A program made the translations under genes and the position numbers. DNA of 64,000 nucleotides from Oceanobacillus oncorhynchi (GTDB lineage Bacteria; Bacillota; Bacilli; Bacillales; Amphibacillaceae), in contig NZ_CDGG01000001.1 in the NCBI RefSeq assembly GCF_000821065.1, positions 4,030,001 to 4,094,000 of the forward strand, written 5' to 3'. Under the pieces are notes generated by a model. It was not told the origin of the DNA, did not search any database, and saw only the letters and a program-made list of their open reading frames with translations. Position 1 is the stretch's first letter, and each line of letters begins with the position of its first letter. This document shows, piece after piece, positions 1 to 64,000 of this stretch.

Positions 1-1044
1 CTCGTTAACGTACTTGTTCGTCTCAACATGGACGATGCGGCAATGCTTGATACGTTTACGACCTATATGCAGGAGCAAGAAGGTTTACTGCGAATGATAA
101 CCATGATCTTTCCACCGGCTTATTTCGGAGCAGGCAGTCTCCATTTTGCGGCTGATTGGTCCGGTCTTCTTTTCCTGCTTGCACTTCTGGCTGTGTTTAT
201 CCTTTGTGTTCTCTTATTTATTTGGGCTGGACAGCGATTTTATTTGAAGGGTGTCCGGGGAATGAGTTCGGGAAGCAAAGGAAATTTATCAGCTAAAGCA
301 TCTCAAAAATTAACACAGCAGCGTTCAATTTTAAAAACATATCTGCTGAAGGAATTTAAAATGATTTTTCGCACCCCTGCTTTTCTAATGCAGTGTGTCA
401 TTCAGGCATTATTTTTCCCGGTATTTATAACGGTGATTCTATTTTTGGATATGGGAAATGATCTGGCAGCACTTGTCTCTGCTGCACCAGAAAAAAATCT
501 TTTTCTGACCTTATTTATGATATCGATTTTTTTATTAAGTACCAATGTTACAGCCTCCACTGCTATTTCCAGAGAAGGAGCAAGCATAAAATTAAATTTA
601 TTTTTGCCAATACCATTTCAGCATTTGATAAACGCAAAATTATATGTTGCCTATCTTATGTCTATGCTGCCGTTTTTATTGCTTATTGGTGTCGGCATTT
701 ATGTAAACATTCCAATTCATATATTCATTGGCTGGATAGGAATTACCTTGCTGTATAATTGGTTAGCCGTCGTGATTAACTTCTTTATTGATGTCTATCA
801 TCCAAAGCTTCACTGGACAGACGAACAGGAATTATTTAAAGGGAGATTCATCCCTTTCTTTATTTCGCTTGGACAAATTGCTCTTTTCGGGATGATAACG
901 ATTATTCTTTGGAATATGAATATAACGAATGTTTATCTGATTATGCTTATTTTACTGCTTTCCACGTTCATTGTTACCGATATAGCACACATTTATTTAC
1001 GTAAAAAAGTATCGTTAAAAACATTGCAAAACCTGGGAAACTAA
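1..1044 (+). CDS. ABC-2 type transporter permease, 3' part
   Basis: The reading frame is open from the first base of the window, so the gene starts upstream and only its C-terminal part is seen (at least 347 codons). It is rich in hydrophobic segments: one pair near residues 45-75, then about six more in the last 230 residues, separated by a basic loop around residues 80-120. This is the layout of an ABC-2 type membrane subunit that exports an unknown substrate with an ATPase probably encoded upstream. No ATPase motif is present here. The gene ends at a strong terminator. The family assignment rests on topology and general resemblance, so the substrate is unknown. Confidence 0.6.
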   Translation, partial: LVNVLVRLNMDDAAMLDTFTTYMQEQEGLLRMITMIFPPAYFGAGSLHFAADWSGLLFLLALLAVFILCVLLFIWAGQRFYLKGVRGMSSGSKGNLSAKASQKLTQQRSILKTYLLKEFKMIFRTPAFLMQCVIQALFFPVFITVILFLDMGNDLAALVSAAPEKNLFLTLFMISIFLLSTNVTASTAISREGASIKLNLFLPIPFQHLINAKLYVAYLMSMLPFLLLIGVGIYVNIPIHIFIGWIGITLLYNWLAVVINFFIDVYHPKLHWTDEQELFKGRFIPFFISLGQIALFGMITIILWNMNITNVYLIMLILLLSTFIVTDIAHIYLRKKVSLKTLQNLGN

Positions 1045-1051
1045 TTGAAAA

Positions 1052-1095
1052 AAGACGCCCTGGCAATTCATCCGCCAGGACGTCTTCTTGTTTTT
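1052..1095 (+). terminator. intrinsic terminator after ABC permease
   Basis: A 13-bp stem (AAGACG, one mismatch, CCTGGC) with a 9-nt loop is followed by a T-rich run. It begins 8 bases after the permease stop codon. Confidence 0.85.
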
Positions 1096-1205
1096 CAGCA
1101 AATAGGGCATTCGAGCAAAGGCTTGGGCGCCAGTGCATAAGAGATTTTTGAAAGCAGAAGCCCGCTTATCGAAATCCCTTTCACGAATACCAGGTTTTTT
1201 AATCA

Positions 1206-1352
1206 TTAACAGTAGTAGCCACCCGTGTAGCACTGGTTGCCGCCGGAGTATGCTGTTCCAATAATAATCAACAAAATAAATAACACAACTAATAACGCAA
1301 AGCCCGCTGAGCCAAAGCTTTGACGATTATCACAACATTCTTCTCTACCCAT
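1206..1352 (-). CDS. YjcZ-family sporulation protein, 48 aa
   Basis: A 48-codon gene with a strong ribosome site (AGAGGAGG) nine bases before ATG. The product starts MGREECCDNRQSFGSAGFAL, then has one hydrophobic segment (about residues 17-34) and a Gly/Tyr/Cys-rich tail ending TGGYYC. This is the pattern of the small YjcZ/YtzI-like sporulation peptides of Bacillaceae, short membrane peptides linked to the forespore or coat. Their role is not known in detail. The four cysteines in such a short peptide are typical of the family. It lies between the yneF gene and a convergent ABC permease gene. Confidence 0.85.
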   Translation of the reverse strand: MGREECCDNRQSFGSAGFALLVVLFILLIIIGTAYSGGNQCYTGGYYC

Positions 1353-1590
1353 GTGTATATAACCTCCTCTATTCGAACTACTTTAACTTATGCAGCTTCA
1401 TTCAAATTGGGAAGGCGAATGACTATTTTTTTTGAAAAACTCCCCTTCGTTAAGCTTTACCTGGATGACCATATACTGATTCCAACGTGTCCGCACATCC
1501 TATGTATACTGACAAAGCGCTTCTAAACCCGAGCACTTTGATCCTGCACAATTTAAATTTTTACTATGCTGAAAAAAATTTTGACCAATA

Positions 1591-1618
1591 AGAAAAACCA
1601 CCTTCTAAAAAGTGGTTT
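1591..1618 (-). terminator. terminator of yneF
   Basis: Read on the minus strand, a 7-bp stem AAACCAC/GTGGTTT with a 10-nt loop is followed by TTCTT. It lies just downstream of the yneF stop. Confidence 0.7.
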
Positions 1619-1646
1619 TAGTGCTTGTCCATAAAATAATTATCAA

Positions 1647-1874
1647 TTATTTCCCAGACTGATTCTGATTATTCATCGCCCGCATCATTTGATTAATTTT
1701 CTTCTGTGACGGCTTCTGGCCCATTTGCATCATCAATGTACGAAGCATTTGCTCATTTATTGGCGGATTCTTTTTCAAGTAGTTCATCATATATTTTCTA
1801 GCAATGAAAAATCCAAGAGCAACACCAGCAATTAAAGCTGCAATTGCAATTAATACTACCCATATCGTACTCAT
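1647..1874 (-). CDS. yneF: YneF family membrane protein (UPF0154)
   Basis: 75 residues: one N-terminal transmembrane helix (about residues 4-26, ending FFIARKYM) followed by a basic, Met/Gln-rich cytoplasmic tail with [23 protein letters not shown]. This is the conserved signature of the YneF/UPF0154 family of unknown function. AAGGAGG precedes the ATG. In B. subtilis yneF directly follows sirA, as here, which supports the assignment. Nothing in the sequence shows a biochemical activity. Confidence 0.9.
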
Positions 1875-1921
1875 GTTACAAAATTTCCTCCTTCGTGTTG
1901 TCTCTAATACAGTATATTAGA

Positions 1922-2380
1922 TTAGAGGAAATTATACAACACTTGACTTTCATCATTGAGCTCTTTTATAGATTTAGGAGAAATCCATCCATATTGTGGT
2001 GTATCTTTTCCTTGGACAAAGAAATAAGGATGAATATCTTCTAATATAGGAAAAAGCAGTGATACCGCAACGGCTAAATGGCGACACCTTAAAATCAATT
2101 CCCCATTTTCAATATATAAGCAGAGTGATTCTTCTCCTTTTTTTACAAGCACTCTATTTCCAATTCGTTTCACATAAATATCCGGCGAAGAAAACGTCTT
2201 TAAATGCATAGCAAACTTGTAAAAATGGATTTTTCGAGTGATAAATCGAAATTGCTTTCTAATTATTACTTCGTCCTCTTTTTCAGCACATTCTAAAAAG
2301 AAACGATGTAATAAATCACTTTTATGATAATAATTTTTTGCTACATTTTCTTCTATCCAATAAATTGCGTATTCATTCAT
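1922..2380 (-). CDS. sirA: sporulation inhibitor of replication SirA
   Basis: 152 residues, close to the B. subtilis SirA (YneE) length of 148, and in the same place between tkt and yneF. SirA binds domain I of the initiator DnaA in cells entering sporulation and blocks new rounds of replication. The N-terminus (MNEYAIYWIEENVAKNYYHK) and the C-terminal part with DIHPYFFVQGKDTPQYGWISPKS-type residues fit the family. I start at ATG 2380, eight bases after a GGGGG ribosome site; a GTG three bases earlier is also possible. A perfect Spo0A box lies about 85 bases upstream, in line with the known direct activation of sirA by Spo0A. Confidence 0.88.
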   Translation of the reverse strand: MNEYAIYWIEENVAKNYYHKSDLLHRFFLECAEKEDEVIIRKQFRFITRKIHFYKFAMHLKTFSSPDIYVKRIGNRVLVKKGEESLCLYIENGELILRCRHLAVAVSLLFPILEDIHPYFFVQGKDTPQYGWISPKSIKELNDESQVLYNFL

Positions 2381-2462
2381 CACGTATTCCCCCTTTGACT
2401 ATCATTATAGAGGAATCTATTTCCGAAAGTTGTCATAATAGTGTGCAAAGAACAACTTCTTT

Positions 2463-2469
2463 TGTCGAA
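2463..2469 (+). promoter_or_regulatory. Spo0A box upstream of sirA
   Basis: TGTCGAA, a perfect match to the 0A box, 83 bases before the sirA start codon. A TATAAT -10 for sirA reads on the minus strand at 2404-2409, so the box lies roughly 60 bases upstream of it, a position suited to activation. Confidence 0.6.
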
Positions 2470-2639
2470 ACAATAAAGAAAACTTGGCGTCTACTTTTCT
2501 CTTTCAGGAATTTAAGAGAAGTCTGTCAATCTGCTGATTTTTGATTTCTGCTTTCCCCTACTTGAATTTCTTTTGAAACATTTTTTCCATATCATCATTG
2601 ATACAATTATCATATCAAATAATTATGTTATACTATCAA

Positions 2640-2776
2640 GGCTCTTCACCAAAATCAATGGTTGATATTAATGAATAGATATGAGTAAAGAGACTAATTA
2701 GCGCAGTATTTTTCCGTAGCGGTTACCACTATCAATTTAACTACTGTCTGTCAACCATTGATTTTGGTATTGATCC
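2640..2776 (+). mobile_element. miniature inverted-repeat element, copy 1
   Basis: 137 bp with imperfect terminal inverted repeats (22 of 26 match): GGCTCTTCACCAAAATCAAT at the left end, GGATCAATACCAAAATCAAT at the right end read inwards. It is flanked by perfect 8-bp direct repeats ACTATCAA (2632-2639 and 2777-2784). It is non-coding. GGCTCTT-type ends and 8-bp duplications are the habit of ISL3-family elements, so it is probably a non-autonomous relative (inference). A second copy lies at 37094-37231. Confidence 0.85.
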
Positions 2777-2872
2777 ACTATCAAACAACCAATTACATTC
2801 ACCAAAAATGGGAAGCAGCATAAATTAATTAAACAAAAGCCCAAAATTTCAAATCAAAAAGGAAGTGTCTTC

Positions 2873-3904
2873 TTGAGAAATTATTATTATGTTACGGCAA
2901 ATACAGCGGTGGGATTTGTGAATTTACTGCCTTCCAATTTAGAACGTATACAGCAAATCTTTCGTTTAAAACACTCTTCTCAAACGGTGAAAGCAAAAAT
3001 TTTAAAAGATATAATCACAAAATATGAAGCTACCTATGAAGTAGAAGTGTTAAAAAGTGCGTTGGGTGAACATTATTTGGATGGTGTGGTTATACCTGAA
3101 AAGAGACTCGCTTTTTTAAATGATTCCATTATACCAGATGATATGCGTGAAGGAATCGAACTGGATTTAAATCGATTTACACAAGACATTTCGGTAAGAA
3201 AAGAGAAACTAGAAGAAAAATTCATTCACTACACAGAAAAAGCATATAAACATTTGGAAACAGGGTTACGCATACATGATGATCTGGAAGAGATCTATAT
3301 TAAAGAAATGAACTTTAAGCGGGCGAATGAAATTGCCGATACGTTTATTCAAGAAGTCTTAGAAGGACAATCGAAGAAGGATCAAGATGGCCACGAGTAT
3401 CACCGCCTTTTTGGTACCACAACTGTAGATGGTCCGGTCAATGTCGTCCCTCATATTACAGAAAAACTATCCTGCGTTTTTTATGTAAAAGGGAGAGCTG
3501 GAACAGGCAAGTCAACATTTATGAAAAAAGTAGCGAGTGCTTGTATTGAATATGGTTATGATACTGAAATTTATCATTGTAGTTTTGATCCAAATAGTAT
3601 TGATATGGTATTAGTTCCAGATTTGGATTTTTGTATATTTGACAGTACTGATCCCCATGAATTTTTCCCAACTAGAGAAGGGGAAGTAGTTATTGATTTA
3701 TACGAAGAAACCGTCACGCCTGGAACAGATGAGAAATATGCTGGTGAAATTAACAAAATAAATAACCATTATAAATCCTATATGAAAAAAAGCGTTGCAG
3801 AGCTGAAAAAGGCTGGAAAATATTTGGAAACTATAGAGCAACAGTTTTCCTGCACCGAACAAGAACGGAAAGAAATCATCCATTTTATCGAGCAACAATT
3901 ATAA
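2873..3904 (+). CDS. tandem P-loop ATPase-like protein with one degenerate site
   Basis: 343 residues, starting at TTG six bases after GGAAGTG. An intact Walker A motif GRAGTGKST lies at residues 207-215, followed by a helix and YDTEIYHCSFDPNSIDMVLV (229-248). The first half repeats the same plan: YEVEVLKSALGEHYLDGVVI at 55-74 aligns with it, but the matching N-terminal loop (about 29-47, RLKHSSQTVKAKILKDI) has lost the GxxxxGK[ST] pattern. This resembles the two-domain PRK06851 family of uncharacterised bacterial ATPases. It is not part of the sirA-tkt interval in B. subtilis, so it is an insertion, next to a miniature element. Role unknown. Confidence 0.7.
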   Translation: MRNYYYVTANTAVGFVNLLPSNLERIQQIFRLKHSSQTVKAKILKDIITKYEATYEVEVLKSALGEHYLDGVVIPEKRLAFLNDSIIPDDMREGIELDLNRFTQDISVRKEKLEEKFIHYTEKAYKHLETGLRIHDDLEEIYIKEMNFKRANEIADTFIQEVLEGQSKKDQDGHEYHRLFGTTTVDGPVNVVPHITEKLSCVFYVKGRAGTGKSTFMKKVASACIEYGYDTEIYHCSFDPNSIDMVLVPDLDFCIFDSTDPHEFFPTREGEVVIDLYEETVTPGTDEKYAGEINKINNHYKSYMKKSVAELKKAGKYLETIEQQFSCTEQERKEIIHFIEQQL

Positions 3905-3915
3905 TAGATACGAAA

Positions 3916-3941
3916 GAAGAGAGATGCTAGCATCTCTCTTC
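3916..3941. terminator. bidirectional terminator between P-loop gene and tkt
   Basis: Perfect 12-bp stem GAAGAGAGATGC/GCATCTCTCTTC with a 2-nt centre, between the two convergent genes. The minus-strand tail is TTTCG, so it is probably the tkt terminator, with some action in both directions. Confidence 0.7.
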
Positions 3942-3969
3942 CTCATGACATAAAATATTTAAATATTCC

Positions 3970-5970
3970 TTATTTCGTCACTTCTTCTACTAATTGAACA
4001 ACGTTATCTACTGTAAAACCAAATTTCTCAATCAATAAATCGCCATTCGCAGAAGCACCAAAACGGTCAATTGTGAGTGTTTTTCCTTCAAAGCCTACAT
4101 AACGGTCCCATCCGAATGACGCAGCCATTTCAATCCCGACTCTGGCTGTGACTTCTTTTGGAAGTACTTCGTTTTTATATGCTTCATCCTGCGCTTCAAA
4201 GCGATCCCATGAAGGCATACTTACTACCTGTGCATCGACACCTTTTTCCTTCAATGCTTCCTGTGCTGCAACTGCCAGTTGAACCTCGGAACCGGTAGCT
4301 AAAAGAAGCGCATCCGGTGTTTCTTTTTCGGATTTACTTACAATGTACGCACCTTTTTTAACCCCTTCATAGGCTAATTCTGCGGTATTTGCTAAGGTAG
4401 GCAGGTTTTGACGTGTCAATACAAGCGCTGTCGGCTGATCTGTTGATTCCAAAGCTAAGCGCCATGCTGCCTGTACCTCATTCGCATCCGCTGGACGGAT
4501 TAATGAAAGATGAGGCATCGCACGTAAAGCAGCTAATTGCTCCACAGGCTCATGGGTCGGACCGTCTTCCCCGACTGCAATCGAATCATGCGTAAACACA
4601 TACGTTACCGGCATATTCATAATCGACGCCAGACGAATGGATGGACGTAAATAGTCACTGAAGACAAAGAAGGTTCCACCGAAGACATGAAGTCCTCCGT
4701 GAAGCGCCATGCCATTTAAAGCAGCACCCATTGCATGTTCACGTACACCAAACCAGATATTACGTCCGGCATAATCTGCCTTGGTAAAGTCCGCTTCGTC
4801 ATTGATTGTTGTTTTGTTCGAACCGGCAAGGTCGGCACTTCCGCCAAAGAAATTCGGAACGGATTTAGCTACAGCGTTTAATACTTCCCCGGAGGACGCA
4901 CGTGTAGCAAATTTAGATCCTTCTTCAAATACAGGAAGATTTTCATGCCAGTTTTCAGGAAGCTCTCCTTTTAAAGCAAGCTCGAACTGTTTTCCTAATT
5001 CCGGATAGGCTTCTTGATAAGCAGCAACCAGCTCGTCCCATGCTGCTTCTTTTTCGGAACCGTCATTCACGATTTTTTCTTTAAAGTCAGCATATACTTC
5101 CTCCGGCACATAGAAATCTTCATGCGTCCATTTATAGGCTTCTTTAGTCAGTTTCACTTCATCTGCCCCAAGCGGTGCGCCATGGGAAGCACTGGAAGCA
5201 GATTTATTTGGAGAACCATAACCGATAACTGTTTTTACTTCAATCAATGTCGGCTGGTCCTGGTTTTGCTGTGCTTCTTTGATTGCCTGGCGAATGGCGT
5301 TGACATCATTGCCGTCTTCCACCCGCAATACCTGCCAGCCATATGCTTTAAAGCGTTGTTCCGTATTCTCAGAGAAAGAACGGTCTAAATCGCCGTCTAA
5401 TGAAATATCATTGGAATCATACAAAGCAATCAGTTTACCTAAGCCCATATGGCCGGCTAACGATGCAGCTTCATGCGAGATTCCTTCCATTAAGTCTCCG
5501 TCACTGACAATCGCGTATGTATAATGATCGACCACATTATACTTTTCTTTATTATACACAGCACCTAAGTGTGCTTCCGCCATTGCCATTCCTACTGACA
5601 TCGCAATGCCTTGTCCCAATGGACCCGTTGTTGCTTCTACACCATCCGTATGATGCACTTCCGGATGTCCCGGTGTTTTCGAATCCCATTGGCGGAATCC
5701 TTTTAAATCATCGATAGATACATTATAGCCTGATAAGTGTAACAGACTGTACAGCAGCATGGAACCATGACCTGCAGACAATACAAAACGGTCACGATTG
5801 AACCATTTGGAATGCTTTGGATTGTGATTCATAAAATCTGTCCAGAGTGTATACGCCATCGGTGCCGCACCCATCGGTAATCCCGGATGCCCGGAGTTTG
5901 CTTTTTCAATTGCATCGATGGAGAGCGTGCGAATGGTATTGATGGATAGTTCCTCAACTTGTTGTGTCAT
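3970..5970 (-). CDS. tkt: transketolase
   Basis: 666 residues, the usual size. The enzyme moves two-carbon ketol units between sugar phosphates in the non-oxidative pentose phosphate pathway, using thiamine diphosphate and Mg. The thiamine-binding domain shows SGHPG (26-30), AGHGS (66-70) and SDGDLMEG (156-163); the pyrimidine domain has [20 protein letters not shown]. Start is ATG with AAGGAG eight bases upstream. The order yneB-ynzC-tkt-sirA-yneF is that of B. subtilis except for the inserted P-loop gene downstream. Confidence 0.97.
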
Positions 5971-6062
5971 TGTTTTTCTCCTTCCACTTCAAAACATATT
6001 CTGTTTCTTCCTCTATTTTATAATGAAATCCGATACGATACAAGCTAAGTTAATATGATGTA

Positions 6063-6296
6063 TCAGTGTTTCTTATTACGTTCCTGGTAATCACGAAGCT
6101 TTTGCGGGGTCACATCATTCCCGGCCGGGTCAATGACTGTCATCCCTTTTAGATGATTTTTAAAAGAACCCCGTACATTTGCCAGGTATTCTTTTCGAAG
6201 ATTTTGCTGTTCTGTTTTTTCTTCTTCTGTTAAGCCTTCACTTTTCGCTTTATTAGCTAACATATTTATTCTATTTAATTTATCTTTAGACAACAT
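6063..6296 (-). CDS. ynzC: YnzC family protein (DUF896)
   Basis: 77 residues, rich in Lys and Glu, with the family core LNRINMLANKAKSEGLTEEE near residues 7-26 and LRKEYLANVRGSFKNHLKG after it, forming two predicted helices. DUF896 proteins are small cytoplasmic helical-hairpin proteins of unknown function that sit in the SOS cluster lexA-yneA-yneB-ynzC of Bacillus. AAGGAGGG precedes ATG. A terminator at 6315-6350 separates it from yneB, so it may have its own promoter here. Confidence 0.9.
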   Translation of the reverse strand: MLSKDKLNRINMLANKAKSEGLTEEEKTEQQNLRKEYLANVRGSFKNHLKGMTVIDPAGNDVTPQKLRDYQERNKKH

Positions 6297-6314
6297 AGCT
6301 TGTCCCTCCTTCGA

Positions 6315-6350
6315 TTAAAAAAACAGGAGTTAAAATAACCTTCCTGTTTC
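6315..6350 (-). terminator. terminator between yneB and ynzC
   Basis: On the minus strand AAACAGGA, a 13-nt loop, TCCTGTTT and then a T run. It would end the SOS transcript of the small peptide and yneB before ynzC. Confidence 0.7.
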
Positions 6351-6361
6351 TTTATCTTACG

Positions 6362-7072
<711 letters not shown>

Positions 7073-7145
7073 TTACAGAATCTGTCTTACCAGCATATTT
7101 GCTCTCTACAAAATAAGCAAGGAAATCAGTCGTCTGGTCAATCAC

Positions 7146-7238
7146 TTAAATTGTAACCATCATCGTATATAAAAATATTAACGCAATAATAAAAGCTACA
7201 ATATAAAAAGCATCAGACTTCATCAGTTTTTCAAACAT
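7146..7238 (-). CDS. 30-aa SOS-controlled membrane peptide in the yneA position
   Basis: Thirty codons with a GGGGAG ribosome site eight bases before ATG. The product begins MFEKLMKSDAFYIVAFIIAL and ends TMMVTI: a short basic N-terminus and one membrane-spanning helix (about residues 10-29). It is transcribed divergently from lexA from a consensus promoter (7293-7321) that encloses a perfect LexA box. In B. subtilis this position holds yneA, a roughly 100-residue division inhibitor with a membrane helix and a LysM domain; the LysM part is absent here. A role as an SOS division inhibitor, comparable to the 29-residue SidA of Caulobacter, is inferred from position, control and topology. Confidence 0.75.
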   Translation of the reverse strand: MFEKLMKSDAFYIVAFIIALIFLYTMMVTI

Positions 7239-7272
7239 ATTAAAACTCCCCTTCGATATTTTATCTGGTTCC

Positions 7273-7286
7273 GGAACAGTTGTTCT
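7273..7286. promoter_or_regulatory. LexA (SOS) box 1
   Basis: GGAACAGTTGTTCT contains the perfect palindrome core GAAC-N4-GTTC. It lies in the 5' leader of the 30-codon peptide, just downstream of that promoter's -10. Confidence 0.88.
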
Positions 7287-7292
7287 TACTAT

Positions 7293-7321
7293 AGTATATT
7301 CAGAACAACTGTTCCTGTCAA
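7293..7321 (-). promoter_or_regulatory. SOS promoter of the small peptide and yneB
   Basis: Minus strand: TTGACA (7316-7321), 17-bp spacer, TATACT (7293-7298). The spacer contains LexA box 2, so LexA binding would block RNA polymerase directly. This is among the best promoter matches in the window. Confidence 0.85.
7302..7315. promoter_or_regulatory. LexA (SOS) box 2
   Basis: AGAACAACTGTTCC, perfect GAAC-N4-GTTC core, inside the spacer of the small-peptide promoter. Confidence 0.9.
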
Positions 7322-7329
7322 TACTTTTT

Positions 7330-7343
7330 AGAACATTTGTTTG
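7330..7343. promoter_or_regulatory. LexA (SOS) box 3
   Basis: AGAACATTTGTTTG, one mismatch to GAAC-N4-GTTC. It overlaps the -35 hexamer of lexA and would give autoregulation. Confidence 0.75.
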
Positions 7344-7369
7344 TAAATTGATTCATTCAATGCTATACT
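7341..7369 (+). promoter_or_regulatory. lexA promoter
   Basis: TTGTAA (7341-7346), 17-bp spacer, TATACT (7364-7369), 38 bases before the lexA start; the -35 overlaps LexA box 3. Confidence 0.75.
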
Positions 7370-7406
7370 ATGAATAACAAATACCTATGCTAGAGGGGAG
7401 TAAGTC

Positions 7407-8027
7407 ATGACAAAACTATCAAAAAGACAGCAGATGATTTTTGACTTTATTAAAGATCAAGTAGAGCAGAAGGGCTATCCGCCTTCCGTACGTGAAATTG
7501 CAGTAGCTGTCGGGTTAGCTTCAAGCTCTACTGTTCACGGTCATTTAGAAAGATTAGAAAACAAAGGATATATTCGGAGAGACCCGACCAAACCTCGTGC
7601 CATCGAGATCATATATAATAATGAGAATGATGCGCCTAAGGATAAGGCCATTTATGTACCTGTAATAGGGAAGGTAACAGCCGGAATCCCGATTACTGCG
7701 ATTGAAAATGTGGAAGAGTTTATTCCCGTTCCCAGCTCTTCTGCCGGACCGGAGGATAATCTGTTTGTACTTGTCATTGATGGAGACAGTATGATTGAAG
7801 CAGGCATCCTCGACAAAGATATGGTTATCGTAAAACAGCAAAGCTCTGCGGATAATGGAGATATCGTTGTAGCAATGACGGATGAAAATGAAGCGACTGT
7901 CAAACGTTTTTTTAAAGAAAAGACCCGTTTCCGCCTCCAGCCCGAAAATGCAACGATGGAACCTCTCTATTACGAAAACGTATCTATTCTCGGCAAGGTA
8001 ATCGGCTTATACCGTCATATCCACTAA
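7407..8027 (+). CDS. lexA: SOS transcriptional repressor LexA
   Basis: 206 residues. The N-terminal winged helix ([39 protein letters not shown]) binds SOS boxes. The C-terminal S24 peptidase-like domain has the Ala92-Gly93 self-cleavage site (VTAGIP), Ser128 (IDGDSM) and Lys166 (EATVKRF), so RecA-stimulated autocleavage should be intact. AGAGGGGAG precedes ATG. It is autoregulated through LexA box 3 and divergent from the SOS peptide-yneB transcript, as lexA is from yneA in B. subtilis. Confidence 0.97.
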
Positions 8028-8123
8028 AAGGAATGTGCTTTAGAGCAGGAGCATGCGGGCAGTATAAGCTGCACATAGCAGAAACGTTAGAACATCCTCT
8101 ATAGGTGATTTTATCGGCCAGTC

Positions 8124-8172
8124 AAAAAAGGTTAACGGGCACATTTGTCAGATGTGCCTGTTAACCTTTTTT
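8124..8172. terminator. lexA terminator
   Basis: A 21-bp stem (A6 GGTTAACGGGCACAT with its complement, one G-T pair), 7-nt loop, T6 tail; symmetrical, so it can act in both directions. Confidence 0.9.
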
Positions 8173-8238
8173 CTAGTATAAAATTAATCCATTCATAATA
8201 TGCTTAATATAAAGTACAAGTATAAGGAGTGTATAAAA

Positions 8239-8502
8239 TTGACTGAAACGTTAAAAAAGAAACGCTGGCTTTATCTTCCAATCACCATTATCAGCTTTAT
8301 TCTGGGAATTATCTATTTAACAAAGGTTGCAGATTATTTAACACTGCCATTTTTATCAGCTCTTCTCATCATTGTCACTTTTTTAGAAGTTTACCCGGAC
8401 AAGAACTATTTTTCCAAAAAGAATTTGATAAAAATCATTTCTGCTCTTGTGATTATTGCTCTTGCACTTTGGTACCAGGTTGCTGTTTTTATTCTTGGAT
8501 AA
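8239..8502 (+). CDS. small membrane protein, 87 aa
   Basis: I start at TTG 8239, seven bases after AAGGAGTG; an upstream in-frame ATG at 8200 has no ribosome site. The product is a basic N-terminus (MTETLKKKRW) followed by three hydrophobic segments (about residues 12-28, 32-48 and 66-86). It lies alone between lexA and spo0A, at a point where B. subtilis gene order is broken. I do not recognise the family; the clear ribosome site and coding-like composition support a real gene. Confidence 0.6.
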   Translation: MTETLKKKRWLYLPITIISFILGIIYLTKVADYLTLPFLSALLIIVTFLEVYPDKNYFSKKNLIKIISALVIIALALWYQVAVFILG

Positions 8503-8773
8503 GTGAATAAAGCATATACACAGCCTTTCATTTTATAAAAAGAAAACCGTTCTAATCAAAAAATAAGTAATGTCCCAACTTTTTAGAATATTTATTAAAA
8601 ACACAAATTTTGCAATTTACTTATAACAAATAAAATTGTACAACTCTTTTCTTCATAAATGGCTGTACTGCTTCCTGTTTATTGGATGCATCGGCAGGTT
8701 TTATATAATTTCCTTCTGTGACAATACGGGTTGCTAGTTATTTAAAGCTTTTTGTCAATACTTGCAGGCCATA

Positions 8774-9556
8774 TTACGATACCTTATGCTCCAATCGTAA
8801 TCGGTCAGCTACCATCGCAATAAATTCAGAATTCGTCGGTTTTGCTTTAGAAATATTGATGGTGTAACCAAATAATGCTGAAATGGAATCAATATTCCCT
8901 CTGCTCCAAGCTACCTCTATTGCATGGCGAATTGCTCTTTCTACACGGGAAGCAGTTGTATTGAATTTTTTGGCGATATCCGGATAAAGCACTTTTGTGA
9001 TGGACCCCAAAAGATCAATATCATTATAAACCATAGTAATTGCTTCTCTTAAGTACATATATCCTTTAATATGCGCAGGCACGCCTATTTCATGAATAAT
9101 ATTGGTTATATTCGCTTCCAGGTCCTGCTTTTTCTTACTTTCAATATTTGTTTTCGTCACATTTGATACTCTGGAAACCGCACTTCCCTGAACCTGCAGA
9201 ATTTGATCAGCCAGATTCTGTATGTCAAACGGCTTCAGGATAAAATAAGAAGCTCCTAAATCAACTGCCTTCTTCATCACTTCTTCCTGACCAAATGCAG
9301 TCAACATAATAATATGTGGTTTTTTAGTTAATTCCATTTTTTTAATTTCATTTAAAACAGCTATTCCATCCATATGCGGCATAATAATATCTAATACCAG
9401 CACATCCGGTGTTTTCTCTTCAATCAACGGGAGGCAGTCCCTTCCGTTTAATGCTGTTCCGACAATTTCAATTTCTTCCTGTTCCCCAAAAAAGTCCTCC
9501 ATTAATTGTATTAACTCACGATTATCATCAACAAAACACACAGATATTTTACTCAC
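8774..9556 (-). CDS. spo0A: sporulation master regulator Spo0A
   Basis: 260 residues from GTG 9556, which follows AAAGGAGG by seven bases; an upstream ATG at 9586 lies before this ribosome site and is rejected. The receiver domain has the acidic pocket DD (10-11), the phosphorylated Asp56 (VLVLDIIMP) and LKPFD. The C-terminal DNA-binding domain has the highly conserved [19 protein letters not shown] helix. Phosphorylated by the phosphorelay, it activates sporulation genes and represses others at TGTCGAA sites; one such site lies in its own leader. Neighbours spoIVB and recN match B. subtilis. Confidence 0.97.
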
Positions 9557-9695
9557 TAAAAAATCCTCCTTTTGCTTTTTATGCACCTATATCATATTCT
9601 ACAAAAAACATAAATATCCTCTTTAAAATCAAAAAACTTTTGATTTATTTCGATTTTCTCAAGTATTCTTCGTTTTTCTCTTTTTTTCACCAACT

Positions 9696-9702
9696 TTCGA
9701 CA
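9696..9702 (-). promoter_or_regulatory. Spo0A box in the spo0A leader
   Basis: TGTCGAA on the minus strand, 140 bases upstream of the spo0A start. It fits autoregulation of spo0A by Spo0A, known in B. subtilis. Confidence 0.65.
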
Positions 9703-9811
9703 CAATTTTCAACGTATTATTGTATCCGTTTTCATTATATCAGATAGTAGTTGGAAATAAAATGCATATTTCCAATAAACATACTATATTTTAATGATTA
9801 TTTAAAAACTA

Positions 9812-9851
9812 AAAAATGTCTATAATAGCAAACGCTACTACAGACATTTTT
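9812..9851 (-). terminator. spoIVB terminator
   Basis: An 18-bp stem (AAAAATGTCT plus ATAATAGC with its complement, two G-T pairs), 4-nt loop AAAC or its complement, and a T5 tail on the minus strand. Confidence 0.85.
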
Positions 9852-9915
9852 AATTATTGATTTATTATTTTATTCTGTTAGGGAAAAGAAAGCTTAACCG
9901 GAATGACAGCAGCTG

Positions 9916-11109
9916 CTACGCTGCAGCTTCATTCAAATCAGATTGAATAATATCTGCATCTTCAAGCATCCATTCGATATGAACACCGTATCCCGAGGTA
10001 GGATCATTTACAAACACATGTGTTACTGCACCGATAACCTTGTCATTTTGAATAATAGGGCTTCCGCTCATTCCCTGAACAATTCCGCCAGTTAATTCTA
10101 ATAATCGCGGATCGGTAATTTGAATAACCATTCCCTTTGTAGATGCTGATTTTTGAGGAACACTGCTGATAATTTCAATGTCAAATTCTTCAATCTTCTC
10201 TCCATCCACTACAGTAAGAATTTTTGCAGGCCCTTCTTTGACTTCATGGGATAGTGCGACAGGAAAGGTTTCATCATATTTTTCATGATTTACCTCCTTT
10301 TCTAATACCCCAAATATTCCATAATCCGTATTTTTCGTGATATTACCAATTCTTTTTTCTTGCGTTTGAAAGGAAGCTTGTTTTTCTCCCGGTAAACCAT
10401 TATCACCCTTTTCAATTGCAGTTACAGAAGAATGGATAATGGATCCCTGCTTGATGTCAATCGGTTTCTTCGTATCCATATCCGAAATAACATGTCCTAA
10501 CGCGCCATATTTCCCTGTTTCCGGCTCGTAAAATGTCATTGTTCCAATACCTGCTGCTGTATCTCTGATATATAAACCAATTTTGTAAGCATTTTCTTTT
10601 TTGTCGAAAATCGGCTGCAGGTTTGTTTCAATATACTTATCTCCGCGTTTCAGCTTGATTTGCATTTTTTTATTTTCCTTACCGCTGTGATCAACAATCG
10701 GTTTAATGTCTGTCATATGATTGATCTTTTGACCATTTATTTCAACAATTGTATCACCAATATTTATTTTAGCGGCTTCTCCCGGAGACTTTACTCCTTC
10801 AGACATTTTCACTTGATGATGACCGACAACCAGTACACCTTTCGTTTCTAACTGCACTCCAATGGATTGTCCTCCCGGTACTACTCTTACATCCTCCAGA
10901 CGTTGATGCTGCCCCTGATTATCCTCTTTATTCGTATGCTCTTCATTATTGAAAAAAGGAAGGATAGGATAGTCTTGAAAAACCTCTTTATACCCTTGCA
11001 TGGAAGTATCTGCGTGGATAAAGGAAGGGGAAATAAAAAACAATATAAAAGCAAGCGATAATAGCGAGCTGATTTTATATGTCCATCTGATTTTGTTTGT
11101 TTTGCTCAT
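9916..11109 (-). CDS. spoIVB: SpoIVB serine peptidase
   Basis: 397 residues from ATG 11109, which follows GAGGAGG by eight bases; an earlier in-frame ATG (11127) overlaps that site. A signal/anchor helix (residues about 9-34) precedes a PDZ domain (about 95-170, [16 protein letters not shown]) and the S55 peptidase domain with the active-site loop [11 protein letters not shown] near residue 348. SpoIVB is secreted from the forespore into the intermembrane space, where it cleaves SpoIVFA and so triggers pro-sigma-K processing. The order recN-spoIVB-spo0A is conserved in Bacillus. Confidence 0.95.
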
Positions 11110-11302
11110 AAATCGTCTCCTCCTCATACAAAAAATATTATCTTTCTGTACATATACTTTTTGCAGTTGGAGGGCAGTTTAAACTGGAACAACCTATGTG
11201 ATATGTGTATCTTTTCCTCTAAAAATATAGATAAACGGACGTATAGTGTTGTTATTCTTAAGATGCAAAAGGACATGTGATTAACGAAATTTGTAAGTAC
11301 AG

Positions 11303-11337
11303 GAAAAAGAAAAAACCGGTACAGTTATTGTCCGATT
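11303..11337 (-). terminator. recN terminator
   Basis: Minus strand AATCGG-ACA paired with TGT-ACCGGTT (one bulge), followed by a T6 run; directly downstream of recN. Confidence 0.7.
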
Positions 11338-11357
11338 TTTTTAACGTTTTTATCCCT

Positions 11358-13052
11358 TTAATTTGATTTTTTAAAACGATCTGCCAATGTTAACATTTCT
11401 TTCGCATGTTCTTTTGCTGTATCTGTTAATTTTGTTCCAGTAATCATCCGGCTTAATTCCTCAATCAGTTCCGTATTATTTAATTCAATAACAGAAGTAA
11501 AAGTGCGATTTTCCTTTTCCTTTTTCTGAATAAATTTATGCGTATCTGCCATAGCAGCGACCTGCGGAAGATGTGTAATACACAGAACCTGTGATTCCAG
11601 CGATATTTCATGGATTTTTTCAGCAATTGCCTGTGCGACTCTTCCGCTGACTCCGGTGTCCACTTCATCAAAAATAACACTCGTAATGCCCTGATGCTTT
11701 GAGAAAATCTTCTTCAAAGCAAGCATGATTCTTGATAATTCTCCTCCTGAAGCTATTTTTGTGAGGTCTTTTAAAGGCTCGCCGACATTGGTGGAAATGC
11801 GGAAAAGTATTTTATCATAGCCGTTTGATTTCAGCTTCCGCTGCGTTGAATCCTCAAAATCAATGGAAAAGGTCGTCTTTTCTAAATAGAGGTCTTTTAA
11901 TTCCCGGTGGATATCGTTCGTTAATGTTTCCGCGGCTTGTTTTCGTAAGTGATGAAGCTGATCTGCTTCTAATAAAGCATCCTTTTCAACCTCATCAATT
12001 TCTGTTACAAGTGTATTTAAATGCGTTTCCCGATTTGTAATCTGTTCGATTTCTTCTTCAACGCGTCCTAAGTAGTCTAACATTTCTTCCACCGTTGGAC
12101 CGTATTTACGCTTTAATCTGTTCAATTCATCCATCCGCTGTTCAATCTCATTCAGGCGCTCCGGATTAAATTGCAGCTGGTCAAGATAATTGCGAATATC
12201 ATACGTGAGTTCTTCCAGCATATAATAATGATTAGATATACTGTCCAATTTTTCAGCAATAAAAGGATCTAAATCTGCTCCGTCCTGTAAAGCTGATTGT
12301 GCGTGGCTGACTAATTCTAATCCATGCTGCTCGCCATATAAAGAAAAATAAGCATCCGAAAGAGATTGATGTATCCTTTCATAATTTGCAAGCTGATTGC
12401 GCTCTTCTTCAAGCGCCGTATCCTCATTCGGGATAAGCTGTGCTTCTGTTAATTCCTGCTGTTGGAATTGGAGCAGATCCAGGCGCTGTGCCATCTCCTG
12501 CTCATTGTCATTCAGGCTGCGGTACTTTTTCTTCAGATTTTCCAGACGGTTATAAATATCCTGATAATCCTTTTTTGCTTCCTTCATGTCATCTCCAAGA
12601 TAGAGATCTAAAAAATCAATATGCTGCTCATTATCCATCAGCGATTGCGTCTCGTGCTGACTATGGATATCAATCAATGTTTTTCCAAATTCCCGGAGAA
12701 TAGCCAGTGTCACTAATTTACTATTTACACGGCAGATGCTTTTTCCAGAGGAGGTTATGGTCCGCTGAAGTACAATTTGTTCATCACTGATTTCAATCCC
12801 ATATGCTTTTCCTACTTGGTAAATAGGGTGCTTTTCGTGATCGATGAAAAATAATCCTTCAATCTCCGCTTTATTCGATTCATGTCGAACAAAGTCTACA
12901 GAACCTCTTGCTCCGGCTAATAATTGGATAGCATCAATGATAATCGATTTTCCTGCACCAGTCTCCCCCGTCAAAACAGTAAGGCCTTCTTGAAAGTTTA
13001 AGGATAATTCTTCAATAATCGCAAAGTTTTTTATAGATAATTCAGTTAACAT
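11358..13052 (-). CDS. recN: DNA repair protein RecN
   Basis: 564 residues, an SMC-like ATPase that gathers broken DNA ends before recombination. Walker A GETGAGKS lies at 29-36; a long coiled-coil region follows (about 150-380, e.g. NRLENLKKKYRSLNDNEQEM); the ABC signature (IASGGELSRIMLALK) and Walker B (VIFDEVDTGVSG) are in the last third. The gene starts ATG and lies 25 bases after ahrC. I see no obvious LexA box in front of it. Confidence 0.97.
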   Translation of the reverse strand: MLTELSIKNFAIIEELSLNFQEGLTVLTGETGAGKSIIIDAIQLLAGARGSVDFVRHESNKAEIEGLFFIDHEKHPIYQVGKAYGIEISDEQIVLQRTITSSGKSICRVNSKLVTLAILREFGKTLIDIHSQHETQSLMDNEQHIDFLDLYLGDDMKEAKKDYQDIYNRLENLKKKYRSLNDNEQEMAQRLDLLQFQQQELTEAQLIPNEDTALEEERNQLANYERIHQSLSDAYFSLYGEQHGLELVSHAQSALQDGADLDPFIAEKLDSISNHYYMLEELTYDIRNYLDQLQFNPERLNEIEQRMDELNRLKRKYGPTVEEMLDYLGRVEEEIEQITNRETHLNTLVTEIDEVEKDALLEADQLHHLRKQAAETLTNDIHRELKDLYLEKTTFSIDFEDSTQRKLKSNGYDKILFRISTNVGEPLKDLTKIASGGELSRIMLALKKIFSKHQGITSVIFDEVDTGVSGRVAQAIAEKIHEISLESQVLCITHLPQVAAMADTHKFIQKKEKENRTFTSVIELNNTELIEELSRMITGTKLTDTAKEHAKEMLTLADRFKKSN

Positions 13053-13077
13053 GCTGCCTCACCCCGACTAAATAATT

Positions 13078-13527
13078 TTAAAGCATTCCAATTAATCGAT
13101 TTTTGATATCCTCCGCATGTTCAGGTGTCCTGCATATAATTAAACAAGTATCGTCCCCGCAGATGGTTCCCATGATTTCTTCCCAATCCAAATTGTCGAT
13201 CAAGACGCCGACTGCGTGGGCATTTCCAGGGAGTGTTTTTAAAATAATAAAATGACTTGCATTCTCTATTTTGACAAACGTATCCACAATCAACCGCTGC
13301 AGTTTTTGCAGCGGATTAAAACGCTGATCTGCAGGCAGGCTATACTTATATTGACCTGTATTCGTCGGTACCTTTACCAATTGCAGTTCTTTAATATCCC
13401 GTGATACGGTAGCCTGTGTGACGTTATAGCCAAGATTTTTTAATGAATCGACAAGCTCATCTTGTGTTTCAATAATGTTTTCTGTGATCAGTTCACGAAT
13501 TTTAATATGGCGTTGTATTTTACTCAC
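13078..13527 (-). CDS. ahrC: arginine repressor/activator AhrC (ArgR)
   Basis: 149 residues from GTG 13527, seven bases after AAGGAGGG, exactly the length of B. subtilis AhrC; the frame is open further upstream but without a ribosome site. The winged helix-turn-helix is residues 1-70 ([20 protein letters not shown]) and the arginine-binding, hexamer-forming domain is residues 80-149 with GTICGDDT. It represses arginine synthesis and activates catabolism in response to L-arginine. Position between tlyA-like and recN genes is conserved. Confidence 0.96.
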
Positions 13528-13589
13528 GTATAAACCCTCCTTATAGTGCATACATCTTCTTATAATGTGATATGTCATGTGTTCCAGAA

Positions 13590-14399
13590 TTATTGAGTCA
13601 ATGCCTGCTGTGCTTCCCTGACAACTTCTTCTAATCCGATTTCTTTTGGCGTTTCTTCATTTCTCCATTTGAAATGTGCCAGAAATTCAATATTGCCTTC
13701 TGTTCCTTTAATAGGAGAGTATGTTATATCTACTAAAGTAAATGAAGCCATCGCTGCATAATTTACCACTTTTTCGAGAACCTCCAGATGAATTGCCGGA
13801 TCTCTGACAATCCCTTTTTCACCAACCTGGTCTCTTAAAGCCTCAAATTGCGGCTTTATTAACGCAATAACATCATTCTTTTCATGCAGTAATGTCGCCA
13901 GAACAGGGAATATATGCTTCAGCGAAATAAAAGAAACATCAATAGAAGCAACTTCAGGCAAACCATACTCGAGCGTCTCTGGTGTAACATGTCTGAAGTT
14001 TGTCCGTTCCATCTCAATCACACGAGGGTCGTTCCGGAGCTTCCAATCTAATTGATTATAGCCGACATCAATGGCATAGCATTTTTTAGCGCCATTTTTT
14101 AAAGCACAATCTGTAAAACCACCTGTCGACGAGCCGATGTCCATAAAAATTTTATCTGAAATAGACACTGAAAATAATTGAAGAGCTTTTTCAAGCTTAT
14201 AGCCGCCGCGGCCTACATATTTTAAACGTTTATCTTTGATTCGGAGCGGCTTATTGACAGGAACAAGGCTTCCCGGCTTATCCACACGCTCTTCTCCTGA
14301 ATAAACCAGTCCCGCCATCACCGCACGTTTCGCTTTTTCCATATCTTCCGCCAATTCTCTTTCTACTAATAGCTCAGCAATTTTTTTCTTTTTTTTCAT
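13590..14399 (-). CDS. yqxC: TlyA family rRNA 2'-O-methyltransferase (YqxC)
   Basis: 269 residues. An N-terminal S4 RNA-binding domain (about 5-65, [18 protein letters not shown]) is joined to an FtsJ-like methyltransferase domain with the SAM loop [16 protein letters not shown] (about 84-99) and the catalytic-type sequence IALIKPQFE. TlyA relatives methylate rRNA cytidines at the 2'-O position, or act as haemolysin-like proteins in older annotations. The poly-Lys start (MKKKKK) follows AAGGAAACGGG. In B. subtilis dxs lies directly upstream; it is absent here. Confidence 0.9.
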
Positions 14400-14441
14400 A
14401 ACCCGTTTCCTTTACATAATATAATGTGTCAACACACGCTT

Positions 14442-15329
14442 TTAGTGGTCTCTTTCACTAAAGTAATCCGTCAACGCTTTTAAAAGAGAATCTTCTGCGC
14501 CGGCTAATTTCAAGTTCTCATATGCTTGTTGAACGTATTTTTCTTTTTGCGCAATTGCACCTTCCAGGCCTAATAATTTAGGGTACGTGCTTTTTTCGTT
14601 TAATTCATCGCTGCCTACCCGTTTTCCCAGCTTTTCTTCCTCGCCGGAAACATCCAGGATATCATCCTGCACCTGAAAAATAAGCCCTAAATAATAAGCA
14701 TATTTCTCTAAATAACGTACCTGCTCTTCTGTTGCATTTGCTAAATACGCTCCTGCAAAAATAGCGAAACGAATCAGTTCTCCTGTTTTCAAGGCATGAA
14801 TTTCTTCCATGGCTTCTAACGAAACAGATTGTTTCTCTGCTTCCATATCAAGAATCTGTCCGCCGACCATCCCTTTCGGACCGCTGCAGGCAGTTAATTC
14901 TCTGGTGAGCGTCACCTTTTCATCTGCAGTAAGCAATGGATCATTTAGAATTAATTCAAAGCTGTAGGTCAACAAGGCATCGCCCGCAAGAATGGCTGTA
15001 GCTTCATCAAATTTTTTATGATTCGTTAACATACCGCGCCGGTAATCATCATCATCCATGGCCGGCAAATCATCATGAATGAGTGAATAGGTATGTATCA
15101 TCTCAAGAGCAATCGCCGATGACATCGCTTTTTGAACATCCTGGCCGTATGCTTCATAGCTGGCAAATAATAAAATAGGACGCAATCTCTTTCCTCCGGC
15201 ATCTAAGGAATAAAGCATGGACTGTTTTAAATTACCCGGTATTTCCAGCTTGTTAAAACAGCTTGTATACGCTTTTTCGAGCTCCTCCTGATAATACGTT
15301 AAATATGCCTGTAATCGTTTATGCGCCAT
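14442..15329 (-). CDS. ispA: farnesyl diphosphate synthase (polyprenyl synthetase)
   Basis: 295 residues. It condenses DMAPP/GPP with IPP to make farnesyl diphosphate, the precursor for undecaprenyl and menaquinone side chains. The first Asp-rich motif is DDLPAMDDDD (86-95) and the second is QVQDDILD (about 215-222), with GGKRLRP at 45-51. The two small or aromatic residues before the first Asp motif (LIH) are in the range of short-chain synthases. ATG follows GAGGAGG. It is one base from xseB, so they are co-transcribed. Confidence 0.95.
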   Translation of the reverse strand: MAHKRLQAYLTYYQEELEKAYTSCFNKLEIPGNLKQSMLYSLDAGGKRLRPILLFASYEAYGQDVQKAMSSAIALEMIHTYSLIHDDLPAMDDDDYRRGMLTNHKKFDEATAILAGDALLTYSFELILNDPLLTADEKVTLTRELTACSGPKGMVGGQILDMEAEKQSVSLEAMEEIHALKTGELIRFAIFAGAYLANATEEQVRYLEKYAYYLGLIFQVQDDILDVSGEEEKLGKRVGSDELNEKSTYPKLLGLEGAIAQKEKYVQQAYENLKLAGAEDSLLKALTDYFSERDH

Positions 15330-15330
15330 C

Positions 15331-15573
15331 TTATTTGTCCTCCTCTACTTCAAACGGCTCCAGTTCACCCTGCTCATTTAAAATATGAACCATTTTTTCC
15401 TGTACATTGGTTAATTTTTTATTGCATAGCTTAGAGAGCTTCATCCCATCATGATAATACTCAATCGCTTTTTCAAGAGGAACATCGCCTTCCTCCAGTT
15501 TATTGACAATAACTTCGAGCTTTTCCATCGCTTGCTCAAAGGTTAATTCATCATATTTCTTTTCTTCCGCCAC
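15331..15573 (-). CDS. xseB: exodeoxyribonuclease VII small subunit
   Basis: 80 residues, starting at GTG after AAAGGAGG. It has the family pattern [20 protein letters not shown], then [20 protein letters not shown], and a charged C-terminus. It forms a complex with XseA that degrades single-stranded DNA. The start overlaps the end of xseA by 23 bases, so it is translationally coupled. Confidence 0.95.
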
Positions 15574-16921
15574 TCTGATCTACCTCCTTTATCTTTTGTA
15601 CGTTTGCATGCAGATATCCGTCCTGCAGCCGTACATCGATTGGATCTCCTTCGTTCACATCCTTGATGGATTTAATCACATCACCATCTTGACTATAGCT
15701 GATCCCATAACCTCGTGCCATAACAGCAAGCGGGTTAACCAGTGTTAATTTGTTGATAGAAGTCTGTAAGTCGCTTTCTGATTTTGCAAACAGCTGTTTC
15801 ATGGATCGGTTTAACTCCGCCAGCAATTTACTATTTTTATCTGCTGCTGTTTTTATTTCCTGCTCCGGATGCTGTGTATCCAGCCTCTGTTTAAGATGCG
15901 TGTAACGAAGCTGCTTCTGTTCCATTCTTGCTTTTAACGACTTGTTTAATGAATCCAGCATCGAATCCAGTTCTTGTTCTTTTTGGGCAATCAGCTGTTT
16001 CGGGTATTTAAATGCATAGGTTTGGCTTAATGATTCCAATCGTTTACGATGCATTTGTATATCTGTACGCATCACCTGTGACAGACGCTGCGCTAAATAC
16101 GATACTTTATCAAGCTGTTCCTTTTGCGAAGGGACAGCTAACTCAGCTGCTCCTGTCGGCGTCGGCGCACGTAAATCAGATACAAAATCAGCAATTGTTG
16201 TATCTGTTTCATGCCCCACAGCAGAAATAACAGGAATCTCCGATGCATAAATCGCTCGTGCCACTGCTTCTTCGTTAAAGCTCCACAACTCCTCAATCGA
16301 CCCGCCACCGCGGCCGACAATCAAAACGTCATACTCCTCTGGAAAAGCATTCGCATATTGAATCTTTTTCACAATGGAACTGGTCGCCTGCGGACCCTGC
16401 ACAGATACCGGCAGCACTGTAATCTTCACAGAAGGTGCTCTTCTTTCAATCGTTGTCACAATATCACGGACAGCTGCCCCGGTTGGAGATGTAATGACGC
16501 CGACATGATTCGGGTAAGCAGGAATCTTTTTTTTCTGGTCATCAAGAAATAAGCCTTCTGTTTGCAATTTTTCTTTCAATTGCTCAAAAGCCTGATACAA
16601 CGCCCCGATGCCGTCTGGCTCCATGTCACGGATATAAAGCTGATATTGCCCGCTTGCTTCATAGACACTTACCTCTCCCCGAATAAGCACACTCATGCCA
16701 TTTTCCGGACGAAAAACAAGCCTGCTGTTATTCGAAGAGAACATCACTGCCTGGATACGGGCATTATCATCCTTAATGGTCATATACATGTGTCCGCGGC
16801 TATGGTGTTTAAAGTTAGATATTTCCCCTCGCAGCCAAACCTGTCGCAGATGGGGGTCTGTATCTATCTTACGCTTCACATACCTGGTTAGTGCAGTAAC
16901 CGTCAGATAATTATCTTTCAC
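15551..16921 (-). CDS. xseA: exodeoxyribonuclease VII large subunit
   Basis: 456 residues from GTG 16921, overlapping the folD stop codon by four bases (GTGA). An N-terminal OB fold (about 1-100, [20 protein letters not shown]) binds single-stranded DNA. The central catalytic domain has [14 protein letters not shown] and [13 protein letters not shown] long coiled coil follows (about 270-400). With XseB it trims single-stranded ends in mismatch and recombination repair. Confidence 0.96.
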
Positions 16922-17772
16922 TTTTCAGACAGTCCTTTAGCAGCCTTGATGGTATTTTTTAAAAGCATTGTAATCGTCATCGGACCGACACCGCGGGGAA
17001 CTGGTGTAATATAAGATGCTTTTTCCTTCGCACTTTCAAATTCCACGTCACCAGTCAGCTTGCCATTGTCCATGCGGTTAATACCAACATCGATAACTAC
17101 TGCTCCTTCTTTCACATAGCTTCCGTCAACAGCATGCTCTCTGCCCATGGCAACTACTAAAATATCTGCTTCCAACGCAAGTTCACGAAGGTTCTGCGTA
17201 CGGGAATGACAATATGTAACTGTCGCATTTCTCTCTAACAGCAATAATCCCATCGGTTTTCCGACAATATTGCTGCGTCCGATAATCACAGCGCGCTTCC
17301 CTTCTATTTCAATATTTTTAGATTCAAGCATCGTCAGAATCCCATAAGGAGTACAAGGCAAAAAGGTTTCTTCTCCATTTACAAGCTTTCCAATGTTGAC
17401 CGGGTGAAAACCATCTACGTCTTTTAAAGGAGAAATAGCGTGGATGACCTTTTGTTCGTCAATATGATCAGGCAATGGCAATTGAACAAGAATACCATGT
17501 ACATCCTTATCATTATTCTGCCCTTCAATCACTTGTAACAGCTCCTGCTCGGAAACCGATTCCGGCAGCTCAATTAAGTTGGACGAGATCCCCGTGAAAT
17601 CACATGCTTTTTCTTTCCCTTTCACATAAGATTTAGACGCAGGATTATCTCCTACCAGAATAACCGTTAAATGCGGGTGGATATTCTGTTGCTTTAAAAT
17701 CTCTACTTCATGTTTCATTTCTTCTTTTAACTCATCTGACAGCTCTCTTCCGTTTAATAACTCTGCAGTCAT
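16918..17772 (-). CDS. folD: bifunctional methylene-THF dehydrogenase/cyclohydrolase FolD
   Basis: 284 residues from ATG 17772, eight bases after AAGGAGGG; a TTG two codons earlier is too close to it. FolD interconverts 5,10-methylene- and 10-formyl-THF using NADP. SKSYVKGKEKA carries the catalytic Lys and Tyr; ILVQLPLPDHI and the dinucleotide-binding VIIGRSNIVGKPM are family signatures, and PVPRGVGPMTITML closes the protein. It provides one-carbon units that connect to the glycine cleavage genes further on. Confidence 0.97.
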   Translation of the reverse strand: MTAELLNGRELSDELKEEMKHEVEILKQQNIHPHLTVILVGDNPASKSYVKGKEKACDFTGISSNLIELPESVSEQELLQVIEGQNNDKDVHGILVQLPLPDHIDEQKVIHAISPLKDVDGFHPVNIGKLVNGEETFLPCTPYGILTMLESKNIEIEGKRAVIIGRSNIVGKPMGLLLLERNATVTYCHSRTQNLRELALEADILVVAMGREHAVDGSYVKEGAVVIDVGINRMDNGKLTGDVEFESAKEKASYITPVPRGVGPMTITMLLKNTIKAAKGLSEK

Positions 17773-17786
17773 GATCAATTCCCTCC

Positions 17787-18167
17787 TTATGAAATAACCT
17801 TTGATAAGACACCATTAATGAATTTACCGGATTGTTCATCTCCAAATGTATGCGCCAGCTCTACCGCTTCATTGATAGTTACATTTTGGGGGATATCCTC
17901 CATGTATAATAATTCATAAACAGCAAGTCTTAAAATAGTGCGTTCTACAGATGCAACTCGCTCGAGCGACCATTTTTCCAGGTTCTCCGATATTTTTAAA
18001 TCAATTGTTTCTTTATACGTAATTACGCCTTCAATCAACATAGACAGAAATACGTCTTTCCGCTCTTCTTCCTTCAATGATTCCATTGCTAAACTTACCT
18101 CATCTTCATTCATATCTAACTGAAAAAGCGTCTGAAACGCTTTTTCTCTAGCTTTATGTCGATTCAT
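17787..18167 (-). CDS. nusB: transcription antitermination factor NusB
   Basis: 126 residues from ATG 18167 after AAGGAG; the upstream part of the open frame encodes the ribosome site. The all-helical fold begins MNRHKAREKAFQTLFQLDM and ends with the conserved YLLYMEDIPQNVTINEAVEL-type segment and GKFINGVLSKV. NusB binds boxA RNA with S10 to allow full transcription of rRNA operons. The yqhY-nusB-folD order is that of B. subtilis. Confidence 0.95.
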   Translation of the reverse strand: MNRHKAREKAFQTLFQLDMNEDEVSLAMESLKEEERKDVFLSMLIEGVITYKETIDLKISENLEKWSLERVASVERTILRLAVYELLYMEDIPQNVTINEAVELAHTFGDEQSGKFINGVLSKVIS

Positions 18168-18472
18168 CACACGTCTCCTTCTACATTCTTTCATTTACTG
18201 TTAAAATCATAACACGTTTCCCTTATTTTTGGCTAGGATACCGTATGCCCGCTTTTTTAAGAAAAATAAAAAAGAATTTACAAAGCTGAAGCCTTTTTTG
18301 CCAATTTATCAAAAAGAAAAACACAGGTCATTTGCCTGTGCTTCTCTTTGTTTTAAAACGTATATTCATACATCTGTCTTTATTTTTATTTTTTGAGGCA
18401 TGAGTCATAAGGTATGTTCAAAAAATAACTAAATCTTTCCGCTTCTCATTTGAACATTTATTGTACTTGTAT
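18168..18472. other. nusB-yqhY intergenic region
   Basis: 305 bases without a gene. It holds the yqhY terminator? No: the hairpin at 18311-18345 is read on the minus strand after yqhY. A second inverted repeat, ATGTTCAAA (18413-18421) with TTTGAACAT, lies closer to the yqhY stop and resembles the ends of a dispersed repeat seen elsewhere in the window. The remainder is AT-rich nusB leader. Confidence 0.5.
18311..18345 (-). terminator. terminator downstream of yqhY
   Basis: Minus strand CACAGG, 7-nt loop, CCTGTG, then a T-rich tail; it ends the accB-accC-yqhY transcript. Confidence 0.75.
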
Positions 18473-18856
18473 TTATACAATTTCCTGATTATCCATTTGA
18501 ATACCTGCTACATGAACATTAACTTCTTCCACCTGGATAGAAGTCATGGTTTGAATATTATGCTTAATATTCGTCTGCAGCTTGGCAGCAACCTTTGGAA
18601 TCGATTTTCCAAATTTAAGGATTACATAAATATCAATAATAGCACCATTATCCGTTAATTCTACGCGGACCCCTTTACCGTGGGATTTTTTGCCAAATTT
18701 CTCCGCAACACCCGTTGCAAAGCTGCCGTGCATTGATTTTACCCCATCTACTTCCGTTGCAGCAAGTCCTGCGATAACTTCAAGGACTTCCGGTACAATC
18801 TGTACACTGCCTAAGCTATCATCTTCAAGTATCTCTAATAATAGTTGATCACTCAT
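18473..18856 (-). CDS. yqhY: Asp23/Gls24 family protein YqhY
   Basis: 127 residues from ATG 18856, after AAGGAGTG. The Asp23 domain shows IVPEVLEVIAGLAATEVDGV (about 20-39) and a C-terminal INVHVAGI-like strand (EEVNVHVAGIQM). In B. subtilis yqhY lies in the accBC operon and affects acetyl-CoA carboxylase activity; deletion causes suppressors in acc genes. The same operon arrangement here suggests the same link. It has no membrane segment. Confidence 0.93.
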   Translation of the reverse strand: MSDQLLLEILEDDSLGSVQIVPEVLEVIAGLAATEVDGVKSMHGSFATGVAEKFGKKSHGKGVRVELTDNGAIIDIYVILKFGKSIPKVAAKLQTNIKHNIQTMTSIQVEEVNVHVAGIQMDNQEIV

Positions 18857-18868
18857 TGCCTTCACTCC

Positions 18869-20242
18869 TTATTTGCTATCCTCATCTTCCTTTTCTTCGA
18901 TGATTGGATATTCAGTTAAGAAATTCGTATTGAAGTCTCCCTCTTTAAACACAGGATGGCTCATGATTTGATATTGGAATGGAATGGTTGTATGCACTCC
19001 TTCAACAACAAACTCTTCCAAAGCACGCTTCATACGTTCTACGGCTTCATTTCTGGTGGAAGCATAAACGATAAGCTTCGCGATCATGGAATCGTAATAT
19101 GGTGGAATTCTATATCCGCTGTAGGCGCCGGAGTCCACACGAACTCCAAGTCCACCAGGCGGCAGATACATTTCAATCTCCCCTGCGGAAGGCATAAAAT
19201 TCTTATATGGATTTTCCGCATTAATACGGCATTCGATTGCATGTCCCTCAAATGTAATATCTTCTTGGGTAAACGCAAGCTCCTGACCGTCTGCAATTCG
19301 AATTTGTTCTTTAATCAGATCCACTCCGGTAACCATTTCTGTTACAGGATGCTCTACTTGAATACGGGTATTCATCTCCATAAAGTAAAATGCTTCCGAT
19401 TGTCTGTCAAAAATGTATTCAATCGTTCCTGCACCGACATAATCCACGGCTTGAGCAGCTTTTACAGAAGCATCTCCCATCCGTTCTCTCAGTGTTTCAT
19501 TGATTGCAGGGGAAGGTGATTCCTCCACTAATTTCTGCAGACGGCGCTGGATGGAGCAATCTCTTTCTCCAAGATGAACAACATTTCCATGCGTATCAGC
19601 CAGTATTTGAATTTCTACATGTCTAAAGTCTTCGATATATTTTTCAATATAGACACCTGGATTTCCAAAGGCGGTTTCCGCTTCCTTTTGTGTTAATTCC
19701 ATTCCTTTTATTAGCTCTTCTTCGGAGCGGGCCACGCGGATTCCTTTTCCGCCGCCCCCGGCAGTTGCTTTAATGATAACAGGATAGCCTATTTCCAAAG
19801 CAATTTCTTTTGCATGCTCTACCCCTTCAACAATTCCTTCTGAACCAGGTACAACCGGTACATCAGCAGATTTCATTGTTTCCTTGGCGACATCCTTAAT
19901 TCCCATTTTTTGAATGGCTTCTGGTGTCGGACCGACGAAGATTACATTGCATGCTCTGCAAATCTCTGCAAAGTCAGCATTCTCTGCTAAAAATCCATAC
20001 CCCGGGTGTATCGCATCAGCCTCTGTCGACAATGCAACACTCATAATATTAGTTATGTTTAAATAACTGTCTTTACTCAGTTTTGGTCCAACGCAATATG
20101 CTTCATCCGCCAGCTCCACATGTAATGACTCTTCATCCGCTTCAGAATATATTGCAACTGTCTCTATGCCCATCTCCTTGCAGGCACGGATAATTCGGAC
20201 AGCTATTTCTCCACGATTGGCAACTAATAGCTTTTTAATCAA
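18869..20242 (-). CDS. accC: acetyl-CoA carboxylase, biotin carboxylase subunit
   Basis: 457 residues starting at TTG ([16 protein letters not shown]). It carboxylates the biotin of AccB using ATP and bicarbonate, the first step of malonyl-CoA synthesis. The ATP-grasp domain has the glycine-rich loop [14 protein letters not shown] (about 159-172); catalytic residues lie in [14 protein letters not shown] and the substrate loop [15 protein letters not shown]. It is 13 bases after accB and followed by yqhY. Confidence 0.97.
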
Positions 20243-20255
20243 TTATTCCATCCCC

Positions 20256-20747
20256 TTACTTCTTCTTTACTCTAAATAATGGCTGACCATATTCTACAAG
20301 CTCGCCATTTTCAGCTAAAACTTCCACAATCTCTCCATTGGTTTCCGCTTCAATCTCATTAAATAATTTCATCGCTTCCACAATACATACGACTGTATTT
20401 GTATCTACTGTGCTTCCTTTTGTCACAAAAGGATCGCTGTCTGGAGAAGAAGAAGTATAAAATGTCCCGACCATCGGGGAAACAATCTCATAATCATAAT
20501 CCGCTGAAGCCTGCGGCATTTCCTCTGCTTTTATATTTGGCTGTGTGTTTACTTCAGGCTCTGGTTCTTGAACTGCCGGAGCTTGAGGTTCTGCTGCGGC
20601 TTGAGACTGTGATTGAACGGTAGTAGTAACAGACCCTGTATTTTTTTTCATAGCTATGACTGCACCGTTCGCCTCATAAGAAAATTCGGTTAATGATGAT
20701 TTATCGACCATTTGAATAATTTCTCTAATTTCATCTACTTGTAACAT
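20256..20747 (-). CDS. accB: acetyl-CoA carboxylase, biotin carboxyl carrier protein
   Basis: 163 residues from ATG 20747, after GAGGAGTG; an earlier in-frame ATG overlaps that ribosome site. N-terminal helix ([16 protein letters not shown]), then a Gln/Ala/Pro-rich flexible linker (about 40-80), then the biotinyl domain with Lys127 in [12 protein letters not shown]. The thumb loop typical of AccB is present ([15 protein letters not shown]). It hands carboxyl groups from AccC to the AccDA transferase. Confidence 0.97.
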
Positions 20748-20949
20748 ATTGGCACTCCTCATTTCGATTGTTATCTTTTTATAATTTCATGCTGGCTGTT
20801 TCATTACCTTCTAATATATTACGATAGAATGAACAAAAACATCAAGTCTACCGTAATCAAATCTGTATTAACTGGATGAAAAGCTGTTTTTATTATTATA
20901 ACAGTTAATGCCTGTTAATGTTGGGATAAACTTGTTTTTTACATTTGTA

Positions 20950-20980
20950 AAGCCAGCAGCCCAAGGCGGGCTGCTGGCTT
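20950..20980 (-). terminator. terminator after spoIIIAH
   Basis: 13-bp stem AAGCCAGCAGCCC/GGGCTGCTGGCTT with a 5-nt loop. The minus-strand tail is only weakly T-rich, so efficiency is uncertain. Confidence 0.65.
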
Positions 20981-20986
20981 GTTGTT

Positions 20987-21658
20987 TTACTCTTCCGTTT
21001 CGGTTGTGTCTTCTGATTCTTCTCCTTCTTGGACTTCTCCCGTTTCTTCTGTCTCTTCTGTTTCGGCTGCTTCTTCTGTTTCCGTTGTATCTTCCATGTC
21101 TGTCGTTTCAGCAGTTGGCTGGAAATTAACTTCTGCTTTGACATCTTCTCCAAATTCATCACGGGCCATTTGCATGATATTCGCTGCTTCTGTTACAGGC
21201 AATTCTTCGGTTTTTACATGGATATGAACTTTTCCATTATTGGAACGGACAAGTACATCCTCATATTCCGTAGAAGCCAGCAGCTGCTCCTGAAGAATCA
21301 ATTCTTTCGTTTCTAATTCCTCTAAGCCATCTATTTCTTGCAATGCTTCATCTTTTTCAGTAGCTGATGCATTAGCAGAAGCCACTACATCCGTTAACTG
21401 GCTTTTCTTCCGGCTGCGTTCATCCTGGATTTCCATACGGATGGTTGTAAACAATTCATCGCTGTCTACATTTTCTATATTATCCACTTCAATTCCTTCC
21501 TCAGATTGGGTTGCAGGAACCACATCCTCTGAAGCTGCGTCCTGCCCATCGTCCACAAAAGCTAAATCATTCCCATTTGCTGAAAAGATATAATAGACAC
21601 TTAAAACAACCATCAAGCTTAACATCGTGAGTAACCATACTGTTTGTTTTTTTAACAT
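20987..21658 (-). CDS. spoIIIAH: stage III sporulation protein AH
   Basis: 223 residues. A single N-terminal membrane helix (about 6-26) is followed by a YscJ/FliF-like domain in the intermembrane space (about 80-180). SpoIIIAH forms a ring in the mother-cell membrane and binds SpoIIQ across the septal space, making a feeding channel for the forespore. The last 45 residues are an acidic Thr/Glu repeat (TETEE units) that I would not expect from B. subtilis. ATG follows AAGGAGG, 13 bases after spoIIIAG. Confidence 0.93.
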   Translation of the reverse strand: MLKKQTVWLLTMLSLMVVLSVYYIFSANGNDLAFVDDGQDAASEDVVPATQSEEGIEVDNIENVDSDELFTTIRMEIQDERSRKKSQLTDVVASANASATEKDEALQEIDGLEELETKELILQEQLLASTEYEDVLVRSNNGKVHIHVKTEELPVTEAANIMQMARDEFGEDVKAEVNFQPTAETTDMEDTTETEEAAETEETEETGEVQEGEESEDTTETEE

Positions 21659-21671
21659 ACATTCTACCTCC

Positions 21672-22310
21672 TTAATTTTTAGGCATCACTGAGATTTTAT
21701 GTGAAGGGACATCTAATACTCTGGATACTGCTTCAATGACTTGACTTTTCATCGATTGACTTTCCATGCCTTGTGCTACAATAAATACGCCCCGTACTTC
21801 CGGCTGTTTGGTTTGTACCAATAAAGGTGTTTCCTGATCGCCCTGACGATAAAGCACGACCTGATGATCATCCGTCTGATCCTCAACCACTCTAGAACCT
21901 CCGTTACGATCCGTTTCGTCTGTCGTCTGTTTACCTGTTGTTCTATTTTTTTCATAGACCTGCTCACTTGTTGCTTCTAAATTGATCATTACTTCTGTTT
22001 CTGAAACACCATCCATCTGATTCAGCATGCTGGATAATTGTTCGCCTAACTCATTCTCCAGGTCTTCTACTTCACCACCTGCCGATTCTGAAGCCGCTTC
22101 TTCCGAAATTTCCAGCTGTGAATCGTCATAAGGCACGGGCTGAACCTCCTCTTCCGGTTTTAATACATTACTGATAATCATAAATAAAATTCCCACCAGT
22201 CCTAAAATAACAATAAATCCTATTTTTTTAGACGGCTGCTTTTTTTCTTTCCCCGAAGCTTGTTCGCTATCCGTGGTCTGTTTTAAAAAGTGAGTCAGTT
22301 TATTTTTCAA
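21672..22310 (-). CDS. spoIIIAG: stage III sporulation protein AG
   Basis: 212 residues from TTG 22310, just after AAGGAGAGGG; the longer frame to 22328 runs through this ribosome site. One membrane helix (about 30-50, IGFIVILGLVGILFMIISNV) precedes an acidic spacer and the ring-building domain with VMINLEATSEQVYE and the C-terminal VRGVFIVAQGM and VIEAVSRVLDVPSHKISVMP. SpoIIIAG builds the large oligomeric ring of the A-Q channel. Start overlaps the spoIIIAF stop. Confidence 0.93.
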   Translation of the reverse strand: MKNKLTHFLKQTTDSEQASGKEKKQPSKKIGFIVILGLVGILFMIISNVLKPEEEVQPVPYDDSQLEISEEAASESAGGEVEDLENELGEQLSSMLNQMDGVSETEVMINLEATSEQVYEKNRTTGKQTTDETDRNGGSRVVEDQTDDHQVVLYRQGDQETPLLVQTKQPEVRGVFIVAQGMESQSMKSQVIEAVSRVLDVPSHKISVMPKN

Positions 22311-22933
22311 AATCCCTCTCCTTCCCAATAGACCGTTATTTCTTTATCCTCAATTTCCCAAATTTCTTTTAAACTGGCCTCCATCTCTTGTAATGGCTCT
22401 TCCGAATGCGTTTCCTCCTCATTGCCCCATTCAATAACCACATCTTCAACCGTGTTCATCGCTCCTTCCCCTGGTTCTGATTCTGTTATATAAACAATGA
22501 CCTCTGTCAGCTCCTCGTAGGATACGGAGTCCATTACAGAAAATTGGAAATCAATAGAGGCAATCTCTGCGTTAAATTCCTCTTTTAATGGTTCTGCCGC
22601 TATTTTTTCCAATTCAATAGCCATTTGTTCTAAAATATATGCATCTTGTCCACTTTCTATTTCTTTTTTTTCTAAATCTATTTGATTTTCTATCGAAGGC
22701 TGTCCTTGAAACTGACTTTCTATTTTGTTCATTGAGCTTGATATAGCAGTATTTATATCCGTATTAAACAAATAAAAAACAGGTTGAAGCAGAATCAAAA
22801 TCAAGATTAAACTAATCGCCAGCCGCACATATTTTTGCAGATGATTTGCCGGCACAAGCAAATCGATTACGGAGGCCAGAATGATAAATAAAATAATCTG
22901 TGTCACCCAGTCTGTAAATATTTCGATTCTCAT
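22307..22933 (-). CDS. spoIIIAF: stage III sporulation protein AF
   Basis: 208 residues from ATG 22933 (a TTG one codon earlier is possible). Two membrane helices at the N-terminus (about 8-28 and 35-55, with VPANHLQKYVRLAISLILIL) and a soluble domain with a central acidic segment. It is part of the SpoIIIA-SpoIIQ complex needed for sigma-G activity in the forespore. It is a standard member of the eight-gene operon. Confidence 0.92.
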   Translation of the reverse strand: MRIEIFTDWVTQIILFIILASVIDLLVPANHLQKYVRLAISLILILILLQPVFYLFNTDINTAISSSMNKIESQFQGQPSIENQIDLEKKEIESGQDAYILEQMAIELEKIAAEPLKEEFNAEIASIDFQFSVMDSVSYEELTEVIVYITESEPGEGAMNTVEDVVIEWGNEEETHSEEPLQEMEASLKEIWEIEDKEITVYWEGEGF

Positions 22934-22939
22934 CAACCC

Positions 22940-24196
22940 CTATCTTAGTAAGACGGTTAAATTACTTGCTGCGACAATGATGACAATCCCAAGAAAGAAC
23001 ATCAGGGAGACTGCCAGCAAACAGGCTAAGATAAATAAAATATACGTGCTTACTGTATTTAAGCATTGCACGATCGGGCCCCCGCCAATCGGCTGTAATA
23101 TTGCTGCCGCCAGTTTATAAATTATTGCAATGACTCCCACTTTCAAAGCCGGGAAAGCGACAATAAACAAAATAATAAACAGGCCAATCATGCCGACAGC
23201 ATTTTTTAAAATGAGGGAGGCACTAAGAATGGTATCCGCAGCATCGGTAAATGTCCGTCCTAATACCGGTATAAAATTTCCTGTTACAAATTTAGCTGTT
23301 TTCATTGCTACTCCGTCTTGGATTGCTGTCGCAGTCCCCTGAACAGAAATAACCCCCAGGAAAATAGTTAAAAAAATTCCCAGACTGCCTACAGCAACGT
23401 TTCTAAAGAGATTGGCCAAATGCGTTACTTTAAAATGACTATTTAAACTGCTGATAATAATCAGCATGGCGGAAAGAAATAATAAAGGTAAAACAAAGGC
23501 TGAAATAAATACACCGCTAAAATGAATAAAGAATATAATAATCGGGTGAAAGAAAGAAACAGAAATCACATTGCCAAAGCTCGCCATCATTCCCAATACC
23601 AGAGGCAGCAGTGCAATCATAAAGCTTTGCATCGTATCAATCGCATCTTTTGTATATGAAGTTGCCAGATAAAAACTATTCAGTACGATAAACAACAGGA
23701 CTAAAAAAACCACAAAATAAGCAACCTTGCTGACGGTTGTCTGCTCAAATGCAGATTGAATCGACTGGAGCACAACAGCAAATAAGGTCAGCATTAAAAG
23801 AGTCCCTAAAAGTTTTCCGTTGATAATCAGCTCATGGAGGAGGTAGCGCAAAAAATGCATCAGAATATCTTGAATGGAGAAGCTGTTTCCATTTTTAATC
23901 CATTCATAGATACTGATTTTTTGTAAATCAGGTAAGTTATCTCCGTACTCCATGATCAGCTGGTCCCAATAGGATTGAATTTCATCCAGTGAAATCTCAT
24001 CTAATAAAGAGTTTTGAAGGGTTTCCTCCTCCTCTTCGGTCATTGGAGCATCCTCAGCTTGGACAACTGCTGAATTTCCTTGGCTAATAACAAGAGCGAT
24101 AAATAGCATACATAGTATTCGGAGTAAGTTGACAGGTCTTTTAGACAATCTGGATACTCCCTTTCCCGGCTTCATTTTCTTTCGCCAATCAAACAT
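22940..24196 (-). CDS. spoIIIAE: stage III sporulation protein AE
   Basis: 418 residues. A signal peptide (about residues 24-47, ending VVQAED) leads into a soluble segment, then eight or so membrane helices (about 105-415). The conserved core includes FHPIIIFFIHFSGVFISAFV and GNFIPVLGRTFTDAADTIL. It is the polytopic channel component of the A-Q complex. I take ATG 24196, which overlaps the spoIIIAD stop; no strong ribosome site precedes it, nor ATG 24175, so translation is probably coupled. Confidence 0.92.
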   Translation of the reverse strand: MFDWRKKMKPGKGVSRLSKRPVNLLRILCMLFIALVISQGNSAVVQAEDAPMTEEEEETLQNSLLDEISLDEIQSYWDQLIMEYGDNLPDLQKISIYEWIKNGNSFSIQDILMHFLRYLLHELIINGKLLGTLLMLTLFAVVLQSIQSAFEQTTVSKVAYFVVFLVLLFIVLNSFYLATSYTKDAIDTMQSFMIALLPLVLGMMASFGNVISVSFFHPIIIFFIHFSGVFISAFVLPLLFLSAMLIIISSLNSHFKVTHLANLFRNVAVGSLGIFLTIFLGVISVQGTATAIQDGVAMKTAKFVTGNFIPVLGRTFTDAADTILSASLILKNAVGMIGLFIILFIVAFPALKVGVIAIIYKLAAAILQPIGGGPIVQCLNTVSTYILFILACLLAVSLMFFLGIVIIVAASNLTVLLR

Positions 24197-24581
24197 TAGG
24201 GATAAAACCGATAATCGCTTCGATTACCGCAGTAATAATTGGAACAGCAAGCAGTAAAATAAATATTTTTCCTGCTAATTCAATGTATTTGGATACAGAA
24301 TTCAGACCGGCGTCCTTCGTCAGATGAGCTCCGATTTCAGCAATATAAGAAATACCGATAATTTTTAAAATCGTTGTTAAATAAAGTCCTTGCACATTCG
24401 CCTGGTCGCCCAGCTTCCGAATGGTTTCAAATATTAATTGGACTTGCTGAATGATGGAGAAAAAGATAACAATACCCGTAATAAGAATAATTAAAAAAGC
24501 AAGCGAAGGCTGTACCTCTTTTACCAGGATATATAATATACTTGCGAGTACACCTAAAATCGTAATCTGGAGAATATCCAT
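24189..24581 (-). CDS. spoIIIAD: stage III sporulation protein AD
   Basis: 130 residues from ATG 24581 (MDILQITILGVLAS), ten bases after AAGGAG. The frame stays open through spoIIIAC, but that part is an out-of-frame reading of spoIIIAC. Three or four membrane helices; conserved VQGLYLTTILKIIGISYIAE. Membrane component of the SpoIIIA complex; size matches B. subtilis (133). Confidence 0.94.
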   Translation of the reverse strand: MDILQITILGVLASILYILVKEVQPSLAFLIILITGIVIFFSIIQQVQLIFETIRKLGDQANVQGLYLTTILKIIGISYIAEIGAHLTKDAGLNSVSKYIELAGKIFILLLAVPIITAVIEAIIGFIPNV

Positions 24582-24592
24582 ATCCAATCTCC

Positions 24593-24793
24593 TTAAAATA
24601 GAAATACAGATCTGATTTGCTGAAATAAATCTGAGAGTCCGTTCACCACGATGAGCAGAACAAGTATAAAGCCGATCAACGTAGCAAATTGGGCAATTTC
24701 TTCCTTGCCCATCTGTTTTAAAATCGTATGGATAAGCGCTACAATTATGCCTATACCAGCAATCTGAAATAGTATCAATGCATCCACAAACAT
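24593..24793 (-). CDS. spoIIIAC: stage III sporulation protein AC
   Basis: 66 residues with two membrane helices (about 4-24 and 36-56) and the connecting loop KQMGKEEIAQF. ATG follows AAGGAG. Short membrane partner of SpoIIIAD; size and place match B. subtilis (68 residues). Confidence 0.94.
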   Translation of the reverse strand: MFVDALILFQIAGIGIIVALIHTILKQMGKEEIAQFATLIGFILVLLIVVNGLSDLFQQIRSVFLF

Positions 24794-24826
24794 GTACTTG
24801 CTCCTTCCCTGATGCCACTCATTTCA

Positions 24827-25339
24827 TTACATAAACAATAGTGCCAGAAAGATACCGCACAGAAGTCCCAGCACGTTTGACAGCTTTCCATACGTTTGAA
24901 AACGTTCTGTGGCATTTTTCCACTGCTCTTCTAAATAGAGATTGGTTAATTTTATATGTTTTTTCTGCTGCTCAATATCATGCTGTCCCAGTGTTCTGCC
25001 AAACTGAAGCAATATCTCCAGATCGCTTTTTTGCAACGCAGATTGTCCAATTAACCTTTGCGCACATTCTTCCCATATCTCATCAAAATCTTTTTCTTTA
25101 TTTTCCAGCTCCTCAGCCAGCTCCTGATAAAATAAAGCAGTCGGACCCTGCAGTTTCTTACTGATTAGTTGAAATGCTTCTTGTAATGGGACCTGGCTGT
25201 ATACCATTTCCGCCTCTAAAATCTGAAGCGACTGCAATAATAATTGAATATGCTTGGGCCGCTGTTTTAATGATCTTCCCCATTCCCAGCCAAGTACTGT
25301 AGACATACTAATTAAAAGCAGCACGCCAATCCACTTCAC
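24827..25339 (-). CDS. spoIIIAB: stage III sporulation protein AB
   Basis: 170 residues from GTG 25339, five bases after GAGGTGG and inside the end of spoIIIAA; the frame is open further up but without a ribosome site. Membrane helices at the N-terminus (about 2-20) and C-terminus (YGKLSNVLGLLCGIFLALLF) enclose a helical domain with EAEMVYSQVPLQEAFQ. It resembles the GspF-type platform of secretion systems. Length agrees with the 171 residues in B. subtilis. Confidence 0.92.
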   Translation of the reverse strand: MKWIGVLLLISMSTVLGWEWGRSLKQRPKHIQLLLQSLQILEAEMVYSQVPLQEAFQLISKKLQGPTALFYQELAEELENKEKDFDEIWEECAQRLIGQSALQKSDLEILLQFGRTLGQHDIEQQKKHIKLTNLYLEEQWKNATERFQTYGKLSNVLGLLCGIFLALLFM

Positions 25340-26261
25340 CTTCACCACCTCTTTGCTTAAAACTGATCGGATTCCCGTCTTTGTCAAAGGCACAAGCTAG
25401 CTTTCCGATTTTTTTTCCCTGCCCTAACAGCAGGTAACGCTCAAAAATTAATTCCTGAACTATTTTTTGCATAATAGGGCGGCGGTATAAATCAGCCATA
25501 TCTCCTGCATGCACTGTACAAATAACCTTCACACCTGCCTGGGATGCTTCGATAATCGCCTCCACATCCTTTTCTGTGCCAATCTCATCGACAATCAGAA
25601 TATCGGGAGATAACGTACGAATCGCCATCATCATCCCTTCTGCTTTCGGACAGGCATCTAACACATCCGTTCTCATCCCTATATCATGCTGCGGAACACC
25701 GCGGATGGATGCTGCTATTTCGGAACGCTCGTCCACGATGGTTACTTTTTTAGAGCGGCCCGTAGCAGATTGACTGGCTATTTGCCTGCAGATATCGCGT
25801 ATTACCGTTGTTTTTCCAGATTGCGGTGCTCCAAGAATCATAGTGTGATGGTATATCCCATCATAGATATAAGGCATCAGCATATCTGCACAGCCTTTTT
25901 TTTGCTTGGCAATACGAATATTAAAAAATGAAACAGGCTGAATCGCTTTTACTTTTTGATCCGCTGTTATAATACCTCCTGCAATACCGACACGATGGCC
26001 GCCCTCAATGGTTATAAACCCATTACGCAGCTCTTCTTCCAGCCGATACAGCGAATATTCACTCAGCTGGTTCAGAATAAAAACAGCTTCTTTCTTATGT
26101 GGCAACGGCTCGTCCAGCCAGCAAACAGCTGAGTCGAAAATAAATTCTATTTTTTGATGAATACGTACTCGAATTTCTTGAAGCTGTGACCAGCGATGAC
26201 CTATAAGACCGTCTATCCGGTCCTGAAAAGATGGCGGAAAAAGTCGTAAAATCTCATTCAT
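25308..26261 (-). CDS. spoIIIAA: stage III sporulation protein AA (ATPase)
   Basis: 317 residues, first gene of the operon. A secretion-type ATPase with Walker A GAPQSGKTT (144-152), Walker B ILIVDEIGTEKD and VICTVHAGDM. It probably powers the SpoIIIA-SpoIIQ channel between mother cell and forespore. ATG has a weak ribosome site. A sigma-E promoter is expected upstream (26262-26350), but I could not fix one. Confidence 0.95.
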   Translation of the reverse strand: MNEILRLFPPSFQDRIDGLIGHRWSQLQEIRVRIHQKIEFIFDSAVCWLDEPLPHKKEAVFILNQLSEYSLYRLEEELRNGFITIEGGHRVGIAGGIITADQKVKAIQPVSFFNIRIAKQKKGCADMLMPYIYDGIYHHTMILGAPQSGKTTVIRDICRQIASQSATGRSKKVTIVDERSEIAASIRGVPQHDIGMRTDVLDACPKAEGMMMAIRTLSPDILIVDEIGTEKDVEAIIEASQAGVKVICTVHAGDMADLYRRPIMQKIVQELIFERYLLLGQGKKIGKLACAFDKDGNPISFKQRGGEGEVDWRAAFN

Positions 26262-26436
26262 TCTAAAACCCCGCTTTTTGAAAATACAAAATCAGCTTGT
26301 TTTACTTAGAGATATATGTTTTTAAAATGAAATTATGCCCTGAGAGCTTTTTCTTTATTGAAAGGTTTGAAAGAGAGAGGAGTGATAACAAAGGGATTTC
26401 AAAAAATAGCTGAAGCCCGTCATTTATTTTTTTACA

Positions 26437-26480
26437 TAAAAAAACAAGCAGTCTGCCGAAGATTCAGCAAACTGCTTGTG
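26437..26480 (-). terminator. efp terminator
   Basis: Minus strand stem ACAAGCAGTTTGC with its complement (one G-T pair) and a T7 tail, ten bases after efp. Confidence 0.85.
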
Positions 26481-26489
26481 TTTATTAAA

Positions 26490-27047
26490 TTATGCTCTGG
26501 AAACATATTTCCCATCCGCAGTATTAATAACGAGCACATCTCCTTCGTTAACAAAGAAAGGAACTTGTACAATATGTCCGGTTTCTAACGTAGCCGGTTT
26601 GGAACCTCCGCTCGCTGTGTCCCCTTTAATTCCAGGCTCTGTTTCTGTTACCGTAAGCTCTACGTTATTTGGAAGATCTACTCCGATAATTTCACCCTGA
26701 TAGGTGACCACAGAAACTTCCATGTTTTCTTTAATAAATTTCAATTGATCTTTAATTTGACTTTCTGGAATTTCAATTTGTTCATATGACGCTGTATCCA
26801 TAAATGCATGCGCATCGCCAGAAGCATATAAATACTGCATTTTGTTATTTTCAATATGCGCCTTTTCTACCTTTTCGCCGCCGCGGAACGTTTTTTCTTG
26901 AATATTTCCATTACGTAAATTACGGAGTTTTGAACGTACAAACGCCGCTCCCTTTCCTGGTTTTACGTGCTGGAATTCAATAACCTGCCAAATATCATTG
27001 TCTACTTCAATAGTTAAACCTGTTTTAAAATCATTTACTGAAATCAT
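26490..27047 (-). CDS. efp: translation elongation factor P
   Basis: 185 residues in three beta-barrel domains. It enters the ribosomal E site and relieves stalling at polyproline. The modification-site loop is [12 protein letters not shown] with Lys32 at the tip; the signature [20 protein letters not shown] is in domain III. ATG follows AGGAGG. Upstream yqhT and downstream spoIIIA are as in B. subtilis. Confidence 0.97.
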
Positions 27048-27068
27048 ATTTTTTCCTCCTGTACCCTT

Positions 27069-28130
27069 TTATAATTGGATTAATTCTTTGGGAGCAAAGG
27101 TCAATCGCTCATTGCCGTCTTTTGTAATAACGATATCGTCCTCAATGCGGCAGCCGCCTACCCCTGGAACATAAATACCCGGCTCTACCGTTACGACCAT
27201 GCCCGGTTCTAATATTGCTTCAGAACGAGTCGACAATCCTGGGCTCTCATGAACTTCCATTCCCACTGCATGACCTGTCGAATGACCGAAACGATCGCCA
27301 TATCCTTTTTCCGTAATGTAATCTCTGGTCAAAGCATCTGCCTCTTTCCCGCTCATGCCAGCTTTTGTTCCTTTAACTCCACGAAGATTCGCCTCTAATA
27401 CTATATCATAAATTTCACGCAGCGCCGCAGAAATTTCTCCAACAGCTACCGTTCTTGTGATATCAGAGCAATACCCTTCATATAATGCACCATAATCCAG
27501 TGTCACCAGTTCGCCCTCTGCCATTTGTTTATCAGATGCCACCCCATGCGGCAGAGCAGAACGTAAGCCGGACGCTACAATGGTATCAAAGCTGGAAGAA
27601 GTCGCTCCCTGTCTGCGCATAAAGAACTCTAATTCATTCGAGATATCGATTTCCTTCACTCCAGGCTCGATAAATGATTGAATATGCGCAAATGCGTCAT
27701 CTGCAATTTTCGCAGCCTTTTTCATAATTTCCAGCTCATCAGGGGTTTTAATCATCCGTAGTGCCTCAACAATTCCTTCTACAGGAATCAACTCTTGAGA
27801 AAATTGATTTTGATATGTTTCAAATTGACTGTAAGTCGTATAATTTTTCTCAAAAGCCAGCCTCTTTACACCAAGCTTGTCGATTTGGTTCGCAATTTCC
27901 TGAATCATTCCTTGTTTATGCTCTATAATTTCAAATGCTGCCGCTTGTTCAGCAGCCTGCTCTGTATAACGAAAATCTGTAATAAATAGAGCCTTATCTG
28001 CAGTAATCAATGCTGTTCCAGCTGTGCCAGTAAAATTAGTCAGGTAACGTCTGTTATACGGACTGTCAATAATTATGGCGTCTGCTTTGTTTTCTTCCAG
28101 TTTTTCACGTAAGCGGTCCAATTTCGTCAA
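27069..28130 (-). CDS. yqhT: M24 family Xaa-Pro aminopeptidase (YqhT)
   Basis: 353 residues from TTG 28130 after GAGAGGATG. The creatinase N-domain (about 1-125, DSPYNRRYLTNFTGTAGTAL) precedes the pita-bread M24 domain with metal ligands in LDYGALYEGYCSDITRT, GHSTGHAVGMEVHESP, VVTVEPGIY and GGCRIEDDIV. It removes N-terminal residues before proline. It sits 21 bases upstream of efp; the coupling with a factor for proline-rich translation is conserved in Bacilli. Confidence 0.95.
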   Translation of the reverse strand: MTKLDRLREKLEENKADAIIIDSPYNRRYLTNFTGTAGTALITADKALFITDFRYTEQAAEQAAAFEIIEHKQGMIQEIANQIDKLGVKRLAFEKNYTTYSQFETYQNQFSQELIPVEGIVEALRMIKTPDELEIMKKAAKIADDAFAHIQSFIEPGVKEIDISNELEFFMRRQGATSSSFDTIVASGLRSALPHGVASDKQMAEGELVTLDYGALYEGYCSDITRTVAVGEISAALREIYDIVLEANLRGVKGTKAGMSGKEADALTRDYITEKGYGDRFGHSTGHAVGMEVHESPGLSTRSEAILEPGMVVTVEPGIYVPGVGGCRIEDDIVITKDGNERLTFAPKELIQL

Positions 28131-28211
28131 AAGGTTTCATCCTCTCCAAAATCTCAAGTATCATAAGTATTTTATCATATATAGATGCGTTTGAATAATC
28201 ACAGAAAAATC

Positions 28212-28718
28212 CTAGCTTTTCTTTATGATGTCTTCGGTTTGCTGCGAATCCATATAATCATAGGAGATGGAATAGCCAATAAATGTGCCATATAAAATAA
28301 ATAAGCAGATGGTTGTTATCCAGGTGTTCAAATTCCATTCCGTCACAGCAGGAATATCGTTAAATATGGGACGGAATAAAAGGAATATAAGAGCCCATAA
28401 GACAAAGCCGTATATAACTCCCACCCACATATACTTTATTTTTCTGAAAATCATATAATATACAAACGCGGTGAGCAGAGAAACTACCCCAGCCAGAATC
28501 GTTGTAAAGAAGATACCGAGCCACGTGTTTGTCCATCCTTCTGATACCCAGGAAGTCAGCAGATAAAACTTTGGTGCGACCTCCAAAAAATTAAAGTAAT
28601 ACATTACACTTGCAAGTAAACTGAATACAACCCCGCCTACAAATCCTGTGTACATCGATTTTTTTAATACAGATTCCTCATTATCATTTATTTGTTGTTT
28701 TTTTGATAAGCGCCTCAT
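28212..28718 (-). CDS. yqhR: YqhR family membrane protein
   Basis: 168 residues with four predicted membrane helices (about 25-47, 67-90, 97-117, 131-150) and a basic N-terminus (MRRLSKKQQ). YqhR is a conserved membrane protein of unknown function. GGAGGTG precedes ATG. In B. subtilis yqhS (3-dehydroquinate dehydratase) lies between yqhR and yqhT; it is missing here. Confidence 0.88.
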   Translation of the reverse strand: MRRLSKKQQINDNEESVLKKSMYTGFVGGVVFSLLASVMYYFNFLEVAPKFYLLTSWVSEGWTNTWLGIFFTTILAGVVSLLTAFVYYMIFRKIKYMWVGVIYGFVLWALIFLLFRPIFNDIPAVTEWNLNTWITTICLFILYGTFIGYSISYDYMDSQQTEDIIKKS

Positions 28719-29002
28719 TAATAAACACCTCCACTCTCTAGTATGACCAAATCATGAAACTCGTATGAAGAAATAATCTTTCTGTTAATCTGCGGGAATA
28801 TTTTTTATGAAAGAGGGAATAATTAATTAACAAGCAAACAGTTTCCACAGGATAACGTGATTTCTGTCCAGCCTTCGAGTATCTCGGATAATCATCCGAC
28901 CGATATATATTAGCGGATTGGCAGAAGCTCCTTCACAGGCATCCTGCAGCATGATATGGTAAAATAGAAGTATAAATAATGTGTGAGAAAGGAGGATTTC
29001 AA

Positions 29003-29386
29003 TTGAGAAATAAAGCAGTATCTATTTTTGTTTATTTGATTATTGCTTTTGCAGCTTTCGGTTTATTTACACAGCTATTTGGAAATACCGTTGCATTTCT
29101 TTCAAGACTATTGATTTCTATCGGGATAGGGGCAGCTATTTTTGGATTGGTTTATTTCTTTCTCATACGCAATAGGCAGCCTTCCGGACGACAGCGTGAC
29201 AACATGAAAAAATATAAGCAGGCAGTAAAACAATCTAAATCCAAGTACGGTCATAAACAGGCTGTGAAATCGGCTGGTTCCAGCTATCAGAAAGCAAACC
29301 AAAAGAAAAGAAATCCTAAAAGAGCAAGTCATTTGCGTGTTATCGAAGGAAATAAAGCGAAGAAAAAGAACCGTGTTTCTTCTTAG
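29003..29386 (+). CDS. yqhP: SA1362/YqhP family small membrane protein
   Basis: 127 residues from TTG 29003, seven bases after AAAGGAGG; an ATG at 28979 lies upstream of that site. Two membrane helices (about 6-25 and 31-53), then a very basic tail of about 70 residues (KYKQAVKQSKSKYGHKQAVK, ending KAKKKNRVSS). Unknown function. A TTCACA-N17-TATGGT promoter candidate lies at 28932-28960. yqhQ, its B. subtilis neighbour, is absent. Confidence 0.85.
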   Translation: MRNKAVSIFVYLIIAFAAFGLFTQLFGNTVAFLSRLLISIGIGAAIFGLVYFFLIRNRQPSGRQRDNMKKYKQAVKQSKSKYGHKQAVKSAGSSYQKANQKKRNPKRASHLRVIEGNKAKKKNRVSS

Positions 29387-29415
29387 AAATAAATTATTAT
29401 AGAGCAGACCCTTGC

Positions 29416-29444
29416 AGGAGCTTAGATTCTAAGCTCCTTTTTTA
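29416..29444 (+). terminator. yqhP terminator
   Basis: AGGAGCTTAG/CTAAGCTCCT with a 3-nt loop and T6 tail. Confidence 0.9.
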
Positions 29445-29465
29445 TATTCTCCCATTTCCCACAAT

Positions 29466-29503
29466 AAAGCGCGTTCGAATATTATCCCATTCGAACGCGC
29501 TTT
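29466..29503. terminator. yqhO terminator
   Basis: Perfect 15-bp stem AAAGCGCGTTCGAAT and complement with an 8-nt loop, between convergent yqhP and yqhO. The tail on the minus strand is TTATTG, so it is bidirectional at best. Confidence 0.7.
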
Positions 29504-29532
29504 ATCCATTACGTACCTCTGAAAAATAATAA

Positions 29533-30423
29533 TTAACCACTCCATTTACGCAAAAATTTTTCACTGGATTCTTTTCCAATCCGACGCAGCTTCTCTCTGT
29601 TCTCCTCTGTTATATTAAAATTCATGGAATTCTGTTCAGGGGTGGGGACAAAAATAATATGATCTGCTTGATGCTTGGAAATATATCGGTTATCATGCGC
29701 CTGCTTCATTGTTGTGAAAAGGGAAGGAAACATATTGAGCGCATTTCGAATCTGACGCGGCTCTACAGATGTGGAAGAATCTGTTAACTTTACACCGATG
29801 ACAGGACGTACCTGCTTCTCTTCTGCTTCTGAAAAAATCCACAATGGAAAATTGCTAAGCAATCCCCCATCTACGATAATGCTTTTTTGCTTATTTTTAC
29901 CCTGTATGGATTTCGGCATAAAAAAATAAGGAAACCCGGCGCTCATCCGAATAGCGGCGGCTACCGAAAACGTATCTGGACGAATGCCATAAACTCTTTC
30001 TAAATCATCTGGGATTACAACCAATTTACCAAGCGATAAATCACTGACAACTACCTTTAACACACCTGGTTTTAAATCGCCAAACCGATATATATTCCGC
30101 TTGGATAATGCATCTCCCAGCCATGCTTCCAGCTTCTCCCCTTTATATAATCCTAATTGAAAATACAGAAATAACCACTTTGTAGCCGGCAATAATTTGG
30201 ATAACAGCGGCGGATCAGCTAAACTCTGAACATCCAATGTTTTCATTAATTCTTTAATATCCTTAGAATGATAACCTGCTGCCAAAAGCCCGGCTATAAT
30301 AGCTCCTGCAGAAGTTCCAGCTGCACGCTCCACCTGCAAATTTTTCTCCTCCCAGGCTTCCAACACGCCGACATATGCAAACCCCTTCACTCCCCCGCCA
30401 GAAAATACAGCATCAATTTTCAT
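29533..30423 (-). CDS. yqhO: patatin-like phospholipase family protein (YqhO)
   Basis: 296 residues. Patatin fold with the oxyanion loop FSGGGVKGFAYVGVLEA (7-23), nucleophile elbow GTSAGAI (Ser near 40), and the catalytic Asp in VDGGLLSNFP. It is expected to hydrolyse acyl esters of lipids; the natural substrate is not known. No signal peptide. It lies downstream of mntR as in B. subtilis. Confidence 0.92.
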   Translation of the reverse strand: MKIDAVFSGGGVKGFAYVGVLEAWEEKNLQVERAAGTSAGAIIAGLLAAGYHSKDIKELMKTLDVQSLADPPLLSKLLPATKWLFLYFQLGLYKGEKLEAWLGDALSKRNIYRFGDLKPGVLKVVVSDLSLGKLVVIPDDLERVYGIRPDTFSVAAAIRMSAGFPYFFMPKSIQGKNKQKSIIVDGGLLSNFPLWIFSEAEEKQVRPVIGVKLTDSSTSVEPRQIRNALNMFPSLFTTMKQAHDNRYISKHQADHIIFVPTPEQNSMNFNITEENREKLRRIGKESSEKFLRKWSG

Positions 30424-30530
30424 GACATCGCTCCATCCCTTATAGGTGCTTATTGATTTATACGTCTATCAGCTTGTTTATTATGCTTTTTCGCACCTGA
30501 AGATGAAGAAATGACCAGTTAAACCGCATC

Positions 30531-30563
30531 AAAAAAACCAGTCATTCCTGAGAATAACCGGTT
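30531..30563 (-). terminator. mntR terminator
   Basis: Stem AACCGGTTATTC/GAATGACTGGTT (two G-T pairs) with loop TCAG and a T7 tail on the minus strand. It starts within the mntR stop codon. Confidence 0.85.
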
Positions 30564-30981
30564 ACGTTTTATTAACTTCATTTATTTTTTGCAGATCTTT
30601 TCTCCGCTGTTCATCTTCTTTAAAATAAGCAACCACATCTGCTATCCTGTCAATCGAATTCCAGCTGAGATGATGCTCTATACCTTCTACATCATTATAT
30701 ATATGTTCTTCGTCCACTCCGATTAACTCCAGAAAATTTTCTAACAGATCATGTCTGAAGACAAGCCGTTCACCGATTTTCTTCCCCTTCGATGTCAGTA
30801 CAAAACCGCGGTATTTTTCATAATCTAAATAATTATCCTTGTCCAATTTCTGGACCATCTTTGTCACAGAGGACGGGTGCACTTCTAATGCTTCTGCAAT
30901 CGATGAAACCCTGGCATAGCCCTTTGCTTCAATTAAATTATAAATAATTTCAATATAGTCTTCCATGCTCGGTGTAGGCAT
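30562..30981 (-). CDS. mntR: manganese-responsive regulator MntR
   Basis: 139 residues from ATG 30981 ([20 protein letters not shown]), after AAAGGAG; the frame is open for 55 codons upstream without a start signal. A DtxR-type winged helix ([19 protein letters not shown]) is followed by a dimerisation domain with metal ligands Asp8, Glu99, Glu102 and His103 (EGIEHHLSW). It represses Mn(II) uptake genes when Mn is plentiful. No transporter gene lies next to it; yqhO follows. Confidence 0.96.
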
Positions 30982-31189
30982 AAAAAAGCTCCTTTCTATG
31001 TTTTGCCACAGAGAAACGTGAACACCTTCAATAAGAACGTTAATTTTTTTTATCAAAGGAAACTTTTTTTCTAATTTAATAATAGCTGATTTCCTTATAA
31101 AACTCAAGTTATTATCCTTTATTTGTATATTCACTTCCGCTTGCATCCTTTGCAGCAGGCAATAAGAAAAAAACAGGACTTCACTTGTT

Positions 31190-31320
31190 CTTTAAAACAT
31201 CCGTTTTCTTGCCAAGGAGATGTCCGCTCCGGGAAGTCGCTTTCCGCGGGGTCTTCACCTGTTGCTTTTCCCGCAGAAATCGGCTTCCTTTCGCTCCCAT
31301 CAAAGAAGAATTATGTTTTA
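31190..31320. repeat. GC-rich repeat-like segment
   Basis: Contrasts with the AT-rich neighbours and contains GAAGTCGCTTTCCGCGGGG, similar in kind to intergenic repeats widespread in Bacillaceae genomes. Only one copy is seen in this window, so the repeat status is from general knowledge. Confidence 0.4.
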
Positions 31321-31451
31321 TTAGCTTTTTTACAAAGAAATAATCCAAATTCTAGCGACGCTTTTGGATGGGCAAGTAACCGCAATTCCAGTCCCAACTA
31401 TAGCTCTGTCTGCGCTTATCGCTAAGTCTTCTTTAAAGAAAATGAGCTCAG

Positions 31452-31535
31452 GCCCAACGGAAGGCGAAGTGTATTTCTGTGGCCTAAGATTATTTCCCCC
31501 ATGAAACCCGTTTGAACGGCTATTTTCAGCTTTTT
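31452..31535 (-). repeat. dispersed repeat family R2, copy 1
   Basis: Aligns without gaps over about 84 bases, roughly 60-70% identical, to 53845-53928 (plus). Both contain CGGGTTTCATG, then TAAT and AGG, then CAGAA and TACACT. Non-coding. Confidence 0.7.
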
Positions 31536-31672
31536 TATTAACATTCTTATTCTTGAACAAATTAGCATATATTCCTTCAGATACGTCTAAAGACGGAGGT
31601 TATTTCCTTCGATGGATTGTTGTTCGGATTTTTGCTAATTGCTACAATTATTTCAGAAAGAGGAGGGATAAC

Positions 31673-32647
31673 GTGGAAAAGATAATTGAGATCAGCCAGT
31701 TAAATAAAAGCTACCGGAAAAGAAAATCAAAAGAAATTGTTCAAGCGGTCAAAGACGTTGATTTTAATGTTTATAAAGGAGAGATTCTTGGTCTGCTTGG
31801 TCCTAACGGAGCCGGAAAAACGACTACGATCAAATTAATATGCGGTTTGTTATACCCGGACAGCGGCGAAATAAAGATAAAAGGAGTACCTAATACCGCG
31901 AAACGCTTAGAATCGTTACATCATATCAGCGCCGTGCTGGAGGGCAACCGTAATTTATATTGGCGGCTTACGGTGAGAGAGAACTTGGAGTATTTTGCCG
32001 GAAACAGAGGAAGGTCAAGAAAGGAAGTTAAAGAAGAGATCGATGAACTGCTGCAAATATTCCGTTTGAAGGAAAAAGAGAATGAGTTGGTAAACCGGCT
32101 TTCCCGCGGGATGCAGCAAAAATTAGCAATAGCTGTAGCGATGCTTGCTAATACGGAAGTCATGCTCTTAGATGAACCGACGCTTGGTTTAGATGTGCAA
32201 ACCGGATTGGAGGTTAGAGAAATCCTGAAATCCATTGTTCAAAATTATCAGCGTACCGTTATCATCAGCTCTCATGACATGGAAGTGATTCAGGATATTT
32301 GTGATCGCACCGTTATTATTAATCAGGGAACTGTCGTTATCGATCAGCGCGTCGATGAACTGATAAAACTGTTTGAAGTACGCTCCTACAGACTGACTTT
32401 AAATGAAGCTTTGTCACCAGATCAGCAAAAAGCCATTTCCGCCCGTTTTCCGGCAAATGATTATGTAGAGGACGAACTATTCAGCTATCTTACTGTACAG
32501 CTTGAGAAAAGCGAGGATATTTATCAGATTTTTCAAGTATTACAATTGAACCGTACACCAATTGATTCGATTGACCGAAAATCGATTCGGTTTGATGAAG
32601 TATTTTTAAAAATTATTGAAGGAGACTTTCAACATGCTGTGGATTAA
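31673..32647 (+). CDS. ABC transporter ATP-binding protein
   Basis: 324 residues from GTG 31673, five bases after AGAGGAGGG; an upstream ATG at 31553 has no such site. Walker A GPNGAGKTT (about 43-51), signature LSRGMQQKLAIAVAML, Walker B VMLLDEPTLGLD and the switch His in IISSHDME. The C-terminal 90 residues are the domain typical of multidrug/antibiotic or lipid exporters of the CcmA/NatA type. It overlaps the next gene, its permease, by 14 bases. Substrate unknown. Confidence 0.93.
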   Translation: MEKIIEISQLNKSYRKRKSKEIVQAVKDVDFNVYKGEILGLLGPNGAGKTTTIKLICGLLYPDSGEIKIKGVPNTAKRLESLHHISAVLEGNRNLYWRLTVRENLEYFAGNRGRSRKEVKEEIDELLQIFRLKEKENELVNRLSRGMQQKLAIAVAMLANTEVMLLDEPTLGLDVQTGLEVREILKSIVQNYQRTVIISSHDMEVIQDICDRTVIINQGTVVIDQRVDELIKLFEVRSYRLTLNEALSPDQQKAISARFPANDYVEDELFSYLTVQLEKSEDIYQIFQVLQLNRTPIDSIDRKSIRFDEVFLKIIEGDFQHAVD

Positions 32648-33407
32648 TCTATTTCGAGCAAACCTGCGAAAGGAATACTTGGAACTGAAGCGTTATTTAC
32701 CAAATACTCTTGCCCTTGTTTTAACCTTTTATTTTATCTTTTTAGGTTTATTTGGAGTAATACACTTTTTTGGGGATCCATCAACACAGGATGCGAATAT
32801 TCAATTTGTGATTGTTAACTATATCTTCTGGTTTTTGGCACTTAGCGTCATTCAAATGTTTGGTTTCGAAATTGTAAATGAAGCCATTCGCGGAACGCTT
32901 GAACAATTGTCGATGTCACCGATGGGGATCTGGCGTATTTTAAGCACAAGGCTGATTGCCAGTACAATTATTTACGGAATCATTATTTCTATTTTACTGG
33001 TTATTACCATGCTGACAGCAGGACAATGGCTTAATATTGATATTGTATCTATTTTCCCTGTCTTTGTATTAACTGTTTTCGGAATGTATGGCGTCGGATT
33101 AATGGTCGGCGGGCTGGCCATTGTTTATAAACAAATTCAAGCCTTCCTGCAGATATTGCAATTTTTATTGGCTGGGCTGACCTTTATTCCGCTTGCTGCA
33201 TCCCCTCTTATGTATTTTCTGCCTTTTGTTATTGGCGTTGATTTAGTCAGAGATATCATGATCGACGGACAGACTTTAATGGATATCGGCTGGCTGCCGC
33301 TGTTAATTTTATTTATAAATGCTCTCGTCTATTTTATCGCTGGTCTGCTCTTTTTTAAATACTGTGAACGCATGGCGATGAAAAAGGGATTGTTGGGGCA
33401 GTATTGA
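32634..33407 (+). CDS. ABC-2 type transporter permease
   Basis: 257 residues from ATG 32634 after AAGGAG. Six membrane helices; the first cytoplasmic segment (residues 1-20) is basic. The conserved ABC-2 part is EIVNEAIRGTLEQLSMSPM, then helix and VGLMVGGLAIVYKQ. It forms an exporter with the ATPase encoded directly upstream. Nothing nearby indicates the substrate. Confidence 0.9.
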   Translation: MLWINLFRANLRKEYLELKRYLPNTLALVLTFYFIFLGLFGVIHFFGDPSTQDANIQFVIVNYIFWFLALSVIQMFGFEIVNEAIRGTLEQLSMSPMGIWRILSTRLIASTIIYGIIISILLVITMLTAGQWLNIDIVSIFPVFVLTVFGMYGVGLMVGGLAIVYKQIQAFLQILQFLLAGLTFIPLAASPLMYFLPFVIGVDLVRDIMIDGQTLMDIGWLPLLILFINALVYFIAGLLFFKYCERMAMKKGLLGQY

Positions 33408-33427
33408 TATAGGTTTAAATCTTGATG

Positions 33428-33464
33428 AATCATCCTGTCTGATTTTATAATCAGCAGGATGATT
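33428..33464. terminator. possible terminator after ABC permease
   Basis: AATCATCCTG(T)CTGATT with complement after a 4-nt loop. There is no clear T run on either strand, so termination is uncertain. Confidence 0.4.
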
Positions 33465-33690
33465 ACTAACTTTCATAATGATTTTTTAAATATTCCGATT
33501 TATTTTCAGCTTATTTTAAGCGTATTAACCATGAAAGAGATGGTTATGGAAGAATAATCAGCTGCAGGCGAAATAGACTTTATTTCCTTTTTCACCTTTA
33601 TTCCGATTAAATATGCAATAAAGCTGATAGAACAGACAGAAGCAATGGGCAATCAATGACCCTACAACTCCTTGATTAATTTATGCGCAT

Positions 33691-34200
33691 TTACTTATTC
33701 CTAAACCAATTTAATGCCCGCTGTTCTACCCCCTCTACAAATGTTCTTTTTGCTTTACTGTAAAAAGTAGTATCATCGTATTTTAAGGCCAGTTCTTCTT
33801 TCAAATTACTCTCTCTCTCTGCTTCAATAGGGTGGTTCCTTAAATAATCTCGGAATACTAGGTGTCTCTCAACTTCGGGATTATTATATTGGTAAACATG
33901 AATATGATGTGTTCTGTTTTCCCCGCCCTTTCGGAATAATCGTCTATTTTTTATTCCCCACTCTCCAGCAACATCGTATCCCAGCAGACGCATCTGATCA
34001 TTGAAAGCATCCATTTTATTGATATCTTTAACAATACATATCATATCAATAACAGGCTTTGCCTTCATTCCTTTGACTGCTGTGCTTCCGAAATGTTCAA
34101 ATTTTATTATTTCACTTCCAAACACTCCACTTAAAAGTCGCACCTCATTTTCAAACATTTCAATCCATTTTTCGTTGTATTCAGACAGACGGATTTTCAA
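33691..34200 (-). CDS. GrpB family protein (UPF0157)
   Basis: 169 residues from TTG 34200, five bases after GGGAGAGG. The GrpB fold, related to nucleotidyltransferases, shows FEHFGSTAVKGMKAKPVIDM (about 35-54, with the GS and D-x-D-like residues) and HHIHVYQY. In CoaE fusions this domain is found next to dephospho-CoA kinase, but its activity is unproven. It stands alone between an ABC transporter and nrdJ, and may be a recent arrival. Confidence 0.85.
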   Translation of the reverse strand: MKIRLSEYNEKWIEMFENEVRLLSGVFGSEIIKFEHFGSTAVKGMKAKPVIDMICIVKDINKMDAFNDQMRLLGYDVAGEWGIKNRRLFRKGGENRTHHIHVYQYNNPEVERHLVFRDYLRNHPIEAERESNLKEELALKYDDTTFYSKAKRTFVEGVEQRALNWFRNK

Positions 34201-34251
34201 ATAAACCTCTCCCTGTACATAGATTTTATATATCAAACTGTATTATATACC

Positions 34252-34288
34252 AAAAAAGAGGGTTCTGTTTATAAACAGAACCACTCTT
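34252..34288 (-). terminator. nrdJ terminator
   Basis: Palindrome GGTTCTGTTTATAAACAGAA(CC) with flanking AAGAG/CTCTT pairing and a T6 tail on the minus strand. Confidence 0.85.
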
Positions 34289-34294
34289 TATGTC

Positions 34295-36859
34295 TTACAA
34301 TCCACATTTCAATTGAGCACCACAGCTGGTACACGTATTACATCCGCCGATATCTTCTACACTGCCTTCTCGGCAGACTGGACAGGTATCTCCCACCTCA
34401 GATCCGATTGTTACATTTGTTTTATCTAATTCCTGAATGGTGTCCATAAGAACAATTTTTTTATCTTCTTTCTCATCCGGGAATAATTCTGTCTGCTCCC
34501 CTACTTGGTTATCCTCTGCTTTTAAGGTTAAGACCTGCGAATCTCTGCTTCCATCCACATAGACCGTACCGCCTTTGGCACCGCCCTTATACAGACGGCG
34601 GTAAACACTTTCTACCTGATCAACGGTATATCCTTTTGGTGCATTTACTGTTTTGGAAATCGAGCTGTCCACCCAGCGCTGAATCACACATTGTGTATCC
34701 GCATGCGCTTCCGGACTTAAGTCCATTGCGGTTACAAACCACTCCGGCAGCTCTTTATCCGCTGCTTCTGGATGTTCATTTAAATATTCTTCCACAATAT
34801 CCGCTTTTACTTCGATAAATTTACCTAATCGTCCGCTTCTGTAGTAAGAAAAGGAGAAGTATGGTTCCAGTCCTGTGCTTACTCCGACCATCGTGCCTGT
34901 ACTTCCAGTTGGAGCGACAGTCAGCAGATGCGAGTTGCGGATACCATGCTCTAATACGCCTTCCCGAATGTCTGCAGGCATTTTTTGCATATATCCCGTT
35001 TGGATGAAACGTTCACGGAGCGTTTTTGTTTCTTCCTCTGTTTCACCCACCAGGAAAGGAAAGCTTCCTTTTTCTTTCGCCAACTCGATTGAAGTGCGGT
35101 AAGCAGTAGCTGCCATGATTTCAAACACTTGGTCAATCAGCTTATTTCCTTCTTCTGAGCCATAAGCTGTTTCACAATAAATCAATAAATCATGCAGTCC
35201 CATCACGCCTAAGCCGACACGTCTTTCTCCTAAAGCCTGTTTTCTATTTTCTTCTAAGAAATATGGCGTTGCGTTAATTACATTATCCTGCATCCGCACA
35301 CCAGTTTCTACAGTATCTTTTAATTTTTCTACATTTACCTTTTTGGTATCTTTATCTGCCATTTCAGCAAGGTTGACGGCAGCCAAATTACAAACAGAAA
35401 ACGGAGCAAGCGGCTGCTCACCGCAAGGGTTTGTCGCAACAACCTGCTGACCATACGCTTTTGCATTTGTCATTTCATTGGCATTATCTATAAAGAAAAT
35501 GCCCGGTTCTGCAGAGTATGTTGCACAAATATTAATCAAGTTCCACAGTTCTTTTGCTTTCACTTTCCGGTAAACCCGAACGCCATAGCCCATTTCTTCC
35601 CATTTACGGACATCGCCTACCTCATACCATTGTTCATTATAGGCTTTCATTTCTTCCAGTGTATAATTTTCTACATCTGGAAAGCGCAGCTCATAGTAAT
35701 CGTCTTTTTCCACGGCTTCCATAAATTCCTTTGTAATACAGACAGAAATATTTGCACCTGCCAGGAAATCCGGATTATGGACGGAATACGTTCCGCCATC
35801 ACGCAATAAATCCGTTGCCTGCTTCATGGCAGCATCTGTGAACCCGCCTTGGCCGGGGATGGCTTTATAATTGACAATTCCCTGGTACAAATCAAATTCT
35901 GTTTCTGTCAGCGGGGTGAATTTTAACTTCTCATTTGCCAGCTGCTTCATCTGCTCATCTTCTGTATTTTCTACTAAATAGCGTAAAATACGCGGATTCT
36001 GCATTTTTGAGATAATAAATTCCACAATATCCGGATGAGAATCAACGAGCATAATCATCTGTGCACCGCGTCTGGAACCGCCCTGTTCAACCAGATTCGT
36101 CAATTTGGCGATATCGTCCAGCCAGGAGACACTTCCTGAAGATTTTCCGTTGACCCCTCTGGCCAGTGTATTTCGCGGTCTTAATGTGGAACCGTTCGTG
36201 CCGACACCGCCGCCGCGTGACATAATCTCCATTACCTGTTTACGATGATCGGAAATACCTTCGCGCGAATCTTTTACAAAAGGCATCACATAACAGTTAA
36301 AATAAGTTACATCGGTTTCAGCGCCTGCTCCATATAGCACACGGCCCGCCGGGATAAAATTCATAGAAGCCAATTGGTTATAAAAGGCATCAAATGATTT
36401 GGCCTTTCTTTCTTCGGTTTCTTCTACTTCTGAAAGACCGGTCGCATTTCTTTTGGCAATTTGTTCATAATAAATTTCCAACGGTTTTTCGATAACATCG
36501 AGTGAACGCGTGATCATCCCGCTTTCCCGTTCTTCTTCCTTATCCAAAACCCCGACATAATCGGATGCGACAGCTACTTCCGCCTTGTTTTCTTCCCAAT
36601 TAATATCTATAATAAATCCTAGACCCCGAGCGGGAAATTTAGGGTCTGCTTTTACGGTCAAGACAACAAAATCACCTTTTTTTAATGTTTTTTTCTCTGT
36701 ATCTTTATATGCATACCGATCCAGCATGACCAATCTCGACACGCCTTGATGGGTGATATGCATTTCTTTGGTAATTGGATGCACTGCTTCAAATTTTTTT
36801 ATATCTTCATTAAGCGCCCCGATATTAACCTGCCTTAATGACTCTAAATGGATAGTCAA
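34295..36859 (-). CDS. nrdJ: vitamin B12-dependent (class II) ribonucleotide reductase
   Basis: 854 residues from TTG after AAGGAGCG. It reduces ribonucleotides to deoxyribonucleotides using adenosylcobalamin, with no oxygen requirement. The thiyl site is Cys479 in NPCGEQ (477-482), with Glu481; the redox Cys189 is in YFNCY; the PTGSTGTMVGVSTGLEP loop and a C-terminal cysteine cluster (CPVC, then CNTCTSC and CGL) are typical. The C-terminal cysteines reduce the active site. Tandem NrdR-like boxes and a promoter lie upstream at 36920-36967. B. subtilis has no such gene. Confidence 0.96.
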   Translation of the reverse strand: MTIHLESLRQVNIGALNEDIKKFEAVHPITKEMHITHQGVSRLVMLDRYAYKDTEKKTLKKGDFVVLTVKADPKFPARGLGFIIDINWEENKAEVAVASDYVGVLDKEEERESGMITRSLDVIEKPLEIYYEQIAKRNATGLSEVEETEERKAKSFDAFYNQLASMNFIPAGRVLYGAGAETDVTYFNCYVMPFVKDSREGISDHRKQVMEIMSRGGGVGTNGSTLRPRNTLARGVNGKSSGSVSWLDDIAKLTNLVEQGGSRRGAQMIMLVDSHPDIVEFIISKMQNPRILRYLVENTEDEQMKQLANEKLKFTPLTETEFDLYQGIVNYKAIPGQGGFTDAAMKQATDLLRDGGTYSVHNPDFLAGANISVCITKEFMEAVEKDDYYELRFPDVENYTLEEMKAYNEQWYEVGDVRKWEEMGYGVRVYRKVKAKELWNLINICATYSAEPGIFFIDNANEMTNAKAYGQQVVATNPCGEQPLAPFSVCNLAAVNLAEMADKDTKKVNVEKLKDTVETGVRMQDNVINATPYFLEENRKQALGERRVGLGVMGLHDLLIYCETAYGSEEGNKLIDQVFEIMAATAYRTSIELAKEKGSFPFLVGETEEETKTLRERFIQTGYMQKMPADIREGVLEHGIRNSHLLTVAPTGSTGTMVGVSTGLEPYFSFSYYRSGRLGKFIEVKADIVEEYLNEHPEAADKELPEWFVTAMDLSPEAHADTQCVIQRWVDSSISKTVNAPKGYTVDQVESVYRRLYKGGAKGGTVYVDGSRDSQVLTLKAEDNQVGEQTELFPDEKEDKKIVLMDTIQELDKTNVTIGSEVGDTCPVCREGSVEDIGGCNTCTSCGAQLKCGL

Positions 36860-36919
36860 TGTTATCGCTCCTTGTCTTGCAATTGATTACTTATTAGTTT
36901 ATCATAACTCTTCTTCACA

Positions 36920-36967
36920 AAACAATATATAGTATCCAATTCATTATTCTGACACAATATATAGTTA
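36920..36967 (-). promoter_or_regulatory. tandem NrdR-like boxes over the nrdJ promoter
   Basis: Two near-palindromes, AAACAATATATAGTAT (36920-36935) and ACACAATATATAGTTA (36952-36967), 32 bp apart (three helix turns), each sharing CAATATATAG with the NrdR consensus. On the minus strand TTGTGT-N17-TACTAT reads between them, so the boxes cover the -35 and -10. NrdR would repress nrdJ when dATP is high. Confidence 0.75.
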
Positions 36968-37093
36968 ATTATCAGAAAAGCAAGTACCTTTCATACAAGC
37001 GCTGATTACTTTTTTTATTCCCTTAAAGCGGACTAGAAACACCCCTTTTTTCTAAACATAATATCTGCAGCCTGAAAGTTGATTATTATTTTT

Positions 37094-37231
37094 AGCTCTT
37101 CATCAAAATCTATGAGTAACATAGTAGATATAAATTTGCGGCCAGCGACTGCTACGGAAATACACTACGCCAGCGAGTTGCTTTTATCTCATTTAACTAT
37201 ATTTTCCAACCATAGATTCTGGTGTTAACCC
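37094..37231 (-). mobile_element. miniature inverted-repeat element, copy 2
   Basis: 138 bp, homologous to 2640-2776 along its whole length when read on the minus strand (core TTTCCGTAGC shared). Ends AGCTCTTCATCAAAATC and GGGTTAACACCAGAATC. Flanked by TTATTTTT and TTACTTTC, a degenerate 8-bp duplication (6 of 8). Confidence 0.78.
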
Positions 37232-37269
37232 TTACTTTCAGATGATTTTCCGTCTGCAAAATAAAAACT

Positions 37270-37298
37270 TTGAAAAATAAAAACGCTGCCCATATAAT
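37270..37298 (+). promoter_or_regulatory. yqhL promoter
   Basis: TTGAAA (37270-37275), 17-bp spacer, TATAAT (37293-37298), 38 bases before the ATG. Confidence 0.75.
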
Positions 37299-37335
37299 AA
37301 GAGTGTAGAATATAAAGATAGACGGGGGAAACAAA

Positions 37336-37710
37336 ATGACATTTTTACTCATTGCTTTAGTTGTTCTGCTTGCGATTACTATTTTTCGCTACTATAGACA
37401 ACGCACTTATTTAAATGTACTGACAGAAGATCAATTTGTAGAAGGCTACCGCAAAGCACAATTGATCGATGTACGTGAGCCGCAGGAATTTGATAAAGGT
37501 CATATTCTCGGAGCGCGTAATATCCCGGTAACGCAAATGAAGCAAAGACTTGTGGAATTGAGAAAGGACAAGCCGGTCTACCTGTATTGTCAAAACAGCA
37601 GCCGTTCCGCAAGAGCTGCGCAGCTCCTGCATAAAAAAGGATTTGAAGAAATTTATCAGCTTAAAGGCGGATTTAAAAAATGGACTGGAAAGATTAAAAT
37701 GAAAAAATAA
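37336..37710 (+). CDS. yqhL: rhodanese-like domain membrane protein (YqhL)
   Basis: 124 residues. An N-terminal membrane helix (about 2-18) anchors a single rhodanese domain (about 28-120) with LIDVREPQEFDKGHI and the active-site loop YLYCQNSSRSARAA, catalytic Cys near residue 87. It may carry sulfane sulfur or act in redox sensing; YqhL affects glpF regulation in B. subtilis. A perfect-spacing sigma-A promoter precedes it. It converges on gcvPB. Confidence 0.92.
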   Translation: MTFLLIALVVLLAITIFRYYRQRTYLNVLTEDQFVEGYRKAQLIDVREPQEFDKGHILGARNIPVTQMKQRLVELRKDKPVYLYCQNSSRSARAAQLLHKKGFEEIYQLKGGFKKWTGKIKMKK

Positions 37711-37754
37711 AGCCTTTGTTTTCCATTTTGTGAAAGCTGTTAATTGGGCTAAAA

Positions 37755-37796
37755 ATAAAAGCTGATTCAGAGCATAACCTCTGAATCAGCTTTTAT
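37755..37796. terminator. bidirectional terminator of yqhL and gcvPB
   Basis: Perfect 18-bp stem ATAAAAGCTGATTCAGAG with its complement around a 6-nt loop; A and T runs on both sides serve both genes. Confidence 0.92.
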
Positions 37797-37802
37797 GATG
37801 GT

Positions 37803-39263
37803 TTACGATTCTTCGTACCGCAGGATTGGTTTACGTGCAGCGGTTGCTTCATCCATCCGCTTCACAATTGTATGATGTGGTGCCTCCTGTACAGTTTCCG
37901 GGTCTTCTTCTGCTTCTTTTGCTATACGGGTCATGATATCAATAAAGGAATCGAGCGTTTCTTTCGATTCTGTTTCAGTAGGCTCAATCATCATCCCTTC
38001 TTCCACATTCAACGGAAAATAAATGGTAGGTGGATGAATATCAAAATCCAGCAGCCTTTTCGCCATATCTAATGTTCGGACGCCAAGTTTTTTCTGAATG
38101 CTCCCCGACAGTACAAATTCATGCTTACAATGCTGCGGATAAGGCAGTTGAAATACTTTTTCTAACTGACGCATCATATAATTCGCATTGAGTACGGCAT
38201 ATTCGCTGACCTTTTTCAGGCCCTCTGCTCCCATCGTACGAATATACGTATACGCACGCAGGTTAATACCAAAATTCCCATAGAACGGTTTTATCCGGCC
38301 GATAGACTGCGGTCTGTCATAATCAAAGCGAAACGAGTCCTTTTCCTTCATAATTAATGGTTTTGGCAAATATGCTGCCAGCTCTTCGCTGACTCCCACC
38401 GGTCCTGAGCCTGGACCGCCGCCGCCATGCGGACCTGTGAACGTTTTATGAAGATTTAAATGTACTGCATCAAATCCCATATCTCCCGGTCTGACATAAC
38501 CCATAATCGCATTTAAATTAGCGCCGTCATAGTAAAGCTTACCGCCGGCATCATGTATTATTTCTGCCATTTCTAAAATATCTTTTTCAAATAATCCTAA
38601 CGTGTTCGGGTTGGTAAGCATCAAGGCTGCTGTATCTACCCCGACAACCCGCCGCAAATCATCCAGATCCACTAATCCTTCTTCATTTGATTTCACGGTA
38701 ACTGCTTCAAACCCGGCTACTGCTGCAGACGCCGGATTGGTTCCATGGGCAGAATCCGGTACAATGACTTTTGTACGGTTATAATCCCCATTGGCCTCAT
38801 GAAAAGCACGAATCATCATTAATGCAGTCCACTCTCCCTGCGCACCGGCAGCTGACTGTAATGAAACCTCATGCATGCCAGTAATTTCTTTTAATGACTC
38901 CTGCAAATCATAGAGCATCTCCAGAGCACCCTGCACCGTGTTTGGATCTTGATAGGGATGAATATGACTGAAGCCTTCCAGACGCGCAATGTCTTCATTA
39001 ATTTTCGGATTATACTTCATCGTGCAGGAACCAAGGGGATAGAACCCGGAATCTACCCCATAATTGCGGGATGCCAGCCCAGTGTAATGACGAATAATAT
39101 CCAGTTCACTTACTTCTGGCAGCTTAGGAGGTTCTTTGCGAATATAGACGTCCTCTAATTCTTCCTCTAAATCAAAGGCATCTATTTCCAATTCCGGCAA
39201 GCTGTAGCTCGTTCTCCCTTCTTTACTGCGTTCAAATAATAATGGAAAATTTTTATCAGCCAT
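37803..39263 (-). CDS. gcvPB: glycine dehydrogenase (decarboxylating) subunit 2
   Basis: 486 residues. The PLP-bearing half of the P-protein: Lys273 in [13 protein letters not shown] forms the Schiff base; [10 protein letters not shown] and [13 protein letters not shown] contribute to the cofactor site. With GcvPA it decarboxylates glycine and passes the aminomethyl group to the H-protein. Its ATG overlaps the gcvPA stop by eight bases. Last gene of the gcv operon. Confidence 0.97.
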
Positions 39264-40605
39264 GCATATCCCTCAATTCTTTTGCAAGTTGGTCTATCTC
39301 TTGTTTTGTACGAATTTCTGTCACAGCCACAAGCATCTGACCATGATAGGAAGGGTCGATTTTTCCCAAATCAAAACCGCCAAGAATTCCTTTTTCAAGC
39401 AATGCAGCATTTACTTTAGTAATGTCCTGATTTAACTGAATGACAAATTCATTGAAGAATGGGCCATCATAAACTATCGAAATACCTTCTTCTTTCAATT
39501 TCTTCTTTGCATAACGGGCTTTTTGCATATTCATTTCGGACATTTTCCATATCCCATGCTTGCCGATAGAGCTCATCGCAACAGAGCTTGCTAATGCATT
39601 CAGCGCCTGATTGGAGCATATATTGGAAGTTGCCTTGTCACGTCGAATATGCTGTTCCCGTGCCTGCAGCGTCAGCACATAGCCTCTGACTCCATTTTCA
39701 TCCTTTGTCTGACCGACCAGACGTCCCGGAACCTTGCGCATTAATTTTTTACTTGTTGCAAAATATCCGCAATGCGGCCCGCCAAATTGGGCTGGAATCC
39801 CGAATACCTGCGTGTCGCCGGTTACAATGTCCGCACCAAATTCTCCCGGCGGAGTCAGATAGCCGAGGGCGAGCGGATTGCTGGACACGATCAGCATGGT
39901 CTTCTTTTGATTTTCTAACAGCTTTTGGATTGCTTCCATTGGCTCTATCTGCCCGAAAAAATTCGGATATTGGACGACAACACCCGCAATATCCTCATTC
40001 AGAAGTTCCTCCAAATGGACGAGATCTGTTTTTCCATTTTGTAATGGAATCGGAATTATTTCAACTTCCTGTCCTTTCGCGTACGTATGAATAACCTGTT
40101 GATATTCAGGGTGGACGGCGTCTGATACCAGCACTTTCTTACGTTTGGTCTGGGCGGCACTCAGATTTACTGCTTCTGCTAAAGACGTACCTCCGTCATA
40201 CATAGAAGAATTTGCGATTGGTAAAGCTGTCAGTTCAGAGATCATTGTCTGAAATTCAAAAATTGCCTGCAATTCTCCCTGGGAAATTTCCGGCTGATAA
40301 GGTGTATATGCTGTATAAAATTCAGATTTCGAAATGACATGATCAACAATGGAAGGTGTGTAATGATCATATACACCTGCCCCAAGAAAGGATACAACGT
40401 CTTTCGTGGATGTGTTTCTATTTGCCATCGCTGTTAATTCCTTCATCAATGCATATTCATTCTTTGGTTCTTTTAACTCCAATTCCTTCTGGAGACGAAC
40501 GCTGCCTGGGATATCTGCAAACAGCTCCTCCGTATTCTCTATCCCTATGGTCTCCATCATTTCTTGTTTATCTTCCCTAGTCATCGGTAAATAACGAAAC
40601 TCCAT
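39256..40605 (-). CDS. gcvPA: glycine dehydrogenase (decarboxylating) subunit 1
   Basis: 449 residues, the non-PLP half of the split P-protein, with [20 protein letters not shown] (about 73-92) and [20 protein letters not shown] near 117-136. It forms a heterotetramer with GcvPB. Ribosome site AAGGGGGA precedes ATG. The split PA/PB form is usual in Firmicutes. Confidence 0.97.
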
Positions 40606-40686
40606 CTTTTCTCCCCCTTATTTTACTGCACTAATAAAGTGAAACTTTTTTCCCCGAACTCTTTTTCCTGTGAAAATGTACGATGA

Positions 40687-41790
40687 TTATCTACGGTAGA
40701 ACGGTGTCTCGACCACCTTCGCTTTTAAGCGGCGCTTTCGGACCTGAACCTCCACCTCTGCTCCAATCTTTGCGGAATCAGATTGAATCAGTACGAGCCC
40801 AATATTTTTGTTTAGTGTAGGTGACTGTGTACCGGAAGTAACAAAACCAATCTCGCTCTCTCCCTGGTACACTGGATAGCCGTGTCTTGGAATGCCCTTA
40901 TCAATCATTTCGATTCCTGCAAGCTTTCTTTCCGTCCCATTAGCAGCTTGCTGTTCAAGTGCTTCTTTTCCGATGAAGTCTACTCCCTTATTCAGCTTCA
41001 CAGCAAAACCTAAACCAGCTTCCAATGGCGAAATATCAACTGACAGCTCTTGCCCGTATAAAGCAAGATTCGCTTCAAAACGCAGTGTATCTCTTGCTCC
41101 CAAACCGATTGGCTGGATGCCTTCTTCCCTTCCCTTTTCAAGCAGTATATTCCACAAATATTTGCCATTTTCAGAATCAAGATAAATTTCAAAACCATCT
41201 TCGCCTGTATAACCAGTTCTGGAGATGAGGGCCTTTCCTTCTATTCCTTCCACTTCGATATCCTTTTTAAAACGGAAGAAAGAGATATCTTGAAGCGGTT
41301 TTTTTACAATCTTTTGTAAAATCTGCTCCGCTTTTGGTCCTTGCAAAGCTAATTGCGCATAATTTTCCGAAACATTTTTTATGGTAACATTCGGATTGAA
41401 ATTATTTTGTTCCTGCAGCCAGGCAACGTCTTTCTCCGTATTAGCAGCATTTACAACAAGCAAGTATTCATTTTGAGCCAGCATATATACAATTAAATCA
41501 TCGACTGTTCCTCCATTTTTATAGCACATAAACGTATATTGTGCTTTGTTTGGCACTAGCTTTGTTACATCATTTGTTAATATCGTCTGTAAAAAATGGA
41601 CGCTTTCCGGACCGCTCACCAAAACCTCGCCCATATGGGACACATCGAACAGACCGGCTTTTGTCCGGACCGCTTCATGCTCTTCTTTAATACCTGAAAA
41701 CTGTACCGGCAAATCCCATCCGCCGAAATCAATGGTCTTGGCAACCCTTTCATAAGCTGGAAAAATCGGTGTACGCTTTAATTCACTCAT
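40687..41790 (-). CDS. gcvT: aminomethyltransferase (glycine cleavage T-protein)
   Basis: 367 residues, standard size. It releases ammonia from the aminomethyl-H-protein and transfers the methylene group to tetrahydrofolate. FDVSHMGEV (about 48-56), [15 protein letters not shown] and [12 protein letters not shown] are conserved; Asp97-type catalytic residue lies in TVDDLIVY. First gene of gcvT-gcvPA-gcvPB, with a glycine riboswitch in its leader. Confidence 0.97.
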
Positions 41791-41878
41791 CTGCTTCTCT
41801 CCTCACTAAGGTTGATTGAAATACATGAACATCCTTATAACATTTGCTGGTGATTTTTTTAAAAATTGATTTTAAGCA

Positions 41879-41911
41879 CAAAAATAGAGACTCCTCCTAA
41901 AAGAAGTCTCT
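41879..41911 (-). terminator. riboswitch expression-platform terminator
   Basis: AGAGACT(T) paired with AGTCTCT across TCTTTTAGGAGG, followed by ATTTTTG. The 5' arm overlaps the end of aptamer 2 (GGACAGAG), which allows alternative pairing. Confidence 0.75.
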
Positions 41912-42112
41912 GTCCGCAAACCAGAAAGTTGCATATTCACAAAGAAAACGGTCTTCATCATGTGAATATTTGCTTCGTGGGTGGTCTATAGACAGCTGAT
42001 GCCTATAAACGCTCTCCAGAGTAGCGTCCTACAAGAGTCTTTTTGCCTGAGAGATTCGCTCTTAACTTGCTCCTTCGGCGTTACATAAACTGTAAGCTCT
42101 CCCCTTGTATTC
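41879..42112 (-). promoter_or_regulatory. glycine riboswitch of the gcvT operon
   Basis: Minus strand. The first aptamer (about 42105-42000) has GGGGAGAGC, CGCCGAAGGAGCAA, TCTCTCAGGCAAAA and ACTCTGGAGAGC, the glycine-aptamer core. A second, diverged aptamer follows (about 41995-41910; ACCACC, an extended P3 hairpin with TATTCACA/TGTGAATA, ACTTTCTGG, GGACAGAG). An expression-platform terminator (41879-41911) follows. As in B. subtilis, glycine should prevent termination and switch the genes on. Confidence 0.9.
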
Positions 42113-42274
42113 ATCCGCTGATTGAATATATTCATGTTGGTTATACTAAAGGATATATAATCCTTCATCATATATTATGTTAGCAGGAAAATCTATTTGA
42201 CAAAAGTATATCATAACTCTTTAAAAAAGTAATTGAAAAACCATATTTTACCCGAAAGGATGTGCATCGAATAA

Positions 42275-43939
42275 ATGGATTCTATTCAAATTCAACAAGA
42301 CAATCAATTCATTACCGGCTTAGAGTCAGCCTTTCGTGATGAAAATAATTTAACAAATTGGGAGCTTTTTCGTATGGCATATCAGGCTGCAAATCTAACA
42401 AAGCGCCCTTCTTTCAATGGCTTGCAGGCGCTGGAATATTTGCCGCATCTGGATATTTTAGATCATCAATTACAAGCTGCTGAACAAGTAATTGAAACGA
42501 TGCATGGCCGGGCCATTTTAGCGGATGAAGTAGGACTTGGAAAAACAATTGAAGCAGGGCTGGTTCTAAAAGAATATATGGTAAGAGGGCTGGTGAAAAA
42601 AGCATTAATTCTTGTTCCGGCTTCTCTCGTAAATCAATGGGAAAAAGAATTAAACGAAAAATTTCTCATTCCTGCCATTGCCTATCGTAAAAATTACAGC
42701 TGGGACGATAATCCAATTATTATATCTTCCATCGATTCCGCCAAGCGTTCTCCGCATCGGGAGGCTATTTTAGATATAGATTATGATTTTATCCTGGTGG
42801 ATGAAGCTCATAAACTAAAAAATGAGCAGACAAAAAACTACCAGTTTGTCCAGGAATTAAAGAAAAAGTATTGTCTCTTATTAACCGCTACGCCGGTACA
42901 AAATAAGCTGTTAGAATTATTTAATCTTGTCAGCCTTTTAAAGCCTGGACATTTAGGGAATTATAAAAGTTTTACAGAGAAATATGGAAAGGACCGCAAA
43001 AAAATGGAGCAGGATCCTTATCTGAAGAAGCTTGTCCAGCAGGTAATGGTCCGTAATACAAGGAAAGATACCAGCTTAAACAATTCTAAAAGAAAAATCC
43101 AAACCATTTGGACTTCTCTTCCAGAAAGCTATCACAAGGTTTACCATCAATTAATGGAGCTGTCTTTTGGAATGGCATCCTTTGCTAAAATCACTTATTT
43201 ACGTGAATTCTGTTCTTCCAGAGAAGCTTGCTTTACCTCTTTACTGAAATTAGACCAAGATGGAAATCATGAAGCTATTCAGGAAGTTATCGGAAACATT
43301 GAACAGCTGGAGCAGCATCCCAAAGCGGAGGAATTAACCAATCTGATTAAATCGCTGAATGGTGAAAAAGTGATTGTTTTTACCGAATATCGCGCTACAC
43401 AGTACTATCTGCAATGGTATCTGCAGCAACATGGTATTTCTTCGGTACCTTTTCGCGGCGGCTTTAAACGAGGAAAAAAAGATTGGATGAAGCAATTATT
43501 TAGGGATCATGCACAGGTTCTGATTGCTACCGAAGCCGGCGGCGAAGGAATTAATCTGCAATTTTGTCATCATCTGATCAACTATGATTTACCTTGGAAC
43601 CCGATGCGCTTAGAGCAGCGAATTGGCCGTATTCATCGTTTTGGTCAAGAATCAGATGTGCATATCTACAACATTGTCACTAAACAGACGATTGAAGAGC
43701 ATATATTGTCCATGCTTTACGAAAAAATAAACTTGTTTGAGAATGTAATTGGTAATTTAGATGCCATTTTAGCAGAGTTAAAAGTAGATAGTATGGAGAA
43801 AGAAATAGAATCTATCTATCAGGAATCCACTTCAGCCGGAGAAGTTCGTATTAAGCTTGATAACTTGAAATACGTGATGGAGCAGGCAAACCAGGAAATA
43901 CAAAACGAGGAGCAATATAGAGATGGAACAGCAAATTGA
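42275..43939 (+). CDS. yqhH: SNF2-family DNA/RNA helicase-like protein (YqhH)
   Basis: 554 residues. Helicase motif I ADEVGLGKT (83-91), motif II VDEAHKLKN (about 174-182), motif III LTATPVQN, and in the second RecA domain VFTEYRATQYY, ATEAGGEGINLQFC and the arginine-finger motif QRIGRIHRFGQ. RapA/SNF2-like ATPase that moves on nucleic acid; role in Bacillus unknown. It is divergent from gcvT and overlaps yqhG by 17 bases, as in B. subtilis. Confidence 0.94.
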   Translation: MDSIQIQQDNQFITGLESAFRDENNLTNWELFRMAYQAANLTKRPSFNGLQALEYLPHLDILDHQLQAAEQVIETMHGRAILADEVGLGKTIEAGLVLKEYMVRGLVKKALILVPASLVNQWEKELNEKFLIPAIAYRKNYSWDDNPIIISSIDSAKRSPHREAILDIDYDFILVDEAHKLKNEQTKNYQFVQELKKKYCLLLTATPVQNKLLELFNLVSLLKPGHLGNYKSFTEKYGKDRKKMEQDPYLKKLVQQVMVRNTRKDTSLNNSKRKIQTIWTSLPESYHKVYHQLMELSFGMASFAKITYLREFCSSREACFTSLLKLDQDGNHEAIQEVIGNIEQLEQHPKAEELTNLIKSLNGEKVIVFTEYRATQYYLQWYLQQHGISSVPFRGGFKRGKKDWMKQLFRDHAQVLIATEAGGEGINLQFCHHLINYDLPWNPMRLEQRIGRIHRFGQESDVHIYNIVTKQTIEEHILSMLYEKINLFENVIGNLDAILAELKVDSMEKEIESIYQESTSAGEVRIKLDNLKYVMEQANQEIQNEEQYRDGTAN

Positions 43940-44714
43940 TTTATCCGATTTTCTAACCAGCTATTTTGAAACCAAACATTGTACCATTCTTTCTAAGGAT
44001 GAGGGACAAATCCATATCCAGCTTACCGAGGAAATGGATAAAGAATTAATGAACCGCCCTTTCTACTGGCATTACATTAAAAAAATCGGCCGGGAAGGAG
44101 AGCCCCAGGCGCTGCGTCTGATTACGGACAAAGAGAAAGCGAGTGAACCAGGGGAATGGATTCATTTTGGGAGTCCGAGACTGCATCAAATTATTAATAA
44201 ATTAACGGAGAAAGAACGTTATACCAGATTATTTGAGGAGGTCCGCACATCGGAAAACACTCCCCTGTATCCTTGGCTTGTAGTCAATATAAAAATCAGC
44301 TATCGTGGTGTCCAGCATAGGGATGAAATATTTTCAGTAGGCCTGCAGCTGCTTCATGGACATATGGCTTTAAATATGATGGATTATTTAGAACGTATCC
44401 CGCTTGATAGAGCCATATCCGATTATTGTTATACACTGACGCCGATGATTAATCCCAAAAGCGGATTTCTCCGTATTCAAAACGTTTTATTACAACATGT
44501 TCAAAACCAGGATAACGCATGGGCTGCTGCATCTATCAAACAGCTGGAATCGGAAAAAGCTACCTTAAAGCATTTTTATGCGGATGAACTTGATCATCCA
44601 AGGCATGTAGAAGAATTAGAAGCATTGGAGAAGCGGTTTAAACCAATGATTACATTTCAAGTGATTAACGGAGGGATTTTTTACTTAACTGCATCCACAA
44701 TGAATGAGAAATAG
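43923..44714 (+). CDS. yqhG: YqhG family protein
   Basis: 263 residues, soluble, acidic and aromatic-rich, with RPFYWHYIKKIGREGEPQAL (about 41-60) and HFGSPRLHQIINKL as family features. Unknown function, always next to yqhH; a joint role is likely. Its TAG stop codon lies in the first copy of a duplicated terminator palindrome where an IS element has inserted. Confidence 0.9.
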   Translation: MEQQIDLSDFLTSYFETKHCTILSKDEGQIHIQLTEEMDKELMNRPFYWHYIKKIGREGEPQALRLITDKEKASEPGEWIHFGSPRLHQIINKLTEKERYTRLFEEVRTSENTPLYPWLVVNIKISYRGVQHRDEIFSVGLQLLHGHMALNMMDYLERIPLDRAISDYCYTLTPMINPKSGFLRIQNVLLQHVQNQDNAWAAASIKQLESEKATLKHFYADELDHPRHVEELEALEKRFKPMITFQVINGGIFYLTASTMNEK

Positions 44715-44731
44715 CCGGATTAATCCCGGCT
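44713..44731. repeat. left target duplication / terminator copy
   Basis: AGCCGGATTAATCCCGGCT, identical to 46294-46312, directly abutting the IS1182-type element. The palindrome (AGCCGG/CCGGCT) is the convergent yqhG/yqzE terminator. Confidence 0.85.
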
Positions 44732-46293
44732 CAGCTTGTAGAGAAAGTATGGTATTTTCTCTGCAAGCTTTTTTATATGGTTAAAATAATCAAGAGAAAA
44801 ATAAGATATATCATGAAAATAAACTCCCATCTACCTATCCTTGCTTGGATAGGTAGATGGCAATCTTCTTCATGTTCTGGCAGGCTGCGGTGAGTAATAC
44901 TTGCTCTCCCGCATTCTGCAATCCCCTCAACCTGCAGTAGCGAAGTCCATGCAGCTCTTTAGAGTCTGCAAAACTTCGCTCTACTTTTTCTTTTCTAAAT
45001 TTGTATAGCTTTTTTCCGGAAACGGATAACCGGTTTAATCGCACGTGTTCTTTATGTTCTTCCCAAACATGACGGGTGACTACTTTCTGATGATTATTCG
45101 AGCGGGTACACTGTTTCAAAAGCGGACAGGATATACACTTTTTTGGGTCTGATTTAAATTCTCTGTAACCTTCTCGTGTCGTTGTTTTATATGGCAATTC
45201 TTCTCCATTCGGACAAGTATAACTATCTCGGTCTTCATCATAACGGAATTTCCACTTCGGAAATAACCCTTTCGTTGGATGATAGCGACGGTGAGCGATG
45301 ACGCCGAATATATTCCGATCAGCTAATCCCTTACAGATTGGATTCGTTAAATAACCGGAGTCTAAAGCCACTGCTTCCACGATAAAATCAAACCGTTTGA
45401 TTTGCCGGTCTAACCGTTTCAGATAAGGGACCGAATCATGTACATTTCCCGGAGTGACGTACGCGTCTGTAATAATATTATATTTCATATCTGTGGTTCG
45501 ATGATCTAAGTAACAGAACATTTCTTGTTTGTGGTCCCGAGACATAAAACCACTTTCCGGATCTGTTTTACTTTTCCGAATGGTTTTGACTTGTTTCACT
45601 TCCTCTCTATCTCTTAGGACCTTTTTTCCATTCTGTTTACGATCCTCTTGAATGGCTTGGTTTAGTTCTTCTACGTAGTCTCGTGTTTCCACTTCGACTT
45701 CTTCCCGACTAAATTTATGTTTATTGGCATTCGCTTTCAAATGAGTGGAATCCGTAAAAAGAACTCTTCCTCCAACCATACGGTGATTCATAGCTTGGAG
45801 AACAATTTCATCAAAAATTTCTTGGAAAATCTCCGTATCTTTAAAACGGGTTCGACGGTTCCAACTGATGGTAGAATGGTGAGGAACTGGTTCTGTCAGT
45901 TTTAAACCTAGAAACCAGCGGTAAGCATTATTTGTTTGAATTTCCTTTTCAAGTTGGCGTTCCGAACGAATGCCAAAAAAATACCCAACAAACATCATTT
46001 TGAATAAAATAAGGGGGTCTAGAGAGGGACGACCATTATCTTCACAATAATAAGGTTTTACTTTTTCAATAATAAAAGAGAAATCAATGTATTTATCTAT
46101 TTTCCGTAGTAAATGGTCTTGGGGGACTAAATCTTCTAAACAAACAAATTCCATTTCATTTTGCATGTGTTTTCTCGTGTGAAACAAGCTCATCACCGCC
46201 TTTGTTTGGTACTTCTATTATACCAAATAATTACGGTCAATTGGGGCTGTTTCCCACATAAAAATAGACTGCCGAGGGTTTCTCGACAGCCTG
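44732..46293 (-). mobile_element. IS1182-family insertion sequence
   Basis: 1562 bp between two identical 19-bp copies of a terminator palindrome. Terminal inverted repeats are imperfect: CAGCTTGTAGAGAAA at the left, CAGGCTGTCGAGAAA at the right (read inwards), each starting a hairpin. It carries a single intact transposase gene. It lies outside essential genes, between yqhG and yqzE, where B. subtilis has other genes. Confidence 0.9.
44835..46193 (-). CDS. IS1182 family transposase
   Basis: 452 residues from ATG 46193. The N-terminal DUF772-type region (QNEMEFVCLEDLVPQDHLL, VGYFFGIRSERQLEKEI) is followed by a DDE catalytic core: Asp in LFTDSTHLKANA, Asp in AVALDSGYLT and Glu in KEKVERSFADSKE. 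A cysteine cluster (CPNGEE, CISCPLLKQC) before the last motif is typical of the family. All motifs are intact, so the element may still be active. Confidence 0.95.
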   Translation of the reverse strand: MSLFHTRKHMQNEMEFVCLEDLVPQDHLLRKIDKYIDFSFIIEKVKPYYCEDNGRPSLDPLILFKMMFVGYFFGIRSERQLEKEIQTNNAYRWFLGLKLTEPVPHHSTISWNRRTRFKDTEIFQEIFDEIVLQAMNHRMVGGRVLFTDSTHLKANANKHKFSREEVEVETRDYVEELNQAIQEDRKQNGKKVLRDREEVKQVKTIRKSKTDPESGFMSRDHKQEMFCYLDHRTTDMKYNIITDAYVTPGNVHDSVPYLKRLDRQIKRFDFIVEAVALDSGYLTNPICKGLADRNIFGVIAHRRYHPTKGLFPKWKFRYDEDRDSYTCPNGEELPYKTTTREGYREFKSDPKKCISCPLLKQCTRSNNHQKVVTRHVWEEHKEHVRLNRLSVSGKKLYKFRKEKVERSFADSKELHGLRYCRLRGLQNAGEQVLLTAACQNMKKIAIYLSKQG

Positions 46294-46312
46294 AGCCGGA
46301 TTAATCCCGGCT
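46294..46312. repeat. right target duplication / terminator copy
   Basis: Second copy of AGCCGGATTAATCCCGGCT. It contains the stop codon of yqzE, which therefore keeps its natural end. Confidence 0.85.
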
Positions 46313-46495
46313 ATTTTTTCTTTCATGGTACCAGGACTGAATGGAAAAAGGAATAACCCCCAGCCATTTGTTACCATAGATCGGATAAGATGATTTCTTC
46401 TTTTTTTGTTTGCGCTCTGCTTTTTCTTCTGAAGATAAGTTCATGTATTTCACCGCTTCTTCTGTCAGAAAACGGATATAGTCATTGCTTTTCAT
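46301..46495 (-). CDS. yqzE: YqzE family protein
   Basis: 64 residues starting MKSNDYIRFLTEEAVKYMNL, followed by a Lys-rich stretch (KAERKQKKKKSS) and WLGVIPFSIQSWYHERKN. This is the YqzE pattern: a small basic protein encoded near comGG in Bacillus and affected by ComK in B. subtilis. Here it is divergent from comGA. Its last three codons and stop lie in the duplicated terminator palindrome. Confidence 0.88.
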   Translation of the reverse strand: MKSNDYIRFLTEEAVKYMNLSSEEKAERKQKKKKSSYPIYGNKWLGVIPFSIQSWYHERKNSRD

Positions 46496-46643
46496 ACTCT
46501 ATCATCGCTCCTTTTTGAAGACCGTTCTATTTTTAGTTTAAACAATTAAAAAAATTCTATTCTTTTTTGATAAAAAGAAGGACATTTAAAAAGAATGTCG
46601 AATTATAAGTTATGTCAGAAATAGTTGTAAAGGAGGTGAGCTA

Positions 46644-47642
46644 ATGAATCACGTCACAAAATTATCTGACGATCTCTTTCAGTCGGCCACGAAGCAGCAT
46701 GCATCCGATATCCACTTCTATCCCTATGAGCAGGAAACAGAAATTTACTTCCGCATCCACGGAAAACGTACCTTCATCCGGACCATTTTAACAAAGCAAT
46801 ATCAGCTTTTAAGAACATTTTTTAAATTTAGTGCGAATATGGATATCGGTGAAAGCAGAAAGCCTCAGGCAGGTACGATGATCTGGAGTTTCGAATCAAA
46901 AGATTATGCACTTCGTATCTCAACCCTTCCTCATTATCAGCAAGAAACGATTGCCATCCGGATTCTTCCTCAAAATGACACTTTACCGCTGGATTATTTA
47001 TTTCTTTTTCCAAAACAAATAAAGCAAATGCGAAGATGGATGAGCCATGAATCGGGCCTTATCCTGATAACCGGGGCAACAGGAAGCGGGAAATCATCTA
47101 CATTATATTCCCTGTTAGAAACGGAAATGAAAGAAAGACCTTGTCAAATCATTTCTTTAGAGGACCCCATCGAAAGAAAAATAAAGCAAATTCTGCAAGT
47201 TCAAATAAATGAGCGTGCAGGTATTTCCTATCAAGCGGGATTAAAAGCTGCGTTGCGTCATGACCCTGATATTCTGATGGTCGGGGAAATACGGGATAAA
47301 GAAACTGCGCACTTTGCCGTAGAGGCTGCTCTGACCGGTCACCTCGTCCTTAGTACGCTGCATGCAAAGAATGCTGTCGGTACGATTTTCCGTTTGAAAG
47401 AGATGGGTATCAAAACAGCCGATCTTCATCAGATTCTGATTGGAGTAGGTGCTTTGCGCCTTATTCCAATCAGAAGAAAGAATAAACAGCAGCGGAGTGC
47501 TATCGGAGAATTGATTGAAGGAATCCACCTGACAAAAGCCATTGAAGGCAGCCTGCAAGCTCTCCCGGAAAAGCAGCAATTTAAAAATTTACAAAGAAAG
47601 GCATTTGCTTATGGCTTTACTGAAACGATTTCTCCCCAATAA
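46644..47642 (+). CDS. comGA: competence ATPase ComGA
   Basis: 332 residues, a GspE/PilB-type ATPase that drives assembly of the competence pseudopilus. Walker A GATGSGKSS (144-152), Asp box IISLEDPIER, Walker B DILMVGEIRD and His box TGHLVLSTLHAKNA. AAAGGAGGTGAG precedes ATG. First gene of the comGA-GG operon, which is expected to be under ComK; AT-rich sequence lies upstream but I could not assign clean K-boxes. Confidence 0.95.
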   Translation: MNHVTKLSDDLFQSATKQHASDIHFYPYEQETEIYFRIHGKRTFIRTILTKQYQLLRTFFKFSANMDIGESRKPQAGTMIWSFESKDYALRISTLPHYQQETIAIRILPQNDTLPLDYLFLFPKQIKQMRRWMSHESGLILITGATGSGKSSTLYSLLETEMKERPCQIISLEDPIERKIKQILQVQINERAGISYQAGLKAALRHDPDILMVGEIRDKETAHFAVEAALTGHLVLSTLHAKNAVGTIFRLKEMGIKTADLHQILIGVGALRLIPIRRKNKQQRSAIGELIEGIHLTKAIEGSLQALPEKQQFKNLQRKAFAYGFTETISPQ

Positions 47643-48651
47643 TCAAAGGTTAACGATTACCACCCAGCTGCAATTTTTACATGTTTTGCAGCGCATGCTT
47701 TCCAGAGGCCTTACCCTCGTCCATTCCTTAGATGCAATGAAATATTACGGTGAGTTAGAACACATTTCCAAACAGGTTTTAAGTAATCTGGAAGCGGGAA
47801 AGCAGCTGGATGAAGCAATGGATCAGGCTGGTTTCCACCATTCCATTGTCTCTTACCTTTTTGTAGTAAGGGAAAAAGCAGATATTTATGAACGAATCGA
47901 GCATTGCTATCAATTATTTCAGCAACGCGTTCACTACATTCGTAAATTTCAGCAAACAGTGCGTTATCCCCTTATATTAATGATAATTTTCAGCGGGCTG
48001 TTATTTTTTATTTATTCACGCGTCATCCCTTCCTTCCAGCAGCTGATGTTTGGTGAGCTTCCCATGCTGCTGCAGACTGTTATTTTTCTTTCTGCATGGC
48101 TCGGATATTCTCTCCTAATTCTTCTTGTTTTTTCCACCCTTGTTGTACTTGTTTGGCTATTTTCAAGAAATAATATCTCTTTAGAAACAAAACTGTCTAT
48201 ATATAAACGAGTGCCTCTCTACCGCTCTTACGTAAAAAGACAAACATCCTTCCACTTTGCCGCATTATACAGCTCTCTCCTGCAAACCGGAATGCCGATG
48301 AAGGAATTATTAAATTATATGTCCCGGCAGACTAAGCTCCCGATTATTTCTTATTACGCGAAGCAGATGCAGCTGGAATACTTTAAAGGAAGAACCATTC
48401 ACGGACTGTTAACAACAATGGAATTTTTAGAGAGTCATCTGACGGATATTTTATCCTCTAATATGGATGCGAAAAGCCTGGCGAAGGATTTAGCTATCTA
48501 TGCAGATATTTCGATTGATACCATGTATCAGCGGCTTCAAAAAAGCATTGTTTATATCCAACCGGTTTTTTTCTCAATTATCGGCGCATTTATCATATTG
48601 ATTTACGTTAGTCTGATGTCGCCTATGTTTGAATTGATGAATACAATGTAA
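47611..48651 (+). CDS. comGB: competence pilus platform protein ComGB
   Basis: 346 residues from ATG 47611, overlapping the end of comGA by 32 bases. GspF/PilC-type membrane platform: two cytoplasmic helical domains (about 20-120 and 215-315) and three membrane helices (about 140-160, 180-205, 320-343). It connects the ComGA ATPase with the pseudopilin fibre. Confidence 0.93.
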   Translation: MALLKRFLPNNQRLTITTQLQFLHVLQRMLSRGLTLVHSLDAMKYYGELEHISKQVLSNLEAGKQLDEAMDQAGFHHSIVSYLFVVREKADIYERIEHCYQLFQQRVHYIRKFQQTVRYPLILMIIFSGLLFFIYSRVIPSFQQLMFGELPMLLQTVIFLSAWLGYSLLILLVFSTLVVLVWLFSRNNISLETKLSIYKRVPLYRSYVKRQTSFHFAALYSSLLQTGMPMKELLNYMSRQTKLPIISYYAKQMQLEYFKGRTIHGLLTTMEFLESHLTDILSSNMDAKSLAKDLAIYADISIDTMYQRLQKSIVYIQPVFFSIIGAFIILIYVSLMSPMFELMNTM

Positions 48652-48663
48652 AGGAGCGGTTTT

Positions 48664-48969
48664 ATGTTAAAAAGTTCAAAAGCATTTACACTGATTGAAA
48701 TGTTGATAGTTTTAATGGTTATCTCGGTAATAATGATTTTAATTATACCGAATCTGGGAAAGAAAACAGGGGATGTTCACTCGAAGGGCTGTGATGCATT
48801 AATTTCTGTCGTACAAGCTCAGGCAGATGCTTATCATATTGATACAGGCAATTTACCTTCCAGTATGAATCAGCTGGTAAGCGCTGATTATATCACCGAA
48901 GACCAGCGGACATGCTCAAACGGAAATGAGCTCTCCATTTCTAATGGTGTTGTAAATGCTTCAAACTGA
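48664..48969 (+). CDS. comGC: major competence pseudopilin ComGC
   Basis: 101 residues with a short leader and the class III prepilin site KAFTLIEMLIVLMVISVI (cleavage before Phe by ComC). Two cysteines (about 43 and 84) probably form the known intramolecular disulfide. It forms the body of the transformation pseudopilus. Confidence 0.95.
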   Translation: MLKSSKAFTLIEMLIVLMVISVIMILIIPNLGKKTGDVHSKGCDALISVVQAQADAYHIDTGNLPSSMNQLVSADYITEDQRTCSNGNELSISNGVVNASN

Positions 48970-49387
48970 ACGAGGGTTTACACTGATTGAGGCATTATTC
49001 GCATTATCCATCCTGTCGATTATTCTTTTACTCATTCCAAGGCAGCAGGTGGAGCAAATAGAAAAATTAGAGCTGCAGCATTTTTTTGATACATTAGAAA
49101 TGGATGTGCTCTACTTGCAAAGCACAGCAGGCATGCAGGAAAACGATATCCCATATGTACTAAAGTTTAACCCGGACAGCTACAGCATTGTGCTTGATCG
49201 ATTCAGAGAAATCAAGCGGGAATATCCGGCTCAATTTTCGTTAGTAACCTCATTTCCCAAAAATGTTGAATTCTACATCAGCGGGGTTATAAAAAACCCC
49301 CAGACGATTCGAGTAAGCTTGGCAGGAGAGCCTTATCAGATTGTATTTCCGTTAGGGAAAGGCAGATACTATGTGGAAAAAAGATAA
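48956..49387 (+). CDS. comGD: minor competence pseudopilin ComGD
   Basis: 143 residues beginning MLQTERGFTLIEALFALSIL, a prepilin motif; overlaps comGC by 14 bases. C-terminal globular domain with no cysteine. Minor pilin of the comG operon. Confidence 0.92.
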   Translation: MLQTERGFTLIEALFALSILSIILLLIPRQQVEQIEKLELQHFFDTLEMDVLYLQSTAGMQENDIPYVLKFNPDSYSIVLDRFREIKREYPAQFSLVTSFPKNVEFYISGVIKNPQTIRVSLAGEPYQIVFPLGKGRYYVEKR

Positions 49388-49709
49388 AGGGTTTACCTTA
49401 TTTGAAACTTTAATCGCATCCCTGCTTCTATTCTCCATGCTCACGATACTTTTGCCGCTTCTCTCCATCATTGCCAAAGAACAGTACAATTCCATTGAAA
49501 AAGTACAAATCACAAGTAAATTACATGATGACATGCAGGGCGTGCTGGCGGGAGCGGCACCTTTTCAGGACTACTACACCGTAACTCCATATCAGACGCC
49601 TGCAGCCTTCTCTTTTTCGCTGGAAGGTGAGTACCTGAAAGGATGTGCTGAATGGACTAATGCAAAACAAAAAAAAGAGAGTAAATGCCTCTACGCGATT
49701 ATGGAGTAA
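49371..49709 (+). CDS. comGE: minor competence pseudopilin ComGE
   Basis: 112 residues starting MWKKDKGFTLFETLIASLLL; prepilin-type N-terminus, overlap of 17 bases with comGD. Two cysteines lie near the C-terminus (KGCAEW, SKCLY). Similarity to the family is weak outside the leader, so the call depends on position in the operon. Confidence 0.88.
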   Translation: MWKKDKGFTLFETLIASLLLFSMLTILLPLLSIIAKEQYNSIEKVQITSKLHDDMQGVLAGAAPFQDYYTVTPYQTPAAFSFSLEGEYLKGCAEWTNAKQKKESKCLYAIME

Positions 49710-50127
49710 TACAAAAGGTTTTACATTCATTTCAATGCTTGTTGCTATGACCGTCCTGGTATTAACACTGCCTTTTGTATCTTACGCTCTGTCTGCATTG
49801 CAGCTGAAACAAACAAATACGGAAGCCTTATCTGTACAACAATTTTTCACTCAATTACACTATGATGTCATGTCTTCCTCTTCTGCGCATGTAGCGAATA
49901 ATCAATTATATATCCGTGCTGCCGATCGAAACGACCATACAGAAAGTATAGCCCGCGTCAGCCTCTACAATAATACGGTACGCAGGCAGGTAAATGGATT
50001 AGGCCATGAAATTTATCTTCGTCAGGTTGCTGATATTACGTTTGAAGAACATGCAAACGCCATTTATTTAACCATTACCAAAGAATCAGGTGACGTTTAT
50101 GAAAAAACGATTTACAATTATCCATAA
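49645..50127 (+). CDS. comGF: minor competence pseudopilin ComGF
   Basis: 160 residues from ATG 49645 (or 155 from 49660), overlapping comGE by 50-65 bases. The N-terminal basic leader ends in NTKGFTFISMLVAMTVLVLT, a recognisable prepilin motif. The C-terminal domain contains VRRQVNGLGHEIYLRQVADI, matching the conserved RxRVDGxGH segment of B. subtilis ComGF. No clear ribosome site is seen, so coupling to comGE is likely. Confidence 0.88.
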   Translation: MLNGLMQNKKKRVNASTRLWSNTKGFTFISMLVAMTVLVLTLPFVSYALSALQLKQTNTEALSVQQFFTQLHYDVMSSSSAHVANNQLYIRAADRNDHTESIARVSLYNNTVRRQVNGLGHEIYLRQVADITFEEHANAIYLTITKESGDVYEKTIYNYP

Positions 50128-50467
50128 TCAGCAAGGGTTTTTATTATTTCATGTCGTCTGGGTAATTCTTATTGTATTTCTTTCAATCCAGTTTTTGCTT
50201 TATCATTACCATACGTCAAAAGCTGTCGCTCAAAACCAGCTGTATCATATAGAAATAGAAACACTTTTTCAAATGGCATATCAGCAATTACGGAACGAAA
50301 CAGGTGATGATGAGATTTCTTTTCCCTATCAGACTGATTATGTTTTTCCTCAAGGAGATGTTACCATAACACTTCACAAAGAAAGAAACAATACAATTTA
50401 TATCGTTTTTTTAATCAAACCGACAGATAGCAATCATACTTATCGATTATCCCGCCCTTACGTATAA
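50099..50467 (+). CDS. comGG: minor competence pilus protein ComGG
   Basis: 122 residues from ATG 50099, six bases after AGGTGA; overlaps comGF by 29 bases. A hydrophobic N-terminal helix (QQGFLLFHVVWVILIVFLSI) lacks the Glu+5 of a full prepilin site, as in B. subtilis ComGG. Last gene of the comG operon. Confidence 0.88.
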   Translation: MKKRFTIIHNQQGFLLFHVVWVILIVFLSIQFLLYHYHTSKAVAQNQLYHIEIETLFQMAYQQLRNETGDDEISFPYQTDYVFPQGDVTITLHKERNNTIYIVFLIKPTDSNHTYRLSRPYV

Positions 50468-50554
50468 AAGGACAGATTCAGCATTAATGTGAATGATTTT
50501 TCATTGTTTTGAAATTAAATCTATGCTAATTGGGCATGATATCTTTAAGAATCG

Positions 50555-50583
50555 TTTACAATCCTTTCTTGCTCGTATATAAT
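50555..50583 (+). promoter_or_regulatory. yqgY promoter
   Basis: TTTACA (50555-50560), 17-bp spacer, TATAAT (50578-50583), 38 bases before the yqgY start. Confidence 0.75.
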
Positions 50584-50620
50584 AACTATGAGAACGTTAC
50601 CTATAAAGGAGGGGGAAGAC

Positions 50621-50863
50621 ATGGACCGCATGTTTCGTGTTCTTGCCTTTTGGACAGGTATTTTTACAGTTATGTTTTATGTAGGTGACATGCTGAATAC
50701 TGCACTATTATTCCTGGTTCAAACGGCGTTTTTCCTTACACTGAGTTACTTAAAGCTGTCTGAACGTATGTACATGTATCTATTTGGTGCATATTGTACG
50801 GTATTTATTGTTGGATATACTTGGTATTCTGAGTTTATCCTGGTACCTGGATTTGGACATTAA
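50621..50863 (+). CDS. yqgY: DUF2626 family membrane protein (YqgY)
   Basis: 80 residues from ATG 50621, after AAAGGAGGGGGAA; an upstream ATG at 50588 precedes that site. Three hydrophobic segments (about 6-24, 27-44, 50-68) and the family ending ILVPGFGH. Unknown function. Its terminator is the insertion site of a group II intron. Confidence 0.9.
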   Translation: MDRMFRVLAFWTGIFTVMFYVGDMLNTALLFLVQTAFFLTLSYLKLSERMYMYLFGAYCTVFIVGYTWYSEFILVPGFGH

Positions 50864-50871
50864 AAACATCG

Positions 50872-50911
50872 AAAAAAGACCATCTGTATTGGATTATAGA
50901 TGGTCTTTTTT
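50872..50911 (+). terminator. yqgY terminator, intron target
   Basis: A6 GACCATCT and complement with T6 tail. The group II intron begins four bases after the T run. Confidence 0.92.
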
Positions 50912-50915
50912 CTAT

Positions 50916-52787
50916 GTGCGCCAGGCATGGCGACTATCTAGGTGGTGGAAATCCACTGTGGAGGTACACATCGACCAACCACTAGAGAAGCGCAAAGCAT
51001 TTATCGTGAGGTAAAGGCTGAAGGAAGCGTGTATCAAAATCTTGGCTCGACGAACAGAAATCTGATACGAAGGCTCTGTAGGCGGATAAGGCTCCATAAC
51101 AAGTCAAAATCCAAAAGATGTGCGTAACCCTGCAGAGTAAATTAGGCGAGTAAAAGAGGAAAGATAGTTGTCTTACCCTGGGAGGTCTCACGGACAGCTG
51201 AGGAGTCCCCTAAAAAGAAAGCTGGTCGAAAAAGGTTTATCGTGAGAAGTCAGCCGATGCCGTAGTAGTGATGAAAATCATGAAGGGCTGAACAATTTAT
51301 AGTGTTTCTACGCCATGAATGCACGAAGAATAAACTTCTGAATGTGTTAATGATGAAAGTATGAGCGTATCTCAGAGGATAGTCAAAATAGAAGTGTTCT
51401 CCGTCACATGAAAGGAAAGGAAGAAACGAGTGTGGAAATTTTAGAAAAGATTTTAAGCGATCAAAATATGAACGAAGCCTATCTTCGAGTGTACCGAAAC
51501 AAAGGTGCAGGTGGGGTAGACGGCGTAACAGTAAATGAACTGAAAGCATACCTAAGGAAACACAAAGAGGAATTGCGAACGCAAATCCAGAAAAGAAAAT
51601 ACAAACCAATGCCAGCACTGCGCGTAGAAATTCCGAAAGAAAATGGAAAGATGCGCAAATTGGGTATTCCAACAGTGGTTGACAGAGTTGTCCAACAGGC
51701 AATTAGTCAAGTGCTCAGCCCGATATTTGAAAAACAATTCAGTGACTACAGTTATGGTTTCAGACCAAGAAGAAGTTGCGAAATGGCAATCACGCAAGTA
51801 TTGGAATATATCAATGACGGATACCAGTGGTTAGTGGATATTGACCTGGAACGATTTTTCGATACTGTCCATCATGATAAGTTAATGCGAATAATCTCGC
51901 ACACAATCAAAGATGGTGATGTCATTTCTCTGATACGAAAATACCTCGTAAGTGGTGTGATGGTCGATGGGAAATATGAAGATACAACTATAGGAACCCC
52001 ACAGGGAGGCAACCTTAGTCCACTTCTAAGTAACATTATGTTGAATGAGTTAGATAAGGAACTGGAGGCAAGAGGTCTGCGTTTCGTAAGATACGCAGAC
52101 GATAGCCTTATCTTTGTCAAAAGTGAAAAGGCGGCAAATAGAGTTCTTACTTCCATTACAACATTTATCGAAGAGAAACTGGGGCTAAAGGTAAATATGG
52201 AGAAAAGTAAAATCTCACGCCCTACGAAAACAACATTTCTAGGCTTTGGTTTTTACTATGACTCAAATAAGAGGAAATTTCAACCGAGACCCAGTAAAAC
52301 GTCGGTTCAAAAATTCCAAAGGAAACTGCGCCGATTAACAAAGCGAAATTGGAGTATTTCCTTAAACGACAGAATCATCAAGTTAAAACAGGTCATGTAT
52401 GGTTGGGTCAACTATTTTAGGGTAGCTAATATGAAGAGCGTTTTAGAGTCTATAGATGCGAAGTTGCGCTCCAGAATAAGAGTAATTATCTGGAAACAAT
52501 GGAAGAACAACAAAAAGAGAATTAAATCTCTCATACAACTTGGTATACCAAAGGAAGAAGCCAAGGGGCTAACCTATTGTAGGAAAGGTTTCCGATTTAC
52601 TGGGTTGTCGAAAGTTGTTCAGAGAGCATTGTCTAATAAAAGACTAAAGCAAAGAGGTATCCCCTTTGCCTTAGACCGTTATCTAAAAGTACACACTGAA
52701 ATATAAATTGAACCGCCGTATACGGAACCGTATGTACTGGTGGTGTGAGAGGGGCGAAAAGTTATTTAGCTTTTCCCTCTACTCGAT
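50916..52787 (+). mobile_element. group IIC intron
   Basis: About 1.87 kb. Starts GTGCGCC four bases after the yqgY terminator, the usual site for class C introns. About 490 bases of structured non-coding RNA (domains I-III) come first, then the reverse transcriptase gene in domain IV. Domain V is at about 52710-52744 (ACCGCC with CGC triad, CGTATACG GAAC CGTATGTAC). Domain VI ends CCCTCTACTCGAT. The 3' boundary is inferred and may be off by a few bases. Confidence 0.9.
51408..52706 (+). CDS. ltrA: group II intron reverse transcriptase/maturase
   Basis: 432 residues. Reverse transcriptase blocks with YGFRPRRSCEMAI (about 116-128), VDIDLERFFDTV, the catalytic YADD (229-232) and GFGFYYDSNKRK, followed by the maturase X domain (FQRKLRRLTKRNWS...). 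There is no C-terminal endonuclease domain, as expected for class C. GTG 51432, nearer AAAGGAAGG, is an alternative start. All motifs look intact. Confidence 0.95.
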   Translation: MKGKEETSVEILEKILSDQNMNEAYLRVYRNKGAGGVDGVTVNELKAYLRKHKEELRTQIQKRKYKPMPALRVEIPKENGKMRKLGIPTVVDRVVQQAISQVLSPIFEKQFSDYSYGFRPRRSCEMAITQVLEYINDGYQWLVDIDLERFFDTVHHDKLMRIISHTIKDGDVISLIRKYLVSGVMVDGKYEDTTIGTPQGGNLSPLLSNIMLNELDKELEARGLRFVRYADDSLIFVKSEKAANRVLTSITTFIEEKLGLKVNMEKSKISRPTKTTFLGFGFYYDSNKRKFQPRPSKTSVQKFQRKLRRLTKRNWSISLNDRIIKLKQVMYGWVNYFRVANMKSVLESIDAKLRSRIRVIIWKQWKNNKKRIKSLIQLGIPKEEAKGLTYCRKGFRFTGLSKVVQRALSNKRLKQRGIPFALDRYLKVHTEI

Positions 52788-52822
52788 TTAATTTTGGTCC
52801 CCGCAATAAAGATACTACCTTT

Positions 52823-53452
52823 CTATGCCGGAAAAAAAGGATTATTTTTCTTCTCATAGCCGATTGTCGTTGCTGGCCCGTGGCCGGGAAGAACCGTCAG
52901 ATCCTCCGGCAAACGATATAATTTCTCCCTTACCGAATGCTCAAGAATATCTATATCTCCATCGACTAAATCTGTTCTTCCAATCCCCTGTTGAAACAGG
53001 ACATCTCCGCAAACAGCAAAATTATCTTCAGGGAAAACAAAGCTGATGCTTCCCGGCGAATGACCAGGGGTGTGTAATGCCTCCATGAAAAATCCGCCAG
53101 CTTCCAATGGTCCTTCTTCTAATTCTTTATCTGCCGCTTGCGCAGTTACAGGCTGACCCATTAATTTAGCTGATCCATTTAATTTAGGCTCCCCTAACCA
53201 ATCCCATTCAGCTTTATGAAGATAAACCGGTGCATTTGTAAATTCCCGAATCCCTTCCAAACCACCGATATGATCAAAATGAGCATGGGTCAGTAATATT
53301 GCCCTCACGTTCAGCTGATGTTTTTCAATGGCAGCAATAATCTTCTCCGGTTCACCGCCGGGGTCGATAACTAAAGCATCTTTTTCTTCTTTTTTGTAAA
53401 CGATATAGCAATTTGCCTGGACTAAACCTACCGGCATCGCAATAATTTCCAT
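52823..53452 (-). CDS. yqgX: MBL-fold metallo-hydrolase (YqgX)
   Basis: 209 residues. Glyoxalase II-like beta-lactamase fold with metal ligands in LTHAHFDHIGG (His56, His58, Asp60, His61), LHTPGHSPGS, CGDVLF and VLPGHGPATTIG. It probably hydrolyses a thioester; YqgX relatives have been linked to methylglyoxal/bacillithiol metabolism, without proof here. Next to yqgY and yqgW as in B. subtilis, with the intron inserted between. Confidence 0.93.
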   Translation of the reverse strand: MEIIAMPVGLVQANCYIVYKKEEKDALVIDPGGEPEKIIAAIEKHQLNVRAILLTHAHFDHIGGLEGIREFTNAPVYLHKAEWDWLGEPKLNGSAKLMGQPVTAQAADKELEEGPLEAGGFFMEALHTPGHSPGSISFVFPEDNFAVCGDVLFQQGIGRTDLVDGDIDILEHSVREKLYRLPEDLTVLPGHGPATTIGYEKKNNPFFPA

Positions 53453-53594
53453 ACCTATCTCTCCATTCTTTTATAATAACTCGACAAACACTTGGAAATA
53501 CTATAAAATATAAATAGTTTAACGATAATTACATAGTATTAAATACTGACTTTTTACACAAGAATAATTACGTTGAAAAGGAGGAAAATTTCGG

Positions 53595-53768
53595 ATGAGC
53601 CATATTATATTAGGAGTTATATTTTTAGCAGTTGCACTATTAGCGGTCGTATCAGTGATTCGTCAGTTGAAATATAAAAATATACTGGCGCTGTTATTTT
53701 CTGCTCTGACTGCAGTTGTCTTTGGATTCTTCTCCATCGCGACTATTATTTCAGAAATTACGGGCTAA
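53595..53768 (+). CDS. yqgW: DUF2759 family membrane protein (YqgW)
   Basis: 57 residues with AAGGAGG nine bases before ATG. Two hydrophobic segments (about 3-22 and 30-54) joined by a basic turn RQLKYKN. Small conserved membrane protein of unknown function, in the B. subtilis position next to yqgX. Confidence 0.85.
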   Translation: MSHIILGVIFLAVALLAVVSVIRQLKYKNILALLFSALTAVVFGFFSIATIISEITG

Positions 53769-53776
53769 AACGAAAC

Positions 53777-53824
53777 GGACAGATTCTTTTTATGTTGCAT
53801 AACATGAAAGGAGTCTGTTTTTTA
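53777..53824 (+). terminator. yqgW terminator
   Basis: A 16-bp stem (AGATTCTTTTTATGTT with AACATGAAAGGAGTCT, wobble pairs) and 4-nt loop, T6 tail. Confidence 0.8.
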
Positions 53825-53844
53825 TTGCACTTTTAGGAGTATCT

Positions 53845-53928
53845 AAAAAGTTGGTGGCGGCCGCTTCAACGGGTTTCATGAAGTGAGTAATATCAGGATT
53901 CAGAACTACACTCCACTTCCCGCAGCGT
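53845..53928 (+). repeat. dispersed repeat family R2, copy 2
   Basis: AAAAAGTTGGTGGCGGCCGC..., CAACGGGTTTCATG, GAGTAAT and CAGG. Homologous to 31452-31535 (minus) and in part to 62405-62437. The surrounding 53829-54110 has no credible gene. Confidence 0.7.
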
Positions 53929-54123
53929 ATATCTCGTTAACAACAACACTGTGTTTTAAAAGTCTAATAGTGCTCCTGATTTTTCTTATCTTAAAAAAGC
54001 CTGTTCTCCAAATAGTAAAAATAAAAAATACCACAGGAAGCAAAATAAGCCTGATTAAGGCATCTTCACTTTTATACATACTCATTTGCAAGTAATTATA
54101 AATACGAAGCCAGGAGTGATTAA

Positions 54124-54204
54124 ATGCGACTTTCTAAAGCAGACCTGCTGGGCAGCATCATTATGTTCATCACTCTTTGTGTTTTTTTATTTATTCTTTT
54201 ATGA
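54124..54204 (+). CDS. small membrane peptide, 26 aa
   Basis: Twenty-six codons with AGGAGTG six bases before ATG. It begins MRLSKADLLGSIIMF and has one hydrophobic helix (about 8-26). The stop TGA overlaps the ATG of the next small frame. Family not recognised. The ribosome site and the coupled second frame make it plausible, but the size limits certainty. Confidence 0.5.
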   Translation: MRLSKADLLGSIIMFITLCVFLFILL

Positions 54205-54302
54205 AAGAGCCGAGATTCTTTAATATTGCATTTATAGCAATCGTTTTTGTTTATTTTATTAGATTATTTGTAAAGCAAAAATACAACAATAGAAACAGCT
54301 GA
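54201..54302 (+). CDS. small membrane peptide, 33 aa
   Basis: Thirty-three codons starting in the stop codon of the preceding frame (ATGA overlap). MKEPRFFNIAFIAIVFVYFI, then a basic tail (KQKYNNRNS): one membrane helix, about residues 7-24. A terminator follows at 54316. Unknown function; probably translated with the upstream peptide. Confidence 0.5.
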   Translation: MKEPRFFNIAFIAIVFVYFIRLFVKQKYNNRNS

Positions 54303-54315
54303 TTAATTAATACAG

Positions 54316-54354
54316 AAAAAACGATGCAGGCGCTCATCACCTGCATCGTTTTTA
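54316..54354. terminator. bidirectional terminator, small ORFs and ltaS-type gene
   Basis: AAAACGATGCAGG and complement with a 9-nt loop and A/T runs on both sides, between convergent genes. Confidence 0.9.
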
Positions 54355-56295
54355 TTATTCTTCTTCCTCATCTCCAAAATCAACAAATCGGAATAAGTCT
54401 CCGTATATGATGGAGTCGGAATAAGAAAGCTCTGTATCCACTTGTTCTTGAATGGAGTCACAAGCACTTTCTACTTGTTCTAATTCTTCACTTGCTTCTT
54501 CCTCAGAATCAGTCTCTTCTTCAATGGCCTGATCCATTGACTCTCCGGTTTCGCGGTCATAACAGATTCCAGCTGTACTTACATAATCATCACTGACAAA
54601 ATCGCCATTACGTAATGCGATATAGTCTTTTCTGTCATCACTGAATAAGTCATTACCGAAATAGATATCCTCGCCAGGGTCGACATCAAGCATGTTCAAC
54701 ATGGTTGGCTTCAAGTCGATTTGACCGGCAATCTCATCCATTACTTGGCCATTACCGTCTCCAGGGATGTGGATAAATAATGGTACACGCTGCAATTGCA
54801 CCTGATCATACGGAGTAATTTCATCCTGATCTAAATATTGGGCCATCGCTTTATTATGGTTTGCGCTGATTCCAATATGGTCACCCATAATAACGATAAT
54901 GGAATCCTCATACATACCGGATTCTTTCAATTCATCAAAGAATTCTTCAATTGCCTCATCCATATAACGGACAGTTGGGATATAACTGTTCAGTGTATTG
55001 GAATTGGAATCAAATTTATCAATTGTTGCATCTTCCTCATCTAATTCAAACGGGAAGTGATTTGTCAGTAAAATCATTTTGGAATAGAACGGCTCTTCCA
55101 AATCCTCCAGAAGCGGGATAGATTGTTCAAAGAACGGTTTGTCTTTCAAACCCCATCCTACAGAATCTTCTGGTGTGACATCGTATGATTCCTCACCAAG
55201 GAATTCATCGATTTCTAAGCTGTCATACATAGCATCTCTATTCCAAAAGCTTTTGTTGTTCGCATGCAATACGGAAGAAGTATAACCGGCTTCTTTAATC
55301 ATTTCCGGGAAGGAATGATAATCATTTCCTCCGTGGGTAAAGAATACAGCACCGCGGGACAGCGGGTACAATGAATTTTCTACTAAGAACTCGGAATCAG
55401 ATGTATTTCCCTGACCAGTTTGTTCATAGAAATTATCAAAGTAATACGTATCCTCATCTTGAGCTAAATCATTCAGGAACGGCGTAACCTCTTCCCCATT
55501 AACTTCACTGTTCATCACAAAATGCTGCAATGATTCTGCATTAAGGAAAATAATATTTTTATCCTTCGCAACACCATTCATCTCTTCACTGCGCTCATGA
55601 TCTACATTTTCTTCTATAAATTCCTGAATTTCAGGAATTTCATTTCCGTCAGCAAAAACACGCTGTGATTCATTTTTAGAATGAACAACTACATCGTATA
55701 CATGATAGTTAAGCAGCCCGATATTTTTCACTAAATATTCGCGATCAAAACCACGGGTGAATAACTGCGGTCTTTCCATTTCTGCTAAGAAAAAGTTACC
55801 TGCAAGTAAAACTAATGAAAACGCCAGAACACCGACTTTTCCACTTCTAGGGTACAAGACAGATAAACTTCCTGCAAATTTCTTACTTATATACCAGACA
55901 ATCGCCACATCAGCAAAAATGAAAAGGTCCCATGGCTTAATCAAAGTTAAGATACTGGATCCTAAATCTGTCATATTGCTTCCCATAAATAATTGCGGGA
56001 TGGTGATAAAGTCTGTGAATTGGCGATAGAATACCAGATTTGCCCAGACAATCAGTGACATCGCCAGCATCGCATACCGAATATATTTCATTTGTCTGGA
56101 AGACTTTTTAAACCAGACCCCTAATGCCAGTATTAAGAATGCTGACACAAATGGATTAATAAACAGAATTAATTCCTGCATGGAGTTATCAAGTTCAATA
56201 TTAAATACAAATCGATAGACAATATACGTTTTCAGGCCAAGAAGTAACGCCGCTATGACATAGAGCGGTATCTTTGGCTTTTTAAATCGTTTCAT
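54355..56295 (-). CDS. LTA synthase family protein (YqgS-type)
   Basis: 646 residues. Five membrane helices (about 8-28, 42-62, 72-92, 122-138, 153-172), then an extracellular sulfatase-fold domain. Catalytic residues match LtaS: Glu254 (FLNAESLQ), Thr298 (GQGNTSDSE), and the MGDHIG metal site. It transfers glycerol-phosphate from phosphatidylglycerol to lipoteichoic acid or primes it. The gene occupies the yqgS place next to glcK. An acidic insertion (EEETDSEEEASEEL) and tail (DFGDEEEE) at the C-terminus are unusual. Confidence 0.93.
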   Translation of the reverse strand: MKRFKKPKIPLYVIAALLLGLKTYIVYRFVFNIELDNSMQELILFINPFVSAFLILALGVWFKKSSRQMKYIRYAMLAMSLIVWANLVFYRQFTDFITIPQLFMGSNMTDLGSSILTLIKPWDLFIFADVAIVWYISKKFAGSLSVLYPRSGKVGVLAFSLVLLAGNFFLAEMERPQLFTRGFDREYLVKNIGLLNYHVYDVVVHSKNESQRVFADGNEIPEIQEFIEENVDHERSEEMNGVAKDKNIIFLNAESLQHFVMNSEVNGEEVTPFLNDLAQDEDTYYFDNFYEQTGQGNTSDSEFLVENSLYPLSRGAVFFTHGGNDYHSFPEMIKEAGYTSSVLHANNKSFWNRDAMYDSLEIDEFLGEESYDVTPEDSVGWGLKDKPFFEQSIPLLEDLEEPFYSKMILLTNHFPFELDEEDATIDKFDSNSNTLNSYIPTVRYMDEAIEEFFDELKESGMYEDSIIVIMGDHIGISANHNKAMAQYLDQDEITPYDQVQLQRVPLFIHIPGDGNGQVMDEIAGQIDLKPTMLNMLDVDPGEDIYFGNDLFSDDRKDYIALRNGDFVSDDYVSTAGICYDRETGESMDQAIEEETDSEEEASEELEQVESACDSIQEQVDTELSYSDSIIYGDLFRFVDFGDEEEE

Positions 56296-56515
56296 TATAT
56301 CCTCTCCTAAATAATAAAAACAGGAATTCGAGTTTATCCTTTAACATACTTCTTCCCATTTTATAAACTAATGTAAACCTACAATTAATGAATTCTACAT
56401 CTTTTTCATACGATTTGGCAAGCAAAAGGTTTCACATTAAATCATTTTATTTTAATACCCGTTCATAAATTACTATTTTAGTAGATAATCTAAAAAAATC
56501 AAGTCTGAAAATCAA

Positions 56516-57475
56516 TTAACTATTATTTTCATATACCAGATACGCTCCGCCGATAATGCCTGCATCATTGCCGAGCTGACAAACTTTAATCGTACATACC
56601 TCGCTTATCCTTGGCAGTGCGTGTTTTCTGAATGCTTTTGTAACAGCATCGATTAAATAATCCCCTGCATTGGAAACACCGCCGCCTATCAAAATATTGG
56701 AAGGATTAATAATCATTGACATATTTGCCATCGCTTTACCTAAAACATCTGCGGTATAGTCAATAATCTCCTTGGAAGCCTGGTCTCCCTGTTTTGCCAG
56801 CTCAAAAATATGCTGCGTGGTAATACTTCCCTCTGATTGAAATAATTTCGCCAATTTGGAGTCCGGATTTGTCTGCACCTTTTCCATTCCCTGTCTGACG
56901 ATGCCTGTTGCTGATGTAATAGTTTCTAAGCATCCTCTTTTACCACAGTTGCATAAATAACCATTCTCTAATACTTCAATATGGCCAATTTCACCAGCCA
57001 TTCCATTGGCACCATTTAAGATGGACCCATTTGCGATAATTCCGCCTCCAACCCCTGTACCAAGTGTGATGGCAATTAAATTTCTGGATTGATTCCCTGC
57101 ACCGACCCAGTTCTCTCCTAATACGGCAATATTGGCATCATTCTCAGCATAAACGGGAACGTTCGCCAGTTTTTCAAGCTCTTCCGCTAAATGAATATCT
57201 TTCCAGCCAATATTTACAGCTTCTGCAATAATACCGGCATGCGCATCTACAAAGCCCGGTGCTCCGACGCCAATTCCTTTAATAGAAGCATCCTTGAATG
57301 ACGGCGTCTGTAATTTTGATTCAATGCTTGCCCAAATATCTGGAATGATATGGACCCCTTCATTTGTTAAATCCGTAGGGATTTCCCATTTTTCAATGAT
57401 GTCTCCATTTTTTGTAATAAATCCAATTTTAACGGTCGTACCGCCGATATCTACGCCTGCTAATAGTTCACTCAT
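56516..57475 (-). CDS. glcK: ROK family glucokinase
   Basis: 319 residues. Phosphorylates glucose with ATP. N-terminal phosphate loop DIGGTTVKIGFI (10-21), catalytic Asp in AENDANIAVLGE, GTGVGGGII, and the ROK zinc motif CNCGKRGCLE. ATG follows AAAAAGGGGACGG and overlaps the end of yqgQ by eight bases. Confidence 0.96.
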   Translation of the reverse strand: MSELLAGVDIGGTTVKIGFITKNGDIIEKWEIPTDLTNEGVHIIPDIWASIESKLQTPSFKDASIKGIGVGAPGFVDAHAGIIAEAVNIGWKDIHLAEELEKLANVPVYAENDANIAVLGENWVGAGNQSRNLIAITLGTGVGGGIIANGSILNGANGMAGEIGHIEVLENGYLCNCGKRGCLETITSATGIVRQGMEKVQTNPDSKLAKLFQSEGSITTQHIFELAKQGDQASKEIIDYTADVLGKAMANMSMIINPSNILIGGGVSNAGDYLIDAVTKAFRKHALPRISEVCTIKVCQLGNDAGIIGGAYLVYENNS

Positions 57476-57680
57476 TGTTTTCCGTCCCCTTTTTATATTC
57501 TCTTATCTCTTTTTTCAGAAGCAATAACGCTTGTTGAAATTGCTCTACACTGATCAATTTCCATTCATATAGTTCATTTATTTCCATTATCATTAATTCT
57601 AAATCACCTAAACGATCTGCTGTATAAATAAAAGTACCAAACTTCAACAGCAGTTTTCGTACATCGTGTATATTCTCCAT
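57468..57680 (-). CDS. yqgQ: YqgQ family protein (DUF910)
   Basis: 70 residues from ATG 57680 after GGTGATAG; the longer open frame upstream runs into the neighbouring gene out of frame. Helical, with DVRKLLLKFGTFIYTADRLG (about 6-25) and FQQALLLLKKEIREYKK. B. subtilis YqgQ is 71 residues and lies upstream of glcK as here. Unknown function; resembles a nucleic-acid-binding helical fold. Confidence 0.9.
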   Translation of the reverse strand: MENIHDVRKLLLKFGTFIYTADRLGDLELMIMEINELYEWKLISVEQFQQALLLLKKEIREYKKGTENNE

Positions 57681-57747
57681 GCTATCACCAAAAACATTAT
57701 ACCAAAAGGGCATGAAAATGGGAAATGCGAAAAAGACCCAAATCGAA

Positions 57748-59205
57748 TCAACGATCTGGATCTTTCGGCCGTAATATGGATGGACGCAGATGTCTCTCTG
57801 GTAATGGAAAACGAATAAAGGTATCACGCATATTCTTTGCGGAGAATGGAACCAGCGGCCAGAAATAAGGCGTATCCAACGTTCTCATTTTTATTAAAAA
57901 TAACAGCCAAATGGTTACACCGACAACATATCCGCCGACACCGAACAAAGCCGTTGTAAATAATAAAAATAAGCGGACAAGGCGGTTGGCCATCCCTAAT
58001 TCATAGCTCGGCGTGGCATACGAGCCAATGGCTGCCGTCGCAATATATAAAACCACCTCATGGGAAAACCAGCCGACTTCTACCGAAACCTCGCCAATCA
58101 TGATTGCAGCAACCAGGCCAAGAGCCGTTCCCAGTGCTGATGGCGTATGAATCGATGCCATCCTTAAAATATCTAGGCCCAGCTCGGCGATTAAAAATTG
58201 AACCAGCAATGGAATAACACCTGAATCTTCCGGTCCGATAAAATCAAATGCTGCCGGCAGCAGCTCCGGCTGTACTGAAAATAAATAATATAACGGCAGG
58301 AGGAGAAGAGAAAAAAAAATGGCAATAAACCGAACAATTCGTAAATACGCTCCGACACTCGGTTTTTGACGATATTCTTCTGCATGCTGCAAATGCTGCC
58401 AGAATGTTGTCTGCGTAATCATCACACTGGGAGTGCCATCAATAATAAGCACGATATGACCCTCTAACAGATGAGAAGCGGCTGTATCAGGCCGCTCGGT
58501 ATAACGGACCGCCGGATAGGGATTCCAATATCGGCGGCTAAAAAATTCTTCAATCGACTTTTCTGCCATTGGCAGCCCGTCTGTATCTATGCCGTCAAGT
58601 AACTCTTTCAGCCTCTCCACCTGTCTGGAATCAGCTATATCTTCTATGTAACTGATAACCACATCTGTTTTAGAGCGTCTGCCTACCTGTGTAAACTCCA
58701 TTCTTAAGGAGCGATCTCTGACCCGGCGCCTGGTTAATGCCGTATTAAATACGAGGGTTTCCACAAATCCATCACGGGGGCCCCTGACAACCCTTTCCAA
58801 ATCAGGCTCTTCTGGAGACCTTGCCGGATATTCTCTTGCATCAATGATAATTGCCTTATCCATTTCATCCACAAATAAAACAGTGGCTCCAGAAAGGATA
58901 AAATCGACTATTTTATCCATTTCTTTCATTTCTTCCAGCTCAATATAGGGAATATCTCTCTTCATTAATTTTCGTAATGTATCGGTATCCAGCTCATTCG
59001 GCTGAAGCCTTTGCAGCGATTGCATAATATAAAGCATGATATCGTCTTTTGCAAACCCGTCGACCATAAACATAGCCATATCCTTCCCGGCATAGTTTAA
59101 GTCTAAATTAATTATGTCGAAGCTTTTATCCACTCCCAGATAAGACTTTAGATAAGAAACATTGGTTTCTAAACTTGAAGCTACTTTTTTCATCTGATTG
59201 GTCAA
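57748..59205 (-). CDS. SpoVAF-type spore germination protein (GerA family)
   Basis: 485 residues from TTG 59205, six bases after AAGGTG; GTG 59214 and ATG 59193 are alternatives. Large N-terminal cytoplasmic domain with EEPDLERVVRGPRDGFVETL and QVGRRSKTDVVISYIEDIAD, then five to six membrane helices (about 285-450). It is closer to SpoVAF, which forms a membrane channel with FigP and speeds ion release in germination, than to GerAA. In B. subtilis spoVAF lies at the end of the spoVA operon; here it is alone between yqgP and yqgQ. Confidence 0.85.
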   Translation of the reverse strand: MTNQMKKVASSLETNVSYLKSYLGVDKSFDIINLDLNYAGKDMAMFMVDGFAKDDIMLYIMQSLQRLQPNELDTDTLRKLMKRDIPYIELEEMKEMDKIVDFILSGATVLFVDEMDKAIIIDAREYPARSPEEPDLERVVRGPRDGFVETLVFNTALTRRRVRDRSLRMEFTQVGRRSKTDVVISYIEDIADSRQVERLKELLDGIDTDGLPMAEKSIEEFFSRRYWNPYPAVRYTERPDTAASHLLEGHIVLIIDGTPSVMITQTTFWQHLQHAEEYRQKPSVGAYLRIVRFIAIFFSLLLLPLYYLFSVQPELLPAAFDFIGPEDSGVIPLLVQFLIAELGLDILRMASIHTPSALGTALGLVAAIMIGEVSVEVGWFSHEVVLYIATAAIGSYATPSYELGMANRLVRLFLLFTTALFGVGGYVVGVTIWLLFLIKMRTLDTPYFWPLVPFSAKNMRDTFIRFPLPERHLRPSILRPKDPDR

Positions 59206-59287
59206 TTTTATCACCTTATATCATAGGATGTAGATAGTTTATATCACCAGATGAAATCTATACATGCTACATCATTTAAAACACACT

Positions 59288-59329
59288 AAAAAACCAGATT
59301 GCCATTCACGTTCAGCAGTCTGGTTTTTT
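59288..59329 (-). terminator. yqgP terminator
   Basis: A 15-bp stem (AAAAAACCAGACTGC on the minus strand, one G-T pair) with a 12-nt loop and T6 tail. Confidence 0.85.
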
Positions 59330-59331
59330 AA

Positions 59332-60879
59332 TCAGTAAGGTTGCAAATCATCCTTCAGCTTGGATAATTCTTCATCATCTGGAAAATGAGATAAGCCTTC
59401 ATCAATAATAGCTTCGATTTCTGCGGTACTTGCGCCTTGCCTTGAATATAAAACGGCCAGGTTATTGTACATTTGCGGCAGTCTATGGTCGTATTGAACA
59501 GCCTCTTCCAAATCCTCTGCAGCATCTGTATACTCTCCTTCTTGAATATACGCAAACGAACGATGGAAAAGGAAATAAGGTATCAGCGTCTCATCATTCG
59601 TATCATCCAAAGCTTCTGTTGCAATGGAAATGGCTTCGTTAAAATGATTCTCTTCTAATTGCATCTCTACTTCAATTAATTTCAACTCTGGAGATGAAGA
59701 ATTGAAAGACCAGCCATAAATAAACAATCCAAGACTTAGCACAACAAAACCAACCAAAGCAAGCAGCTGATTCTTTTTATTTTTTTTGTTTGGGACATAG
59801 GCTGCTGCAGCAATCAAAAACCCGCCGGCCAGTCCGCCAAGGTGCGCTCCCATATCGATTTCAGGAATAGTAAATCCAATCACAAGGTTTATCCCTAAAA
59901 TAAGCATGATATTAAAGCCCATTGTCTGAAGGAAGATTTTCTTATAAATCAACCCAAATAAGAGAAGTGCGCCAAACAGAGCGAATATAGCGCCCGATGC
60001 CCCTGCTGACACATTGATAGAAAAAGCAAAGCTTGCAATAGAACCTGTTAAACCGCCCAGGAAATAAATAAAAAGAAACCGGATCCTCCCGAATATCTGT
60101 TCAATGGCTGCGCCAAGGTAGAATAAAGCAAGCATATTCATCATCAAATGAAGAAAATTTAAATGTAAAAACATCGATGTGAAGAATCTCCACCATTCTC
60201 CTTCCATGACAAGCAGATTAAAATTTGCCCCCATATCAATTAAATGCTGTGTATTCTCCATTTCTCCGCTGGTTATTTGAAAAATAAAAATGAGTACGTT
60301 GAAAGCAATCAATATGTATGTAAACAACGGTTTCGAAAATGAAAATATTTTCTTACGATTCTCCATTTCTTCCTGTATTTCTTGAAATAAAACATCTTTC
60401 ATGCGCTTTGCGGCAGTTTCTTTATCAGTTTCTGTTACATACTTTTCTCTATCCGAAGATAATGAAATATGTAGATCATGGTTTAATTGACTGATTTCTT
60501 CCTCTTCATTTGCTTCAGCAAGATAATATGTATGCATCTTTGGAGCTTTCTTTGTTCCTTCTCCCCGCGGGTGCTTTACGTCTTCCCAATCATCCACCGG
60601 CAGTTCTTCTGCGATATAAATTGAATAGAAGACAGCATTTGAGCTCGCAATAGCCTGCCTGATCCGCTGCATCTGCTGGTAGGCAATCTGCGAATCCTGA
60701 CGCAGGTGATTCGACCAATCAAACGTTTGCGGTTTCACTCGAACAATAGCGGATTTTCTGTCAGCTTTGCGCTCCAGCCAGATTTCATCCGTTTTATAGT
60801 CACCGGCAATAATTCGAAAACCTTGTGTTGTTAATTTATTCACCAGCTCATACGCCCGATATTGCATAGGTATGTCCAT
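59332..60879 (-). CDS. yqgP: rhomboid intramembrane protease with TPR repeats (YqgP/GluP)
   Basis: 515 residues. N-terminal cytosolic domain (1-175), six to seven membrane helices (about 185-385) with the catalytic Ser in SAGASGAIFALFGALL and His in DMGAHLGGLAGG, then C-terminal tetratricopeptide repeats (about 400-510, e.g. EGEYTDAAEDLEEAVQYD). In B. subtilis YqgP cleaves the Mg transporter MgtE under Mn stress, so a role in metal homeostasis is plausible. ATG follows GAGGGGAGG. Confidence 0.95.
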   Translation of the reverse strand: MDIPMQYRAYELVNKLTTQGFRIIAGDYKTDEIWLERKADRKSAIVRVKPQTFDWSNHLRQDSQIAYQQMQRIRQAIASSNAVFYSIYIAEELPVDDWEDVKHPRGEGTKKAPKMHTYYLAEANEEEEISQLNHDLHISLSSDREKYVTETDKETAAKRMKDVLFQEIQEEMENRKKIFSFSKPLFTYILIAFNVLIFIFQITSGEMENTQHLIDMGANFNLLVMEGEWWRFFTSMFLHLNFLHLMMNMLALFYLGAAIEQIFGRIRFLFIYFLGGLTGSIASFAFSINVSAGASGAIFALFGALLLFGLIYKKIFLQTMGFNIMLILGINLVIGFTIPEIDMGAHLGGLAGGFLIAAAAYVPNKKNKKNQLLALVGFVVLSLGLFIYGWSFNSSSPELKLIEVEMQLEENHFNEAISIATEALDDTNDETLIPYFLFHRSFAYIQEGEYTDAAEDLEEAVQYDHRLPQMYNNLAVLYSRQGASTAEIEAIIDEGLSHFPDDEELSKLKDDLQPY

Positions 60880-61088
60880 AAATCATCCTCCCCTCTTTGA
60901 AGCATACCAAATATTTATAATCAGGTACAATTTTCCGTTTGCAGTAAACCAGGGTGCAAAGATAATTTTTAAACAGATTCGTAAAGCACACCTGTCTTAC
61001 CATCCTGAGTAAGCTCTCGTTTCGATTCGCCGACAAAGAGGGAGCATGCAGATGAATGGTGAAGAAAATAAAAATAGTGATTTAGAAA

Positions 61089-61259
61089 TTAAACCATTTC
61101 CTTTTTCTTTTTCCACAAAATCATATTACCAAGCAGCGGTACCAGGTACTTTCTCCCCTGTTTCCAATTTAACATGCTGTTTAAAATGCGGTACCTCCAT
61201 TTCATAAAAAGGAATGCAATGGATAGCAGCATCGCAAATACAAAGATAAAGCGCATCAT
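61089..61259 (-). CDS. small basic membrane protein (yqgO position)
   Basis: 56 residues from ATG 61259 after AAGGAGGTC; an earlier ATG in the frame lies before that site. MMRFIFVFAMLLSIAFLFMK is one membrane helix, followed by a very basic tail (WRYRILNSMLNWKQGRKY, KKKKEMV). It lies between yqgP and the formyl-THF cyclo-ligase gene, where B. subtilis has yqgO. Homology to YqgO is inferred only from position. Confidence 0.6.
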   Translation of the reverse strand: MMRFIFVFAMLLSIAFLFMKWRYRILNSMLNWKQGRKYLVPLLGNMILWKKKKEMV

Positions 61260-61353
61260 TTTCCTGACCTCCTTCGAGATAGTACCCTTTTTGAACAACC
61301 TCTTTTACATCTTTTATTGTCAACGAAGAAAGCCATCTTATACATCAGATATG

Positions 61354-61923
61354 CTATTTGGAAGTTTTTATAGTTCGTTTTTCTGTTATAATCAGCTCTA
61401 CAGGCAAATCATGACTTTCTCTTGGAATACGATCAACTAGCTGCTTTTCCGTACACAGTGAAATCGTTACACCCTTATAATCAGCCAGCATACGATCATA
61501 ATACCCGCCGCCATAACCGATGCGATAGCCGTCCTTGTCAAAAATAACACCAGGCACCAGCAGCAAATCGATATCAGCAGGCGCTATAGGTGTCGTTTTT
61601 TCTGGAATAGGTTCTTTTATCCCGGCATAGCCAGCTTCGATTTGATCGAGCTGATTCCAAACATAATATTGCATTTCTTTCGTTTTCACAATACATTTAG
61701 GGGAAGCGATTATCTTTCCTTCCTCCCATGCCTTTTCCATGATGGAAGATGTAGCCCACTCCTGAGCCGTGGAGATTGTGATGCCTATTGTCGCAGCCTG
61801 CTGAAACACAGGACTTGCCACTAATTGATTCTGCAGTTTTTCTTCTATATTTTTCCGTTCAAATTCCGACAATCCGCTTATATACGTCAGCATATGCTGC
61901 CGCAGCATCTTTTTTTCTGACAT
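61354..61923 (-). CDS. yqgN: 5-formyltetrahydrofolate cyclo-ligase
   Basis: 189 residues from ATG 61923 after GGAGGTG. Converts 5-formyl-THF to 5,10-methenyl-THF with ATP. The family loops ASPKCI, LLLVPGVIFDKDGYRIGYGGGYYDR (GYGGGYYDR signature near 140) and the N-terminal SEKKMLRQHM are present. It recycles folate linked with FolD and glycine cleavage. Confidence 0.94.
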   Translation of the reverse strand: MSEKKMLRQHMLTYISGLSEFERKNIEEKLQNQLVASPVFQQAATIGITISTAQEWATSSIMEKAWEEGKIIASPKCIVKTKEMQYYVWNQLDQIEAGYAGIKEPIPEKTTPIAPADIDLLLVPGVIFDKDGYRIGYGGGYYDRMLADYKGVTISLCTEKQLVDRIPRESHDLPVELIITEKRTIKTSK

Positions 61924-61943
61924 GAGAAATCCACCTCCATAGA

Positions 61944-61984
61944 TAAAAAAACTCTTATCCAATAATATCAGATAAGAGTTTTTT
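61944..61984. terminator. rpmG terminator
   Basis: AAAACTCTTATC and complement around an 11-nt loop, T6 tails in both directions. It separates rpmG from the formyl-THF cyclo-ligase gene. Confidence 0.85.
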
Positions 61985-61992
61985 ATGAATGC

Positions 61993-62142
61993 TTATTTAG
62001 TTTCACGGTGTAGGGTATGTTTTTTAAGACGTGGTGAGTATTTCATAAGCTCAATACGTTCCGGATTATTACGTTTGTTTTTTGTAGAAATATAGTTACG
62101 ATCTCCTGTTTCCGTGCAAGCTAACGTTATATTTACGCGCAT
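61993..62142 (-). CDS. rpmG: 50S ribosomal protein L33 (zinc-independent form)
   Basis: 49 residues with GGAGGG before [23 protein letters not shown] then [20 protein letters not shown]: the standard L33 pattern, but only one Cys remains, so the zinc ribbon (CxxC...CxxC) is absent and this is the C-minus type. Such forms replace zinc-binding paralogues when zinc is scarce in Bacillus; here it may be the housekeeping copy. Confidence 0.93.
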
Positions 62143-62556
62143 ATCTATCCCTCCAAACTTTTCAACTTGCCTTTTTACATAACTGTACAGACTTTAATTA
62201 TATTATCAAAGTTTCTTCAATTTATCAAGAATGTTTCTTCAAAGAATCCGAAAACTTTTCATACATTGATTTATTAAAGTTAAAGCAGACGTTTATCAAG
62301 ATTTCTCCAGCTTTTAGCATAGTCACTTCTTTTAATTTATGGTATAACTATAAATGATACATAAAGTGCGTGTTCAAAAAGTTTCCAATGGTATTCGGCG
62401 GGACGAGTAATCACAGCAACGGTTTTAATAGACCGAGTAATCGCAGGTCTCAATGTGGTCAGCTTAATGCAGCCGCTGCGACGGGTAAACGCGGACCTAT
62501 TACGCTGCGTACATTTGAAGGCTTTTGAACATCCTCATAAAGGGAGGGAATTAAAA
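62143..62556. other. rpmG upstream region with repeat
   Basis: 414 bases without a gene. 62143-62340 is the AT-rich rpmG leader. 62369-62535 is a repeat-like segment with inverted ends (GTTCAAAAAG and CTTTTGAACATCC) that includes repeat family R2 copy 3. Confidence 0.55.
62369..62535 (+). repeat. dispersed repeat family R2, copy 3 with inverted ends
   Basis: Ends GTGTTCAAAAAG / GCTTTTGAACATCC. Inside, CAACGGTTTTAATAGACCGA and GTAATCGCAGG align without gaps with CAACGGGTTTCATG...GAGTAATATCAGG at 53865-53897. GAGTAATC occurs twice. Confidence 0.55.
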
Positions 62557-62787
62557 ATGTTAGTTGCCATTTTGGCAGTTGTCGTCATTGGAATTGTTCT
62601 ATTTATCCTGTCATTCTTTATTAACGATCGTCTGGAAGAAGTAGAGAGTCAGCTTGAACAATTGTCTATTACAACAATGCAAGATACATATCAGCTGAAA
62701 AAGAAAGTATCTGTTTTAGAAGAAGAATTATTGCCTCAAAATATATCTGACGACGCTGTATCGTCTCAACCTAAAAATAATAATTAG
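62557..62787 (+). CDS. small membrane protein with coiled coil, 76 aa
   Basis: 76 residues from ATG 62557, seven bases after AGGGAGGG; the open frame extends upstream into repeat DNA and is not used. One membrane helix (about 2-22) is followed by a helical, heptad-like segment (LEEVESQLEQLSITTMQDTYQ...LKKKVSVLEEEL) and a polar tail. It lies 12 bases upstream of the MltG-like gene and is likely co-transcribed with it. Position between rpmG and the PBP gene recalls B. subtilis yqzD/yqzC, but I cannot confirm identity. Confidence 0.7.
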   Translation: MLVAILAVVVIGIVLFILSFFINDRLEEVESQLEQLSITTMQDTYQLKKKVSVLEEELLPQNISDDAVSSQPKNNN

Positions 62788-62799
62788 AGGAGTATTATC

Positions 62800-63414
62800 A
62801 TGAAACAACATGTAAGAGCGTTTGCTGTCGGTCTATTAACCAGCGGTGCCCTGCTTCTCGCTATTTATCTTTTTGGCGGTCAATCCTCAGGCAATCTGAA
62901 GGATACCGAGCCGGAAGAATTGATTTCGGTTTTGGAAGATCAAGGTTATGCCGTATTGACTCAGGATGAATACATTGCCTATAGCGTTGGCAGAGAAGAT
63001 GGGGAAGAAGAAAATTCCGATGCAGATGAAGGAAACGGAAACGAAGAAGCAGATTCCGATTCAAACAACGATTTGGATGAAAATGATAGCACAGATGAAG
63101 AAGAAAATAGTAATGATGAAGAAAGCAATGAGAACGAAGATAGTAATGATAACGACTCAGAAAGCAATGAAGATGACGAAGCATCCGAGGATTCTGATGT
63201 GATTGAAGTAGAAATCACACTGGAGGACGGCGCACCGCCTTCCACTATCAGTAATGCTTTAGAAGATGCCGGTATTATTGATGACGCGTGGGACTTTAAT
63301 GATTATCTGGATGATAATGATTTAAGCGGCAGTGTCATACCTGGAACCTATGAAATCGATAGCGAGATGTCGTTCAGCGAAATTGGCGATGTCATCACCA
63401 CGTATTCCGAATAA
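62800..63414 (+). CDS. MltG/YceG-like protein without catalytic domain, acidic linker
   Basis: 204 residues after GAGGAG. An N-terminal signal/anchor helix (about 7-27), a short domain, a linker of about 65 residues made almost only of Asp, Glu, Asn and Ser (about 70-133), and a C-terminal domain (about 134-204) with VEITLEDGAPPSTISNALED and SVIPGTYEIDSEMSFSEIGD. The last resembles the LysM-like subdomain of endolytic transglycosylase MltG, but the transglycosylase domain with its Glu is absent. Likely exported and wall-facing. Role not known. Confidence 0.7.
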   Translation: MKQHVRAFAVGLLTSGALLLAIYLFGGQSSGNLKDTEPEELISVLEDQGYAVLTQDEYIAYSVGREDGEEENSDADEGNGNEEADSDSNNDLDENDSTDEEENSNDEESNENEDSNDNDSESNEDDEASEDSDVIEVEITLEDGAPPSTISNALEDAGIIDDAWDFNDYLDDNDLSGSVIPGTYEIDSEMSFSEIGDVITTYSE

Positions 63415-63427
63415 AATCATCAAATTT

Positions 63428-63465
63428 AAAATGAGCTGTTCCATCCGGGAGCTGCTCATTTTTTA
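63428..63465 (+). terminator. terminator of MltG-like gene
   Basis: AATGAGC...GCTCATT with inner pairing and T6 tail. Confidence 0.75.
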
Positions 63466-63475
63466 TATGATTCAC

Positions 63476-63512
63476 AAAAAAACTTCCACCCGTTACGGGT
63501 AGAAGTTTTTTT
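63476..63512. terminator. PBP gene terminator
   Basis: AAAAAACTTCCACCCG/CGGGTAGAAGTTTTTT with a 4-nt loop; runs on both sides make it bidirectional. Confidence 0.85.
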
Positions 63513-64000
63513 ATTCTTCGTTTTCAGTTTCACTGTCTTCGGAAGAATCACCTTCCGCATCTTCATCATGCTCTTCTTTTATTTCGAAATACGTATCTAA
63601 AATACGTTCACCAATTTTCAGGTTGACCTGGTCTCCTTCACCAATTCCAACATACGGTACAACCACGGCAAAAGCAACCTCCGGATCATCATAAGGCGCA
63701 TAGCCGACTAATGTTAAATTATTAAGGGCAAACTCCTGGCCGTCTACATACTGAAATGACTGCGCTGTTCCTGTTTTTCCTGCCGGATTATAGGATTTAT
63801 TCGCAAAAAAACCGCGTCCTGTTCCCTGTGATCCTTGATAGGAAAGACGGAATCCTTCCTGCACACGGCTGATTTGGTCATTTGTCATTTCAATCCGGTT
63901 CATTACCGATGTGTTTTTGGAATAATACAAAGGCCCCAGCTCATCTAAAGAAGCGATTGGATCACGCGCTTCCTTTAAGAAATGCGGCTGGACACGGTAG
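63511..64000 (-). CDS. pbpA: penicillin-binding protein 2-type transpeptidase, 3' part
   Basis: The frame is open to the window edge, so the N-terminal part is missing; 162 residues are seen. The KTG box is present in NPAGKTGTAQSF, and LVGYAPYDDPEVAFAVVVPY is the usual segment after it. The conserved order next to the yqg cluster suggests B. subtilis pbpA (yqgF), an elongation-type class B PBP that cross-links peptidoglycan. It ends with an acidic tail (about 20 residues, ending SEDSETENEE). Confidence 0.9.
   Translation of the reverse strand, partial: YRVQPHFLKEARDPIASLDELGPLYYSKNTSVMNRIEMTNDQISRVQEGFRLSYQGSQGTGRGFFANKSYNPAGKTGTAQSFQYVDGQEFALNNLTLVGYAPYDDPEVAFAVVVPYVGIGEGDQVNLKIGERILDTYFEIKEEHDEDAEGDSSEDSETENEE

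Follow-up and report, generated by a model that had tools for sequence, protein, structure and literature searches.

A 30-codon gene for a single-helix peptide with LexA boxes occupies the yneA locus in Oceanobacillus and related families

In Oceanobacillus oncorhynchi and its relatives, the interval between lexA and yneB holds a conserved gene of about 30 codons, whose product is predicted to be a bare membrane helix. Its promoter carries LexA boxes, it does not occur together with YneA above the family cut-off in the order, and homologous copies are borne by phages and mobile elements. We consider it rather probable that the peptide is a helix-only SOS division inhibitor, which probably acts on the FtsW complex and is also used by phages.

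Results

A short frame behind LexA boxes between lexA and yneB

The window, that is the whole 64-kb stretch of O. oncorhynchi DNA that was analysed, belongs to a genome of 4.6 Mb, and the LexA encoded there shares 93-96% identity with the LexA proteins of O. neutriphilus, O. sojae and O. jeddahense. Divergent from lexA, a 30-codon frame encodes the product MFEKLMKSDAFYIVAFIIALIFLYTMMVTI (Table 1). The initial annotation had described this frame with a good ribosome site in the lexA-yneB interval, and a TTGACA-N17-TATACT promoter with one perfect LexA box in its spacer and a second in the leader; both descriptions were borne out by the sequence and, for the frame, by the ORF list. Purine-rich sites were also found ahead of the peptide frames of relatives. 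Scanning the 551-base region gave 3 promoter-like sites versus 2.5 in shuffled sequences, and the scan alone is thus little proof of the promoter. The whole window has just two GAACNNNNGTTC sites, the boxes at 7303-7314 and 7274-7285, where 0.63 would be expected. Two or more such sites occurred in 13 of 100 shuffles, none of which reproduced the placement in a promoter spacer and a leader.

From its hydrophobic sequence and an AlphaFold2 model with one helix (residues 2-29, mean pLDDT 88.8, pTM 0.47), the 30-residue peptide is predicted to consist of a single N-terminal membrane helix.

Table 1. Features of the lexA-yneB region in the window
Feature	Position	Strand	Basis
Gene of 30 codons for a helix-only, putative SOS peptide	7146..7238	-	Sequence and ORF list (ATG 7238-7236, TAA 7148-7146), genus conservation, purifying selection, predicted single helix
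Ribosome binding site AAGGGGAG	7246..7253	-	Sequence reading; 7 nt before the ATG of the 30-codon frame
Promoter TTGACA-N17-TATACT	7293..7321	-	Promoter scan, 11/12 consensus bases
Perfect LexA box GAACAGTTGTTC	7303..7314	-	Inside the promoter spacer of the peptide gene
Second perfect LexA box	7274..7285	-	In the leader of the peptide gene
One-mismatch LexA box GAACATTTGTTT of lexA itself	7331..7342	+	Sequence reading; overlaps the lexA promoter
lexA, divergent neighbour of the peptide gene	7407..8027	+	ORF list, protein comparison
Presumed yneB (recombinase), downstream neighbour	6362..7018	-	ORF list, relatives
ynzC-like gene, next neighbour as in relatives	6063..6296	-	Same small protein in relatives

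We take the recombinase gene to be yneB and the small gene behind it to be ynzC-like. The former probably starts at the TTG at 7018, which is preceded by GGAGG (7031-7027), rather than at the upstream TTG of the ORF list (7054). Between the peptide gene and yneB, the sequence TTGCTT-N17-TATGCT is found at 7092-7120 of the minus strand. This may be a separate, LexA-free yneB promoter in this species group; a similar element, TTTCCTTGCA...TAAAAT, lies ahead of yneB in the near relatives L002, L003 and L005, in which the gap is different.

The peptide gene is conserved and under purifying selection

For the genus we located 28 genomes via a LexA search, which matched in 28 of 28. A frame of 30-35 codons lies between lexA and yneB in 27 of them. 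In 25 of the 27, the frame is preceded by TTGACA, a LexA-like spacer box with at most one mismatch and a perfect box behind the promoter; the upstream sequences of the remaining two fall outside that pattern. The 28th genome (G008, locus L057) has a frame broken by shifts behind an apparently intact promoter.

NG86 counts over 26 core codons of the 27 sequences, which were picked with a motif and hence have some columns fixed by choice, gave a mean pS of 0.62 and pN of 0.23 over 351 pairs. The median dN/dS was 0.22 over the 145 pairs whose pS lay within 0.05-0.6. For the seven nearest genomes, pS ranged from 0.19 to 0.51 versus a pN of 0-0.064. Since the frame recurs at the locus in nearly all genus genomes and synonymous changes are far above non-synonymous ones, it is a real gene and not a chance frame. 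The initial annotation had staked its proposal on conservation in related species and on unequal rates of the two kinds of change. Both were observed, and the latter indicates purifying selection.

When 21 hand-chosen peptide sequences were aligned, M1, D9, F16 and Y24 were invariant, and Y12, L20 and F22 nearly so. No weight was given to a helical periodicity of conservation (p 0.037), as the motif-picked sequences fix some of those positions. In relatives, lexA and yneB lie about 0.25 to 1.27 kb apart, with 0.8 and 1.27 kb reached in the close species L005 and L006. Because these two keep the peptide despite the widened distance, it is independent of a close-by yneB.

Searches with the peptide found nothing over the cut-off and no LysM domain in Pfam, and no family at E<=10 in NCBIfam, so that the cut-off of the YneA model NF010723 was not reached. 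PHROGs gave weak matches only (E 0.12 and 0.18). The gene is conserved and undescribed in these three libraries.

Peptide and YneA exclude each other

Across the window's family, the peptide profile matched strongly (E<=1.6e-5) in 136 of 159 genomes, and in 152 at the lax limit of E<=1. For the best 30 matches, lexA and yneB flanked the peptide in 30 of 30. The lexA interval was examined in 25 family genomes, mostly without a strong match, and lexA was located in 24 of these. Three with weaker profile matches (G056, G105 and G109) do have the peptide there. In the 21 with lexA and without the peptide, 14 retain one LexA box only, on the lexA side, four retain the second box and three gave no clear picture; yneB was not seen in 10 of the 21. 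The lexA-side box, 56-75 bases from lexA, was kept in 18. As the strong match is missing in 23 of 159 genomes and the second box is lost in 14 of the 21 checked, the peptide is dispensable.

Among 299 genomes of the order, 35 contained the peptide at E<=1e-4 (families f1, f2, f7, f32 and f36), and two more with E about 4e-4 (G298 and G394) also carry it beside lexA. YneA exceeded the NCBIfam cut-off in 187 of the 299. Not one of the 299 genomes had both peptide (E<=1e-4) and YneA above the cut-off, for which a P of 2e-17 would require independent genomes, an assumption that does not hold here. Weaker YneA-model matches were obtained in four of the 35 peptide genomes (G205, G232, G290 and G372, E 1.3e-12 to 6.9e-12). 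We took these to be below the cut-off, since 187 of the 193 genomes with a match passed and exactly six have E >1e-12. Marginal peptide matches (E >1e-3) in five YneA genomes were taken as chance.

A full-length yneA elsewhere in the genome, which the initial annotation had named as the finding that would speak against a replacement, did not appear: the YneA model gave no match at E<=1e-11 in the genome of the window, and YneAs above the cut-off score 7e-17 or better. In the family, the model matched 156 of 159 genomes at E<=0.001; the matches listed are stretches of frames of at least 160 codons and were read as other LysM proteins. Nine of the 159 pass the YneA cut-off; among the matches listed there is one such case, a 653-codon frame of G019 that was scored together with its neighbours.

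We then took 30 further genomes of the order, 14 with and 16 without peptide matches; several of the frames at the lexA locus of the latter were read by eye. The peptide was found at the lexA locus in 14 of 14. Seven of the 16 carry LysM-less proteins of 59-91 aa at the locus (G178, G221, G163, G191, G231, G206 and G160), and seven have neither a frame nor a second box. The last two have helix-only frames with a GTG start, of 34 and 37 aa, in one genome each from other families (L151 in G199 and L169 in G192), which are possibly independent reductions of YneA. Eight of these nine LysM-less or helix-only proteins were searched with Pfam, which detected LysM in none of the eight, and found LysM at 2e-8 in a control YneA (L387). 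Because such shorter LysM-less proteins occupy the locus in several families, loss of LysM seems to have happened repeatedly. The promoter layout of the peptide gene recurs at three YneA loci, where the spacer contains a one-mismatch LexA box.

Phages and mobile elements carry related helices

Phage-borne copies, which were beyond the view of the initial annotation, are the most informative addition to it. Second profile matches away from lexA were examined at 17 places in 15 genomes. A LexA box, perfect or of two one-mismatch kinds, was present within 300-400 bases of none of the 17. We ran PHROGs on one to three neighbours of each copy (four for L178), and an integrase or anti-repressor gene was identified beside 16 of 17. 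Some copies also adjoin a repressor, Sak4, RecE-like or replication gene. Extra copies often start within, or directly behind, the preceding gene, and that of L179 is interrupted by a stop codon. The exceptional copy, L178 (G080; flanks also L480 and L481), forms the end of a longer frame. Its four neighbouring proteins gave only an esterase match in PHROGs and no phage marker, and by eye a resolvase and a transposase were seen in its flanks of 14 kb on each side. In two places, a neighbouring gene weakly resembles, below the Pfam cut-off, YqaH (before the helix, L432) or Yqai (after the helix, L436), a layout that we take to recall the early operon of the B. subtilis skin element.

A motif scan of IMG/VR yielded 90 stretches; all 90 loci were filtered and five were credible by eye, with the peptide as a short free frame. 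One of these peptides (L210) equals that of the G001 prophage, and another (L204) shares its contig with an integrase. In L216, a repressor-like gene lies before the peptide and an anti-repressor behind it, while in L226 it is the first frame after a divergent cro-like repressor with an integrase nearby. The fifth (L261) is an early-end frame on a contig with a protein-primed-type DNA polymerase and a terminase, which presumably resembles phi29-like phages; from this contig, lytic phages may also use the helix. The annotated phage records among the best 12 of 137 nearest L216 share only its anti-repressor, and no near phage record was found for L226. A second IMG/VR motif scan (at least 120 stretches, 117 new loci filtered) added none credible by eye, tblastn of a composite peptide against the phage collection gave no matches, and a profile-driven viral scan gave 173 stretches that fit the pattern, none of them confirmed. 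The empty tblastn and profile scans are probably due to short hydrophobic queries being filtered or scoring too low.

A profile of 11 phage-type helices matched the chromosomal peptide profile at E 4.7e-17. It gave two or more matches (E<=0.001) in 19 of the 159 family genomes. In 398 genomes of the class, it matched six, all from the window's family; this profile has a lower sensitivity than that of the chromosomal peptide and misses some known chromosomal copies (G053), which leaves absence elsewhere unproven.

Origin of the peptide

Two origins had been offered by the initial annotation, a YneA reduced to its helix or an unrelated replacement. The evidence leans towards reduction in locus, promoter and LysM-less proteins, and gives no such lean in the comparison of profiles, where hhalign between peptide and YneA was not significant (probability 7%). 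When N-termini were aligned with the peptide, 10 of 25 from YneA and 3 of 8 from LysM-less proteins beat their own shuffles at p<0.05; the other 15 and 5 did not. The YneA helices of L024 and L027 (Alkalihalobacterium and a relative) pair with D/E9, F16 and the hydrophobic stretch of the peptide in a gap-free alignment; shuffles as good as their scores of -0.4 and 8.3 made up a fraction of 0.0055 and 0 of 2000 (25 tests, uncorrected). Mapping K5, E6, F10, V11 and F14 of B. subtilis YneA onto the peptide was dropped, as it is ambiguous by one position.

The other origin, in which the helix did not stem from YneA but was acquired, from a phage for instance, and captured the promoter, is in our estimate unlikely, though clearly the strongest competitor. 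The missing profile match to YneA would suit it, as would the homologous helices of phages and their strong match to the chromosomal profile. However, the phage copies could equally stem from the chromosome, and the phage profile, of lower sensitivity, found its six class genomes within the window's family. In addition, LysM-less proteins stand at the same locus in other families and two YneA helices align gap-free with the peptide. This estimate concerns origin and not function, and it overlaps with that for the division inhibitor proposed above. Given the locus, the promoter, the exclusion, the LysM-less intermediates and the helices of L024 and L027, descent from YneA by loss of LysM is the likelier origin, by a clear but not a wide margin.

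Discussion

We propose that LexA represses the peptide gene and that DNA damage would switch production on. The product would be a one-helix membrane peptide with its N-terminus inside and about five residues outside, which would fill the YneA slot of the SOS response and sit in the membrane at the division site. There its helix would pack against the complex of the septal synthase, with FtsW as the likeliest partner, and the peptide alone would hold septal wall synthesis until LexA returns. The YneA of an ancestor of the Oceanobacillus-type families would most likely have lost LysM. The homologous helices that phages and mobile elements carry, mostly in early regions and without LexA boxes, would probably serve to arrest division of the host once infection or induction has occurred.

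That the bare helix can do the whole job alone is suggested because it occupies the place of YneA and because viruses carry their own copies. It also fits an active agent rather than an address label, since the helix is under selection, at a YneA-type promoter, in YneA-less genomes and in phages. The proposal is weakened by B. subtilis YneA, which, in the passages cited here, blocks septal wall synthesis via LysM and is not inhibitory as a helix without LysM (PMC13396833). By the same passages, that helix on its own arrives at the division site and binds TM7 of FtsW (PMC13396833), and by analogy FtsW may be the target of the peptide. The boldest form of the idea is that, throughout a group of Bacillales families, a bare 30-residue transmembrane helix makes up the entire SOS division checkpoint, that the helix alone switches off the septal synthase, and that temperate and probably lytic phages adopted the host brake and trigger it without DNA damage. 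We regard it as evenly balanced between true and false.

FtsW (genes L443-L472) was compared in 28 of 30 fetched genomes, with two of the 15 peptide-bearing ones dropped because no frame came through the filter. In all 13 peptide-bearing genomes aligned, the loop after TM7 has 7-8 residues fewer than in 9 of 11 YneA-bearing genomes; in LysM-less genomes three loops were short and one long. A co-change of this loop with the peptide is possible and is confounded by descent.

The main functional rival is a TisB-like pore-forming toxin, whose helix would depolarise the membrane under SOS control and lead to dormancy instead of a specific division block. Length, SOS control and the single helix would agree with TisB, a type I toxin with a structured leader and an antisense RNA. 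However, the 52 nt from the -10 element to the ATG show no more folding than shuffled sequences (z 0.11), and a promoter scan gave one weak site on the plus, antisense strand (7072-7099). The locus is that of yneA and excludes yneA, and the few strictly conserved polar and aromatic positions would suit a protein partner better than a pore. We consider such a toxin improbable. Least credible of all is a functionless yneA vestige or a leader peptide merely tuning yneB. In its favour, the peptide gene precedes yneB on the same strand in the relatives read; against it stand the selection on residues, conservation at any of the observed lexA-yneB distances and the copies that occur by themselves in phage regions. 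For the chromosomal gene we rejected a decoy in competition with YneA, which would be senseless as YneA is absent from peptide genomes.

A helix-only division inhibitor would bear on a question from the 2026 YneA work, namely which part of a membrane division inhibitor inhibits. In B. subtilis YneA the helix is the address and LysM the weapon; here selection retains the helix alone. If our proposal is true, the peptide is a naturally occurring small ligand for the division machinery that comes in dozens of natural variants as well as phage versions, and this set would make the helix-helix contact directly testable. The phage copies suggest that phages copy the host's own SOS brake.

In our literature search, we found no helix-only YneA replacement described in Bacillales, no paper combining YneA and Oceanobacillus and no experiment on this peptide; subscription journals were mostly outside its reach, and a different gene name is possible. 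Within the literature searched, the peptide would thus work like a familiar class of proteins, the SOS membrane division inhibitors, but has a form so far unreported from Bacillales.

Comparison with known systems

The closest system is YneA of B. subtilis (NF010723), whose gene is likewise divergent from lexA and upstream of yneB, with LexA boxes in and behind the promoter and one N-terminal membrane helix in the product. In contrast to YneA, which has about 100 residues with LysM, the peptide has 30 and no LysM, hardly any outer part and a stop after 30 codons, and it does not match the YneA family model. SosA of S. aureus is, in the part of the source used here, a LysM-less SOS membrane protein beside lexA that causes a late division block (PMC6851548). 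The peptide is also LysM-less and adjoins lexA, but SosA has 77 residues with a conserved outer C-terminal part, whereas the peptide has about five residues behind the helix.

SidA of Caulobacter crescentus, a 29-residue membrane protein of the SOS response, inhibits division by way of FtsW, according to the section cited (PMC4211646). The peptide shares with it a similar length, a membrane helix and an SOS-type promoter with LexA boxes (predicted control); SidA, however, belongs to a distant lineage. We know of no phage relatives of SidA. TisB of E. coli is given in the cited portion as an SOS membrane peptide of 29 aa (PMC11449926). Unlike tisB, the peptide gene is without a long structured leader. 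Gp11 of phage PhiNM1 is a small early membrane protein which blocks host division; it has 53 residues and two predicted helices and acts on MurG and DivIC, as far as the cited extract goes (PMC11237401). Like Gp11, the phage-borne helices reported here are small predicted membrane proteins carried by phages, but they have one helix each and are similar to the SOS peptide of the host itself.
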